Assembly (NCBI GenBank): GCA_017544005.1 | Contig: JAFYEZ010000020.1 | Coordinates: forward strand, 1-48,229 | DNA length: 48,229 bases | Origin: Bacteroidales bacterium | Lineage (GTDB): Bacteria; Bacteroidota; Bacteroidia; Bacteroidales; UBA932 | Direction of reading: 5' to 3' | In this document: one piece after another, positions 1 to 48,229 of the stretch | Numbering within the stretch: the stretch's first letter is position 1 | Layout: each line of letters starts with the position of its first letter | The notes under the pieces: model-generated | What the model was told of the DNA's origin: nothing | The model's input: only the letters and a program-made list of their open reading frames with translations | Databases searched by the model: none | Translations under genes and position numbers: made by a program

Positions 1-2
1 CT

Positions 3-947
3 ATCGTCAACCAGCCCAAGGTGCTGCTGCTCGACGAACCGCTCGCCGCGCTGGACCTCAAGATGCGCAAGGACATGCAGATCGAGCTCAAGGAGATGCA
101 CCGCAAACTGGGCATTACCTTTATCTATGTCACCCACGACCAGGAGGAGGCGCTGACCCTCTCCGATACCATCGTCGTGATGAACGAGGGCAAGATCCAG
201 CAGATCGGCACGCCGGCCGACATCTACAACGAGCCGGTGAACGCTTTCGTGGCCGACTTTATCGGCGAGAGCAACATCCTCAAGGGAAAGATGCTTCACG
301 ACCGTCGCGTGGCCTTCATCAAGCACGAGTTCGACTGCGTGGACGAGGGATTCGGCGAGAATGAGAAGGTCGATGTCGTGGTCCGTCCGGAAGATATCTA
401 CTTTACCACCGATCCCGCCAAGTGCCAGTTCAAGGCTACGGTGTCCTCCTGCACCTTCAAGGGCGTGCACTGGGAGATGTTCGTCAATACCGACACCGGC
501 TACGAACTGATGATCCAGGACTACGACCCGTACGAGGTGGGCAGCGAAGTGATGCTCTATATCGACCCTGACGACATTCAGGTGATGAAAAAGGAGCGTC
601 TGGCCAATACCTATGCCGGCAAGGTGACCGGGGAGGGGAAAGTCGAGTTCCTCGATACCGAATTCGAATGCGATACCACCGGATTCGAGGCGGGCGACGA
701 GGTCGTCGTGACCGTCCGTTTCGAGGATGTGGACCTGCTGGACCACGAAGAGGAGGCCGATACCACCGGCAACGTGGACTTCATCCTGTATATGGGTGAC
801 CATTACCACCTGACCATCAAGACCGAAAACGGGGAGAAGATCTGGGTGGACACCAATGATATCTGGGACAAGAACGACTTCGTAGGCATCAAGATCCTGC
901 CCAAGGACATCCGCCTCGAGAAAGCGCCTGTAAAGAGAGATGAATAA
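3..947 (+). CDS. potA: Spermidine/putrescine ABC transporter ATP-binding protein PotA (5' partial)
   Basis: This is the ATPase subunit that powers polyamine import through the PotB/PotC permeases. The window opens inside the gene: the frame is already open at base 3, and the Walker A and signature motifs lie upstream of the window. Visible are Walker B with the catalytic glutamate (LLLDEP), the D-loop (ALD) and the H-loop (VTHDQEEA), followed by the family's typical segment reading [10 protein letters not shown] and FIGESN. After the ATPase core there are about 230 residues, longer than in E. coli PotA, which by eye hold TOBE-type beta repeats (one around [10 protein letters not shown], a second near the C-terminus). 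The stop overlaps the potB start by 8 bases, so the two are translationally coupled. Family assignment is firm. Polyamine as substrate is inferred from the complete potABCD order. Confidence 0.93.
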
Positions 948-1713
948 GCGGTCAAGTTGGGCTTTGCCCTACTTCATCTTCCTGGTACTCTTTGTGGTAC
1001 TGCCGCTCCTGCTGATCGTGATCTATTCGCTGCAGGATGCCTCGGGCCACTTTACGTTCTCCAACGTCACGAAGTTCTTCACCGACAAGGATGCGCTGGG
1101 AACCTTCGCCCTCTCGATCGAGGTGGCGCTGGAAAACACCCTCCTGTGCATCGCCATCGGTTATCCCGCCGCGTGGATTCTGGCCAACAAGTCGCTGAAC
1201 CGCAGCGCGGTCACCGTGGTGCTCTTCATCCTGCCGATGTGGATCAACGCGCTGATGCGGACCCTCGCCACCGCGGAACTCTTCACGATGGCGGGCGTGC
1301 CCCTGGGCAAGGGGACGCTGCTCTTCGGTATGTGCTACGACTACCTGCCCTTCATGATCTATCCGATTTACAACGTGCTGAACAAGATGGATCACTCCTA
1401 TGCGGAGGCGGCGCAGGATCTCGGCGCGACGCCGGCCCAGGTCTTCCGCAAGGTGACGCTGCCGCTTTCGATGCCCGGCGTCTGGAGCGGCGTGCTGATG
1501 GTCTTCATGCCTACGGTATCGACCTTCGCCATCTCCGAATTCCTGACCAACAACAAGATCAAGCTCTTCGGTACGATCATCCAGGAGAATATCAACAACT
1601 CGATGTGGAACTACGGTGCCGCCCTCTCGCTCATCATGCTCGTGATCATCGCCATCACGACCGTGTTGCAGGGAGGAGACACCGAAAATGAAGCGGTAGG
1701 AGGCGCTGTGTAA
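940..1713 (+). CDS. potB: Spermidine/putrescine ABC transporter permease PotB
   Basis: This is an inner-membrane permease subunit of the polyamine importer, 257 aa, with about six hydrophobic segments. The first starts right after the N-terminus ([20 protein letters not shown]). The cytoplasmic EAA loop that docks on the ATPase is clear near residue 157 ([20 protein letters not shown]), close to the family consensus. The ATG start lies within the last codons of potA, and the stop overlaps the potC ATG (TAATG), so the subunits are coupled in translation. The length is slightly below that of E. coli PotB (about 275 aa). The last ten residues are hydrophilic and look like a natural tail. Assignment rests on the EAA motif, topology and operon position. 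Confidence 0.93.
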
Positions 1714-2519
1714 TGAAGCTCAAACGCATCGCCGCCAAGGCCTACATCTGGCTGCTCCTGGTCGTGCTCTACGCGCCGATCGTCTTCATCGCCGTCTTCT
1801 CCTTTACCGAGGCCAAGAGTCTCGGCAACTGGACCGGTTTTTCGACGGCGCTCTACCGGAACCTCTTCACCGGGTCGATGCAGAACTCCTCCGGACTGAT
1901 GTCCGCCGTGCAGAACACGCTGCTGATCGCCCTCGTCGCGTCGGTCGTCGCCACGCTGCTGGGAACGGTCGCCGCCATCGGCATCTACCACCTGAAGGGA
2001 CGCAAGAAGAACGTGATGAACTTCCTGAACAACATCCCGATGATCAACCCGGACATCATCACCGGTGTGTCGCTCTTCCTGCTCTTTGTCTTCCTGCATA
2101 TCTCGCAGGGCTATGCCACGGTAATCCTGGCCCACATCACCTTCTGCACGCCCTACGTGGTGCTGAACGTGCTGCCGAAGCTCTCGCAGATGAACCCGAA
2201 TATCTATGAAGCCGCGCTCGATTTGGGCGCTACCCCGATGCAGGCCCTCCGCAAGGTGATGGTGCCCGCGCTGCGCCCCGGTATGATTTCCGGCTTCATC
2301 CTGTCGTTTACCATGAGTCTCGACGATTTCGCCGTGACCTTCTTCACCCGGGGTACGATCGGCCTGGACACCCTCTCGACCTATATCTACGCGGACGCCC
2401 GCAAAGGCGGTCTGACTCCGGAGCTTAAACCGCTGATGACCATTCTCTTCCTCGTGATTCTGGTGGTCCTCCTTGTTATCAACATTCGTCAATCCAAGAA
2501 CACAGCAAAACAACGATGA
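1713..2519 (+). CDS. potC: Spermidine/putrescine ABC transporter permease PotC
   Basis: This is the second membrane permease of the polyamine importer, 268 aa, with six predicted membrane helices. It carries the EAA loop about two thirds along (EAALDLGATPMQALRKVMVP), followed by the PotC-like stretch SFTMSLDDFAVTFF. The start shares one base with the potB stop (TAATG), and the stop overlaps the potD start by four bases (ATGA). Such spacing implies one mRNA and coupled translation for the complex. PotB and PotC are told apart here by order and by the DDFAVTFF segment. Confidence in the family is high. Confidence 0.93.
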   Translation: MKLKRIAAKAYIWLLLVVLYAPIVFIAVFSFTEAKSLGNWTGFSTALYRNLFTGSMQNSSGLMSAVQNTLLIALVASVVATLLGTVAAIGIYHLKGRKKNVMNFLNNIPMINPDIITGVSLFLLFVFLHISQGYATVILAHITFCTPYVVLNVLPKLSQMNPNIYEAALDLGATPMQALRKVMVPALRPGMISGFILSFTMSLDDFAVTFFTRGTIGLDTLSTYIYADARKGGLTPELKPLMTILFLVILVVLLVINIRQSKNTAKQR

Positions 2520-3832
2520 AACTGAAATTTGCTCTTCCGGCTCTTGCGGCAGCCGTTCTTCTGGCCGCTTCCTGCGGCGGTGACCGTACGCAGGTGCTCA
2601 AGGTGTACAACTGGTCCGACTATATCGACGAGTCGGTACTCCCCGAATTCGAAGCGTGGTACAAAGCGCAGACGGGCGAGGATATCAAGGTGGTCTACCA
2701 GACCTTTGACGTCAACGAGACGATGCTCTCCAAGATCGAGAAGGGCCACGAAGACTACGACGTGGTCTGCCCCTCGGACTACATCATCGAGCGCATGCTC
2801 AACAACGACCTGCTGCTGCCGCTCGACTTCGCTTCGATTCCCGATTCGATCAACTATATCGCACTGAACAAGTCGCCGTATATCCAGGGCGTCTTCAGGA
2901 GCATCAATCCCAAGATCGATGCCAACGACTACTCGGTGGCCTATATGTGGGGCACCACCGGTATTCTCTACAATACCGACGAGGTGACCTATGAAGAGGC
3001 CTGCACCTGGGACGTGATCCGCAATCCGAAGTTTGCCGGCCGCATCCTGATCAAGGATGCCCCGCGCGATGTCTATGGCCCCGTGCTGATCTACCTCAAG
3101 CAGAAGGAACTGCAGGAGGGCACCGTGACGCTGGAGGACCTGATGCAGGATTCTTCCGACGAATCCATCGCGGCGGTCGAGGCCTACCTGAAGCAGGTCA
3201 AGGACGGCGTGCTGGGCTGGGAAGCCGATTTCGGCAAGGACCAGATGACCAAAAACCGCGGCGTGGTCTCGCTCAACTGGAGCGGTGACGCCGTCTGGGC
3301 GATCGAAGAGGCTGCCACGGTGGGCGTCAAGCTCGACTATGTGGTTCCGGAAGAGGGCAGTACCGTCTGGTTCGACGGCTGGGTGATTCCCAAGTATGCC
3401 AAGAATATCAAGGCCGCTACCTGGTTCATCGACTTCATGTGCCGTCCGGATATCGCCATCCGCAACATGGAAGAGACCGGTTATGTCGCAGCCAACGGCG
3501 CCATGGAGGTGCTCGAATCGCAGATCGACGACGATTGCGAACCGCTGGATCTGACCTATTTCTTCGGTCCTGAGGCCCTCGGCATCCGTGTGGATCCGAC
3601 GCTCTATCCGGATGCATCGGTGATTGCCCGCTGCGCACTCGAGCACGACTGGGGTGCTGACACCGACAAGCTGCTGGCCATGTGGTCTCGCGTCAAGGGT
3701 GACAACGCCGGCACGTCCACTTATATCGTCATCATCCTCGCCGTCGTGGTTCTTGCTGGTGTGATTTTTGCACGTCTCCGCGGCAAAAAGTCGCATCACG
3801 GCAGCAAAAATGCTCCCAAGAAACGTAAATAA
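2516..3832 (+). CDS. potD: Spermidine/putrescine-binding lipoprotein PotD with C-terminal membrane tail
   Basis: This is the extracytoplasmic solute-binding protein that delivers polyamines to PotBC. It has a lipoprotein signal with lipobox LAASC (Cys20), then a mature start LKVYNWSDYIDESVLPEF that matches the PotD/PotF family. Other family landmarks are MWGTTGILYNTDEV and WIPKYAKN-like text (WVIPKYAKN). After the binding domain comes an unusual C-terminal extension (about residues 402-438). It holds one hydrophobic helix (YIVIILAVVVLAGVIF) followed by a very basic tail rich in Lys, His and Arg. E. coli PotD ends after the binding domain, so this copy may be anchored at both ends. The ATG overlaps potC by four bases, and the next gene follows after three bases. 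The function is secure. The double anchor is an inference. Confidence 0.92.
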   Translation: MKLKFALPALAAAVLLAASCGGDRTQVLKVYNWSDYIDESVLPEFEAWYKAQTGEDIKVVYQTFDVNETMLSKIEKGHEDYDVVCPSDYIIERMLNNDLLLPLDFASIPDSINYIALNKSPYIQGVFRSINPKIDANDYSVAYMWGTTGILYNTDEVTYEEACTWDVIRNPKFAGRILIKDAPRDVYGPVLIYLKQKELQEGTVTLEDLMQDSSDESIAAVEAYLKQVKDGVLGWEADFGKDQMTKNRGVVSLNWSGDAVWAIEEAATVGVKLDYVVPEEGSTVWFDGWVIPKYAKNIKAATWFIDFMCRPDIAIRNMEETGYVAANGAMEVLESQIDDDCEPLDLTYFFGPEALGIRVDPTLYPDASVIARCALEHDWGADTDKLLAMWSRVKGDNAGTSTYIVIILAVVVLAGVIFARLRGKKSHHGSKNAPKKRK

Positions 3833-3835
3833 TCC

Positions 3836-4642
3836 ATGAAACCAAGAGGTTGGGCACTGGTGACCGGCGGCAGCGCCGGAATCGGCTTGGAAGTGGCCCG
3901 CGGCCTGCTCCGCAAGGGTTACTCGCTGATTCTGGTGAGCCGTTCCCCGCAAAAACTGAAAAACGCCAAATACGAACTATCGCGCGAACTGCAGAAGTCG
4001 GACGAGCGCCAGATTACGGTGCATACGGCCGACCTGGCCGAGCCCTCGGCGGCAGACGAACTCTACACCTGGGTGAAGTCGCGGAAGTTTGATGTGGAGG
4101 TCCTGGTCAACAGTGCGGGCATGTATCTCTGCGAAGAGACGCTGGTGATCCCACGGGAGCGGGTGGAGGCCCTTCTCTGGCTGAATATCCGTTCGCTGAC
4201 CACCTTGACGCTGCTCTTTGCACGCGATATGGCGGAGCGCGGGGGCGGCCGCATCGTGAACCTCTCCTCGTATTCGGTGTATATGCGCTACGGCTACCTC
4301 TCCCTGTACGGGGCGAGCAAGGCCTATGTGCGCAACTTCTCGGTGGGCCTTTCGCGCGAACTGCGCGGAAAGGGCGTGATAATCACTACGGTAGCCCCCA
4401 ATGGCGTGGATACCGGCCTGCTGGGTCTCCCGCGGCGTACTGCGCGGCTTGCCCGCCTGACCGGTTTCCTGATGTCTCCCGCGCGTTGCGGACGCATTAT
4501 CGTCCGCGCAACGATGCGGGGGCGGCGCTACATCGTGCCGGGCTGGCACAATTACCTGATGATTCCTTTCCTGGGATTGCTGCGGCCCGTCATTACCCGG
4601 ATTCTGGTCAAGAACACCGCAGCGGAGCACGCTAAGTTATAG
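3836..4642 (+). CDS. Short-chain dehydrogenase/reductase
   Basis: This is a classical NAD(P)-dependent SDR oxidoreductase, 268 aa. The Rossmann dinucleotide motif TGGSAGIG is at residues 10-17, the NSAG motif is mid-protein, and the catalytic Ser-Tyr-Lys set is seen as NLSSYS followed by YGASK (Tyr near 158, Lys near 162). The region after the cofactor turn (SRSPQKL) has an Arg, which in this family often goes with NADP(H) preference. The C-terminal part is hydrophobic (MIPFLGLLRPVITRIL), as in SDRs acting on lipids or membrane substrates. It starts three bases after potD, so it is probably the last gene of the pot operon, although no link to polyamines is evident. The substrate is unknown. 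The 3' end overlaps the convergent HAD gene by 11 bases. Confidence 0.85.
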   Translation: MKPRGWALVTGGSAGIGLEVARGLLRKGYSLILVSRSPQKLKNAKYELSRELQKSDERQITVHTADLAEPSAADELYTWVKSRKFDVEVLVNSAGMYLCEETLVIPRERVEALLWLNIRSLTTLTLLFARDMAERGGGRIVNLSSYSVYMRYGYLSLYGASKAYVRNFSVGLSRELRGKGVIITTVAPNGVDTGLLGLPRRTARLARLTGFLMSPARCGRIIVRATMRGRRYIVPGWHNYLMIPFLGLLRPVITRILVKNTAAEHAKL

Positions 4643-5276
4643 CAGCCAGCGCGGCAAATTCATCAATCAGCCACGTGGGTGAGGCGGTTTTCAACCGTTC
4701 GCCCGCGTGGTTTCCGTAGGTGACGGCGCAGGTGCGGCAGCCGGCCCGGTTGCCCATCTCGATATCGAAGGTGGTATCTCCGACCACGAGCGTCTCATCG
4801 GCCGGGGCCTTCAGCCGCTCCAGCAGCGCGAGAACCATGTCAGGGGCCGGTTTGGCGGGAAATCCGTCCGCACTGGTGGCCCGGATCGGGAAATAGCCGC
4901 TCAGCCCCCAGCCCGAGAGAATCCGCTCCAACGAATTCGGACCGCGCGAGGTGGCGATCGCCATCGGAATGTCCTGCGCAGCAAAGGCGGCCAGCGTCTC
5001 CGCCACGCCGGGATAGATCCGGATCCGGCTGAGTTCCAGACAGGCGAAGAGCTCCCGGTAGGTGGCCACCGCTTCGGCCTCTTTCTCAGGCGGCAACTCT
5101 CCTGCTATCCGCAGCGAGGTTCCCAGCGGCAGGCCGATCGTTCCGCGGATGACTTCGGGCGGCACGTCGGGCACGCCCATTCGGCGGAGCGTCTCCTGTG
5201 CCGTGGCGACGATGCCGTCGGCCGTATCGGCCAGCGTCCCGTCGAAGTCGAAGATGAGAAAGCGGATGGGTTTCAC
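4632..5276 (-). CDS. HAD-superfamily phosphatase (phosphoglycolate phosphatase-like)
   Basis: This is a hydrolase of small phosphorylated metabolites, 214 aa. Motif I DFDGTL is at residues 10-15 with nucleophile Asp10 and general acid Asp12. A helical cap follows, then motif II (ATSRG), a motif III Lys (FPAKPAP) and motif IV (VVGDTTFDIEMG), the standard Gph/PGP-like layout. The start chosen is GTG at 5276, because motif I follows at once and no ATG lies between it and the upstream promoter. A longer reading frame continues upstream but would be antisense to the flavodiiron gene. A -7 promoter box ends five bases before this GTG, so the message is probably leaderless. The substrate is undetermined. 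Confidence 0.87.
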   Translation of the reverse strand: MKPIRFLIFDFDGTLADTADGIVATAQETLRRMGVPDVPPEVIRGTIGLPLGTSLRIAGELPPEKEAEAVATYRELFACLELSRIRIYPGVAETLAAFAAQDIPMAIATSRGPNSLERILSGWGLSGYFPIRATSADGFPAKPAPDMVLALLERLKAPADETLVVGDTTFDIEMGNRAGCRTCAVTYGNHAGERLKTASPTWLIDEFAALAAIT

Positions 5277-5281
5277 GCCCG

Positions 5282-5289
5282 CAAAGGTA
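5282..5289 (-). promoter_or_regulatory. Bacteroidetes -7 box for the HAD phosphatase gene
   Basis: The minus strand reads TACCTTTG, an exact TAnnTTTG match, only five bases before the GTG start at 5276. Transcription would begin at or within a base or two of the start codon. Confidence 0.65.
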
Positions 5290-5300
5290 GAATTTTTTTG

Positions 5301-5308
5301 TATCTTTG
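5301..5308 (+). promoter_or_regulatory. Bacteroidetes -7 box for the flavodiiron gene
   Basis: TATCTTTG matches TAnnTTTG exactly and lies 28 bases before the ATG at 5337. It is back to back with the -7 box of the divergent HAD gene, so the two promoters share about 30 bases. Confidence 0.75.
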
Positions 5309-5336
5309 CCTGATTCAGATTTCTAACAAACGTGTT

Positions 5337-6521
5337 ATGACCCGCATGCTCAACGATCAGGTCCGTTACATCGGTACGGACGACCATATTAGCGATCTTT
5401 TTGAAAGCCAATATATTCTGCCGGAAGGCATGGCCTATAATTCCTATTTGATCCGGGATGAGAAAGTCGCCATCCTGGATACCACGGACGGAGCGACGGC
5501 GGATGCCTGGAAGGCGAATCTGCACGAAGCCCTCTCCGGCCGCACGCCCGACTACCTGGTGGTCCATCACATGGAGCCGGACCATTCGGCCCTGATTGCC
5601 TGGGCGCTGGGCGCATATCCCACCCTGAAGGTGGTCTGCAGCGACATGGCCATCCGGATGCTCGGCCAGTTCTTCGAGGGACTCGATCTGGCCGGCCGTA
5701 CGCTGGCCGTCAAAGAGGGGGATATGCTCGATCTGGGCGCGCACAAACTGCGTTTTATTGCGGCGCCGATGGTCCACTGGCCGGAGGTGATGATGAGCTT
5801 CGACGAGGCGGACGGCGCGCTCTACAGCGCCGATGCCTTCGGCAAGTTCGGCGCCCTCGATACCTGCGGCTTTTATGGGCGCGACGACCAGGACTGGACC
5901 TGCGAAGGGCGCCGCTATTATTTCAATATCGTGGGCAAGTACGGCCCGCAGGTGCAGGCGCTGCTGCGCAAGGTGGCCACGCTCCCGGTCAAGACCATCC
6001 GGCCGCTCCACGGCCCCATCCTGGAAGACAATCTGAGCGAATATATCCGTCTGTATGATATCTGGAGCCGGTATGCCGTGGAGACCGAGGGTATCTTCAT
6101 CGCCTGCGCCTCCATCCACGGCGGTACGCTGGCAGCGGCTGAAAAGCTCGCGGAAATCCTGCGCGCCAAGGGATGCGGCAGGGTAGAGGTCAGCGATCTC
6201 TGCCGCAGCGATTTCGCGGAGAACGTGGAAGATGCCTTCCGCCATTCGACCCTGGTCCTGGCGGCCTCCTCCTACGATGCCGGTCTCTTTACCCCGATGT
6301 ATGAGTTCCTGCACCGTCTCCAGATCAAGGGCTTCTGCAACCGCCGCGTTGGCCTCGTCGAGAATGGCTCCTGGGCGCCGACTGCCGGCCGCGAGATGAA
6401 GCGGATGCTTGCCGAGATGAGCGGCATCGACCTGGTGGAACCGATGGTGACCCTCCGCAGCCGCCTCAAATCCACCGACCTCCCGGCCCTCGAATCCCTC
6501 GCCGCAGCGCTGCTGAAATAA
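5337..6521 (+). CDS. fprA: A-type flavoprotein (flavodiiron protein, FprA family)
   Basis: This is a cytoplasmic enzyme that reduces O2 to water, and in some relatives NO to N2O, to protect anaerobes. The protein is 394 aa. The N-terminal metallo-beta-lactamase-like domain carries the full diiron ligand set: the HxExDH motif at His78-Glu80-Asp82-His83, then His147, Asp166 and His225. A flavodoxin-like FMN domain follows from about residue 250 (IFIACASIHGGTLAAAEKLAE). The ATG at 5337 gives the expected N-terminus and follows a clear -7 box by 28 bases; the longer upstream frame is antisense to the HAD gene. It is monocistronic, ending at a strong terminator. No rubredoxin or NADH-oxidoreductase domain is fused, so the electron donor is encoded elsewhere. 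Confidence 0.93.
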   Translation: MTRMLNDQVRYIGTDDHISDLFESQYILPEGMAYNSYLIRDEKVAILDTTDGATADAWKANLHEALSGRTPDYLVVHHMEPDHSALIAWALGAYPTLKVVCSDMAIRMLGQFFEGLDLAGRTLAVKEGDMLDLGAHKLRFIAAPMVHWPEVMMSFDEADGALYSADAFGKFGALDTCGFYGRDDQDWTCEGRRYYFNIVGKYGPQVQALLRKVATLPVKTIRPLHGPILEDNLSEYIRLYDIWSRYAVETEGIFIACASIHGGTLAAAEKLAEILRAKGCGRVEVSDLCRSDFAENVEDAFRHSTLVLAASSYDAGLFTPMYEFLHRLQIKGFCNRRVGLVENGSWAPTAGREMKRMLAEMSGIDLVEPMVTLRSRLKSTDLPALESLAAALLK

Positions 6522-6525
6522 ATGG

Positions 6526-6551
6526 AAAAGGCTGCCGGGAGGCAGCCTTTT
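6526..6551 (+). terminator. Bidirectional Rho-independent terminator between fprA and the DUF4923 gene
   Basis: A perfect 11-bp inverted repeat, AAAAGGCTGCC and GGCAGCCTTTT, surrounds a GGGA loop. A-tract and T-tract flanks make it work in both directions, matching its place between two convergent genes. Confidence 0.9.
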
Positions 6552-6574
6552 CTTATATGTCAGGATGTTGTCCG

Positions 6575-7204
6575 TTATTTGATCTTGCCCATATCGAAGC
6601 CGAGCTTCATGCCGCTGTAGTTCTTGATGACGGTGTTGATGGCGGCGATGCTCTGGTTGGAAGAGGAGAGGGCGGTGAGTTTCTTGAGGAACTTCAGCAA
6701 GGAGTTGGCCTTGAAGAGAATCTTCAGGTCGTCGTTGGTGACGGAGGCCGTGCCGGAGATCTTCGGAAGCTTCACGCCTTTGGCAAAGACCATGTTGATG
6801 TCGCTGCCGTTGATGGTGTAGGTACCGGAGTAGATTTTATCCCCATAAGCCACAGCGAAGGAGCTGTCGGCTGCAAAAACCATCTTGAAGGCACCGGGTT
6901 TGATGCCGATCTTTTCAAGATAGGGATCGATCTGGGCAGCGACGGTGTTGGAAGCCGCGCTGGCAGCCAGGTTGGCGGTCATGTCCTCGCTGGTGAGGGC
7001 GATGGCGGAACCTTTGAAGTCCCAGTTGCCGACGATGCTGGTGTTGAGCGAGATACCGGTCACGCTCTCCAGCACGTTCTTCACGGTGGAGTTGCCGGTG
7101 ATATTCTTGAGCAGGCCGCCCAGGCCGCTCTGTGCGGAAACGGTAGCGGAGCCGGCGAGGGAAACCATCACGACGGCTGCGATTGCAATCAGAGATTTTT
7201 TCAT
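6575..7204 (-). CDS. Exported DUF4923 family protein
   Basis: This is a 209-aa exported protein of unknown function. The N-terminal Sec signal peptide is clear (MKKSLIAIAAVVMVSLAGSA, with probable cleavage after TVSAQ). The mature protein has text typical of DUF4923 proteins of the Bacteroidales: SGLGGLLKNITGN, IVGNWDFKGSAIAL, then an alternation of beta-strand-like segments (YSGTYTINGSDINMVF, ISGTASVTNDDLKILF) that suggests a lipocalin-like beta fold. Cys is absent from the mature part. The start at 7204 is chosen for the signal peptide and because a -7 box lies upstream of it. It is a single-gene unit ending at the shared terminator. The role is unknown. Confidence 0.8.
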   Translation of the reverse strand: MKKSLIAIAAVVMVSLAGSATVSAQSGLGGLLKNITGNSTVKNVLESVTGISLNTSIVGNWDFKGSAIALTSEDMTANLAASAASNTVAAQIDPYLEKIGIKPGAFKMVFAADSSFAVAYGDKIYSGTYTINGSDINMVFAKGVKLPKISGTASVTNDDLKILFKANSLLKFLKKLTALSSSNQSIAAINTVIKNYSGMKLGFDMGKIK

Positions 7205-7227
7205 GGTGTTACGTTTGAATTTTGTTC

Positions 7228-7235
7228 CAAAGTTA
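7228..7235 (-). promoter_or_regulatory. -7 box for the DUF4923 gene
   Basis: The minus strand reads TAACTTTG, an exact TAnnTTTG match, 23 bases before the ATG at 7204. This gives a short leader of about 17-20 bases. Confidence 0.7.
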
Positions 7236-7268
7236 AGCAAATATCGGTCCACCGCGCAAGAAAAAGCG

Positions 7269-7276
7269 TATTTTTG
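7269..7276 (+). promoter_or_regulatory. -7 box for the CobW-type GTPase gene
   Basis: TATTTTTG matches TAnnTTTG, 34 bases before the ATG at 7311. It is divergent from the DUF4923 promoter, with the two elements about 35 bases apart. Confidence 0.65.
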
Positions 7277-7310
7277 CGTAAACAAACGTTTCTAAACGTC
7301 TCAAACGACT

Positions 7311-8525
7311 ATGACCTATCAAGAGATTCCCATCCTGCTGCTGACCGGCTACCTTGGTGCCGGCAAGACCACCCTGCTCAACCGGATCCTGAACAACCGG
7401 CGCGGCATTCGCTTTGCCGTGATTGTCAATGATATCGGAGAAGTGAACATCGACGCTGACCTCATTCAGAGCGGTGGTGTCGTGGGGCAGGGGGACGAGA
7501 GTCTCGTGGCACTCCAGAACGGCTGTATCTGCTGTACGCTGAAAATGGACCTGGTCAAGCAGCTGTGCGACATCACGGCGATGCACCGTTTCGATTACAT
7601 CGTGATCGAAGCGAGCGGCATCTGCGAGCCGGGCCCGATCGCCCAGACCATCTGCACGATTCCTTCCATGGGCAAGGAATTCGTCAAGGACGGTTTTCCC
7701 CGGCTGGACTGCATCGTGACGGTGGTGGATGCGCTCCGGATGCTGGATGAGTTCGAATGTGGCGACAAGCTGATGAACCAGCACCTGGAGGAGGATGACA
7801 TCGAGAACCTGGTCATCCAGCAGATTGAATTCTGCAACATCATCCTGCTCAACAAGGCCTCTGAGCTTTCTCCCGAGCAACTGGGCAAGGTGAAGGCCAT
7901 CGTGCGCGCCCTCCAGCCCAAGGCCGAGATTCTCGAATGCGACTATTGCGACATCAACCTGGACCTCCTGCTGAATACGGAACTCTTTGATTTTGACGAT
8001 GTCGCCTCTTCCGCCAGCTGGATCCAGGAGGTGGAAGGTCCCGGCCATGAAGATCATGATGACGATGATGATGACGATGACGATGACGATCATGATCATG
8101 ACACACATGGGCACCACGGCCATCACCACCATCATCACGACGAGGAGGGCGAGGCCCTGGAGTATGGCATCGACACCTTCGTCTATTACCGTCGCAGACC
8201 GTTCGATATCAATAAGTTCGACTATTTCGTGGGCAAACGCTGGCCCAAGAATGTGATCCGGGCCAAGGGCATTTGCTATTTTGAGGATGAATTCGATTCC
8301 TGCTATATTTTTGAGCAGGCCGGGCGCCAGATGTCCCTCAAGAATGCCGGAGACTGGTTCGCGACGATGCCATCCGACGAACTGCGCGGCATGATGGAGC
8401 GCGACGCCAACCTCCGCCGCGACTGGGATCCGACCTACGGAGACCGCATGCAGAAACTGGTCTTTATCGGCCAGGGGCTCGATAAAGAGGCGATTTCCAG
8501 AGAGTTGGATTTCTGTCTGGTGTAA
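7311..8525 (+). CDS. CobW/COG0523-family metal-chaperone GTPase
   Basis: This is a G3E P-loop GTPase that inserts or delivers metal ions (zinc or cobalt in studied relatives). The protein is 404 aa. The Walker A motif GYLGAGKTT is at residues 13-21, the invariant metal-binding CICC motif is at 72-75, and there is an NKAS nucleotide-base motif (LLNKAS). A CobW C-terminal domain follows (YRRRPFDINKFDYFVGKRWPKNVIRAKGICYF). Between the two domains is a very acidic then histidine-rich linker, with eleven Asp in a row followed by a run rich in His (about residues 248-277), which should bind divalent metal. The gene stands alone and converges with the SahH gene, leaving only three bases between stops. 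No Zur-type operator was recognised. The metal cannot be assigned from sequence. Confidence 0.9.
   Translation: MTYQEIPILLLTGYLGAGKTTLLNRILNNRRGIRFAVIVNDIGEVNIDADLIQSGGVVGQGDESLVALQNGCICCTLKMDLVKQLCDITAMHRFDYIVIEASGICEPGPIAQTICTIPSMGKEFVKDGFPRLDCIVTVVDALRMLDEFECGDKLMNQHLEEDDIENLVIQQIEFCNIILLNKASELSPEQLGKVKAIVRALQPKAEILECDYCDINLDLLLNTELFDFDDVASSASWIQEVEGPGHEDHDDDDDDDDDDDHDHDTHGHHGHHHHHHDEEGEALEYGIDTFVYYRRRPFDINKFDYFVGKRWPKNVIRAKGICYFEDEFDSCYIFEQAGRQMSLKNAGDWFATMPSDELRGMMERDANLRRDWDPTYGDRMQKLVFIGQGLDKEAISRELDFCLV
8052..8141 (+). repeat. Low-complexity GAT/GAC-CAT/CAC tract inside the CobW-type gene
   Basis: This stretch is almost entirely GAY codons followed by CAY codons, encoding an uninterrupted Asp11 run and then a His-rich segment. 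It is in frame and fits a metal-binding linker. The trinucleotide repetition makes it prone to in-frame expansion or contraction. Confidence 0.85.
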
Positions 8526-8528
8526 AGG

Positions 8529-9776
8529 TTAACCGAACAGATAGGTGTGTTGAGCCGGGGTGAGGGAATCGATCTTCAGCCCCCAGTCCGCCAGTTTGCG
8601 CTGGGCGACCTCCCGGTCAATCTCCTCCGGCACCCTGTGCAGGCGACTGCCCGGAGCCGTGCGCAGTTCGCGGTGCGCGGCAAGCCAGCGTGCGCTGAGC
8701 GCTTGGATGGCGAAAGACATATCCATAATTTCGGCGGGATGGCCGTCTCCGGCAGCCAGGTTGACCAGCCGGCCTTCGGCCAGGATATAGATGCGGCGTC
8801 CGTCTTCCAGCCGATATCCCATGATGTTCTTGCGGGCCTCGCGCGCCTCCACGGCCATTTTGCGCAGCCCGGCGACATCCACCTCCACGTCAAAATGGCC
8901 GGCGTTGCAGCAGATGGCGCCGTCTTTCATCACGGCAAAGTGGGCCGGCGTCACGACATCGCGGCATCCGGTGACCGTGATGAAAAGATCTCCGAGCGGA
9001 GCGGCCTCATCCATCGCCATCACCCGGAATCCGTCCATGACGGCCTCCATGGCGCGCACGGGATTGACTTCCGTGACGATCACCTTGGCTCCCAGTCCTT
9101 TGGCGCGCATGGCGACTCCCTTCCCGCACCAGCCATAGCCGGCCACGACCACCGTCTTCCCGGCCACAATCAGGTTCGTCGTGCGGTTGATGCCGTCCCA
9201 GACGGACTGTCCGGTGCCGTAACGGTTGTCGAAGAGGTGTTTGCAGTCGGCGTCATTGACCAGCATCATCGGGAAGGAGAGTTTTCCGGCACGGTCCATC
9301 GTCTGCAGGCGCAGGATGCCCGTGGTGGTCTCCTCGCAACCGCCGATTACCCCGGAAAGCAGCTGGGGATAGTCGGCATGCAGCATGGAAACGAGGTCTC
9401 CGCCGTCGTCGATAATCAGGTTCGGCCCCACCTCCAGCACCCGGCGGATATGGGCTTCGTACTCCTCGGGAGTCGCGCCATGCCAGGCAAATACGTTCAG
9501 ACCGCCGTGAACCAGGGCGGCCGCTACGTCATCCTGCGTGGAGAGGGGATTGCTGCCCGTGACATACATCTGGGCGCCACCGGCGGCGAGTACCTGGCAC
9601 AGGTAGGCCGTCTTGGCCTCCAGATGCACGGAGAGGGCGATTCGCAGCCCTGCAAACGGTTTTTCCTGAGAGAATTCCGCTTCCAGACCCCGCAGCAGCG
9701 GCATATGGTGGCGGACCCAGTCGATTTTCAGTGCGCCTTCATTCCAGAGCGCTTCGTTTCGGATGAGGTATGGCAT
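8529..9776 (-). CDS. ahcY: S-adenosylhomocysteine hydrolase-like enzyme, short archaeal/Thermotoga type
   Basis: The enzyme cleaves S-adenosylhomocysteine (or, in some archaeal relatives, S-inosylhomocysteine) to homocysteine and the nucleoside, using bound NAD. The protein is 415 aa. Landmarks are EETTTG at 148-153, the substrate/NAD segment at 174-191 (NDADCKHLFDNRYGTGQS) and the Rossmann motif GYGWCG at 213-218. The FDNRYGTGQS form, the absence of the insertion found in long enzymes, and the C-terminus ending HTYLFG instead of Lys-Tyr-rich text place it with archaeal and Thermotoga enzymes and not the long type usual in Bacteroides. The start at 9776 lies inside the HD gene (49-base overlap), which suggests coupling. 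Whether the substrate is SAH or the deaminated form cannot be told from the sequence. Confidence 0.88.
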   Translation of the reverse strand: MPYLIRNEALWNEGALKIDWVRHHMPLLRGLEAEFSQEKPFAGLRIALSVHLEAKTAYLCQVLAAGGAQMYVTGSNPLSTQDDVAAALVHGGLNVFAWHGATPEEYEAHIRRVLEVGPNLIIDDGGDLVSMLHADYPQLLSGVIGGCEETTTGILRLQTMDRAGKLSFPMMLVNDADCKHLFDNRYGTGQSVWDGINRTTNLIVAGKTVVVAGYGWCGKGVAMRAKGLGAKVIVTEVNPVRAMEAVMDGFRVMAMDEAAPLGDLFITVTGCRDVVTPAHFAVMKDGAICCNAGHFDVEVDVAGLRKMAVEAREARKNIMGYRLEDGRRIYILAEGRLVNLAAGDGHPAEIMDMSFAIQALSARWLAAHRELRTAPGSRLHRVPEEIDREVAQRKLADWGLKIDSLTPAQHTYLFG

Positions 9777-10393
9777 AGTGCATAGTATTTTTCAAATCGT
9801 TCGCGGAGCGCCGTCTCGTCGGCAATCAGCGCGCGCAACTCGGCGAGCCGCTCGGCGTTGCGCGATTCGGGAATCCAGAGTTTCAGGTAGCCGCCTTCCG
9901 CATATTTTTCGTGCAGATGGGCCACGGTTCGCTGCCAATGGCCCGCTTTGTCCAGTTCGGGATAGTGTGACAATCCGTATTCTACGGTGCGCCGAATGAC
10001 CGTTTCCGGATCGATCAGCCGGTCCGCCTCGGCGATAATCCGGCCGTAGAGGGTGCGTGGTGCGTGGTCCGACGACGCGCGGTGGTCTTCCGCCGCCTGG
10101 GCGGCCAGTTCGATTCCCTCGGGCGAGAGCCACTGCAGCAGCCGATTGTCGGCGCGGAGAATGCGGCCGGAGACCAGATGGTGCGTTTCCCGCCCTTCGG
10201 CAATGCCCAGATCGTGGTAAGCGGCTGCCACATAAAGGATTTCAGGATCTACGTCGTAATGTGCAGCCAGTTCCAGCGCCTGCGCGATGACCGCCTCTGC
10301 GTGGTCCCGCCGGTGACCGGCGTCAAAGGCGTCGTAGCGGGGGAGAATCTCCTCCTGCACAAAGCGGACCAGGCTCTCCCGGATGGGTTTCAT
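9728..10393 (-). CDS. HD-domain hydrolase
   Basis: This is a metal-dependent phosphohydrolase-fold protein, 221 aa. The HD-domain residues are visible in order: His in GHRRDHAEAV, the His-Asp pair in AAAYHDLGIAEG, a downstream His (AEDHRASSDHAP), and an Asp in EADRLIDPE. Relatives of this size act on nucleotides or small phosphorylated compounds, but the substrate here is unknown. The start overlaps the nitrilase stop by four bases (ATGA), and its end overlaps the SahH gene by 49 bases, so all three are one operon. The middle position between an omega-amidase-like enzyme and SahH hints at sulfur-metabolite or nucleoside salvage, which is inference only. Confidence 0.8.
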   Translation of the reverse strand: MKPIRESLVRFVQEEILPRYDAFDAGHRRDHAEAVIAQALELAAHYDVDPEILYVAAAYHDLGIAEGRETHHLVSGRILRADNRLLQWLSPEGIELAAQAAEDHRASSDHAPRTLYGRIIAEADRLIDPETVIRRTVEYGLSHYPELDKAGHWQRTVAHLHEKYAEGGYLKLWIPESRNAERLAELRALIADETALRERFEKYYALCHTSSETKRSGMKAH

Positions 10394-11181
10394 CGGACAG
10401 CCTCCGTATAGGGAGGAAGCGCCTGGTCGGTGTCGTCGAGCACCGGGAACTTGCTCCAGTAGTGGTGGATGAATTCAGGATCGATCTCAGCTGCGACGAA
10501 GTCCTCCTTGCGGTCTCCGCCCTCGGCCAGAATCTCGCCGTAGGGGCTGATGACCCGCGTGCCGCCGAAGTAATCGCCCGTCGGGTCCAGCCCGATCCGG
10601 TTGGCAGCCAGCACGTAGCACTGATTTTCAATAGCGCGTGCCCGCGTGAGAACCTCCCACGCCGTACGGCGGGCCTGCGGCCAGTTGGCGGTGTAGAGGA
10701 TGGCGTCGAAATCGCCGCGGTTGCGGCTCCAGAGGGGGAAGCGGAGGTCATAGCAGACCAGCAGCAGGAAACGCATGCCGCGCCACTCGACGACCACGCG
10801 CTTTTGCCCCGGCGTAAAATACTGGGGTTCACCGCCATAAGTGAACAGGTGGTGCTTGTCGTAGGTGATGAAACTACCGTCCGGCTTCACAAAATGGAAA
10901 CGGTTGTAGTAGCGCTCGCCTTCATGGACGGCCAGACTGCCGCAGACGGCGGCGTCTTTGGCGGCGGCCCACTCTTTCATCAGTTCCAGCGAGGGGCAGG
11001 TGCCGTCGATGAGATCTTCCGCCACACCCACCGGGAAGGTGACGAAACCCGTGGCAAACATCTCCGGGAAGAGGTAAAGGTCGGCATCCGGGACCTGTTT
11101 CAGGCGCATTCGGTTTAGCCAGAGATTCTCGTTGGGATCGGCCCAGTAGACGTCGTTTTGGAGCAGAACTACTTTCATCAT
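10390..11181 (-). CDS. Nitrilase-superfamily amidohydrolase (YafV/omega-amidase type)
   Basis: This is a cytoplasmic C-N hydrolase, 263 aa, with the Glu-Lys-Cys catalytic triad at Glu40 (FPEMF), Lys109 (YDKHHLF) and Cys143 (VCYDLRFP). The text DKHHLFTYGGE and CYDLRFPLWSRN matches the YafV/Nit2 branch. Members of that branch hydrolyse alpha-ketoglutaramate or alpha-ketosuccinamate and, in some bacteria, serve methionine salvage. It is the first gene of a three-gene operon with HD and SahH genes, which gives the methionine-cycle link some support. Two adjacent ATGs (11181 and 11178) are possible starts. A -7 box stands just upstream. Confidence 0.88.
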   Translation of the reverse strand: MMKVVLLQNDVYWADPNENLWLNRMRLKQVPDADLYLFPEMFATGFVTFPVGVAEDLIDGTCPSLELMKEWAAAKDAAVCGSLAVHEGERYYNRFHFVKPDGSFITYDKHHLFTYGGEPQYFTPGQKRVVVEWRGMRFLLLVCYDLRFPLWSRNRGDFDAILYTANWPQARRTAWEVLTRARAIENQCYVLAANRIGLDPTGDYFGGTRVISPYGEILAEGGDRKEDFVAAEIDPEFIHHYWSKFPVLDDTDQALPPYTEAVR

Positions 11182-11197
11182 TCGCGAATTGAACGCA

Positions 11198-11205
11198 CAA
11201 AATTA
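11198..11205 (-). promoter_or_regulatory. -7 box for the nitrilase-HD-SahH operon
   Basis: The minus strand reads TAATTTTG, an exact TAnnTTTG match, 16 bases before the first ATG. The predicted leader is only about 10-12 bases. Confidence 0.65.
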
Positions 11206-11242
11206 CGAAAAACCGGGATATTGCCAATCCGGGGGCTTTTTC

Positions 11243-11250
11243 TATCTTTG
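11243..11250 (+). promoter_or_regulatory. -7 box for the deaminase-hydrolase-MscK operon
   Basis: TATCTTTG matches TAnnTTTG exactly, 19 bases before the deaminase ATG. It is divergent from the nitrilase operon promoter, with about 37 bases between the two boxes. Confidence 0.75.
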
Positions 11251-11269
11251 CACAGAAATAGTGACAGAG

Positions 11270-11737
11270 ATGAAAGCACAGAATCGCTATATGCAAATGG
11301 CTATCGACGAGGCGCGCCGGGGCATTACCCGTCAGCATGGCGGCCCGTTCGGCTGCGTGATTGTCAAAGACGGCGTGGTGGTGGCCCGCGGGCACAACCG
11401 GGTTCTCGCCAACCACGATCCTACCTGCCACGGAGAGGTGGCTGCGATGCGCAGCGCCGGGAAGCGGCTGGGAACCTACAATCTTTCCGACTGCGACCTC
11501 TACACGACGGGGGAACCCTGCCCGATGTGCCTTTGCGCCTGCCTCTGGGGCAATATCCGCCATGTCTATTACGGCTGCTCGATTGCCGACAACGGACGGA
11601 TCGGCTTCCGCGACGACAAGTTCGACGGTCTCTTTTCGGGCCGCGACAAACTTGCCGGCTTCCTGACGCAGATCGACCACGAAGCCTGCCTCGACCTGTT
11701 CGACGAATACAACCGGATTCAGCACCAGATTTATTAA
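11270..11737 (+). CDS. guaD: Cytidine/guanine deaminase-family zinc enzyme (GuaD-like)
   Basis: This is probably a guanine deaminase (guanine to xanthine plus ammonia) or a related nucleobase/nucleoside deaminase. The 155-aa length matches Bacillus subtilis GuaD. Zinc ligands are His54 in the sequence CHGEV and the Cys84/Cys87 pair in EPCPMC, with the proton-shuttling Glu56. The first motif is HGE here where the family usually has HAE; the change leaves the ligands intact. Other family text is GGPFGCVIVKDG and NDPT-like NHDPT. The ATG at 11270 is preferred over upstream in-frame codons because the -7 box lies between them. It heads an operon with a hydrolase ten bases downstream. GuaD versus a different substrate is not certain. 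Confidence 0.85.
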   Translation: MKAQNRYMQMAIDEARRGITRQHGGPFGCVIVKDGVVVARGHNRVLANHDPTCHGEVAAMRSAGKRLGTYNLSDCDLYTTGEPCPMCLCACLWGNIRHVYYGCSIADNGRIGFRDDKFDGLFSGRDKLAGFLTQIDHEACLDLFDEYNRIQHQIY

Positions 11738-11747
11738 ACGACTCCAC

Positions 11748-12659
11748 GTGAAACCTGCTACCCTCTTCCTGGACGACCTCTCCCTGGTTTATGTCGAGCC
11801 CGACGCGCATCAAGCGGGTATCATTCAGTTTGTCGTCGGCATCTGGGAACACAAGGAACGCTATCTGCCCTTGATGGAGTTCCTTTCCACCCACGGATTT
11901 GTCACCCTGTGCCACGATCTCCGCGGGCACGGCGCTACGGCGAAATCTCCCGCGGAACTGGGCTATATCGGAAAGGGAGGATGGAAAACCCTGGTGGAGG
12001 ATGTCCGGAAGGTGGCGCAATGGGCCCGGAAGCAGTGGCCCTCCCGGCCGCTGAACCTCTTCAGCCACAGCATGGGCTCACTGATTGCCCGCTCCTTCCT
12101 CAAGCGCCACGACGACGAAGTGGACCGTGTGATTCTCAGCGGTTCGCCCTCCTACAATCCCGCTACGCCGGCCGGGCTTGCCCTGACCGGAGTCATTTCG
12201 CTGCTGGGTGGGCGGAAGTGCCGTTCCAAGGCCATTCAGGGCCTCGCTTTCGATTCCTTCAACAAAAAATACAAGCAGGAAGGCTATCCCCGGGCCTGGA
12301 TTTGCTCCGACAAGGCGGTGCAGAAAGCCTATCACGAAGATCCCCTGTGCCAGTTTACCCTGACGGTGGACGCCGTCCGCAATATGCTCTTCCTGGTGCG
12401 TGACACCTATAGCCCCCGCGGGTGGCAGATGGCGCATCCGGATCTGCCCGTGCTCTTTCTGGCCGGGGAGGAGGATCCCTGTCTGGTCTCTCCCCAGGCT
12501 TTCCATAAGGCCGTTGCCTCCATGCGCGACCACGGCTATCGCAACGTTTCCGTCCGGACTTATCCCGGAATGCGTCACGAAATACACAATGAAACCGGCA
12601 AGGAGAAGGTGTGGAACGATATTCTCGCCTTCTTTTCAACCGGCTCTTTATCAGAATAA
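11748..12659 (+). CDS. Alpha/beta hydrolase, lysophospholipase/monoacylglycerol lipase-like
   Basis: This is a serine hydrolase of the Hydrolase_4 (serine aminopeptidase S33-like) group, 303 aa. The catalytic triad is Ser108 in SHSMGS, Asp243 in GEEDPC and His277 in GMRHEIHNE. The nucleophile elbow has Ser in place of the usual first Gly (SHSMG, not GHSMG). The oxyanion-side text DLRGHG is standard. Relatives release fatty acids from monoacylglycerols or lysophospholipids. There is no signal peptide, so it is probably cytoplasmic or loosely membrane-bound. The start is a GTG ten bases after the deaminase stop; no ATG lies near the expected N-terminus. The gene for a large mechanosensitive channel follows after 15 bases. 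Confidence 0.82.
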   Translation: MKPATLFLDDLSLVYVEPDAHQAGIIQFVVGIWEHKERYLPLMEFLSTHGFVTLCHDLRGHGATAKSPAELGYIGKGGWKTLVEDVRKVAQWARKQWPSRPLNLFSHSMGSLIARSFLKRHDDEVDRVILSGSPSYNPATPAGLALTGVISLLGGRKCRSKAIQGLAFDSFNKKYKQEGYPRAWICSDKAVQKAYHEDPLCQFTLTVDAVRNMLFLVRDTYSPRGWQMAHPDLPVLFLAGEEDPCLVSPQAFHKAVASMRDHGYRNVSVRTYPGMRHEIHNETGKEKVWNDILAFFSTGSLSE

Positions 12660-12674
12660 TATCGATTCACTTCT

Positions 12675-15320
12675 ATGAAGAAGATTAAAAGAATCCTGCT
12701 CCTGGCCGCGGTGCTGCTGACTGCGGTCCCGGCCTATGCCGTTTTCAATGAGAAGGACCTGGGGCAGACCCTCTCCGTGCTCCGCTACGAGCTCAGCCAG
12801 GAAGTGGCCAAGCGCGAAGCGCGCCAGGACCGGATTAACAGCCGCAACCGCTCGCAGCACGGCACCATGATCAAGACGCTCAAGAAGTGCAACGAGCTGG
12901 CCCTGATGCTCTATTCGCAGAACCAGGACTATACGTTCGATATGACTTATGCCCTCAAGGAGGTTACGAGTCAGTACCAGGCCTTCAATGAGCGCAAGAT
13001 GCCCTTCGACGAGATCGTTACTTCGCTGGATCTGGAGATTGACCGCTACTCCCGCCTGATCGAGTCGCTGCGCCGTCTGCCGCCCGAGCTGCGCGATGTC
13101 AAGGAAATCCCTGACAGCCTGAAATATACGAACGACAGTATCCGGAGCTATGCACCCCCGGCTCCCAGAGGCCGCGCTTCGCGGGAGCGGGTTTTCAACG
13201 GCCGCCGCATGCGGCTGGACAGCCTCAATGCCAACGGCACCCTTGCTGCCTTTTTCCTGGACGAACAGGGACAGGAGGACCGCGATTCCTGTATTCATTA
13301 TGCCGCCACGCTGCTCAAGATGTATCAGGAATCCAAGGAGCGGATTATCAAAGATAACGAGCACTACCAGGATGCCAGCCAGCGGCTCAAGGAGTCGTAC
13401 GACTACGCGCAGGAGCGATACAAGGTGATCCAGCGCAGGATGTTCATCAAGGGCACCGGTAGCTACTTCATGACGCTCAAACGCCTGAAAAGCAATTGGA
13501 AACGCGCCTATGCGGACTGCCAGAACAAGTATAGCCGCTCCCAGGCGTTCGACCAGACGCTGGCCGCCAGCGAGTGGCGTGGCCCGATGGTTTTCGGCTT
13601 CCTGGGCGCTCAGTTCGGCATTCTGCTGCTGGCTACGTTGCTCAGCCTGCTGGCGGCCGCCATCCTGCGCCCGAAGGTGAAGTCCATGCAGTCCGATGTG
13701 TTCCAGCACCGGCTTCCGGCCTTCTGCCTGCTCTGCGGCGTGATTGTATTCGGCCTGTGCCAGTACATCATTCCCAAGATCGTGGACAACAACTTCTTCA
13801 AGGTGGCCTCGTCGCTGCTGATCGTGCTGGCCTGGATCCTGGTGGTGATGCTGCTCTCGCTGATTATCCGTCACCGGGGAGCAGAAACGACGCCGCGCCT
13901 GAAACTCTATGTCCCCACCATTCTGCTGGGCTTTCTGATTATCATCTTCCGCGTGATCTTCATCCCGAACCGAATGATGAACATCATCTTCCCGCCGGTC
14001 ATGCTGATCACCGTCATCTGGCAGTTGGTGCTCTGCATCCGGAACCGCAAGTTCAAGGCGGATGCCGACATCATCATTGGCTGGATCACCCTGGCCATCC
14101 TGGTTGCGACCGCAACGCTTTCGTGGTGCGGATTTGTCCTGCTGGGCATCCAGATTGCCATCTGGTGGCTCTTCCAGGCCGCAGCCGTCGAGGCCATTCT
14201 GGCCATGATCGTCTTGCTGAACAAGTTCAAGACCCGTTACCTGGACCGCAAGGTGGCCGAATACCGCAAGGCGCATCCCACGACCGACAGCAAGGAGCAC
14301 AAGGGCGACACCATCCGCGTCACCTGGCTGTACGATCTCGTCTCGCAGGTTCTGCTGCCGGTTACCGCCATCATTTCCATCCCGCTCTGCGTCTATATGG
14401 CGCTCGACGTGTTCGACCTGACCGAGATCAGCCATCAGATCTTCTACACCACCTTCTTTGACTTCAAGAATGCGGAGGGACAGGAGATCTTCAAGCTCTC
14501 GTTCTACATGATTGTGCTGGCCTCCTCGCTTTTCTTTGTATTCCGCTACCTGAACTACGCCCTGCAGTTCATCTACCGGGATTTGATGTTCGGCCATATC
14601 CGCCGCATCAGCGGCAAAGACCATGTCGAGGCCAACGAGATCAACCTGAGCCTCTCGAAGAGCGTCATCAGCATCCTGGTCTGGGGCAGCTACGTGATTC
14701 TCACCATCCTGCTGCTGCGCATCCCGATGGGGGCCGTTTCCATCATCGCCGCCGGCCTGGCTACCGGTCTCGGTCTTGCCATGAAGGATATCCTGAACAA
14801 CTTCATCTACGGAATCCAGCTGATGTCCGGACGACTCCGCGTGGGCGACTGGGTGGAGTGCGACGGCGTTCGCGGCAAGGTGACCTCCATCAGCTACCAG
14901 AGCACCCAGATCGAGACGATTGAGGGCGCCGTGATGTCGTTCCTCAATGCCGCGCTCTTCAACAAGAACTTCAAGAACCTGACGCGAAACAACGCCTATG
15001 AGTTCCTCAAGCTCGTGGTGGGCGTCAGCTACGGCACCGATGTCGAAAAGGTCCGCACCGTGCTTTCCGAGGCGCTCAAGCCGCTCTGTACCAAGGACTC
15101 CTTCAAGCGGGAGATTGTGGATCCCAAGCGGGGCATCACCGTCACCTTCGAGAATTTCGGCGACAGTTCCGTGGATATTGCCGTCAAGCAATATGTGCTG
15201 GTTTCCGAACGGTTCGGCTACACGGCCCGCGCCAAGGAGGCCATCTACGACGCCCTGAACCGCAACGGCATCTCGATTCCCTTCCCGCAGCGGGATATCC
15301 ACATCATCGAGGCCAAGTAG
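12675..15320 (+). CDS. Large MscK/MscM-like mechanosensitive channel
   Basis: This is an inner-membrane tension-gated channel of the MscS superfamily, 881 aa, which releases solutes on osmotic downshock. It has a signal peptide (MKKIKRILLLAAVLLTAVPAYA) and then about 280 mostly helical, charged residues that should form a periplasmic coiled-coil domain. About ten membrane segments follow from residue 300. The pore-lining helix is the Gly/Ala-rich IIAAGLATGLGLAMKDILNN near residue 690-710, followed by the MscS beta domain (LRVGDWVECDGVRGKVTSIS). The size matches MscK-type channels and not the simple 280-residue MscS. It is the third gene of the deaminase operon and ends at a strong terminator. 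Potassium or ligand dependence cannot be judged. A second, small MscS is encoded 5 kb further on. Confidence 0.88.
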   Translation: MKKIKRILLLAAVLLTAVPAYAVFNEKDLGQTLSVLRYELSQEVAKREARQDRINSRNRSQHGTMIKTLKKCNELALMLYSQNQDYTFDMTYALKEVTSQYQAFNERKMPFDEIVTSLDLEIDRYSRLIESLRRLPPELRDVKEIPDSLKYTNDSIRSYAPPAPRGRASRERVFNGRRMRLDSLNANGTLAAFFLDEQGQEDRDSCIHYAATLLKMYQESKERIIKDNEHYQDASQRLKESYDYAQERYKVIQRRMFIKGTGSYFMTLKRLKSNWKRAYADCQNKYSRSQAFDQTLAASEWRGPMVFGFLGAQFGILLLATLLSLLAAAILRPKVKSMQSDVFQHRLPAFCLLCGVIVFGLCQYIIPKIVDNNFFKVASSLLIVLAWILVVMLLSLIIRHRGAETTPRLKLYVPTILLGFLIIIFRVIFIPNRMMNIIFPPVMLITVIWQLVLCIRNRKFKADADIIIGWITLAILVATATLSWCGFVLLGIQIAIWWLFQAAAVEAILAMIVLLNKFKTRYLDRKVAEYRKAHPTTDSKEHKGDTIRVTWLYDLVSQVLLPVTAIISIPLCVYMALDVFDLTEISHQIFYTTFFDFKNAEGQEIFKLSFYMIVLASSLFFVFRYLNYALQFIYRDLMFGHIRRISGKDHVEANEINLSLSKSVISILVWGSYVILTILLLRIPMGAVSIIAAGLATGLGLAMKDILNNFIYGIQLMSGRLRVGDWVECDGVRGKVTSISYQSTQIETIEGAVMSFLNAALFNKNFKNLTRNNAYEFLKLVVGVSYGTDVEKVRTVLSEALKPLCTKDSFKREIVDPKRGITVTFENFGDSSVDIAVKQYVLVSERFGYTARAKEAIYDALNRNGISIPFPQRDIHIIEAK

Positions 15321-15341
15321 CCGCGGAGGCGGATGCAAAAA

Positions 15342-15373
15342 AAGAAGGCTGGCGGAATCCGTCAGCCTTCTTC
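15342..15373 (+). terminator. Bidirectional Rho-independent terminator after the MscK-like gene and dcp
   Basis: An inverted repeat, AAGAAGGCTGnCG and CGnCAGCCTTCTT, surrounds a short loop, with an A tract upstream and T-rich sequence after it. It sits between two convergent genes and can stop transcription in both directions. Confidence 0.85.
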
Positions 15374-15389
15374 TGTAAGATGCGGATCG

Positions 15390-17483
15390 CTATTTCAGAC
15401 CGCGGTTTTCCAGCAGGCCGTCCACCTTGGGCTGGCGGCCGCGGAAGTTCTGGTACATCACCGAGCCCTTGTCGATACCGCCCGGGGAAAGGATGAATTT
15501 CTTGAAGCGGGCGGCGACGGTGGGATTGAAGATGTCGCCGGTCTCCTTGTAGGCCTGGAAAGCGTCGCAGTCGAGCACTTCCGCCCAGATGTAGCTGTAG
15601 TAGCCGGCGCTGTAGCCGCCACCGAGGCTGTGGCTGAAGTTGGTCACGCTGTAGCGCGGCAGAATCTGCTTGGGAATGCCGCGGCCCTTGAGCTGGTCAG
15701 CCTGGAACTTCATCACGTCAAATTTGGCGGGAATGGCCTGCAGGATGTGGAGATCCATATCGACGTAAGAGGCAGCGAGGTATTCCACCGTTGCAAAGCC
15801 CTGGCCGTACTGGCCGCTGGCCACGATCTTGTCAATCAGCTCCTGCGGCATCAGTTCGCCGGTCTTGTAGTGTTTTGCATACACCTTCAGCACTTCCGGT
15901 TCGAATGCCCAGTGTTCGTTGACCTGGGAGGGAAGCTCCACGAAGTCGCGCTCCGTGCCGCTGACGCCGCTGTAGTGGACGTTGCGGAAGAAGGAGTGGA
16001 GGGCGTGGCCGAACTCATGGAACATCGTGGTGACGTTGTCGATGTTCAGCAACGCGGGCTTGTCGTCGGTCGGCATCGGGAAGTTGCAGCAGTTGACTAC
16101 AATCGGCTGCACGCGGCGGGTGCTGTCGTAGCTCTGGCCGCGGAAAGAGGTGCACCAGGCTCCGGCATTCTTGCCGTCACGGGCATAGTAGTCGCTGTAG
16201 AAGACGGCGATCACGTTGCCGTCGCGGTCCACGACATCCCAGGCGCGAGCGGTCTTCTCATAAACCGGATACTCGTCCGTACGCTCCAGGAAGGTGAGGC
16301 CATAGAGCTTCTTGGCCACGTAGAAGACGCCCTGCTGGACATTGCTCATCTCAAAGTATTCGGAGACCAGCTCTTCGTCAATGTCGAACTTGGCCTTCTT
16401 GGCCTTGTCCAGGTAGTAGCGGTAGTCCCAGGGCTGGGGTTGTCCTTTGACCTTGTCGGCCTTCATCATGGCCTTGATGTCAGCGAGTTCTTCGTTGGCC
16501 TTGGCCACGGCCGGGGTCCAGATCTGGTCGAGCAGATCATAGACGTTCTTGGCGTTGCCGGCCATGCGGTCTTCGAGTTGCATGGCAGCGAAGTCGGTGT
16601 AACCCATCAGTTTGGCACGCTCCAGGCGGAGTTCGATAATGCGGGCTGCGATGGCCTTGTTGTCGTACTGGTCGCCGTGGTTGCAGCGGTTGTTATACAT
16701 TTCATAGACCTTCTGGCGAAGCTTGCGGTTGCTGCAGTACTGGAGCACCGGGTTGCAGCTCGGGCGCTGCATGTTGAAGCTGTATTTGCCCTTCTGGCCG
16801 ATCTTCTCTGCCAGGGTAGCGGCGCGCTGGATGTCGGCTTCCGAGAGGCCGGCGAGTTCCTTGACGTCGCTCACTGTAACATAGGTGTTGTTCGTGTCGT
16901 GCTGCAGGTTCTGGCTGAAACGCAGCTGCAGTTCGGAAAGTTCGAGGCTGATGGCCGCCAGCTTCTGCTGGGTTTCGGCATCGAGCAGGGCGCCGCCGTT
17001 CACGAAACCGCGGTACACCTTCTCGAGCAGGCGGGCCTGTTCCCGGTTGAGATTCAGCGTGGCGCGCTTGTCATAAACTGCTTTGATTTTGGCAAACAGC
17101 GCCTTGTTCATGCGGATGGCGTTGCCGTGCTTGGAAGAGATGGGAGACATCTCGCGGGCGAGGGCCTGCAGTTCCGGCGTAGCGTTGGAGCTGCGGAGCG
17201 TGCCCCAGATGCCGGCTTTGGAGAGCTGCTTGCCGGTGTTGTTGTAGGCCACGATCACGTTTTCGAAAGAGGGCTCTTCCTTGCAGTCCACAATGGCCTG
17301 GATCTCCTGGTTTTCGAGTTCCATGCCCTTGAGCATGGCTTCGCGGTAGTCATTGATGGAGATGCGCTCGAAAGGCGGAATCTCATAAGGGGTTCCGTAG
17401 CGCTTCTGGAGCAACGGATTCTGGGCGAGGGCTGCCGTGCAGACAAAGGCCAGCAGGACAGCGAGGGTAGTGCGTAATTTCAT
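15390..17483 (-). CDS. dcp: Exported peptidyl-dipeptidase, M3 family (Dcp-like)
   Basis: This is a zinc metallopeptidase that removes C-terminal dipeptides or acts on oligopeptides, 697 aa. A Sec signal peptide (MKLRTTLAVLLAFVCTAALAQ) places it in the periplasm. The HExxH zinc site is HEFGH near residue 489, inside the M3 text TTMFHEFGHALHSFF. The third ligand region follows about 25 residues later (FVELPSQVNEHW, as in other M3 enzymes). Length and text fit Dcp/oligopeptidase A of the Bacteroidales. It lies 25 bases after ridA on the same strand and probably belongs to the glnN-ridA transcript. The functional link to glutamine synthesis would be nitrogen acquisition from peptides (inference). 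Confidence 0.93.
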   Translation of the reverse strand: MKLRTTLAVLLAFVCTAALAQNPLLQKRYGTPYEIPPFERISINDYREAMLKGMELENQEIQAIVDCKEEPSFENVIVAYNNTGKQLSKAGIWGTLRSSNATPELQALAREMSPISSKHGNAIRMNKALFAKIKAVYDKRATLNLNREQARLLEKVYRGFVNGGALLDAETQQKLAAISLELSELQLRFSQNLQHDTNNTYVTVSDVKELAGLSEADIQRAATLAEKIGQKGKYSFNMQRPSCNPVLQYCSNRKLRQKVYEMYNNRCNHGDQYDNKAIAARIIELRLERAKLMGYTDFAAMQLEDRMAGNAKNVYDLLDQIWTPAVAKANEELADIKAMMKADKVKGQPQPWDYRYYLDKAKKAKFDIDEELVSEYFEMSNVQQGVFYVAKKLYGLTFLERTDEYPVYEKTARAWDVVDRDGNVIAVFYSDYYARDGKNAGAWCTSFRGQSYDSTRRVQPIVVNCCNFPMPTDDKPALLNIDNVTTMFHEFGHALHSFFRNVHYSGVSGTERDFVELPSQVNEHWAFEPEVLKVYAKHYKTGELMPQELIDKIVASGQYGQGFATVEYLAASYVDMDLHILQAIPAKFDVMKFQADQLKGRGIPKQILPRYSVTNFSHSLGGGYSAGYYSYIWAEVLDCDAFQAYKETGDIFNPTVAARFKKFILSPGGIDKGSVMYQNFRGRQPKVDGLLENRGLK

Positions 17484-17508
17484 ATCAATCAGATTGTAAT
17501 TGTGCGAA

Positions 17509-17883
17509 TTATTTGCCGGCTACGGCATCGATTTCTACGCGGGCGGCTTTGGGCAGCGCGGCTACCTGGTAGCAGACGCGGGCCGGCGCATCCTTCGGGA
17601 AGAACTCGGCATAGACGGCGTTCATGGCGGCAAAATCGGCGATATCGGCCAGCAGAACCGTGGTTTTGACGACGTTTTCGTAACCGAGGCCGGCTGCATG
17701 GAGGATGGCGCCCACATTCTTCAGCGAAGCGCGGGTCTGTGCCTCGATGCCCTCGGGCATGGCGCCGGTGGCCGGATCGACGGGCAGCTGTCCGGAAACG
17801 TAAAGTGTTCCGTTCAGTTCGATGGCCTGGGAATAAGGCCCGATGGCTTTGGGCGCATCGGGCGATGCGATGATTCTTTTCAT
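17509..17883 (-). CDS. ridA: RidA-family reactive enamine/imine deaminase
   Basis: This is a cytoplasmic enzyme that hydrolyses reactive 2-aminoacrylate and similar enamines made by PLP enzymes, 124 aa. Family text is clear: APKAIGPYSQAI, GTLYVSGQLPVDPATG, and the active-site region with the conserved Arg in PARVCYQVAALPKAARVEIDAVA. The start at 17883 gives the standard N-terminus MKRIIASPDAPKA; the frame extends upstream only by overlapping glnN. It follows the glnN stop by four bases, so it is cotranscribed and perhaps coupled to it. Pairing with glutamine synthetase suggests a role in amino-nitrogen metabolism. Confidence 0.93.
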   Translation of the reverse strand: MKRIIASPDAPKAIGPYSQAIELNGTLYVSGQLPVDPATGAMPEGIEAQTRASLKNVGAILHAAGLGYENVVKTTVLLADIADFAAMNAVYAEFFPKDAPARVCYQVAALPKAARVEIDAVAGK

Positions 17884-17887
17884 AGGT

Positions 17888-20074
17888 CTAATTGGTAAAG
17901 AGCAATTCACGGTATTTAGGCAACGGCCAGAGGCCGTCGTCCACGATTTCTTCGAGTTCATCAATCGGCCCTCGCATCTCCTCGAGCATCAGGGCAACCT
18001 CCTGGTAGGCCTTGGCCTTCTCGTAGAGATCCTGCAGGCGGTTGGCGGCCTTGCGCGCCTCAATGCAGCGATCCACCCGCTCGCGGACCTCCTCCGTCAG
18101 GATTCCGATGCGGCGGATCAGGTAGAGCTCGGTGGCAGCGGCCTGGGTGAAGTCCCGGCCGAAGATATCCTGCGCGCGTGCCGTGGATTCCGACAGGCGG
18201 GCCTTGTAGTTGAGTGCGGCAGGGAGGATGTGGTTGATGGCCATGCGCCCCATCACGCGCGCCTCGATCTGCACTTTTTTGCAGTAGATCTCCCATTTGA
18301 CTTCGTTGCGCGAGCGGAGTTCCTTCTCCGAGTAAACGCCCATGCGCGTGAACATGGCGACCGAAGCGGGATCCGTGAAACGCAGGAACATTTCCGGCAC
18401 GGAGGTTTCCGTGTCCAGGCCGCGCCGGGCTGCCTCGGCCTTCCAGGCGTCGGAATAGCCGTTTCCTTCAAAGACGATCGTCCCCAGGGTGCTGGCGATG
18501 ATGGGTTTGAGCGCATCCATGGCGGCGACTTCCAGCCGCTTGCCGGAGGCCATCTCCCGATCCAGAATGGCCTTGAAGTCGGTCAGTTGCTCGGCCATCG
18601 CCGCATTGAGGGTGGTCAGGGCGCCGGCGCAGTTGGCGCTGGACCCTACGGCACGGAACTCGAAGCGGTTGCCGGTGAAGGCGAAGGGGGAGGTGCGGTT
18701 GCGGTCGGTATTATCTACGAATATTTCCGGTATTTCTACGATTCCCAGCGACTTGCCCTTCTTTCCGGCAATCTGGACCGGGGTGCCGGAGGGAAGCTCC
18801 AGCAGCCGTTTGAGGACATCGGTCATGGCGTCGCCGATGAAAGCGGAGACGATGGCCGGCGGGGCCTCGTTTCCGCCCAGGCGGTGCGCGTTGGTAGCCG
18901 AGGCGATGGATGCCTTGAGCAGGCCGTTGTGGCGCTGCACGGCCATCAGCGTGTTGACGAAAAAGATGAGGAACTGCAGGTTGCCGGCCGGGTTGTGTCC
19001 CGGTGCCAGCAGCCCGGTGCCCGTATCGGTGCCGAGCGACCAGTTGCAGTGCTTGCCACTTCCGTTGATGCCGGCGAAGGGCTTTTCATGCAGGAGCAGG
19101 ACGAACCCGTGCTTGCGGGCCGCCTTGTTCATGATGTTCATCATCAGCTGGTTCTGGTCGTTGGAAAGATTGGCCTCGCCATAGACGGGGGCGATTTCAA
19201 ACTGGTTGGGGGCCACTTCGTTGTGGCTGGTCTTCAAGGGGATTCCCAGTCGGTAACCCTCTGTTTCAATCTCGCGGATAAAGGCGGCTACGCGCTCCGG
19301 AATGGCACCGAAGTAGTGGTCGTCCAACTGCTGGTTCTTGGAAGATTCGTGGCCCATGAGGGTGCGGCCGGAGAGAACCAGGTCCGCCCGCGCCGAGTAG
19401 AGGTCGGCGTCCACCAGGAAAAACTCCTGCTCCCAGCCCAGGTAGCTGATCACTTTGCGCACCTGCGGATCGAAAAGCTGGCAGAGGGGCAGCGCCGCTT
19501 CGGAAACGGCCTTCAAGGCCTTCTTGAGCGGGGTTTTGTAGTCCAGCGCCTCACCGGTGTAGGAGATGAAAACCGTCGGGATACAGAGGGTGTCGTCGTG
19601 GATGAAGACCGGAGAGGTTGGATCCCAGGCGGTGTAACCGCGCGCTTCAAAGGTGGCGCGCAGGCCGCCGTTGGGGAACGACGAGGCATCCGGCTCCTGC
19701 TGGATCAGCGACGAGCCGTCGAACTGCTCGATCATCCGCCCCCGGGCGTCGAAGGCCATCATGGACTCGTGTTTTTCCGCCGTGACGTCGGTCAGCGGCT
19801 GGAACCAGTGCGTGATGTGGGTGACGCCGTGTTCAATGGCCCAGGTCTTCATGCCTTCCGCTACGCGGTCGGCTGTGGCCCGGTCCATGGCTGCGCCCTC
19901 TTCAATGCTGTCGATCAAAGCCTTGTAGGTCTTTGCATCGAGGTATTTCTGCATTTTCTCACGCGTGAAGACGAGTTCTCCGAAATAGGAGGAGGGGAGT
20001 CCGGACGGGGTGTCCGCCGCAGCGGCTTTCTTCTTGAAAGCCTCCCGGACAACGGTAAATCGCAAGGTACTCAT
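17888..20074 (-). CDS. glnN: Glutamine synthetase type III (GSIII)
   Basis: This enzyme makes glutamine from glutamate, ammonia and ATP in the cytoplasm. The 728-aa length matches type III enzymes (about 700-730 aa), much longer than the 470-residue GSI. GSIII-specific N-terminal text (LRFTVVREAFKKKAA, then SYFGELVFTREKMQKYL) is present, as are the core motifs LGWEQEFFLVD (metal-binding Glu), FAGINGSGKHCNWSL (catalytic loop) and the downstream NRTSPFAFTGNRFEFRAVGSSANCA. The ATG at 20074 fits the family N-terminus. The likely promoter is a near-consensus -7 box just upstream. It heads a minus-strand operon with ridA and probably dcp. Confidence 0.96.
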   Translation of the reverse strand: MSTLRFTVVREAFKKKAAAADTPSGLPSSYFGELVFTREKMQKYLDAKTYKALIDSIEEGAAMDRATADRVAEGMKTWAIEHGVTHITHWFQPLTDVTAEKHESMMAFDARGRMIEQFDGSSLIQQEPDASSFPNGGLRATFEARGYTAWDPTSPVFIHDDTLCIPTVFISYTGEALDYKTPLKKALKAVSEAALPLCQLFDPQVRKVISYLGWEQEFFLVDADLYSARADLVLSGRTLMGHESSKNQQLDDHYFGAIPERVAAFIREIETEGYRLGIPLKTSHNEVAPNQFEIAPVYGEANLSNDQNQLMMNIMNKAARKHGFVLLLHEKPFAGINGSGKHCNWSLGTDTGTGLLAPGHNPAGNLQFLIFFVNTLMAVQRHNGLLKASIASATNAHRLGGNEAPPAIVSAFIGDAMTDVLKRLLELPSGTPVQIAGKKGKSLGIVEIPEIFVDNTDRNRTSPFAFTGNRFEFRAVGSSANCAGALTTLNAAMAEQLTDFKAILDREMASGKRLEVAAMDALKPIIASTLGTIVFEGNGYSDAWKAEAARRGLDTETSVPEMFLRFTDPASVAMFTRMGVYSEKELRSRNEVKWEIYCKKVQIEARVMGRMAINHILPAALNYKARLSESTARAQDIFGRDFTQAAATELYLIRRIGILTEEVRERVDRCIEARKAANRLQDLYEKAKAYQEVALMLEEMRGPIDELEEIVDDGLWPLPKYRELLFTN

Positions 20075-20095
20075 AGGATGGAAGCGCTGATGCGA

Positions 20096-20103
20096 CAAAG
20101 TTC
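20096..20103 (-). promoter_or_regulatory. Probable -7 box for glnN
   Basis: The minus strand reads GAACTTTG, one mismatch from TAnnTTTG, 21 bases before the glnN ATG. It is the best match in the short divergent region shared with the mscS promoter. Confidence 0.4.
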
Positions 20104-20125
20104 GCAAAAAAAACGCTGAATTCAC

Positions 20126-20133
20126 TATCTTTG
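20126..20133 (+). promoter_or_regulatory. -7 box for the mscS-permease operon
   Basis: TATCTTTG matches TAnnTTTG exactly, 33 bases before the ATG at 20167. Confidence 0.75.
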
Positions 20134-20166
20134 TACGCAAGAAATATCCAATACACCTAATTCATT

Positions 20167-21090
20167 ATGAGTTTCTTTTTACAAGCCCTTCCGGAAGCCA
20201 CCGAAGCTGTGGTAAACCCGGATTCCATCAAGACCGCTGTCGTTGAATTCGCCCAGGAGGCCGTCAAGAATCCCAATGATGTCCTGCACCAGTTGGGCCA
20301 GAGCGCCATTCAGTTCGGCCTCAAGGTACTGGCCGCCCTGGTCATCTACCTGGTCGGTTCCTGGATTATCCGCCGCGTGAAGAAGCTTCTGAAGAAGATC
20401 TTCACCAAGCGCAAGACCGACAAGGCGCTGGCCGGATTCGTCACCAGTCTGACCACGGTGGTGCTGACCATCCTGCTGATCGTGATTACGGTCGGTACGC
20501 TCGGCGTCAACACCAGCTCCCTGGCGGCCGTTCTGGCTGCCGGCGGCGTGGCTATCGGCATGGCCATGAGCGGTGCGCTCCAGAATTTTGCAGGCGGCAT
20601 CATGCTGCTGGCTTTCAAGCCTTTCAAGATCGGTGACTTTATCGAGGCCCAGGGGTATATGGGTACGGTGACCGACCTGACCATCGTCAGCACGCACCTT
20701 ACCACCCCGGACAACAAGGCGGTGATCATCCCGAACGGCCCGCTCTCCAGCGGCAACATCAACAACTTCTCGAAGCACCCCGTCCGCCGTATCGACTGGA
20801 CCGTGGCCATCGCGCCGGGCACCGACCTGGAGGCCTGCAAGGCGAAACTGGTGGAGATTCTCCGCTCCGACGCCCGCGTGCTCGATTCCAAGACGGAAGA
20901 GGCTGGTGATCCGTTCGTAGCCGTCTCCGAGTTCTCCGAGAGCAAGGTCGTCCTGACCGTTCGCGGCTGGGGCAAGGCGGAAGATTACTGGGGACTCTTC
21001 TTTGATATGAACGACCGTTTCTACAAAGAACTTCCCGCTGCCGGCTTCGGCTTCGCTTATCCGAAGATGGACGTCCGCGTTCTTCAGTAA
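20167..21090 (+). CDS. mscS: Small-conductance mechanosensitive channel MscS
   Basis: This is an inner-membrane osmotic release valve, 307 aa, close to the 286 aa of E. coli MscS. Three membrane segments are visible. The third, the pore helix, is rich in Gly and Ala (LAAVLAAGGVAIGMAMSGALQNFAGGI, about residues 118-144). The beta domain follows (FKIGDFIEAQGYMGTVTDLTIVST, then DNKAVIIPNGPLSSGNINNFS), a near-perfect family match. The cytoplasmic vestibule domain completes the protein. An amphipathic N-terminal segment of about 50 residues precedes TM1. The permease gene starts 11 bases after its stop, so the two are probably one transcript. Confidence 0.95.
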   Translation: MSFFLQALPEATEAVVNPDSIKTAVVEFAQEAVKNPNDVLHQLGQSAIQFGLKVLAALVIYLVGSWIIRRVKKLLKKIFTKRKTDKALAGFVTSLTTVVLTILLIVITVGTLGVNTSSLAAVLAAGGVAIGMAMSGALQNFAGGIMLLAFKPFKIGDFIEAQGYMGTVTDLTIVSTHLTTPDNKAVIIPNGPLSSGNINNFSKHPVRRIDWTVAIAPGTDLEACKAKLVEILRSDARVLDSKTEEAGDPFVAVSEFSESKVVLTVRGWGKAEDYWGLFFDMNDRFYKELPAAGFGFAYPKMDVRVLQ

Positions 21091-21101
21091 ACCCATTCGC
21101 C

Positions 21102-22253
21102 ATGGAGGGAGAGAAAAACACCGAAAGGCTGGCCGGTATCCTGCTGAAAGCGGGGGGCCTGGCACTGGTTCTGTTCCTGTGCTGGTACTTCCGCAGCGTG
21201 CTGGTCTATGTCCTCGTGGCGTTTGTCGTGTCGCTCATCGGCCAGCCGGTGATGCGGCTCCTGCGCAAGCTCCGCGTCCGGGGCAAATCCGCCCCGGACT
21301 GGCTGCTTGCCATCGTGACACTGGTGCTTCTCTTTGTTGTCTTTGGCCTCTTCATCACGCGGATCATTCCGGTGGTGACAGGGATTGTCGGAGATGCAAC
21401 CGCATTGAATTCCTATGAATTGCCTTATAACAACCTGATTGAGCAGTTCAACCGCTGGCTGGTCGGCGTCTTTCCTGCGCTGGGAGAAGATTTTGATCTC
21501 GTCGCAGCCACCCTTGCGCGGATTCGCGAAGTGATCAATTTCTCGAATCTCTCCTCCGTGCTGGGTTCGGTGGCATCGGTCGCCGCCAGCGTGGCCGTGG
21601 GCCTTTTCTCCGTGGTCTTCATCTCCTTCTTCTTCATCAAGGACGACAAGCTCTTCGGCCGCATCGTGGCAGCCCTGGTGCCGGATCGGATCGAGAGTTC
21701 GGTGGCCAAGACGCTGAACGACATCACCCGGCTGCTCTCCCGCTATTTTGTGGGACTGGTCGTGGAGGTGCTCGGCGTAATTCTGGTGGATTTCCTCGGA
21801 CTGTGGCTGATTGCCCGCATCGGGGTGGACTATGCCATCGGCATCGCCTTCATCGCCGGCCTGCTGAACATCATTCCCTATGTCGGTCCGCTGATCGGCG
21901 AGGTGCTGGGCGTGATTCTCTGCCTGGTGCTGAAATATGGCGCCGGAGTCGGTCTGGCCGTGCCCATCTGGGCCTTTGCCCTGATCGTGTTCGCCGTGAT
22001 GCTCGGTGCGCAGCTCATTGACAACTTCATCTACCAGCCGCTGATCTACTCCACCAGCATCCGTTCCACGCCGCTCGAGATCTTCATCGTCCTGCTGCTG
22101 GCAGGGCGTCTGGGCGGAACCCTCGGACTGCTCGTCGGAATTCCGGTCTATACGGTGATCCGTGTCATCGCCATCCGCTTCTTCTCCCACAAGAAGGCGG
22201 TCCGGCGGTTGATACCGGATATCGACAAGGAAAACAGCGCGTTGGAGAAGTAG
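21102..22253 (+). CDS. AI-2E transporter/PerM-family membrane permease
   Basis: This is a polytopic inner-membrane protein of the AI-2E_transport (UPF0118/PerM) family, 383 aa. It has about eight hydrophobic segments and the family's characteristic C-terminal text: FIAGLLNIIPYVGPLIGEVLGVIL and later LLLAGRLGGTLGLLVGIPVYTVIRVI. Family members export varied small molecules or ions (the AI-2 role applies only to some), so the substrate is open. It is the second gene after mscS. Its stop directly abuts the stop of the convergent mutY with no base between, and no terminator is visible. Confidence 0.85.
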   Translation: MEGEKNTERLAGILLKAGGLALVLFLCWYFRSVLVYVLVAFVVSLIGQPVMRLLRKLRVRGKSAPDWLLAIVTLVLLFVVFGLFITRIIPVVTGIVGDATALNSYELPYNNLIEQFNRWLVGVFPALGEDFDLVAATLARIREVINFSNLSSVLGSVASVAASVAVGLFSVVFISFFFIKDDKLFGRIVAALVPDRIESSVAKTLNDITRLLSRYFVGLVVEVLGVILVDFLGLWLIARIGVDYAIGIAFIAGLLNIIPYVGPLIGEVLGVILCLVLKYGAGVGLAVPIWAFALIVFAVMLGAQLIDNFIYQPLIYSTSIRSTPLEIFIVLLLAGRLGGTLGLLVGIPVYTVIRVIAIRFFSHKKAVRRLIPDIDKENSALEK

Positions 22254-23276
22254 TTAGAGCAACTCCAGCAACCGCAAGAACAGACGCGGCTTGGCGTAAT
22301 CGGCCAGGTCGCGTTCTTGTATCCAGCGGTAGTCAGCGGGGAGGGTGGGGCGCTGCTCCGTTTCATAGACGTAGAAGTCGGTGTGCAGCGTGCGGTGCGT
22401 CAACTGGTGGCGGAAATCCTTCTGGAGGAGTTTCAGGCGCGACTGCGCCAGCCACTCCGGCCAGTCATCCCGCCTGGCTGCATCCGCATGTTCGAGGACC
22501 AGCGGTTCCCAGAGGCCCTGCCAGATGTCGCCCGCGCCTCGCTGGCGGATGGCCGTCATGCCCTCGCACCGGAGGTAGATGTAGCTCAGATAGCGCGCCT
22601 GGACAGTCGTTTTCGGGGCCTTGACCGGCAGTTGTGCCACGCGTCCCGATGTGTGCGCCCGGCAGGTGTCGGCGAGGGGACAGGTCAGGCAATCCGGGGA
22701 CGCGGGCGTGCACTGCAGGGCTCCGAAATCCATTATGGCCTGGTTGAAATCTCCGGCCGCCTGTGCCGGCAGCAGCGACTGCGCCAGGGCGGTGAACTCC
22801 TTCTTCGCGGCCGTTGTACCGACGGGCGTCTCGATCCCGAAATAGCGGGAGAGCACCCGATACACGTTTCCGTCCACGACGGCGGCGGGAAGGCCGAAGG
22901 CAATCGAGCCGATGGCGGCAGCCGTGTAGTCGCCCACTCCCTTGAGCGCCCGGATCCCTTCCAGGGTGGTGGGAAAGCCACCGGAGGCGACAATCGACCG
23001 GGCAGCCTCGTGCAAGTTGCGCGCCCGGCTGTAGTAACCCAATCCTTCCCAAAGCCGGAGCACGCGGTCCTGCGGGGCGGCGGCGAGCGCTTCCAACGTT
23101 GGAAATTCCTGCATGAACCGTTCCCAATAGGCAGTTCCCTGCGCGATCCGCGTCTGCTGCAGGATTACCTCGCTGAGCCAGATGGCATACGGGTCGCGGG
23201 TGCGGCGCCAGGGAAGGTCCCGCCCATAGACGGAATACCACGCCAGAAGGGTTTCTGTGAAGGATTTTGTTTTCAT
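22254..23276 (-). CDS. mutY: A/G-specific adenine DNA glycosylase MutY
   Basis: This base-excision repair enzyme removes adenine mispaired with 8-oxoguanine. The 340-aa protein has catalytic Glu36 (WLSEVILQQTR), the helix-hairpin-helix with GVGDYTAAAIGSIAFG, catalytic Asp135 (VVDGNVYRVLSR), and the four-Cys [4Fe-4S] loop C189-x6-C196-x2-C199-x5-C205. The C-terminal NUDIX-like domain that reads 8-oxoG is present (RGAGDIWQGLWEPLVLE, FRHQLTHRTLHTDFYV). The start MKTKSFTETL at 23276 is chosen by family N-terminus and by the -7 box eight bases upstream, which implies an almost leaderless mRNA. It is a single-gene unit, divergent from the TonB receptor. Confidence 0.95.
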   Translation of the reverse strand: MKTKSFTETLLAWYSVYGRDLPWRRTRDPYAIWLSEVILQQTRIAQGTAYWERFMQEFPTLEALAAAPQDRVLRLWEGLGYYSRARNLHEAARSIVASGGFPTTLEGIRALKGVGDYTAAAIGSIAFGLPAAVVDGNVYRVLSRYFGIETPVGTTAAKKEFTALAQSLLPAQAAGDFNQAIMDFGALQCTPASPDCLTCPLADTCRAHTSGRVAQLPVKAPKTTVQARYLSYIYLRCEGMTAIRQRGAGDIWQGLWEPLVLEHADAARRDDWPEWLAQSRLKLLQKDFRHQLTHRTLHTDFYVYETEQRPTLPADYRWIQERDLADYAKPRLFLRLLELL

Positions 23277-23284
23277 TTCTCCTG

Positions 23285-23292
23285 CAAAAATA
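23285..23292 (-). promoter_or_regulatory. -7 box for mutY
   Basis: The minus strand reads TATTTTTG, matching TAnnTTTG, only eight bases before the mutY ATG. The predicted leader is about 3-4 bases. Confidence 0.6.
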
Positions 23293-23293
23293 G

Positions 23294-23301
23294 TATCTTC
23301 G
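23294..23301 (+). promoter_or_regulatory. Probable -7 box for the TonB receptor gene
   Basis: TATCTTCG is one mismatch from TAnnTTTG, 19 bases before the ATG at 23321. It is separated from the mutY box on the other strand by a single base, so the two promoters cannot both be bound at once. Confidence 0.45.
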
Positions 23302-23320
23302 CGCTGCCAAAACAAGCAAA

Positions 23321-25312
23321 ATGAAACATTCTTTTCATATTCTGTGGATGACCATTCTCTCTGCCGCTTCGCTTCCGCTGAGCGCTCAGAATCTATCTTC
23401 CGTCGCCGATACCCTGGAAAGCGTTTCGGTCACCGGCGTCCGGATTCCCGTGACCCTGCAGCAGAGCGCCCGGATGGTGACGGTGCTCGACAGTGCGGCC
23501 ATCGCCGCAATTCCGGCCACCAGCGTCAATGACCTGCTCAAGCACGCTGTGGGGGTGGATGTACGCCAGAGGGGAGCTGAGGGCATGCAAACGGATATCA
23601 GCATCCGGGGCGGCACCTGCGACCAGATTGCCATTCTGATCAACGGCATTCCGGTCAGCGATCCGCAGACGGGCCACAATGCGGCCGATTTTCCGGTGGA
23701 TATCAGCGAGATCGAGCGTATTGAGATTCTGGAAGGGCCTGCAGCCCGTGCCTATGGCACCTCGTCGCTGCTGGGCGGAATCAACATCGTGACCCGATCC
23801 CTCGCTTCGACCGGCGTCTCCGGCCGCCTGGAGGCGGGCATGCACGGCCTGTTCAAGGCGGGGGCTTCGGCCGGAATCGCATCCGGCGCCCTGCGCAACC
23901 AGTTCTCCGCCGGCTATCTGCGCAGTAGCGGATACACGAAGAACCGGGCCGGCGGACTGAATACGGACTTCTCGGGCGCCAAGTTCTTCTATCAGGGATC
24001 CCTCGACCGCCGCGACTACGCCCTGCGCTGGCAGAGCGGTCTCACCCTCAAGGACTTCGGCTCCAACACCTTCTACAGCGCCAAATTCGACGATCAGTTC
24101 GAGCATACCTTCAAGAGCTTTACAGCCATTCAGGCCGAGACCCGGGGCAAGATCCATCTGCGTCCCGCCCTCTACTGGAACCACGGGGAAGACCGTTTTG
24201 AGCTCTTCCGCGGGGCTCCTGACAAATATCCGTTCAACTACCACAGAACGAACGTAATCGGCGTCAACCTGGGCGGCTGGGCGGAAACCCGGATCGGCAA
24301 GACAGCCTTCGGCGCTGAGATGCGCAACGAGGATATCATCAGCACCAACCTGGGCGAACCGCTGCCCGAAGCCGTGCCCATCCGCGGCACGGACGCCACC
24401 TACAAGGTCGGGCTGAACCGGACGGATATCAGTATTTATCTGGAACACAGCCTGATTCTCCGGCGATTTACCTTCTCGGCAGGCGCCGTCGCCTCGCGGA
24501 ATACCGGCAATCGGGAAGGGTTCCGGTTCTACCCCGGCGCCGACATCAGTTTCCGCGTCTCTGATTCCTGGAAACTCTATGCCTCCTACAACCGGTCGCA
24601 GCGCATGCCGACCTTTACGGAGCTTTATTATTCCGTAGGCGGCCATCAGGCAGACAAGAATCTGCGGGCCGAGAAGATGCAGGCCCTGGAGGGCGGTGTG
24701 AAGTTCCTGCGCCCGGGCATCCGCGCCATTGCCACGGTTTACTACCACCACGGGACGGATATGATCGACTGGATCAAGGATCTCTCGGTGCTGGATGCTC
24801 CCTGGACCTCGGTAAACCATGCCGTGGTCAATTCGCTCGGAGAGGAGCTGACCCTCCGGCTGGACTTTCCGCTCCTGTTGGCCCGGGAGCGTTTCATCCT
24901 GCGCGATCTGAGTCTCTGTTATGCCCACATCAGCCAGGATAAGGCGCAGATTCCCGGGTACGAATCCTATTATGCGCTGGAATACCTGCGTAACAAATTT
25001 GTTGCACAAGTAGATCTTGCACCATGGAAGTATCTGAATATCAATGTTTCATATCGGTTGAACGACCGCGTCGGTTCTTACCGCCGCTATGAAGACGGCG
25101 TAGATACGGGGGAGAGCGTCTCCTACAGGCCGTACTCCCTGGTCGATGCCAAAATATCCTGGGATGCCCCCGCATTCAGCCTCTGGCTCTCGGTGGAGAA
25201 CCTGCTGAATACGGTCTATGTGGACCACGGAAACGTGCCGCAGCCCGGCGTTTGGATCAAGGCCGGCGTTGCAATACCTGCGTCATGCAGTGGGCGGCAC
25301 CGTAGCCTTTGA
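23321..25312 (+). CDS. TonB-dependent outer-membrane receptor
   Basis: This is an outer-membrane active transporter driven by TonB, 663 aa. There is a signal peptide (MKHSFHILWMTILSAASLPLSAQ), then a TonB-box-like/plug start (LESVSVTGVRIPVTLQQSARMVTVLDS). The plug domain has typical text (DLLKHAVGVDVRQRG, ISIRGGTCDQIAILINGIPVSDPQTGHNA, IERIEILEGPAARAYGTSSLLGGINIVTR). A beta-barrel follows (FTFSAGAVASRNTGNREGF, NRSQRMPTFTELYYSVGG). The overall form resembles BtuB/vitamin B12 or siderophore receptors rather than SusC, with no carboxypeptidase-like N-domain. The substrate is unknown. The last strand GVWIKAGVAI is followed by 14 extra, barrel-unlike residues instead of ending at an aromatic residue, and the 3' end overlaps the arginine deiminase gene by 56 bases. 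Confidence 0.9.
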   Translation: MKHSFHILWMTILSAASLPLSAQNLSSVADTLESVSVTGVRIPVTLQQSARMVTVLDSAAIAAIPATSVNDLLKHAVGVDVRQRGAEGMQTDISIRGGTCDQIAILINGIPVSDPQTGHNAADFPVDISEIERIEILEGPAARAYGTSSLLGGINIVTRSLASTGVSGRLEAGMHGLFKAGASAGIASGALRNQFSAGYLRSSGYTKNRAGGLNTDFSGAKFFYQGSLDRRDYALRWQSGLTLKDFGSNTFYSAKFDDQFEHTFKSFTAIQAETRGKIHLRPALYWNHGEDRFELFRGAPDKYPFNYHRTNVIGVNLGGWAETRIGKTAFGAEMRNEDIISTNLGEPLPEAVPIRGTDATYKVGLNRTDISIYLEHSLILRRFTFSAGAVASRNTGNREGFRFYPGADISFRVSDSWKLYASYNRSQRMPTFTELYYSVGGHQADKNLRAEKMQALEGGVKFLRPGIRAIATVYYHHGTDMIDWIKDLSVLDAPWTSVNHAVVNSLGEELTLRLDFPLLLARERFILRDLSLCYAHISQDKAQIPGYESYYALEYLRNKFVAQVDLAPWKYLNINVSYRLNDRVGSYRRYEDGVDTGESVSYRPYSLVDAKISWDAPAFSLWLSVENLLNTVYVDHGNVPQPGVWIKAGVAIPASCSGRHRSL

Positions 25313-26471
25313 TGCAGTTTTCCAGCGGTACCCAGTCAACCCGGACTCCGGCCTCGGAGAGCTGACGTTCCAAGGCGCGGGACTGACCTGCGACGGCCAT
25401 GATGCTGCGCGGAGCAACCGTCAGGAAGTTGTTGGCGTAGTGCTCCTCGTCTTCCGGACCGATAGGGATAATCTGGAACCCGTTCTCCCTGAGGTACTCG
25501 ACAAAGGGCTTGTCTTTCTCTACGCACCGATAGGGCGTACCGGCTGATTCCCGTTTCCAGATATCGCAGGTGCCGAATTCCGGCTGGCCTTTCCGGGCGT
25601 TCAGGCGGCTGGCGACCATCGTACAGAGGTCCTTGTCGATGAGATTGAACCAGGTATCCAGGTGCATCTGTTTCTGCCAGAACTTGTGGTCGCGCACCAC
25701 GACGACCGTGTCGTGGCCGAAAGCGTCGGCTTCCATGATCTGCCGGATGCCCTCGTCGTTGGTGCGCATGCCGCAACCGATGAACGAGACCTTACCAGAG
25801 GGGAAGTAGTCTCCGCCTTCCAGACGGCCCTCTCCGGTGATTTTCAGGATCGGGTAGATGCGCAGACGCTCGTAACAGAGGGTGATGATCTCGGTTTCCG
25901 GCGCGCGCTGTTCGGAATTCATCTGACAAATAATGAGCCCCTTCGGCGTATTGATGCTCTGGTCGCGCGTGAAATAGAGGTTCATCAGCGGCCGGTAGCT
26001 GTAAGCCCCCTGGATACCGGTATTGCGGTCGCTCTCATAGAGCGTGACGGTGGGGCGCAGCAGGATGCAGCGAATCAGGTCGGTGCGGGACATCTTGTAG
26101 AGCACCTCCCGCCGGTAGTCTTCCATGCGGGCTACATCCAGGTTGGGCAGGTGGGAACCGTCGTAGGTCAGCATGTGCGAGGCGATGGTGCGCAGACGGT
26201 CCGTATCAGTATGCTCGAGAATTCCCCGAACCGTGTGAACGACAATACCCTTGCGTTTCAGCCTGCGGATGTAGTCGCGGTGTTCGTTCGCCACTTTTTC
26301 CGCGTCAAAATAGTCTTCATAGAGGCCTGCTGCCGGGTGAATCACGGCGTCGAAAGCCTCGGGACCTGGCGTATGCATCAGAATTTCGCCGGCTTTGTGC
26401 CATTCTGCCTGCGGATTCTCCCAGTGGCCGCGCGGCGCTTCCCGTTTGTTTTCTTTATGGAATAGAGACAT
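25257..26471 (-). CDS. Arginine deiminase family protein
   Basis: This is probably an arginine deiminase (arginine to citrulline plus ammonia), 404 aa. The guanidino-modifying fold is recognised by the N-terminal text EILMHTPGPEAFDAV, FTRDQS, LEGGDYFPSGK, the catalytic His region KQMHLDTWF, and the nucleophile Cys395 near the C-terminus (GYGAAHCMTQ). The usual ADI text is FTRDP, so FTRDQ is a small departure, and amidinotransferase or another guanidine substrate cannot be excluded. It is the last gene of the five-gene operon that includes a Kef-type antiporter, starting 11 bases after the LEA-like gene. Ammonia production by ADI with cation/proton exchange would fit pH control, an inference from context. 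No carbamate kinase or ornithine carbamoyltransferase gene is adjacent. Confidence 0.85.
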   Translation of the reverse strand: MSLFHKENKREAPRGHWENPQAEWHKAGEILMHTPGPEAFDAVIHPAAGLYEDYFDAEKVANEHRDYIRRLKRKGIVVHTVRGILEHTDTDRLRTIASHMLTYDGSHLPNLDVARMEDYRREVLYKMSRTDLIRCILLRPTVTLYESDRNTGIQGAYSYRPLMNLYFTRDQSINTPKGLIICQMNSEQRAPETEIITLCYERLRIYPILKITGEGRLEGGDYFPSGKVSFIGCGMRTNDEGIRQIMEADAFGHDTVVVVRDHKFWQKQMHLDTWFNLIDKDLCTMVASRLNARKGQPEFGTCDIWKRESAGTPYRCVEKDKPFVEYLRENGFQIIPIGPEDEEHYANNFLTVAPRSIMAVAGQSRALERQLSEAGVRVDWVPLENCIKGYGAAHCMTQVLQRRP

Positions 26472-26482
26472 AATTCGTGGAT

Positions 26483-26959
26483 TTATCGTCGGTTGTGAAG
26501 CAGGGCAGCAATGGAAATGCCCTGTTTTTCATAAGGTTCTTCTTTCCCCTTGGCATCGATGATCTTCATCCGGATATCCCCGGTAAACTCGTTGATATCA
26601 AATGAAAACAGCAGTCCCAGCACGGACCAGAGCGACACGCCGGGGCAGAGGGAAACCGTGCCCTCGGCCCGGACCGTCGTGCTGCCGGAGGCCACGTGAA
26701 GATCCTGGCAGAGGCCTTGTACGAAGGGTTTTCCATTGCGGTAGACGATTCCGCGGATCTCCTTCATATCGAAGGCCGTGGAGTCGTTGGCGACCTCCAC
26801 CTGAATGGCGCCGCCGGCCGAGGTGAACCCGTGCGGGCGGATCGATACGATCTTGTATTTGCCGAAATGGAGTTTGGAGAGCTGCGCCTGTGCGGGCGCT
26901 GCCATCAGCAGCGAAAAGAAGAGGCAGAGGCCCAGGAGCCGGAGGGAGGATCGTTTCAT
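26483..26959 (-). CDS. Exported LEA-type-2-like protein
   Basis: This is a small exported protein, 158 aa, with a signal peptide (MKRSSLRLLGLCLFFSLLMAAPAQAQ). The mature part reads as a single beta-sandwich: KIVSIRPHGFTSAGGAIQVEVANDSTAFDMKEIRGIVYRNGKPFVQG, then alternating strands. This resembles the LEA-2/WHy fold of small periplasmic proteins in Bacteroidetes. There is no lipobox Cys. Function is unknown. The start at 26959 is set by the signal peptide; upstream frame is antisense or overlaps the antiporter. It starts four bases after the Kef-type gene's stop, in the same operon. Family assignment is by eye and moderate. Confidence 0.7.
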   Translation of the reverse strand: MKRSSLRLLGLCLFFSLLMAAPAQAQLSKLHFGKYKIVSIRPHGFTSAGGAIQVEVANDSTAFDMKEIRGIVYRNGKPFVQGLCQDLHVASGSTTVRAEGTVSLCPGVSLWSVLGLLFSFDINEFTGDIRMKIIDAKGKEEPYEKQGISIAALLHNRR

Positions 26960-26963
26960 GGTA

Positions 26964-29237
26964 TCAGGCGTGGTTCGTGATAAAATCGGGTTTTTCAAAT
27001 TCCCGGCTGGCAGCCGCCTCTCCGGCAACCCAGACGGTGTCGCCAGGGGCAAAGCGGTAGTCGGAGCGGGGATTGGTGATGAAGTCGCCCTCATGCAAGA
27101 CGCTGATAATCATACAGCGACGCTCGCGAAGACTGGTTTCTTCCAGTTTCCGTCCCACCAGCCAGTGGTCTTCAGTAAGCGTGACGGGCAGCACGTCAAA
27201 ATCCTGCGCTGTCTCTTTGTCCGTCACCATAATGGACTCATCCAGCAGTTTGCGCAACTGCTCCAGCTGCGCCGTGCTGCCCACGGCCAGCAGGCGGTCG
27301 TTCGGATAGAGCCGGAAGCTGCCGGTGGGAATCGTGATGCTGTGCGTGCCGCGCTGCACCTTGATGATATTGGCGCCGGAGGCCTCGCGGATGGGAAGCT
27401 CCTTGAGCATCCGGCCGATAAAGTCGGAATCCGGGGAGAGCTCGATGGTCTCGATATGCACGTCGTAGCGGGCCATCTTCTTCCGGACGGAAGAGGTGAC
27501 GGGCGTACGCTGCCGCTCGTTTTCTTCCTTCTCGTTCAGGTTGCTCAGGAAGCGCTTCTCCATGATGGAGTTGTGGTGCACCATCCGTCGGGTGGAGATA
27601 ATCAGGAAGAATCCGGCCAGAATGATCAGGACCAGCGTCCAGCCGGCCAGCTCAAAATGGCTGGCGATCAGGGCGATGACAAATGATATGGCGATAAAGG
27701 AGCGGGCAATCAGCAACCCGGCGATCGGCCAGGCGTTGCCTCGTTTTTCACTTAGAAGCCGGCTGGCGGGCGCACTGATATTGTGGGAATTGATGGCCAG
27801 GCCAAAGAGGAACGGCGTCATCACCGCCAGCGTGATGCCCACCTCGATGAGGTTCTTCAGGAAGTCGCCCTGGCCGGGAAGGAGCCGCTGTACGAGCGGT
27901 GTCAGGTAGAGTTTGGAGCCGATCAGAATGGCCAGCAGGATCACGCTGTAGAGTGAAATGCGCAGGAAATAGGCCTTGAGCAGTTTCTTCCATTCACTCT
28001 CTTCCGCCTGAGAAACGGAGGCGCTCTTCTGGGGCTGCAGCCGTTCGACCGTCTTTTGCGGCAGGATGCGGACCAGCCAACGGTAGGTCGGCCCCGCCAG
28101 CTTGATCATATAGGGGGTCGTGAAGGTGGTGATGACCGACACGCCGATAATGACCGGGTAGATAAAGTCGCGCATCACCCCCAGGCTGACGCCGACGCCC
28201 GCAATGATGAATCCGAATTCACCGAGCTGCGCCAGGCTGAAACCCGTGTTGACGGCATTCTCGAGTCCGTTGCCGGTCATCAGGATGCCCGCTCCGGCGA
28301 ACAGAATGTGGCTGAGAATGACGATCAGAGTGATAATCAGGATGGTGAGCCAGTTCTGCGCAATCACCGCAGGGGCGACCATCATACCGACGGAAACAAA
28401 GAAGACCGCACCGAAGAGGTCCCGGATCGGGCCCACCAGGTGGTCGATGTGTTCGCTTTCCACCGTTTCGGCCAGAATCGAACCCATCACGAAGGCGCCC
28501 AGGGCGGAGGAGAATCCCACGGCCTCGGCCAGGGCCACCATGCCGAAACAGAGGGCGATGCTGACAATCAGCAGGATTTCATCGTTGATAAACTTGCGTG
28601 CCTTTTTCAGGAGGGTCGGGATGACAAAGATGCCCACCAGGAACCAGAGAATCAGGAAGAAGGCGAGTTTACCGAGGTTGAAGAGCATCTCCTTGCCGGC
28701 GAAGCGGTTGGAGACGGCCATCGTGGAGAGGAGCACCATCAGCAGGATGGCAATCAGGTCTTCCACCACCAGCGTACCGAACACCATGCCCGACCAGGGT
28801 TTCTTCTTGAGTCCCATGTCGTCGTAGGACTTGAGCACCACCATGGTGGAGGACATCGAGAGGAGGCCGCCCAGAAAGACGCTCTCCATCACGCTCCAGC
28901 CCATGGCCTGCCCGGTCAGATAGCCGATTACGAAAACGCCCAGGAACTTGGTCCCGGCCGCCGCGAGGGCGCTGCCGCCCACCTTGAGCAACTTCTTGAA
29001 GCTGAACTCCAGGCCCAGACCGAACATCAGGAAGATGATACCGATTTCCGACCATTGGTGAACGGTCTCTTCGCTGGTGATGCCCGGGAAAAAGGTGATA
29101 TGCGGTCCGATCAGGAATCCGGCGATGATGTAGCCCAGAATCAGGGGCTGTTTGAGCGCTTTGGATATAATGGTAAACAATCCGGCCGACCCGAGGATAA
29201 TGGCCAAATCGCGTACGAGGTGCAGTTCTTCTGACAT
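26964..29237 (-). CDS. Kef-type monovalent cation:proton antiporter with tandem RCK_C domains
   Basis: This is an inner-membrane CPA2-family antiporter, 757 aa. The N-terminal half has about 12 membrane helices with Na_H_Exchanger text: LGYIIAGFLIGPH, EIGIIFLMFGLGLEFSFKKL, and GFSSALGAFVMGSILAET. A further three hydrophobic segments follow around residues 420-530. The C-terminal part carries two TrkA-C/RCK_C-like domains in tandem (ELSPDSDFIGRMLKELPIREASGANIIKVQRG, and LVGRKLEETSLRERRCMIISVLHEG). No nucleotide-binding RCK_N/TrkA-N domain is seen, so NAD(H) or glutathione gating of the KefB/KefC kind is unlikely. Ion specificity (K+ or Na+) is not determinable. It is the third gene in its operon, three bases after the transglutaminase gene. 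Confidence 0.88.
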   Translation of the reverse strand: MSEELHLVRDLAIILGSAGLFTIISKALKQPLILGYIIAGFLIGPHITFFPGITSEETVHQWSEIGIIFLMFGLGLEFSFKKLLKVGGSALAAAGTKFLGVFVIGYLTGQAMGWSVMESVFLGGLLSMSSTMVVLKSYDDMGLKKKPWSGMVFGTLVVEDLIAILLMVLLSTMAVSNRFAGKEMLFNLGKLAFFLILWFLVGIFVIPTLLKKARKFINDEILLIVSIALCFGMVALAEAVGFSSALGAFVMGSILAETVESEHIDHLVGPIRDLFGAVFFVSVGMMVAPAVIAQNWLTILIITLIVILSHILFAGAGILMTGNGLENAVNTGFSLAQLGEFGFIIAGVGVSLGVMRDFIYPVIIGVSVITTFTTPYMIKLAGPTYRWLVRILPQKTVERLQPQKSASVSQAEESEWKKLLKAYFLRISLYSVILLAILIGSKLYLTPLVQRLLPGQGDFLKNLIEVGITLAVMTPFLFGLAINSHNISAPASRLLSEKRGNAWPIAGLLIARSFIAISFVIALIASHFELAGWTLVLIILAGFFLIISTRRMVHHNSIMEKRFLSNLNEKEENERQRTPVTSSVRKKMARYDVHIETIELSPDSDFIGRMLKELPIREASGANIIKVQRGTHSITIPTGSFRLYPNDRLLAVGSTAQLEQLRKLLDESIMVTDKETAQDFDVLPVTLTEDHWLVGRKLEETSLRERRCMIISVLHEGDFITNPRSDYRFAPGDTVWVAGEAAASREFEKPDFITNHA

Positions 29238-29240
29238 AGG

Positions 29241-31085
29241 TTATTCGTGCTTGAGAACGACGGTATTGGCGTAGGCTTTGTTCAACGCGCGCGCAAAGGC
29301 CTTGTAATCAGGGTAACGGTCGGCTTCCGTGTGGCATTTGCGAAGCAGCGTGCGCTGGTCGATGACCACCGTATTGCCTTCCGTACGGCAGGTGGAGGAG
29401 AAGAGCCCCCAGGGCTCATCCATTACCACGTCATCGGGAAGGCTCTCCACGTTAAAGCCGTCGGGAAGCTGGATGACGATACGGTCGTGCGCGTTTTGTA
29501 CGGAGCGCCTCTCAATGGGATTGACCCTCGCTTTGCGCTGATAGTAAAGCCGTTTTGCGAGATTGTTGACTGGAACGAAGATGCGGTTTCCGCCCGAGCG
29601 CGCGTAGGTGTGCGCCGCAAAGGTATAGTCGATGGTAATCTCCGGAATCCAGGAGGGACCGTCATAGGATTTGAAATTGTCGCGGATGTCCGTGACCGTG
29701 AGATCCTGGCTATGGATGTCGAAACTGCCTGCAATGGCCTCGTTGCGTTCCTCTTCCGACCAGTTGCGGAAATTGAACAGATGTTCGGCGTTGTCCAGCG
29801 TAAAGCGTGAAGAAACCTTCACATCGGCCGCTCCGTCCGCCTTGAGGGAAACGTTCCAGAGGTTCTCGACGATTCCGAGCGAATCGGGATAGTCGGGAAC
29901 GTGCGAGAATACACCGACGTAGTCCTTGAGAATCAGGACGTCGTGGCCGGCAACATCTTCGTGTCGGTATCCCAGCGGAACGGAAGGGTTGGTGCACTCC
30001 ACGTAGAGCGTGTCCGCCGTCTCCTTGAGAGGAACGGTCAGCATCACGTGGTTGGTCTGGCCGAAACAGGAGTAGTCCGCGAAGAGTTTTTTACGGTCAG
30101 TATTCAGGATGGTATAATAGGATTCGATGCCGACCTCGCGAAGCAGGCAGGCGAAATAGTTGGTCAGGGCCTTGCAATCGCCGAATCCCGAACGGTCCAC
30201 CACGGAGGCCTTGAAGGGGCGGAAACCACCGATACCGAACTGGATGCTCACGTAGCGGGTCTTCTCACGCAGATAATCGTACAAAACGCGGATTTTCTCC
30301 AGTTCACCCGAGCAACCGTCCGTCATCTTATGAATCTTGCTGCGCGTGGCGGCGGGAAGGTCGTCACAGTCCCACATAAGCAGGCTGTCCCAGTTGCCGA
30401 GGTTTTCCCAGCAGTCCTGCGATCCGGAAACCTTGTCGAAGGTAAAATTGACCGGTGCAGAAAGCAGCAGGGGAAGCATTGTGATGGGATCCGGCATCAG
30501 ATGTTCGTCTACGACGGCCTTGACGTCGGAGATGCTCCAGCGGTACTGCGTCGCGCTTTTCTCGGGCTCCGGCATATTGATTCCGTGGAAGATAATCTGT
30601 GTATTCTCGGGAAGAATCAACTCGTAGGAGCCTTTCACGAGGCGTGTGCCGTCGCAATGGATGGGAGCGAATGTGGGGAATACGGCGATGCCCCGACTGA
30701 ACTCTACCGTATAATCGTAAGTAACCGTATAGTGGCCGTTATCCGGTGGAATGTATCCCGTAATCGTATTGTCATCAGCCAGTTCCGTCGCGGTCGCAAC
30801 TGTAATCAGGTCGCTCTTGGAGAGCGTTTCCGTTTTGCCGTTCTCATAAACGATGGTTCCCTTGAAAGCGGTCACCTTTTCAAAAGGACTCGTGTTGACC
30901 CGGAATTCGGCTTCGTCGCAACCATCTTCATCCAACACGGCCACGATGCGTTTCACTGTATGCTTTCCCTTGAGTTGGGAGAGCATCCTGAAGGATTCTG
31001 TATTCTCCAGCACGATGGCGTGTTCCTGTGCCGAAAGAGCCGGCAGCCACGCGAAGAGGAGGGCGAGTATCAGGAGCTTTTTCAT
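29241..31085 (-). CDS. Exported DUF3857/transglutaminase-like protein (intact catalytic Cys)
   Basis: This is a periplasmic or surface protein, 614 aa, with a signal peptide (MKKLLILALLFAWLPALSA). The N-terminal DUF3857-like beta domain is followed by a transglutaminase-like papain-fold domain: Cys304 in GFGDCKALTNYFACLLREVGI and His346 in QTNHVML. The third catalytic position, usually Asp, falls in YVECTNP, so Glu or Asn may replace it. A C-terminal DUF3858-like region completes it (DGFNVESLPDDVVMDEPWG). The biochemical role of this family in Bacteroidetes is not established. It overlaps the upstream homologue by four bases (ATGA), so the pair is coupled. Confidence 0.85.
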   Translation of the reverse strand: MKKLLILALLFAWLPALSAQEHAIVLENTESFRMLSQLKGKHTVKRIVAVLDEDGCDEAEFRVNTSPFEKVTAFKGTIVYENGKTETLSKSDLITVATATELADDNTITGYIPPDNGHYTVTYDYTVEFSRGIAVFPTFAPIHCDGTRLVKGSYELILPENTQIIFHGINMPEPEKSATQYRWSISDVKAVVDEHLMPDPITMLPLLLSAPVNFTFDKVSGSQDCWENLGNWDSLLMWDCDDLPAATRSKIHKMTDGCSGELEKIRVLYDYLREKTRYVSIQFGIGGFRPFKASVVDRSGFGDCKALTNYFACLLREVGIESYYTILNTDRKKLFADYSCFGQTNHVMLTVPLKETADTLYVECTNPSVPLGYRHEDVAGHDVLILKDYVGVFSHVPDYPDSLGIVENLWNVSLKADGAADVKVSSRFTLDNAEHLFNFRNWSEEERNEAIAGSFDIHSQDLTVTDIRDNFKSYDGPSWIPEITIDYTFAAHTYARSGGNRIFVPVNNLAKRLYYQRKARVNPIERRSVQNAHDRIVIQLPDGFNVESLPDDVVMDEPWGLFSSTCRTEGNTVVIDQRTLLRKCHTEADRYPDYKAFARALNKAYANTVVLKHE

Positions 31086-33085
31086 TGCACTTTCTTTAAA
31101 ACGATGACGGCGCGCTCTGCATTGCCGAGGCCTTCCCAGAAGGAGCGAAGCTCGGAATAGCCGCTGACAGGTACACGCAACGTGTTCAGGTTGAAGTTGA
31201 AGAGGGCGATCACCCGGTTGTCTTCCCGGGTGCAGCGCAAAGAGTAGTTACTTTGGTTCGCCGCCGAACAAAATGCGTTGTAGGCCCGGGGAAGCTGTTC
31301 CACTTCGTATCCTTCCGGAATGTTGAGCACGAACCTGTAGAGATGGCGGTGGCGATAGTTGAAATCGACCGGCGTCATCCGTTTCTCGCGCTGGAAAGCG
31401 CCGTCCAGATGCCAGGGATAGAGGAAGACGGGGATATAGAGGTAATCGCCGCTTTGGTCAATCTCCTTCTGGAAATCATAATGAACGTGGCAAGTGTCAC
31501 TCCGCTTGTCCGCGTTGGTCATAGACATCGTGGAGATGTCGATCCGCTCATCGATTTCGGTATCCTGAATCCATTCGTCCTCATCGGAAAAACGGTCGCG
31601 GTTTGCCTTGACCGAATAGCAGGGATATCCCGCGACGTCGATATTGGAGAGGCCCGAAAGCAACCCGGTCGCCGGATCGACGTTCACGACGACCTCCTGG
31701 GAGAAGGAGTTGGTGTTGGGATTCCTGACGGAGGTCAGGTCCACCCACTCTCCGCCGCCTTCCGGGTGCATCCAACGCGCTTTTTCCACCAGATAGTCAG
31801 AATCGAAGAGGTTCAGGTAGCCGCATTTGTCTTCCGAGGCATCCAGGTAATAGACCTTTCGGTCCGGGGTGCTCACCCGCAGGATGACGGCAGTAAAAGC
31901 GGAGGCCGTTACGTGGTCCTCATTCAGGTCTCCGGATGAACGCGGATGGATCAGGACCGGGTCGGCCGTATAGCCGATTGAATTCAATGCACTGGCCAGC
32001 AGGGCGTTCAGGTCGGCCGAGTTCCCTTCGTGCGCCTTGAGGGTTTCTCCCGGACTTTGTGCCGAAAGGCGTGTGTGCCCGTTCCAGCTCACCTCTTCCC
32101 GGAGCAGATTCCAGACGGTCATTATCGTGGATTCATCGTCTTCCAACCCCGCGATGGCCTCAAAAAGAGCCTGTTTGTTCTTGAACGATGTGCGGAAAGG
32201 ATTTTGATATCCTGATTCCTTAAGATTGAAATCGATCTGCGCCCAACTCGTCGCGAAATTTTGCTCTTTCTTATTGGGAATCACGAATCTGCGCAGATCA
32301 TAAACAATTCCGAGCCGGTAGGAGTCGGAGGCGATGCTGTAGGGTTCGCGGCGAAGGCGGGGCACGTCGCTGACCTTGTAGTAGTCTGTCCTGAGATGAT
32401 AATCGACCGGATTCCCTCCGAGGAGCACGGCAGTCTCCAGGTTGGTTTCGTTGCTCGTTTCAATCCTGGAAGAATCGCCCTTGAGCATCGTATTGTAGGT
32501 GAAATAGTCAGGATAAGAGACCTCCGTGACCGCGAGATTGATGGGATAGGTGGTGGCCTGCAGGTAGAGATTGTCAATTACCGAGTTGGAGAGAATCCAT
32601 TCGTAGGTCACTTCGACGACGGAACCGACCCGTACCTCCTCGGCCGTGAAGGTCACCCGCCTGGTGTCGTCGGTGAAACGCTTGTCGAAAATATACTCCT
32701 TGGACATCGGCGTCTTGACGACCTTTCCTTCGGCATCCAGGTTGTAAGTATTGACCTTGATGTTGGTTATTTTCTCCCGGCTGTTCTTGGCGGTGGAGTA
32801 GAAAAACTCGTAGTCCGCCACCTTTTTGCCCTCTTCTTTCAGGATTTTCCAGCGTTCGTTGACAACGATGTATTTGCCGAATGACGCGTCCGGATCGAGC
32901 CTGACAGAGACATCTGTCTTGCGGCAGAGCAGGAGGACTGCAGCGGTGGTATCCAGGTCGTAGCGCGTCAGGGCCACCTCCTCATCGGAAACGGCGCCGA
33001 ACTTCGGATTGACCGGGATAGACTGCGCCCGCAACGCCGGAACCGAACCGAGAAATAGGAATAAAAAGATGACAAATCGCCTCAT
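31082..33085 (-). CDS. Exported DUF3857/transglutaminase-like protein (degenerate active site)
   Basis: This is a 667-aa paralogue of the downstream protein with the same layout: signal peptide (MRRFVIFLFLFLGSVPALRA), DUF3857-like domain, transglutaminase-like domain and C-terminal beta domain (LNIPEGYEVEQLPRAYNAFC). The core text is GNSADLNALLASALNSIGY, where Ser356 stands at the place of the catalytic Cys seen as GDCKALTN in the paralogue, so it is probably not a cysteine-dependent enzyme. The start at 33085 is set by the signal peptide, with a -7 box upstream. It is the first gene of the five-gene operon that runs through the Kef-type antiporter to the arginine deiminase. Role unknown; it could be a partner or regulator of the active paralogue. 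Confidence 0.83.
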   Translation of the reverse strand: MRRFVIFLFLFLGSVPALRAQSIPVNPKFGAVSDEEVALTRYDLDTTAAVLLLCRKTDVSVRLDPDASFGKYIVVNERWKILKEEGKKVADYEFFYSTAKNSREKITNIKVNTYNLDAEGKVVKTPMSKEYIFDKRFTDDTRRVTFTAEEVRVGSVVEVTYEWILSNSVIDNLYLQATTYPINLAVTEVSYPDYFTYNTMLKGDSSRIETSNETNLETAVLLGGNPVDYHLRTDYYKVSDVPRLRREPYSIASDSYRLGIVYDLRRFVIPNKKEQNFATSWAQIDFNLKESGYQNPFRTSFKNKQALFEAIAGLEDDESTIMTVWNLLREEVSWNGHTRLSAQSPGETLKAHEGNSADLNALLASALNSIGYTADPVLIHPRSSGDLNEDHVTASAFTAVILRVSTPDRKVYYLDASEDKCGYLNLFDSDYLVEKARWMHPEGGGEWVDLTSVRNPNTNSFSQEVVVNVDPATGLLSGLSNIDVAGYPCYSVKANRDRFSDEDEWIQDTEIDERIDISTMSMTNADKRSDTCHVHYDFQKEIDQSGDYLYIPVFLYPWHLDGAFQREKRMTPVDFNYRHRHLYRFVLNIPEGYEVEQLPRAYNAFCSAANQSNYSLRCTREDNRVIALFNFNLNTLRVPVSGYSELRSFWEGLGNAERAVIVLKKVQ

Positions 33086-33102
33086 AAGGGTACAATTTGC
33101 TC

Positions 33103-33110
33103 CAAAGTTA
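33103..33110 (-). promoter_or_regulatory. -7 box for the DUF3857-Kef-arginine deiminase operon
   Basis: The minus strand reads TAACTTTG, an exact TAnnTTTG match, 17 bases before the ATG at 33085. No other promoter-like site or terminator is visible down to 25257, which supports a single five-gene operon. Confidence 0.7.
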
Positions 33111-33145
33111 GTGGAAGTTTTGCTTCCGTGCAAGAGTCCTGCGCG

Positions 33146-34030
33146 TCAGCGCAGCACATTCCCCGGCGAGAAAAGCAGGCCGAATCTCAGCATGTGGCGG
33201 GCCGGTGCCGGAGCGGTGCGGTCGTAGGGCACGTAGCCGTCGGGATTGATGGTCGCTCCAGTTACGGTTACGCAGTCCCGGAAAGCCTCGTCGTAGCCAT
33301 AATGGTACTGGACGAAGAGACTCGGATAGCCGAGTTTGGGCGCGATGCACCAGGCCACGTCCGCCGTCACGTTGGCCAGGGACTTGTTCAGCAGCGGCAA
33401 CACTTCGCCGGCGAATTCCCAACGGCCGTCACAGGTCCTGTAGGCAGCGCGCAGGCGGGCGATTCCCAGATACTTGGTGAGAATGTCGAAGGTGTACACA
33501 TCGCCGTAGCAGCCGACGCCAAAACGCGCTGCGGCCGAAAGGGTTAGCGATTCTTTGTCCCTCAGGTTCCATTGACGGAACCAGGTGCAGAAGAGATAGT
33601 TGATGCTGCGGGAGTAGGCATCGTCGCGGCCGTTGGAGCGGTGTTCGAAGCCCCAGAGCAGGCTGTGGTATCCATCCGTCCGGTAGAACTGTTTCCAGGC
33701 GTAGAGACCGGGAATGAAGGTATGGTCGTAGAAAGGGTAGGAGCGTATGTAGAAACTCCATAGGGAAATCTGCGTGTAGCCCAGGGCCAGGTTGATGCCG
33801 CTGCCGCCGATATTCTGCGCCAGGTCGGTCCGGAAACTGATCTGGAACTTCATATCGGCGGTATTGCCGGATAGCGGGGCGCCCAGTTGCGCTCCCGTCG
33901 TATAATATATAGGTCTGAGGGATCGGATGACCGGTGCGGGCCCCCGTCCGTCGGTCGCCTCCTGCGCGCGGAGTCCGTAAGGGGCAGCAAGCAGGAAAAG
34001 CGTAAAGAGAATTTTGGCTATATTTGTCAT
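33146..34030 (-). CDS. pldA: Outer-membrane phospholipase A (OMPLA)
   Basis: This is an outer-membrane beta-barrel phospholipase that hydrolyses misplaced phospholipids in the outer leaflet, 294 aa. There is a signal peptide (MTNIAKILFTLFLLAAPYGLRA). The OMPLA active site is complete: His130, Ser132 and Asn144 within FEHRSNGRDDAYSRSINYLF, with the same spacing as His142/Ser144/Asn156 of E. coli. Aromatic, alternating strands surround it (QISLWSFYIRSYPFYDH). The start at 34030 gives the signal peptide and follows a -7 box, so the gene has its own promoter although it lies on the same strand just after the acyl-carrier operon. A link to that operon's lipid chemistry is possible but unproven. 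Confidence 0.88.
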   Translation of the reverse strand: MTNIAKILFTLFLLAAPYGLRAQEATDGRGPAPVIRSLRPIYYTTGAQLGAPLSGNTADMKFQISFRTDLAQNIGGSGINLALGYTQISLWSFYIRSYPFYDHTFIPGLYAWKQFYRTDGYHSLLWGFEHRSNGRDDAYSRSINYLFCTWFRQWNLRDKESLTLSAAARFGVGCYGDVYTFDILTKYLGIARLRAAYRTCDGRWEFAGEVLPLLNKSLANVTADVAWCIAPKLGYPSLFVQYHYGYDEAFRDCVTVTGATINPDGYVPYDRTAPAPARHMLRFGLLFSPGNVLR

Positions 34031-34050
34031 AAGCAAACGGTTTGCTGCGA

Positions 34051-34058
34051 CAAATATA
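34051..34058 (-). promoter_or_regulatory. -7 box for the outer-membrane phospholipase gene
   Basis: The minus strand reads TATATTTG, an exact TAnnTTTG match, 20 bases before the ATG. It overlaps the short gap after the acyl carrier protein gene. Confidence 0.65.
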
Positions 34059-34075
34059 GCCAAAAAACAGATGCG

Positions 34076-34321
34076 TTACGCGGTGGCGACAGCGAGGCGG
34101 CGGCTCAGGTAGGCGACGATGTCGTCGATGGAGCGGAAACCGATCAGGTCGGCGTTCGGGATCGAAATGCCGAAGTGCTCTTCGATGGCGCTCACCATCT
34201 CAATGAAGACGAAGGAGTCCACGGCCCCTTCCTCCCGGAATGAGCCTGCGGTATTGATCTCTTCGACAGGGACTTCCACATAGTCCTGCAGAATGTCCAA
34301 AAGCTCTTTTCTGATATCCAT
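34076..34321 (-). CDS. Stand-alone acyl/peptidyl carrier protein
   Basis: This is an 81-aa carrier protein that would hold an acyl or aminoacyl group on a 4'-phosphopantetheine arm. The attachment Ser36 lies in GAVDSFVFIEMV, where DSF takes the place of the usual DSL. A four-helix ACP outline is visible (ELLDILQDYVEVPVEEI, then SAIEEHFGISIPNADL, then SIDDIVAYLSRRL), with the typical acidic character. The start MDIRKELLDIL at 34321 fits the family; the upstream frame overlaps the ligase. It is the last gene of a four-gene operon and lies 20 bases after the ligase that probably loads it. It is not next to fatty acid synthesis genes, so it is probably specialised. Confidence 0.88.
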   Translation of the reverse strand: MDIRKELLDILQDYVEVPVEEINTAGSFREEGAVDSFVFIEMVSAIEEHFGISIPNADLIGFRSIDDIVAYLSRRLAVATA

Positions 34322-34341
34322 TGCTGTATTGTGTCTAAGGG

Positions 34342-36078
34342 TTAAATCAAACTGATGCCGGTGCCGGAGCAAGCCGTAGGAAGCGTTGCGCGGCGGATTT
34401 TACGGGTAGAGGTCTTCTCGTACTCCTGCGCGGGGAGTTCGATGTATTCGATGCGCTTGTAGTCGGGCAGGAGGGCGTTGACCTTGCGGATGTCGGCGAT
34501 GATGGCTTCAATATCGCGGCGCTTGTCAGCTTCTTCGATATAAAGGCCTGCAACGAGGGTTTCACGGACAAAGCTGCCGCTCTTGAGCTCCGCCTGGTAA
34601 ACGACGATGTCGTTGGCGTAGTCCAGGTTGGTTTCAATCACATTTTCAACCTCTTCCGGGCAGATGTTCTTGCCGTTCTGGAGCACGATGGTATTCTTCT
34701 TGCGGCCCATCAGGAAGATCCGGCCCTTCTTGTCAATCCGGGCGCTGTCGCCGGTGTTGAAGAACCCGTCGGCCCCGAAGACTTCAGCTGTAGCTGCAGG
34801 GTCGTTGTAGTAGCCCTTGGCAACGCTCTTTCCGCGGACGCAAAGCTCGCCGATGCCGTTTTCGTCGGCATTCACAATCTTGGTCTCGAGCGCCGGGCAG
34901 GGACGGCCGACACTTAGGTGCTCCTTGAGCGTATCCGCGTTCATCGAGATGAGCGGACCGCACTCGGTGATGCCGTATCCGTTTTCGATGTGGATACCCA
35001 GGTCATTCATTCCTTTGATAACGACAGGATTGAGCATCGATCCTCCACAGACGATCATCTTCAGCTTGCCGCCGAAGGGCGCATAGACGTCCTTGAAAAG
35101 ATCGTGGGTCTTGTCCACCCCGAACTTGCGGAGCAGGTTGGTGAGTTTGATGCCTTTGCGGAGTTTCTCATCCTTGCCGGCCTTCTTGGCCTGTGCCCAG
35201 ATGGTCTTGTAGAACGCCGTGGCGATCATCGGCACGATGGTGAGCACCGTCGGCTGGAAGATCTTGATGTTGGCCATCATGTTGCGCATGTTGTCATTGA
35301 CATAGGTCAGACGGCCACAGCCGATGCGGGCCATGATGTGCGTATTGATTTCGGTGGCGTGGTGCATCGGCAGCACGCTCATCGAGGTATTCTCGCCTTC
35401 ATCCACCTGAATGACATCCATGCAGTTGATCATGTTGGCGGTCAGGTTGGCGTTGGTCAGCACGACGCCTTTGTTGGCGCCGGTCGTACCGCTGGTGAAG
35501 AGGATTTTGGCCGGTGCGTCGAGATTGAGCTCGATCTCGCGGTAGACGCTGGCGGAGGCCATGGAGCGGCCTTTTTCCACCAGTTCTTCGTAGTAGGGAA
35601 GCCCTTCCACCTTGCGGTCGATGGTAATCAGGGTCTTGACCTTCGGGCAGCCTTTCTGCGCCTCACGGACGATATCCAGATAGCCTGCGCCGCAAAAGAC
35701 GGCGTCCGCGTCGCATTGGGTGAGCAGGGTCTGCATCAGGGCGACGGGAGCGTTGCAGTCGATGGGCGTCACGACGCCTACGCCGCTGGAGATGGTGATG
35801 TCCGCGAAAACATACCGGCAGCAGTTCTCCGAGATGATGGCGATGTGGGCACCTGCCAGACCGGCGGCAATCAGGCCGTCTCCCAGACACATGACCTCCT
35901 CGTAGATGTCGTGAGCCGTGTAGTATTTGATCTGTTTCTCCTTGTCAAGCTCCGCAAGAATCCGGGTCTCCGGAATCAGACGGTTGATGCGAACGAGCAT
36001 GTCGCGGATGCTGCGGTAATCGCCATCCTTGAGCAGGGTGTTTCTCTGGTATTCTCTTTCAGTACGGTATTTTTTCAT
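34342..36078 (-). CDS. AMP-dependent acyl ligase (acyl-CoA/acyl-ACP synthetase or adenylation enzyme)
   Basis: This is an adenylate-forming enzyme, 578 aa, which activates a carboxylic acid as acyl-AMP and passes it to CoA or a carrier protein. Core motifs are the P-loop ILFTSGTTGANKG, GYGITECGPLIS, FNTGDSARIDKKG and the hinge GRKKNTIVLQNGKNICPEEVE, ending with the catalytic Lys region TSTRKIRR. The text is closest to long-chain fatty acyl-CoA ligases rather than NRPS A domains, but the carrier gene follows after 20 bases and a condensation-like gene precedes it by three bases. Loading of that carrier is therefore the likely role (inference). Substrate chain length or identity cannot be read. 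Confidence 0.88.
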   Translation of the reverse strand: MKKYRTEREYQRNTLLKDGDYRSIRDMLVRINRLIPETRILAELDKEKQIKYYTAHDIYEEVMCLGDGLIAAGLAGAHIAIISENCCRYVFADITISSGVGVVTPIDCNAPVALMQTLLTQCDADAVFCGAGYLDIVREAQKGCPKVKTLITIDRKVEGLPYYEELVEKGRSMASASVYREIELNLDAPAKILFTSGTTGANKGVVLTNANLTANMINCMDVIQVDEGENTSMSVLPMHHATEINTHIMARIGCGRLTYVNDNMRNMMANIKIFQPTVLTIVPMIATAFYKTIWAQAKKAGKDEKLRKGIKLTNLLRKFGVDKTHDLFKDVYAPFGGKLKMIVCGGSMLNPVVIKGMNDLGIHIENGYGITECGPLISMNADTLKEHLSVGRPCPALETKIVNADENGIGELCVRGKSVAKGYYNDPAATAEVFGADGFFNTGDSARIDKKGRIFLMGRKKNTIVLQNGKNICPEEVENVIETNLDYANDIVVYQAELKSGSFVRETLVAGLYIEEADKRRDIEAIIADIRKVNALLPDYKRIEYIELPAQEYEKTSTRKIRRATLPTACSGTGISLI

Positions 36079-36081
36079 GAT

Positions 36082-37449
36082 TTATGCGGGAAAAACTTCT
36101 TCCAGGGCAGCATCCGGACGGGCGAGCACGCCTTCGATCACACGGATGTACTGGTTCTGGAAATCAATTAGTTGTTGTGCGGTAACCATCAGTTTCTGCA
36201 CGTCGTAGTTGACATACACTTCGTTGGTGTTGATGTCGTGGATCAGGGCCATGTAGGTAAACAGGGCGCCCTTTCCGTTGCTGTGCACTTCCAGGCGGAT
36301 TCCCTTGGGCGCTGCCAGAGGAATGAACGAGAATGCCACGCCGTTTACGCTGCGGAGCATCGAGTAATTCCACGCCTTGTGCTGCATTGCCTCAATATCG
36401 AGGTAGCTCATACGGGTGTGGCGGTAAATCTCCTGCTGCTCGTCATAGACTGGTTTGATGTTGTCGATGAAGGACTTTGCGTAGTCCACCGGCGTATAGA
36501 TGACGATGCTCTGTGCCTTGGTGCCGGCCGCTTTGCGGTCTGCCACTGTGCCACGGCAGTTCAGCAGCTCGAGATTAAGAACTTTCTCGCAACGGTCGTT
36601 AATCAGCGACTGTGCGATTGAGCAGGTATAGTAGTAGAAGGAACTCAGAGAGATTGCATTCGCTTCACACCATTTCAGTGCGCGCTCGTTGATGGAGGCG
36701 GGGATGGTGAACTGGTAACCGATTGTATCGCAACGTACAAACAAATAGGTCTTAGCGAAGTTCCCTTTCAGTTTTTCCTTCATCCAACGGTCGCTCTTGT
36801 TGCCGTGGGTACCGCAATAATACGGATGCTCCGGGTGGCGGTTGAAGATGTAGTCGTGGAAGAATTCCTCGTCCTTCTTCAGAGCCTCGGAAGTGCGGTA
36901 TTCGTTGTCTTTACGGATAATCTCGAAGAAACTGCCCGGTGCCGGCGGAAGTTCCTGACCGTCGCGAAGTGCGTTGTAAACGGCAAAGAGGTCGTTCACC
37001 AGGATGCCGATTCCGTAGGTGTCCGCCACAAAGTGGCTGATTTTGAAGAAAATCATCTGCTTGCCTTCCGGATTGACGGCATACACCACGCGCAGGACGT
37101 CGCCCTTGTAGGCGTTGGTCGGTTTGCGGCGGAAGCGGTTGATGAAGGCCTCCATCTTGCCGTAGGTATCGAATTTCAGGGTAGGAATCAGCCCCACCGT
37201 GCGGTGCTCTGCAAAAAATTGTTTCACCTGCTTGCCCTCCTTGACGAAGGTGATGCGCAGGCAGTCGTTGCGCTCGAAGAGTTTGTTCAGCGCCTGCGTC
37301 ATCAGCTGCGGGTCGTACCCCTCGTCGCAGGTCACGGAAAAGACGATATTCACCACGCGCTTGAAGAGGGTGTACTTCGTCTGCAGGTTGATAACGTCCT
37401 GGGAATTGTTGAATCCCAGCAGGACTTTGCTGTCATTGCTTATTGCCAT
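36082..37449 (-). CDS. Condensation-domain-like acyltransferase
   Basis: This is a 455-aa cytoplasmic protein that resembles the NRPS condensation / chloramphenicol acetyltransferase-like fold. The signature appears in degenerate form as KISHFVADTYGIGILVNDLF: His139 and Asp143 of HHxxxDG are kept, the first His is Ser and the Gly after Asp is Thr. Downstream text with long beta/helix alternation (LNLELLNCRGTVADR, then IVIYTPVDYAKSF) fits the second half of the fold. It would transfer an acyl group from the carrier to an amine or alcohol acceptor. It overlaps the upstream exported-protein gene by ten bases and precedes the ligase by three. Assignment is from a short motif and from context, so the reaction is tentative. 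Confidence 0.68.
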   Translation of the reverse strand: MAISNDSKVLLGFNNSQDVINLQTKYTLFKRVVNIVFSVTCDEGYDPQLMTQALNKLFERNDCLRITFVKEGKQVKQFFAEHRTVGLIPTLKFDTYGKMEAFINRFRRKPTNAYKGDVLRVVYAVNPEGKQMIFFKISHFVADTYGIGILVNDLFAVYNALRDGQELPPAPGSFFEIIRKDNEYRTSEALKKDEEFFHDYIFNRHPEHPYYCGTHGNKSDRWMKEKLKGNFAKTYLFVRCDTIGYQFTIPASINERALKWCEANAISLSSFYYYTCSIAQSLINDRCEKVLNLELLNCRGTVADRKAAGTKAQSIVIYTPVDYAKSFIDNIKPVYDEQQEIYRHTRMSYLDIEAMQHKAWNYSMLRSVNGVAFSFIPLAAPKGIRLEVHSNGKGALFTYMALIHDINTNEVYVNYDVQKLMVTAQQLIDFQNQYIRVIEGVLARPDAALEEVFPA

Positions 37450-38294
37450 TGTTTCAAAAGGTTATTCAGTATTTTGATGTCAGATTTATCGACAGGGGAG
37501 TGTGTCTTGCAATCGTGGAAGATCCGCTGTGCGTAGGCGGTGATGGCGAGCGCTTCATCGCGGTCCGAGAGGGCGGTGTAGCCCACTGGGTTCCAGGGGG
37601 CGGAGAGCTTCTCGTCGGAGGCGCCATCGAAGAAAGCGTAGCGGTCAATGTTCGATTTGCCCTTGGCCGTGAATTTGTTCCGGTTGGCTTCTGCCTCGTA
37701 TGCCCGTTTCTTGGCGCTCCAGTTGCGTTTGTAGAGCATTTCGGCCAAATTGGTCAGGGTGCCGATCCGGAGTTCGCCCGCAGGAATGGTGAGCGCCGCC
37801 TTCCGGGCATAATTGATGGCAGCGTCGGATGACTTGAAGGGGTGCGCCCAATAGATGGCGGAGAGGGCCTGCCAGGCCTGGGAACTCTCCGTACGCCCCA
37901 GTTTATTGAGGACAGTGGTGAGGTCGGCGCTCATTTTCGGAACGGCGGCGGCCTGTTCCATCAGCTTGCGGGTCTGGCAGTCGCGCCCGATATTGCCGCA
38001 ATGCCAGAGGTACCCCTCCGGATTGGCCGGATCTTCCGCGATGCAGGCGTCCGCATATTTGATTCCCTCCGCATAGCAGTTGCGCTTTTCGTCTTTGGTA
38101 GCGGCGGCGTCACCCAGCATCAGCCAGGCGCGGGAGAGCCGCCAGAGCACTTCTGCCTTCTCGGCGCCGGGTGCCGCCTCGGGCAGCATCGCAAGCAGTG
38201 CATCCCGATTGGCCGCATAGTCGGCCTTGAAGGTAAACTCCCGGTCCAGGTTGGCGAACTGAAGCGCCAGAATGATGAAGAGGTACTTACACAT
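37440..38294 (-). CDS. Exported TPR-like helical repeat protein
   Basis: This is a 284-aa protein that opens with a short hydrophobic segment (MCKYLFIILALQFANL), probably a signal peptide or anchor. It continues with TPR-like helix pairs: EKAEVLWRLSRAWLMLGDAA, CYAEGIKYADACIAEDPANPEGYLWHCGNIG, and AAINYARKAALTIPAGELRIGTLTNLAEMLY. No catalytic motif is seen. It is the first gene of the acyl-carrier operon, ten bases overlapping with the condensation-like gene, and has its own -7 box. TPR proteins usually scaffold protein partners, so it may tie the pathway to the envelope, which is inference. I do not recognise a named family. Confidence 0.72.
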   Translation of the reverse strand: MCKYLFIILALQFANLDREFTFKADYAANRDALLAMLPEAAPGAEKAEVLWRLSRAWLMLGDAAATKDEKRNCYAEGIKYADACIAEDPANPEGYLWHCGNIGRDCQTRKLMEQAAAVPKMSADLTTVLNKLGRTESSQAWQALSAIYWAHPFKSSDAAINYARKAALTIPAGELRIGTLTNLAEMLYKRNWSAKKRAYEAEANRNKFTAKGKSNIDRYAFFDGASDEKLSAPWNPVGYTALSDRDEALAITAYAQRIFHDCKTHSPVDKSDIKILNNLLKQWQ

Positions 38295-38310
38295 GGTCTA
38301 AAAAGTTGAG

Positions 38311-38318
38311 CAAAGATA
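38311..38318 (-). promoter_or_regulatory. -7 box for the acyl-carrier operon
   Basis: The minus strand reads TATCTTTG, an exact TAnnTTTG match, 16 bases before the ATG of the first operon gene. It shares a region of about 120 bases with the divergent LytTR gene, a natural place for LytTR binding. Confidence 0.75.
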
Positions 38319-38379
38319 TATTAAACATAGGTTCGTGGCGAAAGCAGTGATATTTGGGGCGGGAATTCCGTAAAAGTTG

Positions 38380-38387
38380 TATATTTG
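38380..38387 (+). promoter_or_regulatory. -7 box for the LytTR regulator gene
   Basis: TATATTTG matches TAnnTTTG exactly, 27 bases before the ATG at 38415, divergent from the acyl-carrier operon. Confidence 0.7.
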
Positions 38388-38414
38388 TGGTAAAATTTAA
38401 ATTTTTGGGACAAA

Positions 38415-39248
38415 ATGAGCGCCAAACCGCAATCCGCCACACCCCTGAAAAAGGTTCCGCAGATCTTTGGAACGTTCAGTTTCCAACTCTGGTATATCCT
38501 TCTGCCGGCCTATTTTTTCTTCTTCATGGTTACCGTTTACCGTCCCTTCGGGATGGAGGAGGCCCTGGACATGGGGCGGGGACTCTTCTATTTCAACACC
38601 ACCATGCTGATGTGTATCATCCTGGTTTGCCTGCTGTTGCTGCGGCTTCTTTTCTGGGGAATCTTCCGGAATACGCAGCGAAACTGGCTGGGCTACTTTT
38701 TCTGGTGTTTTGGCGAGCTCTCGGTAATCGCCTACTTTATGGCGCTCTACCTCTGCCTGATGGGCGGCGCCATCACGCCTTATTTTACCCAGGTGGCCAT
38801 CTGTCTCCAGTACAGTTTCCTGATCCTGATTTATCCCTATTTCGGCATCACGGTGGTCAGTGCGCTGATTGCCTATCGGATGGCGGATCCGGAAGAGGAG
38901 GTGGCCAAGGACCATATCCGTTTTGTCGATTCCAACAACCAGGTCCGGATTGTCCTTGCCGCCAAATCCATCCTGTTCATCCGGGCGGAAGACAACTATG
39001 TAAAGATTCACTATCTGGATAACAACCGGGTGAAGGACTATCTGCTGCGCGCCACGATGAATTCAATCGCACCGCTCGTCGAGCCGCACGGCCTCTTCCG
39101 CTGCCAGCGCTCCTGGTTCGTCAATCTGGCGCACATCGTGGCCCTGCGCAAAGATCCGGACGATATGTACACCGTCGAACTCGATACGGACGGCATCTCC
39201 ATCCCTGTTTCCAGGGCGCTCTACCGCGAGCTGTCCGCCCGGCTCTGA
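38415..39248 (+). CDS. Membrane-anchored LytTR-type transcriptional regulator
   Basis: This is a 277-aa protein with four membrane helices in its first 150 residues (LWYILLPAYFFFFMVTVY, MLMCIILVCLLLLRLLFW, LSVIAYFMALYLCLMGG, YSFLILIYPYFGITVV). A C-terminal LytTR DNA-binding domain follows (SILFIRAEDNYVKIHYLDNNRVKDYLLRATMNSIAPL, then LFRCQRSWFVNLAHIVALRK). It has neither a response-receiver nor a kinase domain, so it acts as a one-component regulator with a membrane sensor. Its place, divergent from the acyl-carrier operon with about 120 bases between starts, makes that operon the likeliest target. The signal might be membrane state or a lipid, which is speculation. Confidence 0.87.
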   Translation: MSAKPQSATPLKKVPQIFGTFSFQLWYILLPAYFFFFMVTVYRPFGMEEALDMGRGLFYFNTTMLMCIILVCLLLLRLLFWGIFRNTQRNWLGYFFWCFGELSVIAYFMALYLCLMGGAITPYFTQVAICLQYSFLILIYPYFGITVVSALIAYRMADPEEEVAKDHIRFVDSNNQVRIVLAAKSILFIRAEDNYVKIHYLDNNRVKDYLLRATMNSIAPLVEPHGLFRCQRSWFVNLAHIVALRKDPDDMYTVELDTDGISIPVSRALYRELSARL

Positions 39249-39310
39249 GGTTGTTGATAAATAATTGATAGCATTTCTAAAAAATCGATTGTCGTTTCGA
39301 TAAAAATCGC

Positions 39311-39318
39311 TAATATTG
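39311..39318 (+). promoter_or_regulatory. Probable -7 box for the butyrate kinase operon
   Basis: TAATATTG is one mismatch from TAnnTTTG and lies 22 bases before the ATG at 39341, in an AT-rich stretch that contrasts with its surroundings. Confidence 0.45.
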
Positions 39319-39340
39319 TGCTCTATTTTAAAGGTAAAAT

Positions 39341-40507
39341 ATGAGCAAAATCGAAAATATTAACGGAAAGGCACCGCTGGGCAACATCCTTGTCGTCAAT
39401 ACCGGTTCCGTTACTACCAAATTCGCCGTCTATCATGACGGCGAATCTGTTTTGGAAGAGAAGCTCGAACATTCTGTAGATGAGCTCTCTAAGTTTACCG
39501 ACGTGATGGATCAGGACCAGATGCGCACGGCCGCCATCCTCTCCGCCATGGAGAAAAAGGGCCTTCGTCTGGAGGACATTGACATCGTCATGGCGCGCGG
39601 CGGCCTGTTTACTCCGTGTATCACCGGTGTTTACGATGTCAACGATGACATGCGCGAAGTGCTGCTCTCCAGCCGGGAGGGCAACCATGCCTGCAACTTG
39701 AGCGCCATCATCGGTGAGGAGATCGCCGAGCGGATCAACGTCCTGCGCGACGGACAGGGGATCAAGCCCCGTTTCGGCCGCTGCAAGGCCTATATCGCTG
39801 ATCCGCCGATGGCGGACGAAATGCTCCCTGAATGCCGCGTAGGCGGTGTGCCCGAGCTTCCCCGCCGGACCCTTTTCCACGCACTGAACACCCGCGCCAT
39901 CATGCGCCGTTACCTACGCGATACCGGCCGCAAGGCGGAAGATACCACGGCCATCATCTGTCACATGGGGGGCGGCGTCACCATCTCGCTGCACCGCGAC
40001 GGACGCGTGATCGACACCTCGCACGGCCTGGGCGGTGACGGGCCCATCACCCCGGAACGCGCCGGCTGCTGCCCGCCTTTCCCGCTGATTGACATGTGTT
40101 TCAGCGGTAAATACACTAAGCAGGAGATCAAGAAACGCCTGATTGGCAAGGGGGGTGCCGTGGCTTATTTCGGCACCAACGACATGCGCATTGTGGAACA
40201 GCGTGCCGCAGAGGGCAGGGAGGACTACGTACTCTTTATGAAGGCCTTCGTCCTGAACATCTGCAAGTATATCGTCTCCCAGGCGGCCGTGGTGGACGGC
40301 AAGGTGGACGCCATCCTGCTCACGGGCGGTATCGCCTACAGCAAGATGGTCACCGATGCCATCATCAAGAAAGTGGGCTGGCTGGCTCCCGTGACGGTCT
40401 ATCCGGGCGAAAACGAGCTCGAGTCGCTCGCCGAGAACGGATACATCATCCTCGCCGGCGCCACCAAGATCCACACCTACAACAAGGATCATCTGATTGA
40501 AGACTAA
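39341..40507 (+). CDS. buk: Butyrate (branched-chain fatty acid) kinase
   Basis: This enzyme makes ATP from an acyl phosphate, giving butyrate or a branched short-chain acid, 388 aa. Acetokinase-family motifs are present: the N-terminal phosphate loop VVNTGSVTTKFAVY, then MARGGLFTP, CHMGGGVTISLHRDGRVIDTS, and TGGIAYSK near the end. The text (Buk rather than AckA) fits butyrate/isobutyrate kinases. The usual partner phosphotransbutyrylase (ptb) is absent next to it. The downstream genes supply branched-chain 2-oxoacids and a 2-oxoacid:ferredoxin oxidoreductase, so isobutyrate, isovalerate or 2-methylbutyrate are the likely products. It heads an operon with a probable -7 box. Confidence 0.92.
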   Translation: MSKIENINGKAPLGNILVVNTGSVTTKFAVYHDGESVLEEKLEHSVDELSKFTDVMDQDQMRTAAILSAMEKKGLRLEDIDIVMARGGLFTPCITGVYDVNDDMREVLLSSREGNHACNLSAIIGEEIAERINVLRDGQGIKPRFGRCKAYIADPPMADEMLPECRVGGVPELPRRTLFHALNTRAIMRRYLRDTGRKAEDTTAIICHMGGGVTISLHRDGRVIDTSHGLGGDGPITPERAGCCPPFPLIDMCFSGKYTKQEIKKRLIGKGGAVAYFGTNDMRIVEQRAAEGREDYVLFMKAFVLNICKYIVSQAAVVDGKVDAILLTGGIAYSKMVTDAIIKKVGWLAPVTVYPGENELESLAENGYIILAGATKIHTYNKDHLIED

Positions 40508-40535
40508 TCATTATCACACTTATAATAACTGTATC

Positions 40536-41582
40536 ATGGCAGAAATCGATTATTCGAAACGCAAGTTCGCCTACTATCCGACGAACGCAATCATTTATAG
40601 CAAGTTTATCGACGGCAAGTGGTCGCCGCTGACCGTTACCGACAATTTCAACCTGGAACTGCACTGCTTTGCAGGGATCTTCCACTATGCTCCTTCCTGC
40701 TTTGAAGGCCTGAAGGCGTATGAAGGGGTTGACGGCAAGGTCCGCCTCTTCCGTCCGGACGAGAACGCCAAGCGCATGATCAGCAGCGCGAAGTACCTCG
40801 ATATGGCCGCTCCTACGGTGGAAATGTTCGTCGAGGCCTGCGTCCGCTGCGTCCAGGTCAACTGGGAATTCATTCCTTCCTATGCCTCGGGGGCTTCGCT
40901 CTATCTGCGTCCGATCCTGATCGGCATCAACCCGCAGCTGGGTATCAACTCCTCGAAAGACGTGATGTTCGCCGTCATGGCATCCGGTGTCGGCACCTAT
41001 TCCGGGGCCAAGAGCCTGGTCCCCGGCACGGCTGTCCTCTCGCGCAACTACGACCGCGCAGCTACCTACGGTGCAGGCGGTTACAAGCTCGGTGCGAACT
41101 ATGCACAGTCGCTCCATGCCTACAACCTGGCCCACAACCTCGGCTACCGCGAACTGCTCTTCCTCGACACGGCTACCCATACCCATATCGAGGAGTTCGG
41201 TTCCTCCAACTTCTTCGGTATCAAGAACAACACCTATGTTACCCCGGATTCGGCGAGCGTTTTGCCCTCCATTACCAACAAGAGTCTCCGCACCGTGGCT
41301 GAAGAGTTCGGACTGAAGGTGGAGCGCCGCAAAGTGTATGTAGAGGAACTGGCTGAATTCGAGGAGGTCAACTCCTGCGGTACGGCGGTCGTGATCACCC
41401 CGATCTGCAGCATCGACGACAAGGAGACCCTCGAGGGTGACAAGATTCTCCACACCTACAAGATCGGATCGCCGGATCACTGCGGCCCCATCAGCGAAAA
41501 GCTCTACAACCGCATCGTCGGCATCCAGAAGGGCCTGGAAGAGGATACCTACGGATGGACCCTCTTCGTTGACAAGAAGTAA
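40536..41582 (+). CDS. ilvE: Branched-chain amino acid aminotransferase
   Basis: This PLP-dependent transaminase of fold type IV converts valine, leucine and isoleucine to their 2-oxoacids, 348 aa. The PLP-Lys region is GGYKLGANYAQS and the second motif is EEFGSSNFFGIKN. N-terminal text HYAPSCFEGLKAYEGVDGKVRLFRPDENAKRM is typical of IlvE. The start at 40536 gives the family N-terminus (MAEIDYSKRKFAYYP); upstream in-frame codons overlap the kinase stop region. It lies 28 bases after buk. In this operon it would work in the degradative direction, feeding the oxidoreductase downstream. Confidence 0.94.
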   Translation: MAEIDYSKRKFAYYPTNAIIYSKFIDGKWSPLTVTDNFNLELHCFAGIFHYAPSCFEGLKAYEGVDGKVRLFRPDENAKRMISSAKYLDMAAPTVEMFVEACVRCVQVNWEFIPSYASGASLYLRPILIGINPQLGINSSKDVMFAVMASGVGTYSGAKSLVPGTAVLSRNYDRAATYGAGGYKLGANYAQSLHAYNLAHNLGYRELLFLDTATHTHIEEFGSSNFFGIKNNTYVTPDSASVLPSITNKSLRTVAEEFGLKVERRKVYVEELAEFEEVNSCGTAVVITPICSIDDKETLEGDKILHTYKIGSPDHCGPISEKLYNRIVGIQKGLEEDTYGWTLFVDKK

Positions 41583-41585
41583 CCG

Positions 41586-41855
41586 ATGGAGGAAGAGCTC
41601 AAGCGCCTGCTCGCGCAGAGCCGTGCCGACGAGGCCATCGCGGCGATGGAATTCTATCGGCAGCAGGGAGGGGAGATGAATGACCGACTCTTCTACCTGC
41701 TCGGCAATGCGTGGCGCAAGAAAGGGAACTGGCAGATGGCGATGAACAACTACCTGGAAGCCCTGGAATTAAACCCGGAAAGCCCGGCCAAACAGGCACT
41801 TGAGATTGCACAGGAGATCCTGGCCTTCTACAACAAGGATATGTACAACCAATAA
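41586..41855 (+). CDS. Small TPR protein
   Basis: This is an 89-aa cytoplasmic protein with about two TPR helix pairs (EELKRLLAQSRADEAIAAMEFYRQQG, and DRLFYLLGNAWRKKGNWQMAMNNYLEALELNP). The second repeat matches the TPR consensus well, including Gly-Asn-Ala and the terminal Asn-Pro. It is tucked between ilvE and the ferredoxin-like subunit gene with three bases before it and 16 after, so it is certainly part of the operon. It probably aids assembly or interaction of the oxidoreductase complex, an inference from position. It has no known catalytic residues. Confidence 0.85.
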   Translation: MEEELKRLLAQSRADEAIAAMEFYRQQGGEMNDRLFYLLGNAWRKKGNWQMAMNNYLEALELNPESPAKQALEIAQEILAFYNKDMYNQ

Positions 41856-41871
41856 TAATTACTACACTACC

Positions 41872-42090
41872 ATGGCCAAAATGAAAGGAGCAACCATCGT
41901 CGACATCGAGCGTTGCAAAGGCTGCCGCCTCTGCGTGGTTGCCTGCCCTTTGCACGTTCTGGCGCTGACCACCAAGAACGTCAACCAAAAGGGGTACAAC
42001 TATGCTGAAGCCGTACTGGAAGACACCTGCACGGGATGCGAGTCCTGTGCAATCGTCTGCCCCGACGGCTGTATCACCGTTTACCGCTAG
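41872..42090 (+). CDS. 2-oxoacid:ferredoxin oxidoreductase delta (2x[4Fe-4S]) subunit
   Basis: This is a 72-aa ferredoxin-like subunit that carries electrons from the TPP centre to ferredoxin. Two cluster motifs are clear: CKGCRLCVVACP and CTGCESCAIVCP, each with the C-x2-C-x2-C-x3-C-P spacing, so it holds two [4Fe-4S] clusters. The ATG at 41872 gives a compact start (MAKMKGATIVDIERC); the frame is open further upstream but overlaps the TPR gene. It is the first of four oxidoreductase subunit genes in the order delta, alpha, beta, gamma. Confidence 0.93.
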   Translation: MAKMKGATIVDIERCKGCRLCVVACPLHVLALTTKNVNQKGYNYAEAVLEDTCTGCESCAIVCPDGCITVYR

Positions 42091-42097
42091 AAGGAGG
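42091..42097 (+). promoter_or_regulatory. Shine-Dalgarno sequence before the alpha-subunit gene
   Basis: AAGGAGG immediately follows the delta-subunit stop and lies seven bases before the ATG at 42105. A full Shine-Dalgarno match is rare in the Bacteroidetes and is not seen before the neighbouring genes. Confidence 0.6.
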
Positions 42098-42104
42098 ACT
42101 AATT

Positions 42105-43187
42105 ATGGCAGAGAAAGAAATCACCCTGATGAAAGGCAATGAAGCCATTGCCCACGCCGCCATCCGTTGCGGTTGCGACGGATACTTCGGCTACCCGATC
42201 ACCCCACAGTCCGAGGTCCTCGAGACCCTGGCAGCCGAGAAACCCTGGGAAACGACCGGTATGGTCGTCGTCCAGGCGGAAAGCGAAACCTCGTCCATCA
42301 ACATGGTGTACGGCGGTGCCGCAACCGGCAAACGTGTGATGACCTCCTCCTCCAGCCCGGGCGTCAGCCTGATGCAGGAGGGTCTTTCCTATCTGGCAGG
42401 TGCCGAGCTTCCGGCCCTCGTCGTCAATGTCTCCCGCGGCGGCCCCGGTCTGGGAACCATCCAGCCGAGCCAGGCCGACTATTTCCAGACTGTCAAGGGC
42501 GGCGGCCACGGCGATTATCGCCTGATCACCCTCGCGCCAGCTTCCGTGCAGGAAATGGCGGACTTTGTGGACCTGGCCTTTGAACTGGCCTTCCGCTACC
42601 GCAATCCGGCCATGATTCTCTCCGACGGTGCCATCGGCCAGATGATGGAGAAGGTCGTACTTCCTCCGTTCAAGCCGCGCCGCACAGAGGAAGAGGTCCT
42701 CAAGCAGTGCCCCTGGGCTGCCAATGGCCGCAAAGGTCTGCGCAAGCCCAACATCATTACCTCGCTGGAGCTCCGCTCCGAGGCCATGGAGGTCATCAAC
42801 CTCCGCATCCAGGCCAAGTACCGCGAGATTGAGCAGAAAGAGGTCCGTTACGAAGAGTATATGACCGAAGATGCAGAGTACCTGATCGTTGCATTCGGCA
42901 GCGCCGCCCGCATCTCCAAGAAGGTGATTGCCATTGCCCGCGAACAGGGCATCAAGGTCGGCCTGCTTCGCCCGATCACCCTGTGGCCGTTCCCGAGCAA
43001 ACGGATCGGCGAACTCGGCAAGAAGGTGAAAGGCATCCTTTCGCTCGAAATCAACGCCGGCCAGATGGTCGAGGATATCCGCCTCGCCGTGGAATGCAAG
43101 GTTCCCGTGAACTACTATGGCCGCCTGGGCGGTATCATTCCCGAGCCGGAAGAGGTCGTAGAAGAAATCAAGAAAATGACCCGCTAA
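42105..43187 (+). CDS. vorB: 2-oxoacid:ferredoxin oxidoreductase alpha subunit (VorB-like)
   Basis: This is the pyrimidine-binding alpha subunit of a 2-oxoacid:ferredoxin oxidoreductase, 360 aa. It contains the family text GNEAIAHAAIRCGCDGYFGYPITPQSEV, QAESETSSINMVYGGAATGKRVMTSSSSPGVSLMQEGLSY and the C-terminal LLRPITLWPFPSKRIGEL. The form resembles VorB, the 3-methyl-2-oxobutanoate (2-ketoisovalerate) oxidoreductase, with which the neighbouring branched-chain aminotransferase and butyrate kinase agree; 2-oxoglutarate or other oxoacids remain possible. The start at 42105 fits the family and follows the Shine-Dalgarno. Confidence 0.9.
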   Translation: MAEKEITLMKGNEAIAHAAIRCGCDGYFGYPITPQSEVLETLAAEKPWETTGMVVVQAESETSSINMVYGGAATGKRVMTSSSSPGVSLMQEGLSYLAGAELPALVVNVSRGGPGLGTIQPSQADYFQTVKGGGHGDYRLITLAPASVQEMADFVDLAFELAFRYRNPAMILSDGAIGQMMEKVVLPPFKPRRTEEEVLKQCPWAANGRKGLRKPNIITSLELRSEAMEVINLRIQAKYREIEQKEVRYEEYMTEDAEYLIVAFGSAARISKKVIAIAREQGIKVGLLRPITLWPFPSKRIGELGKKVKGILSLEINAGQMVEDIRLAVECKVPVNYYGRLGGIIPEPEEVVEEIKKMTR

Positions 43188-43200
43188 TCAGCTTTGCCTT

Positions 43201-43971
43201 ATGACGAAAGAAGAAATCATCCAGCCCGAAAACCTGGTTTACAAGAAACCGGAACTGCTCAATGACACGCCGATGCACTACTGCCCGGGCTGCAGCCACG
43301 GCGTCGTCCACAAACTGGTCTCCGAGGTCATTGCTGACATGGGCCTGCAGGAGAAAGCCGTCGGTGTCTCCCCGGTGGGTTGCGCCGTCTTCGCTTATAA
43401 CTATATCGACATCGACTGGGAAGAGGCTGCGCACGGCCGTGCTCCGGCTGTCGCCACCGCCATCAAGCGCCTCTGGCCGGACCGTCTCGTCTTCACCTAT
43501 CAGGGTGACGGTGACCTGGCCTGCATCGGTACCGCAGAAACCATTCACGCGCTCAACCGGGGTGAGAACATCACCATTATCTTCGTCAACAATGCCATTT
43601 ACGGCATGACCGGAGGCCAGATGGCTCCGACCACGCTCCTCGGCATGAAGACGGTGACCTGCCCCTATGGCCGCGATCCCAAACTGCACGGTTACCCCCT
43701 GAAGATGACCGAAATCGCCGCTACGCTGGAAGGAACCTGCTATGTCACGCGCCAGAGCGTGCAGAGCGTCGGGGCCATCCTCAAGGCGAAGAAAGCCATC
43801 CGCAAGGCCTTCGAGTATTCGATGCAGGGGAAAGGCTCCAACCTGGTGGAGATCGTCTCTACGTGCAACACCAACTGGAAGATGACCCCGGAAAAGGCCA
43901 ACCAGTGGATGGAAGAGAACATGTTCCCGTTCTACAAGCTTGGGGACTTAAAAGACAAAGGACAAGAATAA
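43201..43971 (+). CDS. vorA: 2-oxoacid:ferredoxin oxidoreductase beta (TPP-binding) subunit
   Basis: This is the catalytic beta subunit, 256 aa, which binds TPP. The TPP motif GDG...NN is seen as TYQGDGDLACIGTAETIHALNRGENITIIFVNNAIYGMTGGQ. N-terminal text MHYCPGCSHGVVHKL matches the family, and Cys residues in PVGCAVF are conserved in these enzymes. It starts 13 bases after the alpha gene and is followed after nine bases by the gamma gene. Together with the other subunits it oxidatively decarboxylates the 2-oxoacid to its acyl-CoA and reduces ferredoxin. Confidence 0.92.
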   Translation: MTKEEIIQPENLVYKKPELLNDTPMHYCPGCSHGVVHKLVSEVIADMGLQEKAVGVSPVGCAVFAYNYIDIDWEEAAHGRAPAVATAIKRLWPDRLVFTYQGDGDLACIGTAETIHALNRGENITIIFVNNAIYGMTGGQMAPTTLLGMKTVTCPYGRDPKLHGYPLKMTEIAATLEGTCYVTRQSVQSVGAILKAKKAIRKAFEYSMQGKGSNLVEIVSTCNTNWKMTPEKANQWMEENMFPFYKLGDLKDKGQE

Positions 43972-43980
43972 GCAAGAACT

Positions 43981-44523
43981 ATGACACACGAAATCATTAT
44001 TTCCGGTTTCGGAGGACAGGGCGTCCTCTCCATGGGCAAGATTCTTGCCTATTCCGGCCTGATGGAAGACAAGGAAGTGACCTGGATGCCGGCCTACGGC
44101 CCTGAGCAGCGCGGCGGTACCGCCAATGTGACGGTCATCGTCAGCGACGAGCCGGTCTCTTCCCCGATTCTCAGCTCCTACGACTCGGTAATCGTGCTCA
44201 ACCAGCCCTCGCTGGACAAGTTCGAGCCGAAGGTAAAACCCGGCGGCACGCTCATCTACGACGGCAACGGCATCAACAATCCGCCCAAACGCAAGGACAT
44301 TCATGTCTATCGGATCGATGCCATGGACGTCGCTGCCGAAAAGAACATGATCAAGGTATTCAATATGATCGTCCTCGGCGGTCTGTTGAAGGTTCACCCC
44401 ATCGTATCCATCGAAAGCGTGCTCAAGGCTCTCCGCAAAACCCTTCCCGAGCGGCATCACCATTTGATTCCGGTGAATGAAGAGGCCATCCGTCTCGGCA
44501 TGGAAATCATTAAGGAACAATAA
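43981..44523 (+). CDS. vorC: 2-oxoacid:ferredoxin oxidoreductase gamma subunit
   Basis: This is the 180-aa gamma subunit of the oxidoreductase (Pfam POR-type). Family text is IIISGFGGQGVLSMGKILAYSGL at the N-terminus and WMPAYGPEQRGGTANVTVIVSD, in which the conserved Gly-Pro-Glu-Gln-Arg-Gly-Gly set contacts CoA. It completes the delta-alpha-beta-gamma set. An exported hypothetical gene starts two bases after its stop. Confidence 0.93.
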   Translation: MTHEIIISGFGGQGVLSMGKILAYSGLMEDKEVTWMPAYGPEQRGGTANVTVIVSDEPVSSPILSSYDSVIVLNQPSLDKFEPKVKPGGTLIYDGNGINNPPKRKDIHVYRIDAMDVAAEKNMIKVFNMIVLGGLLKVHPIVSIESVLKALRKTLPERHHHLIPVNEEAIRLGMEIIKEQ

Positions 44524-44525
44524 CC

Positions 44526-45068
44526 ATGAAACGTTTTATCCTTTGTATTGCCGCTGCACTTTTGCTGGTGCCTGCGTTTGCACAGCCCAAGAATCAGCCC
44601 GCCAAGATCCGGATGGAGATCGCCCAGTGCTCCTTCGAGGAGGACAAGGAGTTTACGCTCTTTTCCTATAAGGACGACGACCTGAGCTACGGATATTACT
44701 TCGGGCTGGGCCATTGCGACCGCATTCCCGGCTCAATCATTACCTTTGACCAGATCACGGAGACGTGCCTCTACATGGGGCAGACGCTGGCAGAGACCAA
44801 GGAACGTCTCGAATTTCTGCTGGCCCTCTTTAACAACAAGGTGACGGAAGGGGTCGAGATGCCTGCCCGCCGGGCAATCGGCGAAGGACTCGCGGAGAAC
44901 GCGCTGAGCGTCATCCGTTACGAGAAGGGGCTTTGGGGTGACAAACGCCTCGTGGCCGAGTTCCCTTACAACGATCACATCAACGAAACCTACATCACCA
45001 AACGGGCCATCAAGTCGATGCTCAGCGGTCTGAAGTTCTATATGAAGCTTCATCCGAACGAGCCGTAA
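44526..45068 (+). CDS. Exported protein of unknown function
   Basis: This is a 180-aa protein with a clear signal peptide (MKRFILCIAAALLLVPAFAQ). I recognise no family. The mature part has mixed beta/helix text (RMEIAQCSFEEDKEFTLFSYKDDDLSYGYYFGLGHC; ITFDQITETCLYMGQTLAETKERLEFL) and three Cys (QCS, GHCDR, TETCL), all in its first half. The start follows the gamma-subunit stop by only two bases, so it shares the fermentation operon's transcript, while its product would be periplasmic. A strong terminator follows. Any functional link to the oxidoreductase is unclear. Confidence 0.75.
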   Translation: MKRFILCIAAALLLVPAFAQPKNQPAKIRMEIAQCSFEEDKEFTLFSYKDDDLSYGYYFGLGHCDRIPGSIITFDQITETCLYMGQTLAETKERLEFLLALFNNKVTEGVEMPARRAIGEGLAENALSVIRYEKGLWGDKRLVAEFPYNDHINETYITKRAIKSMLSGLKFYMKLHPNEP

Positions 45069-45090
45069 TCCGGTCCTGTTTTGTCACGGA

Positions 45091-45136
45091 GATGGACAAT
45101 CTGGCGCGAAACCGTGCCATTTTGTCCATCTTTTTT
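45091..45136 (+). terminator. Rho-independent terminator of the fermentation operon
   Basis: GATGGACAA pairs with TTGTCCATC, with an inner stem TGGC/GCCA, and is followed by six T. It marks the end of the buk-to-hypothetical operon. Confidence 0.9.
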
Positions 45137-45142
45137 ATCTGG

Positions 45143-45209
45143 TCCCGGGTTTGCATCAGGAACAAGTGACTCCGCGAAGGAGTCCCGGGAAAAAGGCCCC
45201 GGAAGGGCC
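45143..45209 (+). other. GC-rich structured leader upstream of hsp20
   Basis: Between the terminator and the hsp20 ATG are several short inverted repeats: GACTCC/GGAGTC (45168-45184, loop GCGAA), GGCCC/GGGCC (45195-45209), and TCCCGGG at 45143-45149 that can pair with CCCGGGA at 45184-45190, competing with the first stem. There is no clear -7 box and no T tract after the stems. The rest of this 170-base gap shows nothing else. It may be the 5' leader of a heat-shock gene with alternative folds (inference). Confidence 0.45.
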
Positions 45210-45240
45210 GGAAACCGGAACCGATTAAAAGTTATGAGTT

Positions 45241-45675
45241 ATGTTACCGATGATTAGAAGAACAAGTGACAGCTGGATGCCGGACATTTTCAATGACTTT
45301 TTTGACAACAGCTGGATGGAGCGTCCTACCTATACCGCCCCGGCTATCAATGTACTTGAAAACGAAAAGGAATACGAGGTTGAACTCGCAGCGCCCGGAT
45401 TAGACAAAGAGGACTTCAAGGTCCATGTCGATGCCGACAACAACCTGCACATCGAGATGGAAAAGAAATCCGAGACCAAAGAGGGCAAGAAACACGGCCG
45501 TTTCCTCCGCCGCGAATTCTCCTATGAGAAGTTCCAGCAGACCCTGCTGCTGCCGGAAGACGTGGATGCAGAGAAAATCGAGGCCAAGGTGGAGAAGGGC
45601 GTCCTGAATGTTCATCTGCCCAAGAAAGAGAAAGTTCAGCGGGCCGAAGCGGTCAAGCAAATCGCCATCCAATAA
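45241..45675 (+). CDS. Small heat shock protein Hsp20
   Basis: This is a 144-aa ATP-independent chaperone that binds unfolding proteins in the cytoplasm. The alpha-crystallin domain spans about residues 35-135 (APAINVLENEKEYEVELAAPGLDKEDFKVHVDADNNLHIEMEKKSE, then GRFLRREFSYEKFQQTLLLPEDVDAEKIEAKVEKGVLNVHLPK), ending in the typical GVLNVHLPKKE. The C-terminal VKQIAIQ carries the IxI/V-type anchor used in oligomer formation. It is a single gene, bounded by terminators on both sides, and behind a structured leader. No heat-shock sigma promoter was recognised. Confidence 0.95.
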   Translation: MLPMIRRTSDSWMPDIFNDFFDNSWMERPTYTAPAINVLENEKEYEVELAAPGLDKEDFKVHVDADNNLHIEMEKKSETKEGKKHGRFLRREFSYEKFQQTLLLPEDVDAEKIEAKVEKGVLNVHLPKKEKVQRAEAVKQIAIQ

Positions 45676-45696
45676 GGATTTCCGCAATAAAATGAG

Positions 45697-45727
45697 AGGC
45701 GCAACCTGCCGGGCTGCGCCTTTTTTG
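45697..45727 (+). terminator. Rho-independent terminator of hsp20
   Basis: GGCGCA pairs with TGCGCC (with an extra A-T pair at the base) around an 11-base loop, followed by six T. Confidence 0.85.
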
Positions 45728-45739
45728 TCGTTTTTTGGC

Positions 45740-45747
45740 TACCTTTG
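45740..45747 (+). promoter_or_regulatory. -7 box for the hemerythrin-LuxR regulator gene
   Basis: TACCTTTG matches TAnnTTTG exactly, 17 bases before the ATG at 45765 and directly after the hsp20 terminator. Confidence 0.75.
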
Positions 45748-45764
45748 TGCAGATTGCTTTCACG

Positions 45765-46616
45765 ATGAAAAACGATTTCAGCATCACGATGAAAATGGGG
45801 GATCTGCTCGACCGCGATCCTTCGCTGCTTGGCGTATTCACGCGCATGGGGTTCAACTACGGGTATGGCGACGCTTCGGTGGAGACCGTTTGCAAGGCTT
45901 CCGGCACGGATCCGGCCACCTTTCTGATGATTTGCCGGGTCTATTCGCAGGAGGGCTACCGCCCCTCCAAAGAAGATATCCAGGCGGCGGATCTTTCCGT
46001 TATCGTGCGCTACCTCAGCCTTTCCCACGATTACTATACGAACGTAGCTTTGGAAGATCTGGCCAGCGGCCTTGATCGGACCATCGGAACGTGTCCGGAG
46101 GAGGTTCAGCGGGTATTCTGGAAGTTTTTCAGCGATTTCAAGGCGGAGCTCACGAAGCACTTTGACTATGAGGAAAAGTTTGTGTTCCCCTTCGCAGGCC
46201 ACGCGGGTACCGGTGTCTCTGAAGAGGATCACTCCGGCGTGGAAGAGACGCTTGAAGACCTGAAGAGCCTGGTGATGAACCATCTGCCCGCCTCGGCGGA
46301 CCAGCGGGAAGCCTTCAAGGTGCTCTCCGGCATCCATTTCCTCTCCGACGATATCAAGAAGCACATCATTCTGGAGGAGACAGCCCTGGAAGGGCGGCTG
46401 GAGGACACCGGCGGGGCGGGTGAACTCTCCGCCAGGGAAAAGGAGATTCTGGTCTGTGTGGCCAAGGGCCTGCTGAACAAGGAAATCGCCGACGAGTTGA
46501 ACATTTCCATCCACACCGTCATCACCCACCGGAAGAACATCACCCACAAAACCGGAATCAAAACCGTCGCGGGCCTCACGGTCTATGCCCTGATCAACGG
46601 CCTGCTGGACATATAG
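45765..46616 (+). CDS. DUF542-like/hemerythrin-like/LuxR-HTH fusion regulator
   Basis: This is a 283-aa cytoplasmic protein with three parts. The first 60 residues resemble the ScdA_N/DUF542 domain of the RIC/YtfE iron-centre repair proteins (GDLLDRDPSLLGVFTRMGFNYGYGDASVETVCKASGTDPATFL), without its usual Cys. The middle (about 85-210) reads as a hemerythrin-like helical bundle with candidate diiron ligands His88, His132, Glu136, His156, His200 and Glu204. The C-terminus (about 221-283) is a LuxR/GerE HTH (LSAREKEILVCVAKGLLNKEIADELNISIHTVITHRKNITHKTGIKTVAGLTVYAL). It would be a one-component sensor of O2, NO or iron-centre damage (inference). Target genes are unknown. Confidence 0.82.
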   Translation: MKNDFSITMKMGDLLDRDPSLLGVFTRMGFNYGYGDASVETVCKASGTDPATFLMICRVYSQEGYRPSKEDIQAADLSVIVRYLSLSHDYYTNVALEDLASGLDRTIGTCPEEVQRVFWKFFSDFKAELTKHFDYEEKFVFPFAGHAGTGVSEEDHSGVEETLEDLKSLVMNHLPASADQREAFKVLSGIHFLSDDIKKHIILEETALEGRLEDTGGAGELSAREKEILVCVAKGLLNKEIADELNISIHTVITHRKNITHKTGIKTVAGLTVYALINGLLDI

Positions 46617-46651
46617 TTTGCTTACAACATGAAAAAGATTGTTTTCTTTTA

Positions 46652-47116
46652 TTGACCCTGATAGCCATGACAAGTTGTGGAAATAGCCCTAAACAGGACG
46701 GAGATCTCCATAATCCCGAGAATATGCAACGCGTACGCGATTTCCTGAAAAAGACAGGTGTTTACTTTCTGGCCACTGAGGACGGTGACCAGCCCCAGGT
46801 GCGGCCCTTCGGCACCGCCGAAATTTTCGAAGGCAAACTCTACATCCAAACCGGACACGTCAAGAACGTCGCCAAACAGATTGCCGCCAATCCCAAGGCA
46901 GCCATCTGCGCGTTTGACGGTTCGGAATGGCTGAGAATCACGGCTACGCTGGTGGAAGATCCCAGAGTGGAGATCAAGAAGGCCATGCTGGACGCCTATC
47001 CGGATCTGCGCGCCATGTACGATGAGAACGACGGGAACACCGCCGTCTATTACCTGAAAGACGCAAAGGCTACCATCAGCGCCTTTACGCACGCGCCGAT
47101 CGAGATTGACTTCTAA
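46652..47116 (+). CDS. Pyridoxamine 5'-phosphate oxidase-like flavin split-barrel protein (N-terminus probably frameshifted)
   Basis: This is a split beta-barrel flavin-binding protein, about 154 aa. Family text is GVYFLATEDGDQPQVRPFGTAEIFEGKLYIQTGHVKNVAKQIAANPKAAICAFDGSEWLRITATLVED. The N-terminal part reads TLIAMTSCGN, which looks like the end of a lipoprotein signal with lipobox. In another frame just upstream, an ATG at 46629 begins MKKIVFF before a stop. One extra T in the run at 46647-46650 would join them into one lipoprotein signal peptide. As given, the start would be the TTG at 46652 or the ATG at 46667. The substrate is unknown. It overlaps the next gene by 11 bases. Confidence 0.72.
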   Translation: MTLIAMTSCGNSPKQDGDLHNPENMQRVRDFLKKTGVYFLATEDGDQPQVRPFGTAEIFEGKLYIQTGHVKNVAKQIAANPKAAICAFDGSEWLRITATLVEDPRVEIKKAMLDAYPDLRAMYDENDGNTAVYYLKDAKATISAFTHAPIEIDF

Positions 47117-48089
47117 GTCCGACAATACGCGCACCCTGCTCCTGCTTCACCTGGCGGTCTTTCTGGCCGGGTGGACGGGGATTTTTGGCAGGTTGATCTC
47201 CCTCAGCGGGCTTCCGCTGGTCTGGTACCGGATTGCCGTGAGTGTCGTTACGCTGACGGCCGTGCTGCTCATTTTGCGGAGGCTTCACCTGCCCAAGGCC
47301 CGGCATCTCTGGCGGATTTGCGGATGCGGTTTCGTGTTGGCCATCCACTGGGTGGCGTTTTATGCCAGTATCCAGGCCTCCAACGTCTCGGTGGGTGTGG
47401 CCTGCATTGCCACGACCAGTTTCTTTACCGCCTTCCTGAATCTCTTTTTCAATCGGAAGGAGGCCTCCTGGAAGGAGTTTCTAATCAGTTTCGTCTCCAT
47501 TGTGGGCGTGCTGCTGATCTTCAGCCTGGATGTGCGTTATAGGGTAGGTATCGCGCTGGGGCTGCTCTGCGCTTTTGCCTATGCAGTTTTTGCCCTTATG
47601 CACATCAGGACGGCTGAATATACCGGAGAGGACAGTGCAACCATGCTCTTGTATGAGCTCTTGGGCGGATTTCTCTTTTTGACATTGTGTTTACCCATTA
47701 TGCACGGCCTGCGGCCCGAGGCTGCGATTCTTCCCACCCGGCCGGACCTCATCTGGCTGGTTTTGCTCGGCTCCGTCTTCACCATTCTCCCGTTCCTGCT
47801 GCAGCTCCACGCACTCAGGCGCCTTTCGGCTTTCACGGTCAACCTGGCCTACAATCTGGAGCCGGTGTACAGCATCGCCTTTGCCGCCCTTCTATTCGGG
47901 GAGATTCGGGAACTCAGCGGATCTTTCTGGGTGGGAATCTCGCTGGTTGCCATTGCGGTCGTCATCCAGACGCTTCGTGTCAGGACCGCAAGTCTCTGTC
48001 CGGAGCGCCCGGCGCGGAGGGAAGAGTCTTGCAGTGGAGCTGCCATAAGTGGAGTTCGGAGGGGCGCGGCAGTGCCCCGGAGGACGTAA
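47106..48089 (+). CDS. EamA/DMT-superfamily permease
   Basis: This is a ten-helix inner-membrane transporter of small metabolites, 327 aa, with the EamA duplication: two groups of five hydrophobic segments (first GIFGRLISLSGLPLVWYRIAVSVVTLTAVLLI, second half GLLCAFAYAVFALMHIRT ... LSAFTVNLAYNLEPVYSIAFAALLFGE, the classic NLEPV motif). The start is a TTG at 47106 with an 11-base overlap with the preceding gene; no suitable ATG lies near the N-terminus. The last 31 residues after the tenth helix are Arg-, Pro- and Ser-rich (CPERPARREESCSGAAIS) and unlike a normal EamA tail, as if the native stop were lost. The substrate is unknown. Confidence 0.85.
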   Translation: MTSKSDNTRTLLLLHLAVFLAGWTGIFGRLISLSGLPLVWYRIAVSVVTLTAVLLILRRLHLPKARHLWRICGCGFVLAIHWVAFYASIQASNVSVGVACIATTSFFTAFLNLFFNRKEASWKEFLISFVSIVGVLLIFSLDVRYRVGIALGLLCAFAYAVFALMHIRTAEYTGEDSATMLLYELLGGFLFLTLCLPIMHGLRPEAAILPTRPDLIWLVLLGSVFTILPFLLQLHALRRLSAFTVNLAYNLEPVYSIAFAALLFGEIRELSGSFWVGISLVAIAVVIQTLRVRTASLCPERPARREESCSGAAISGVRRGAAVPRRT

Positions 48090-48229
48090 CCAAGCCTTTT
48101 GAACGGAGCTTTAGCGAAACGAACTGGCTTTGACCGCTTTCCATATCGGCCCGAAGGCAATATCGGCATAAAAGCTTATTCTTTGTTTCGTTTTTCCTTA
48201 TTGTAGCCATCTCGGGGGCGTTTTACCCC
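48090..48229 (+). other. Downstream tail with no convincing gene
   Basis: I see no gene with a family signature here. A 76-codon minus-strand frame (47980-48210) overlaps it and the end of the transporter gene, but has no recognisable motif. The octamer ATATCGGC occurs twice close together. The stretch turns more AT-rich than the coding part before it. Confidence 0.5.

Follow-up and report, generated by a model that had tools for sequence, protein, structure and literature searches.

The window, a 48,229-nucleotide stretch of Bacteroidales DNA, carries within positions 34076–38294 four closely packed minus-strand open reading frames (ORFs) for a probably exported TPR-like protein, a condensation (C) protein, an acyl-AMP ligase and a carrier protein. 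We propose, as the probable reading, that this unit represents the gut fatty-acid-amide (FAA) pathway in a Bacteroidales form. The gene set looks like the kit with which other gut bacteria couple fatty acids to small amines, extended by a probably exported protein and a regulator. FAA pathways have been reported in gut Clostridia and yield compounds that act at receptors of the host (PMC13142362); an FAA-type enzyme set in Bacteroidales would widen the range of producers of such lipids. The unit reaches outward from the four genes to a divergent LytTR gene (38415–39248) and an operator-like repeat (38381–38411).

A first-pass annotation, made from the letters of the window, had claimed four coupled minus-strand genes, and all four were recovered as ORFs:

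37440..38294, minus strand: gene for the probably exported TPR-like protein, first of the unit (ORF, 284 aa)
36082..37449, minus strand: gene for a free-standing condensation (C) enzyme, OaaC-like (ORF, 455 aa; PF00668)
34342..36078, minus strand: acyl-AMP ligase gene (ORF, 578 aa; PF00501)
34076..34321, minus strand: gene for a free acyl carrier protein with a DSF serine (81 aa; PF00550)

Read in the 5′ to 3′ order of the operon, the junctions are a 10-nt overlap, a 3-nt gap and a 20-nt gap, and the gene content fits the ‘activate, load, transfer’ set, free of a thioesterase or multimodular gene, that had been described. The C-protein family is present in 19 of 398 genomes of the same family, with a patchy distribution within the genus (5 of 40 genomes). 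The order and strand of all four genes, whose conservation had been set beforehand as a refutation test, are preserved in 18 of the 19 loci. In the nineteenth, G710, the ligase (1025 bits) lies on contig C1, unlinked to the C and carrier genes on contig C2, and a search of G710 for a TPR homologue found none. Across the four genes, dN/dS is 0.06–0.15. A scan of genome contigs returned one relative, L018, and the nearest named relative is of goat rumen origin. Viral contigs scanned with the C and TPR alignments contained no relatives, a plasmid search gave nine records, all below 60% identity and NRPS where annotated, and an Rfam search gave 0 matches. The first-pass annotation made no mention of an OaaC/FAA relative, of the divergent LytTR gene and repeat, or of the patchy spread.

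The C protein occupies its own frame (stop-to-stop frames are 446–508 aa in 19/19 loci; the length filter for FAA C proteins in PMC13142362 was 300–520 aa) and matches Pfam Condensation (PF00668, E 6.3e-22). In a PDB profile search with six C proteins, the best match was 12kh_A (E 3.9e-31), which spans positions 4–448 and hence the full length, with PvdL as runner-up (E 3.1e-14, approximately 147 positions). According to the data statement of PMC13142362, 12KH is OaaC, the Coprococcus eutactus enzyme that forms the amide in the gut FAA pathway. Profile alignment with hhalign gave E 7.4e-22 over 428 columns for OaaC and E 7.7e-16 to 1.4e-5 for NRPS rows (8 of 9 rows compared), and the identity to OaaC is only about 22%. 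The gene evolves with a dN/dS of about 0.075 (versus L018).

The active-site alignment places KIDHRLMDS of OaaC against KISHFVADT of the window protein, in which the motif reads S138-H139-x-x-A142-D143-T144. His139 and Asp143 are conserved in 19/19 loci, window included, which together with the PF00668 match bears out the earlier description of a condensation-like protein that keeps these two residues in a degenerate HHxxxDG. The FAA C proteins have the motif (D/H)HxxxD(S/A/G), in which the second His and the Asp are kept and the first and last positions altered (PMC13142362). The positions next to these two residues count against the FAA reading: over the 19 loci, the residue preceding His139, D or H in that published motif, is Ser in 18 and Cys in 1, and the residue following Asp143 is Thr in 15, Ser in 2, Asp in 1, Leu in 1 and Gly in 0. 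Another feature shared with OaaC is an insertion, highlighted in the OaaC paper as 17 residues relative to the AB3403 C domain, around OaaC 214–224 (PMC13142362). The segment that contains it measures 62 residues in OaaC and 61–62 in 19/19 Bacteroidales proteins, versus 37–44 in the NRPS rows, 9/9 of which have no insertion.

In a tree, the split that would place OaaC with the Bacteroidales proteins has support of 100/98, but OaaC is the single FAA row against nine NRPS rows, the stems are long (3.0 and 3.5 changes per column) and composition is uneven. A point against the FAA reading is that, in phmmer matches to OaaC, a C domain from a Bacillus plasmid NRPS (3.8e-27) ranks ahead of the window protein (2.1e-18) and outscores 16 of the 19 Bacteroidales rows.

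The ligase matches AMP-binding PF00501 (E 2.5e-55) and PF23562 (E 5.2e-4), retains its core motifs, including the lysine of the last motif, in 18/18 cases, and is 58–89% identical to five homologues, in agreement with the acyl-AMP ligase of the first reading. The free carrier with a DSF site is likewise upheld: it matches PP-binding PF00550 (E 3.1e-14), and the attachment serine is present in 19/19 loci (DSF in 17, NSF in 2). Its start is likely the ATG at 34321, the Met at which homology begins in 4 of 5 aligned relatives.

The sequences themselves establish the domains, the retained catalytic residues, the conservation of the gene set, the kinship of the C protein with OaaC, and the conservation of regulator and repeat. 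For the steps of the pathway, we infer a fatty acyl substrate, an amine acceptor, an N-acyl amide product and a role for the TPR-like protein. The ligase would convert a free fatty acid and ATP to a fatty acyl-adenylate and transfer the acyl group to the phosphopantetheine of the carrier; a PPTase gene (PF01648) is present elsewhere in the genome. The C protein would combine the acyl-carrier donor with a small amine that diffuses freely and serves as acceptor, His139 assisting formation of the N-acyl amide. Outside the cytoplasm, the TPR-like protein may act on the product or on the membrane it targets, possibly by binding and carrying lipid, and the membrane LytTR regulator would sense the state of the membrane and control both the operon and itself through the intervening repeat. 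By analogy, the purpose may be the conjugation of toxic free fatty acids, acyl amine synthesis in Blautia having been linked to rescue from them (PMC13060934); production of a lipid signal is another possible purpose.

A point against the proposed pathway is that, in the compared flanks, no gene for the supply of an amine turns up repeatedly next to the unit, so the neighbourhood gives no guide to the acceptor amine. Flanking transporters and hydrolases were rejected as partners, as the scanned flanking genes vary between loci (GH120-like genes in three loci of one genus, an ABC transporter, a nucleoside hydrolase, a phosphodiesterase and others). One further neighbour lies directly downstream:

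33146..34030, minus strand: PLA1-family outer membrane phospholipase gene (PF02253, E 1.6e-20)

Its adjacency to the unit is confined to 2 of 19 loci, those of the window and of the closest relative, and a -7-like element, TATATTTG, occupies part of the gap that separates this gene from the carrier gene; we therefore rejected it as a member of the pathway.

With the same enzymes, the acceptor could instead be an amino acid or a lipid head group, and the product a structural membrane aminolipid, not a released FAA. N-acyl amino acid lipids are abundant in Bacteroidota, the C protein might use any amine nucleophile, and both the TPR-like protein and the adjoining phospholipase would suit a role in the envelope. 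However, the introduction of PMC13142362 states that amino acids, whether proteogenic or nonproteogenic, are excluded by FAA C domains, the patchy spread within the genus is ill-suited to a housekeeping lipid, and the phospholipase does not adjoin the unit in the other 17 loci; we regard a membrane aminolipid as unlikely.

Another reading takes the C protein for a PapA5-like or wax-ester-type O-acyltransferase, so that the unit would make an ester. The CAT/condensation superfamily does have ester-forming members, and HHxxxDG is altered in the C protein, but PF00668 is its sole Pfam match at E<=0.01, with no match to the wax-ester or PapA models, and its nearest solved relative is the amide-forming OaaC; we consider an ester very improbable. 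Where an ‘N- or O-acylated’ product had been proposed, the N-acyl form is the likelier one, and an FAA-type amide remains our preferred product.

A homologue of the TPR-like protein is present in 18/19 loci and in 6 of 100 relatives searched (own included); five of these six have the C gene alongside, and in the sixth the contig breaks off in the direction of the expected C gene, so that among the 100 relatives the protein was not seen apart from the gene set. In the stop-to-stop frames, the N-terminal hydrophobic stretch beats all later windows (residue 71 on) in 18/18 homologues, which makes export likely and, on this sequence feature, probably places the protein outside the cytoplasm. The ‘exported TPR protein’ of the first-pass annotation is therefore likely to hold as to export, whereas its TPR identity is weak: the window protein has no Pfam match at E<=0.01, the best TPR model reaches E 0.011, for a single one of six homologues, RMD1-3 falls below the cut-off (E 0.086, again for just one of the six), and a PDB profile match to the RMDN3 TPR domain (7cc7; E 2.6e-4) covers 81 positions. 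A Dlt-like scheme, in which the set acylates either the TPR-like protein or a polymer of the envelope, with the group passed outward from the carrier, could draw on the position of the TPR gene at the head of the operon, its retention in 18 loci and a weak DltC match of the carrier (E 6.4e-7), but it is scarcely credible against a window C protein with no hydrophobic stretch of membrane-span strength, a partner that is probably extracytoplasmic, the lack of a DltB-like membrane acyltransferase in the portion of the flanking gene products that was scanned, and a locus, G710, in which no TPR homologue was found.

Upstream of the operon, the intergenic region shared with the regulator holds several candidate control elements. 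The Bacteroides -7 element has the consensus TAnnTTTG, and the two -7-like elements listed here were assigned by their match to it:

38311..38318, minus strand: TATCTTTG, -7-like element, possible operon promoter
38335..38360, minus strand: second possible repeat pair, GCCCC at 38360 and GCCAC at 38339, spaced by 21 bp and closer to the operon
38380..38387, plus strand: TATATTTG, -7-like element for LytTR transcription; the first repeat overlaps it
38381..38411, minus strand: operator-like direct repeat GTCCC...ACCAC with a 20-bp period
38415..39248, plus strand: divergent membrane LytTR regulator gene (PF04397, E 8.3e-17; four transmembrane candidates, C-terminal LytTR domain)

A LytTR homologue is divergent from and adjoins the unit in 12/19 loci; none was found on the stretch examined in G598. 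The 12 intergenic regions contain 13 repeat pairs at 20 bp, against 0.13 expected and 0/300 shuffles, which preserve base content only; the repeat was first spotted by eye and then counted, and the shuffle test is therefore not blind. The background rate of such pairs at 20 bp is 0.143 per kb in 620,940 strand-bases, operon intergenic regions included, and pairs at 21 bp are weaker (2 over the 12 regions). A strict form of the repeat, with AAATAT, occurs 10 times in 20 sequences scanned and is confined to LytTR-bearing loci (10/12, versus 0/7 loci without LytTR, two of which, L016 and L051, have less than 0.8 kb of upstream sequence); it occurs once in the entire 1.57-Mb draft genome. LytTR may bind the 20-bp repeat. 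A generic LytTR motif was not enriched (0 double and 3 single sites, the latter versus 3.6 expected) and was set aside. A sigma-70 scan came out near chance, and terminator-like sites numbered 12 versus 7.5 expected and were left out of account.

Taken further, the set could be a transferable lipid-signal module of gut Bacteroidales, in which an N-acyl amide made by the unit would be carried by the TPR-like protein in the periplasm and sensed by LytTR, with the 20-bp repeat switching operon and regulator. The movement of phosphatidic acid by PTPIP51 would be the model for this carriage. We hold it to be a long shot; if true, five genes would supply the maker, carrier, receptor and operator of a lipid signal, autocrine or passed between cells. 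Handles on export and control are at hand in the probably exported TPR-like protein and in the membrane LytTR with its repeat, and the whole gene set is compact enough to be expressed entire.

Among known systems, the nearest is the Oaa pathway of C. eutactus. The FAA gene set of gut Clostridia comprises a free-standing ligase, ACP and C protein (OaaA, OaaACP and OaaC) (PMC13142362), the same trio as here, where ligase and carrier are neighbours in 18/19 loci. The FAA class of C proteins is defined by amide formation from acyl-ACP and free amines and by a homodimer that opens on holo-ACP. OaaC and the Bacteroidales C protein share homology over the full length of the C protein, retention of the second His and the Asp with loss of HHxxxDG, and an insertion of approximately 20 residues. 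They differ in phylum and in much of their sequence, and in the protein described here Ser precedes the His and Thr follows the Asp. Beyond the Oaa trio, the present unit has the TPR-like protein in nearly all loci and the membrane LytTR with its repeat in 12 of 19. The main text of the OaaC paper, a study with a set of approximately 300 sequences, contains no word starting with ‘Bacteroid’ and no ‘transporter’, and ‘operon’ appears there once, in the reference list (PMC13142362). The operon is not described in the open-access literature among the matches listed (titles and abstract openings).

Canonical NRPS C domains belong to the same PF00668 family, the nearest row compared being a Bacillus NRPS C domain, but the C protein here is single-domain, with no acceptor carrier, reads SHxxxDT in place of HHxxxDG and has the insertion. 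The PTPIP51 TPR domain is reported in the review literature as binding and transferring phosphatidic acid; the match to RMDN3/PTPIP51 (7cc7) is weak and partial, and the protein here is bacterial and probably exported. For the control region, PMC6193735 describes LytTR regulatory systems (LRS), with a LytTR regulator and direct repeats of approximately 9 bp spaced 11–13 bp near its own promoter, and points to LytTR regulators in Bacteroides that have several transmembrane segments. LRS and the present unit have in common a LytTR regulator and direct repeats with a period of approximately 20–21 bp in its own promoter region, the half-sites counted here being 5 bp. In LRS, the regulator is co-transcribed with a separate membrane inhibitor. 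Here the regulator is a membrane protein in its own right, encoded divergently from the operon, and the first repeat, which in LRS would lie upstream of a promoter, overlaps the -7-like element of the regulator gene.

The unit comprises four genes packed head to tail on the minus strand (34076-38294):

37440-38294, minus strand: TPR-like gene, without a Pfam match at E ≤ 0.01
36082-37449, minus strand: condensation (C) gene (Pfam Condensation, E = 6.3e-22)
34342-36078, minus strand: ligase gene (Pfam AMP-binding, 2.5e-55, and AMP-binding_C_3, 5.2e-4)
34076-34321, minus strand: carrier gene (Pfam PP-binding, 3.1e-14), its start placed at ATG 34321 on the basis of alignment

Among the NCBIfam matches listed, all four proteins stay under the curated cut-offs; for the ligase, the top match of the best 25 of 101 reaches 202 bits against a cut-off of 476. 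Judged from sequence, the parts of the unit look functional: ligase core motifs are intact in 18 of 18 homologues, the attachment serine of the carrier is conserved in all 19 loci and a PPTase gene is found in the same genome. Nei–Gojobori dN/dS against L018, a locus from a goat rumen Bacteroidales MAG, is 0.075 for the C gene, 0.075 for the ligase, 0.06 for the carrier, 0.09 for the LytTR gene and 0.15 for the TPR-like gene, with dS above 1, near saturation, for the TPR-like, C and LytTR genes. At 86% completeness, the draft genome also holds two further PP-binding carriers and four other ligase-like matches (E ≤ 1e-20).

The grouping of TPR, C-like, ligase and carrier genes into one operon, proposed in the first-pass annotation, holds up: counting L018 and L039 as one locus, the order TPR–C–ligase–carrier is kept on one strand in 18 of 19 loci, and the 54 junctions between unit genes in these 18 span −13 to +24 nt, from stop to first homologous base. 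The exception is genome G710 (L050/L068), in which C and carrier genes adjoin beside LytTR, the ligase (1025 bits) lies on a separate contig and a search for a TPR homologue found none. That ligase neighbours sodium:solute symporter and carboxylesterase genes. Outer neighbours of the unit vary from locus to locus, save within close groups. In genome G080 (L017) the unit, which has no LytTR gene there, comes after thiamine-synthesis genes and before an ABC transporter gene; in genome G598 (L076) the remaining TPR end also seems, by eye from the DNA, to come after a thiamine-synthesis-type gene.

This is a real, conserved biosynthetic unit, patchily spread. A single-protein C search matched 9 of 149 same-family genomes: its own, four with full-length proteins (49–62% identity) and four in which the match was short and weak (best E 5.8e-5 to 5.0e-4). 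The C profile reached 19 of 398 same-family genomes, its own included, in 5 of 25 genera, and the family occurs in 5 of 40 genomes of its own genus. Phylum-wide, the profile found 2 of 395, its own and a 135-position match within a 2,198-aa NRPS-like frame; the order-wide single-protein search found its own alone (1 of 393). The family, genus, order and phylum samples overlap. Scanning genome contigs returned one relative, L018. The TPR family is present in 6 of 100 relatives, its own included, with a C gene alongside in five; in the sixth, G598, a contig end cuts the locus on the flank expected to carry the C gene.

In the C tree, the window and L039 proteins (genus g1) group with L048 and L049 (g22; support 100/99), and L044 (g1) pairs with L045 (g4; 98/98). 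These groupings conflict with genus and suggest that the unit may have moved between genera by transfer. In the ligase tree the first grouping is unresolved, and the second is contradicted by a pairing of L045 with L052, both g4 (95/87), so that transfer is not settled.

Three features lie downstream:

29241-33133, minus strand: DUF3857/transglutaminase-like gene pair, between the phospholipase and a cation/proton antiporter
33146-34030, minus strand: PLA1-family outer membrane phospholipase, with what we take to be an HxSNG-type motif, and its own −7-like element inside an inverted repeat, both spotted by eye
25257-26471, minus strand: arginine-deiminase-family protein (94.8 bits, far under the arcA cut-off of 489.1)

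No match to the gene pair was found in L018, where the phospholipase and antiporter flanks adjoin; the difference is an insertion or a loss. An arginine-deiminase-family gene lies near the antiporter in L018 too.

In 12 of 19 loci a gene for a membrane LytTR protein adjoins the unit and is divergent from it; the protein encoded in the window has four TM candidates. Across the 12 intergenic regions, [ATG][TC]C[AC]C forms 13 pairs with a period of exactly 20 bp, where 0.13 would be expected, and 0 of 300 shuffles reached 13; the motif was picked after inspection, and the regions, including close relatives that are not independent, form about seven independent groups. In two outside checks, the strict pattern has a single occurrence in the 1.57-Mb genome that holds the window (control, 0) and, across 20 sequences scanned, is confined to loci with LytTR (10 of 12). 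The first repeat overlaps the −7-like element of the LytTR gene; another pair, weaker and with a distance of 21 bp, is placed towards that of the operon. Passages of PMC6193735 mention Bacteroides LytTR regulators with transmembrane segments, and give LytTR repeats as mostly 9 bp with 11–13-bp spacers.

The C protein is related to OaaC, the amide-forming fatty-acid-amide (FAA) enzyme of Coprococcus eutactus, whose crystal structure is 12KH according to the data statement of a 2026 preprint (PMC13142362). The window protein matches 12kh_A at E = 2.3e-15 over 30–452 (phmmer), and a six-homologue profile matches it at 3.9e-31 over 4–448, with PvdL as runner-up (3.1e-14 over about 147 positions). 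His139 and Asp143 are conserved in 19 of 19 proteins; the residue before His139 is Ser in 18 and Cys in one, and that after Asp143 is Thr in 15, Ser in two, Asp and Leu in one each and never Gly. Across 127 FAA proteins, this last motif position is given in a section of PMC13142362 as Ser (42%), Ala (36%) or Gly (17%). The region of an insertion described there for OaaC holds 62 residues in OaaC, 61–62 in the 19 Bacteroidales proteins and 37–44 in nine NRPS rows, two of them near-identical to each other. In a tree with OaaC as its single FAA row, OaaC and the 19 proteins fall apart from these NRPS rows (100/98), a split that depends on branches of great length. By hhalign, covering eight of the nine, the Bacteroidales profile matches OaaC at 7.4e-22 over 428 columns versus 7.7e-16 over 392 for a Bacillus plasmid NRPS C domain, 4.4e-12 to 6.2e-9 for six others and 1.4e-5 for one. 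Counting against the OaaC-like reading, phmmer with OaaC scores the Bacillus domain at 3.8e-27 versus 2.1e-18 for the window protein, the lowest of the 19 rows; the Bacillus domain outscores 16 of them and three beat it. That domain (L053, 6001-7218, Bacillus amyloliquefaciens plasmid) carries HHIIMDG, lacks the insertion and has no gene listed.

In 18 of 18 homologues of the TPR-like protein, read on stop-to-stop frames, no segment from residue 71 onward is as hydrophobic as the N-terminal stretch; by eye, signal peptides are clear in two (L015 and L017), and the stretch of the window copy is short. A profile search of the PDB gave the TPR-like protein one match at E ≤ 0.001, the RMDN3/PTPIP51 TPR domain (2.6e-4 over 81 positions). 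Because that domain binds or transfers phosphatidic acid, according to passages of two reviews, a role as lipid carrier is a lead, not a result.

We regard as established which genes make up the set, their domain families and conserved residues, the relation of the C protein to OaaC, and the regulator with its repeat. The ligase would convert a free fatty acid to acyl-AMP and load it onto the carrier, the C protein would transfer the acyl group to a free amine, and the TPR-like protein may act afterwards, outside the cytoplasm. In the Oaa system, as described in parts of PMC13142362, ligase, carrier and C protein perform fatty-acid loading and amine transfer, and OaaC with oleoyl-CoA gave no product. 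Acyl amine synthesis in Blautia is linked to rescue from toxic fatty acids in a portion of the preprint PMC13060934, which also states that such toxicity is rarely seen in Bacteroides; detoxification as the purpose of the unit is weakened accordingly. The unit probably belongs to the FAA kind, as its Bacteroidales variant. It is not categorically new, and has two added conserved features beyond that kind; what its C proteins have in common with OaaC is the kept second His and Asp and an insertion of like size.
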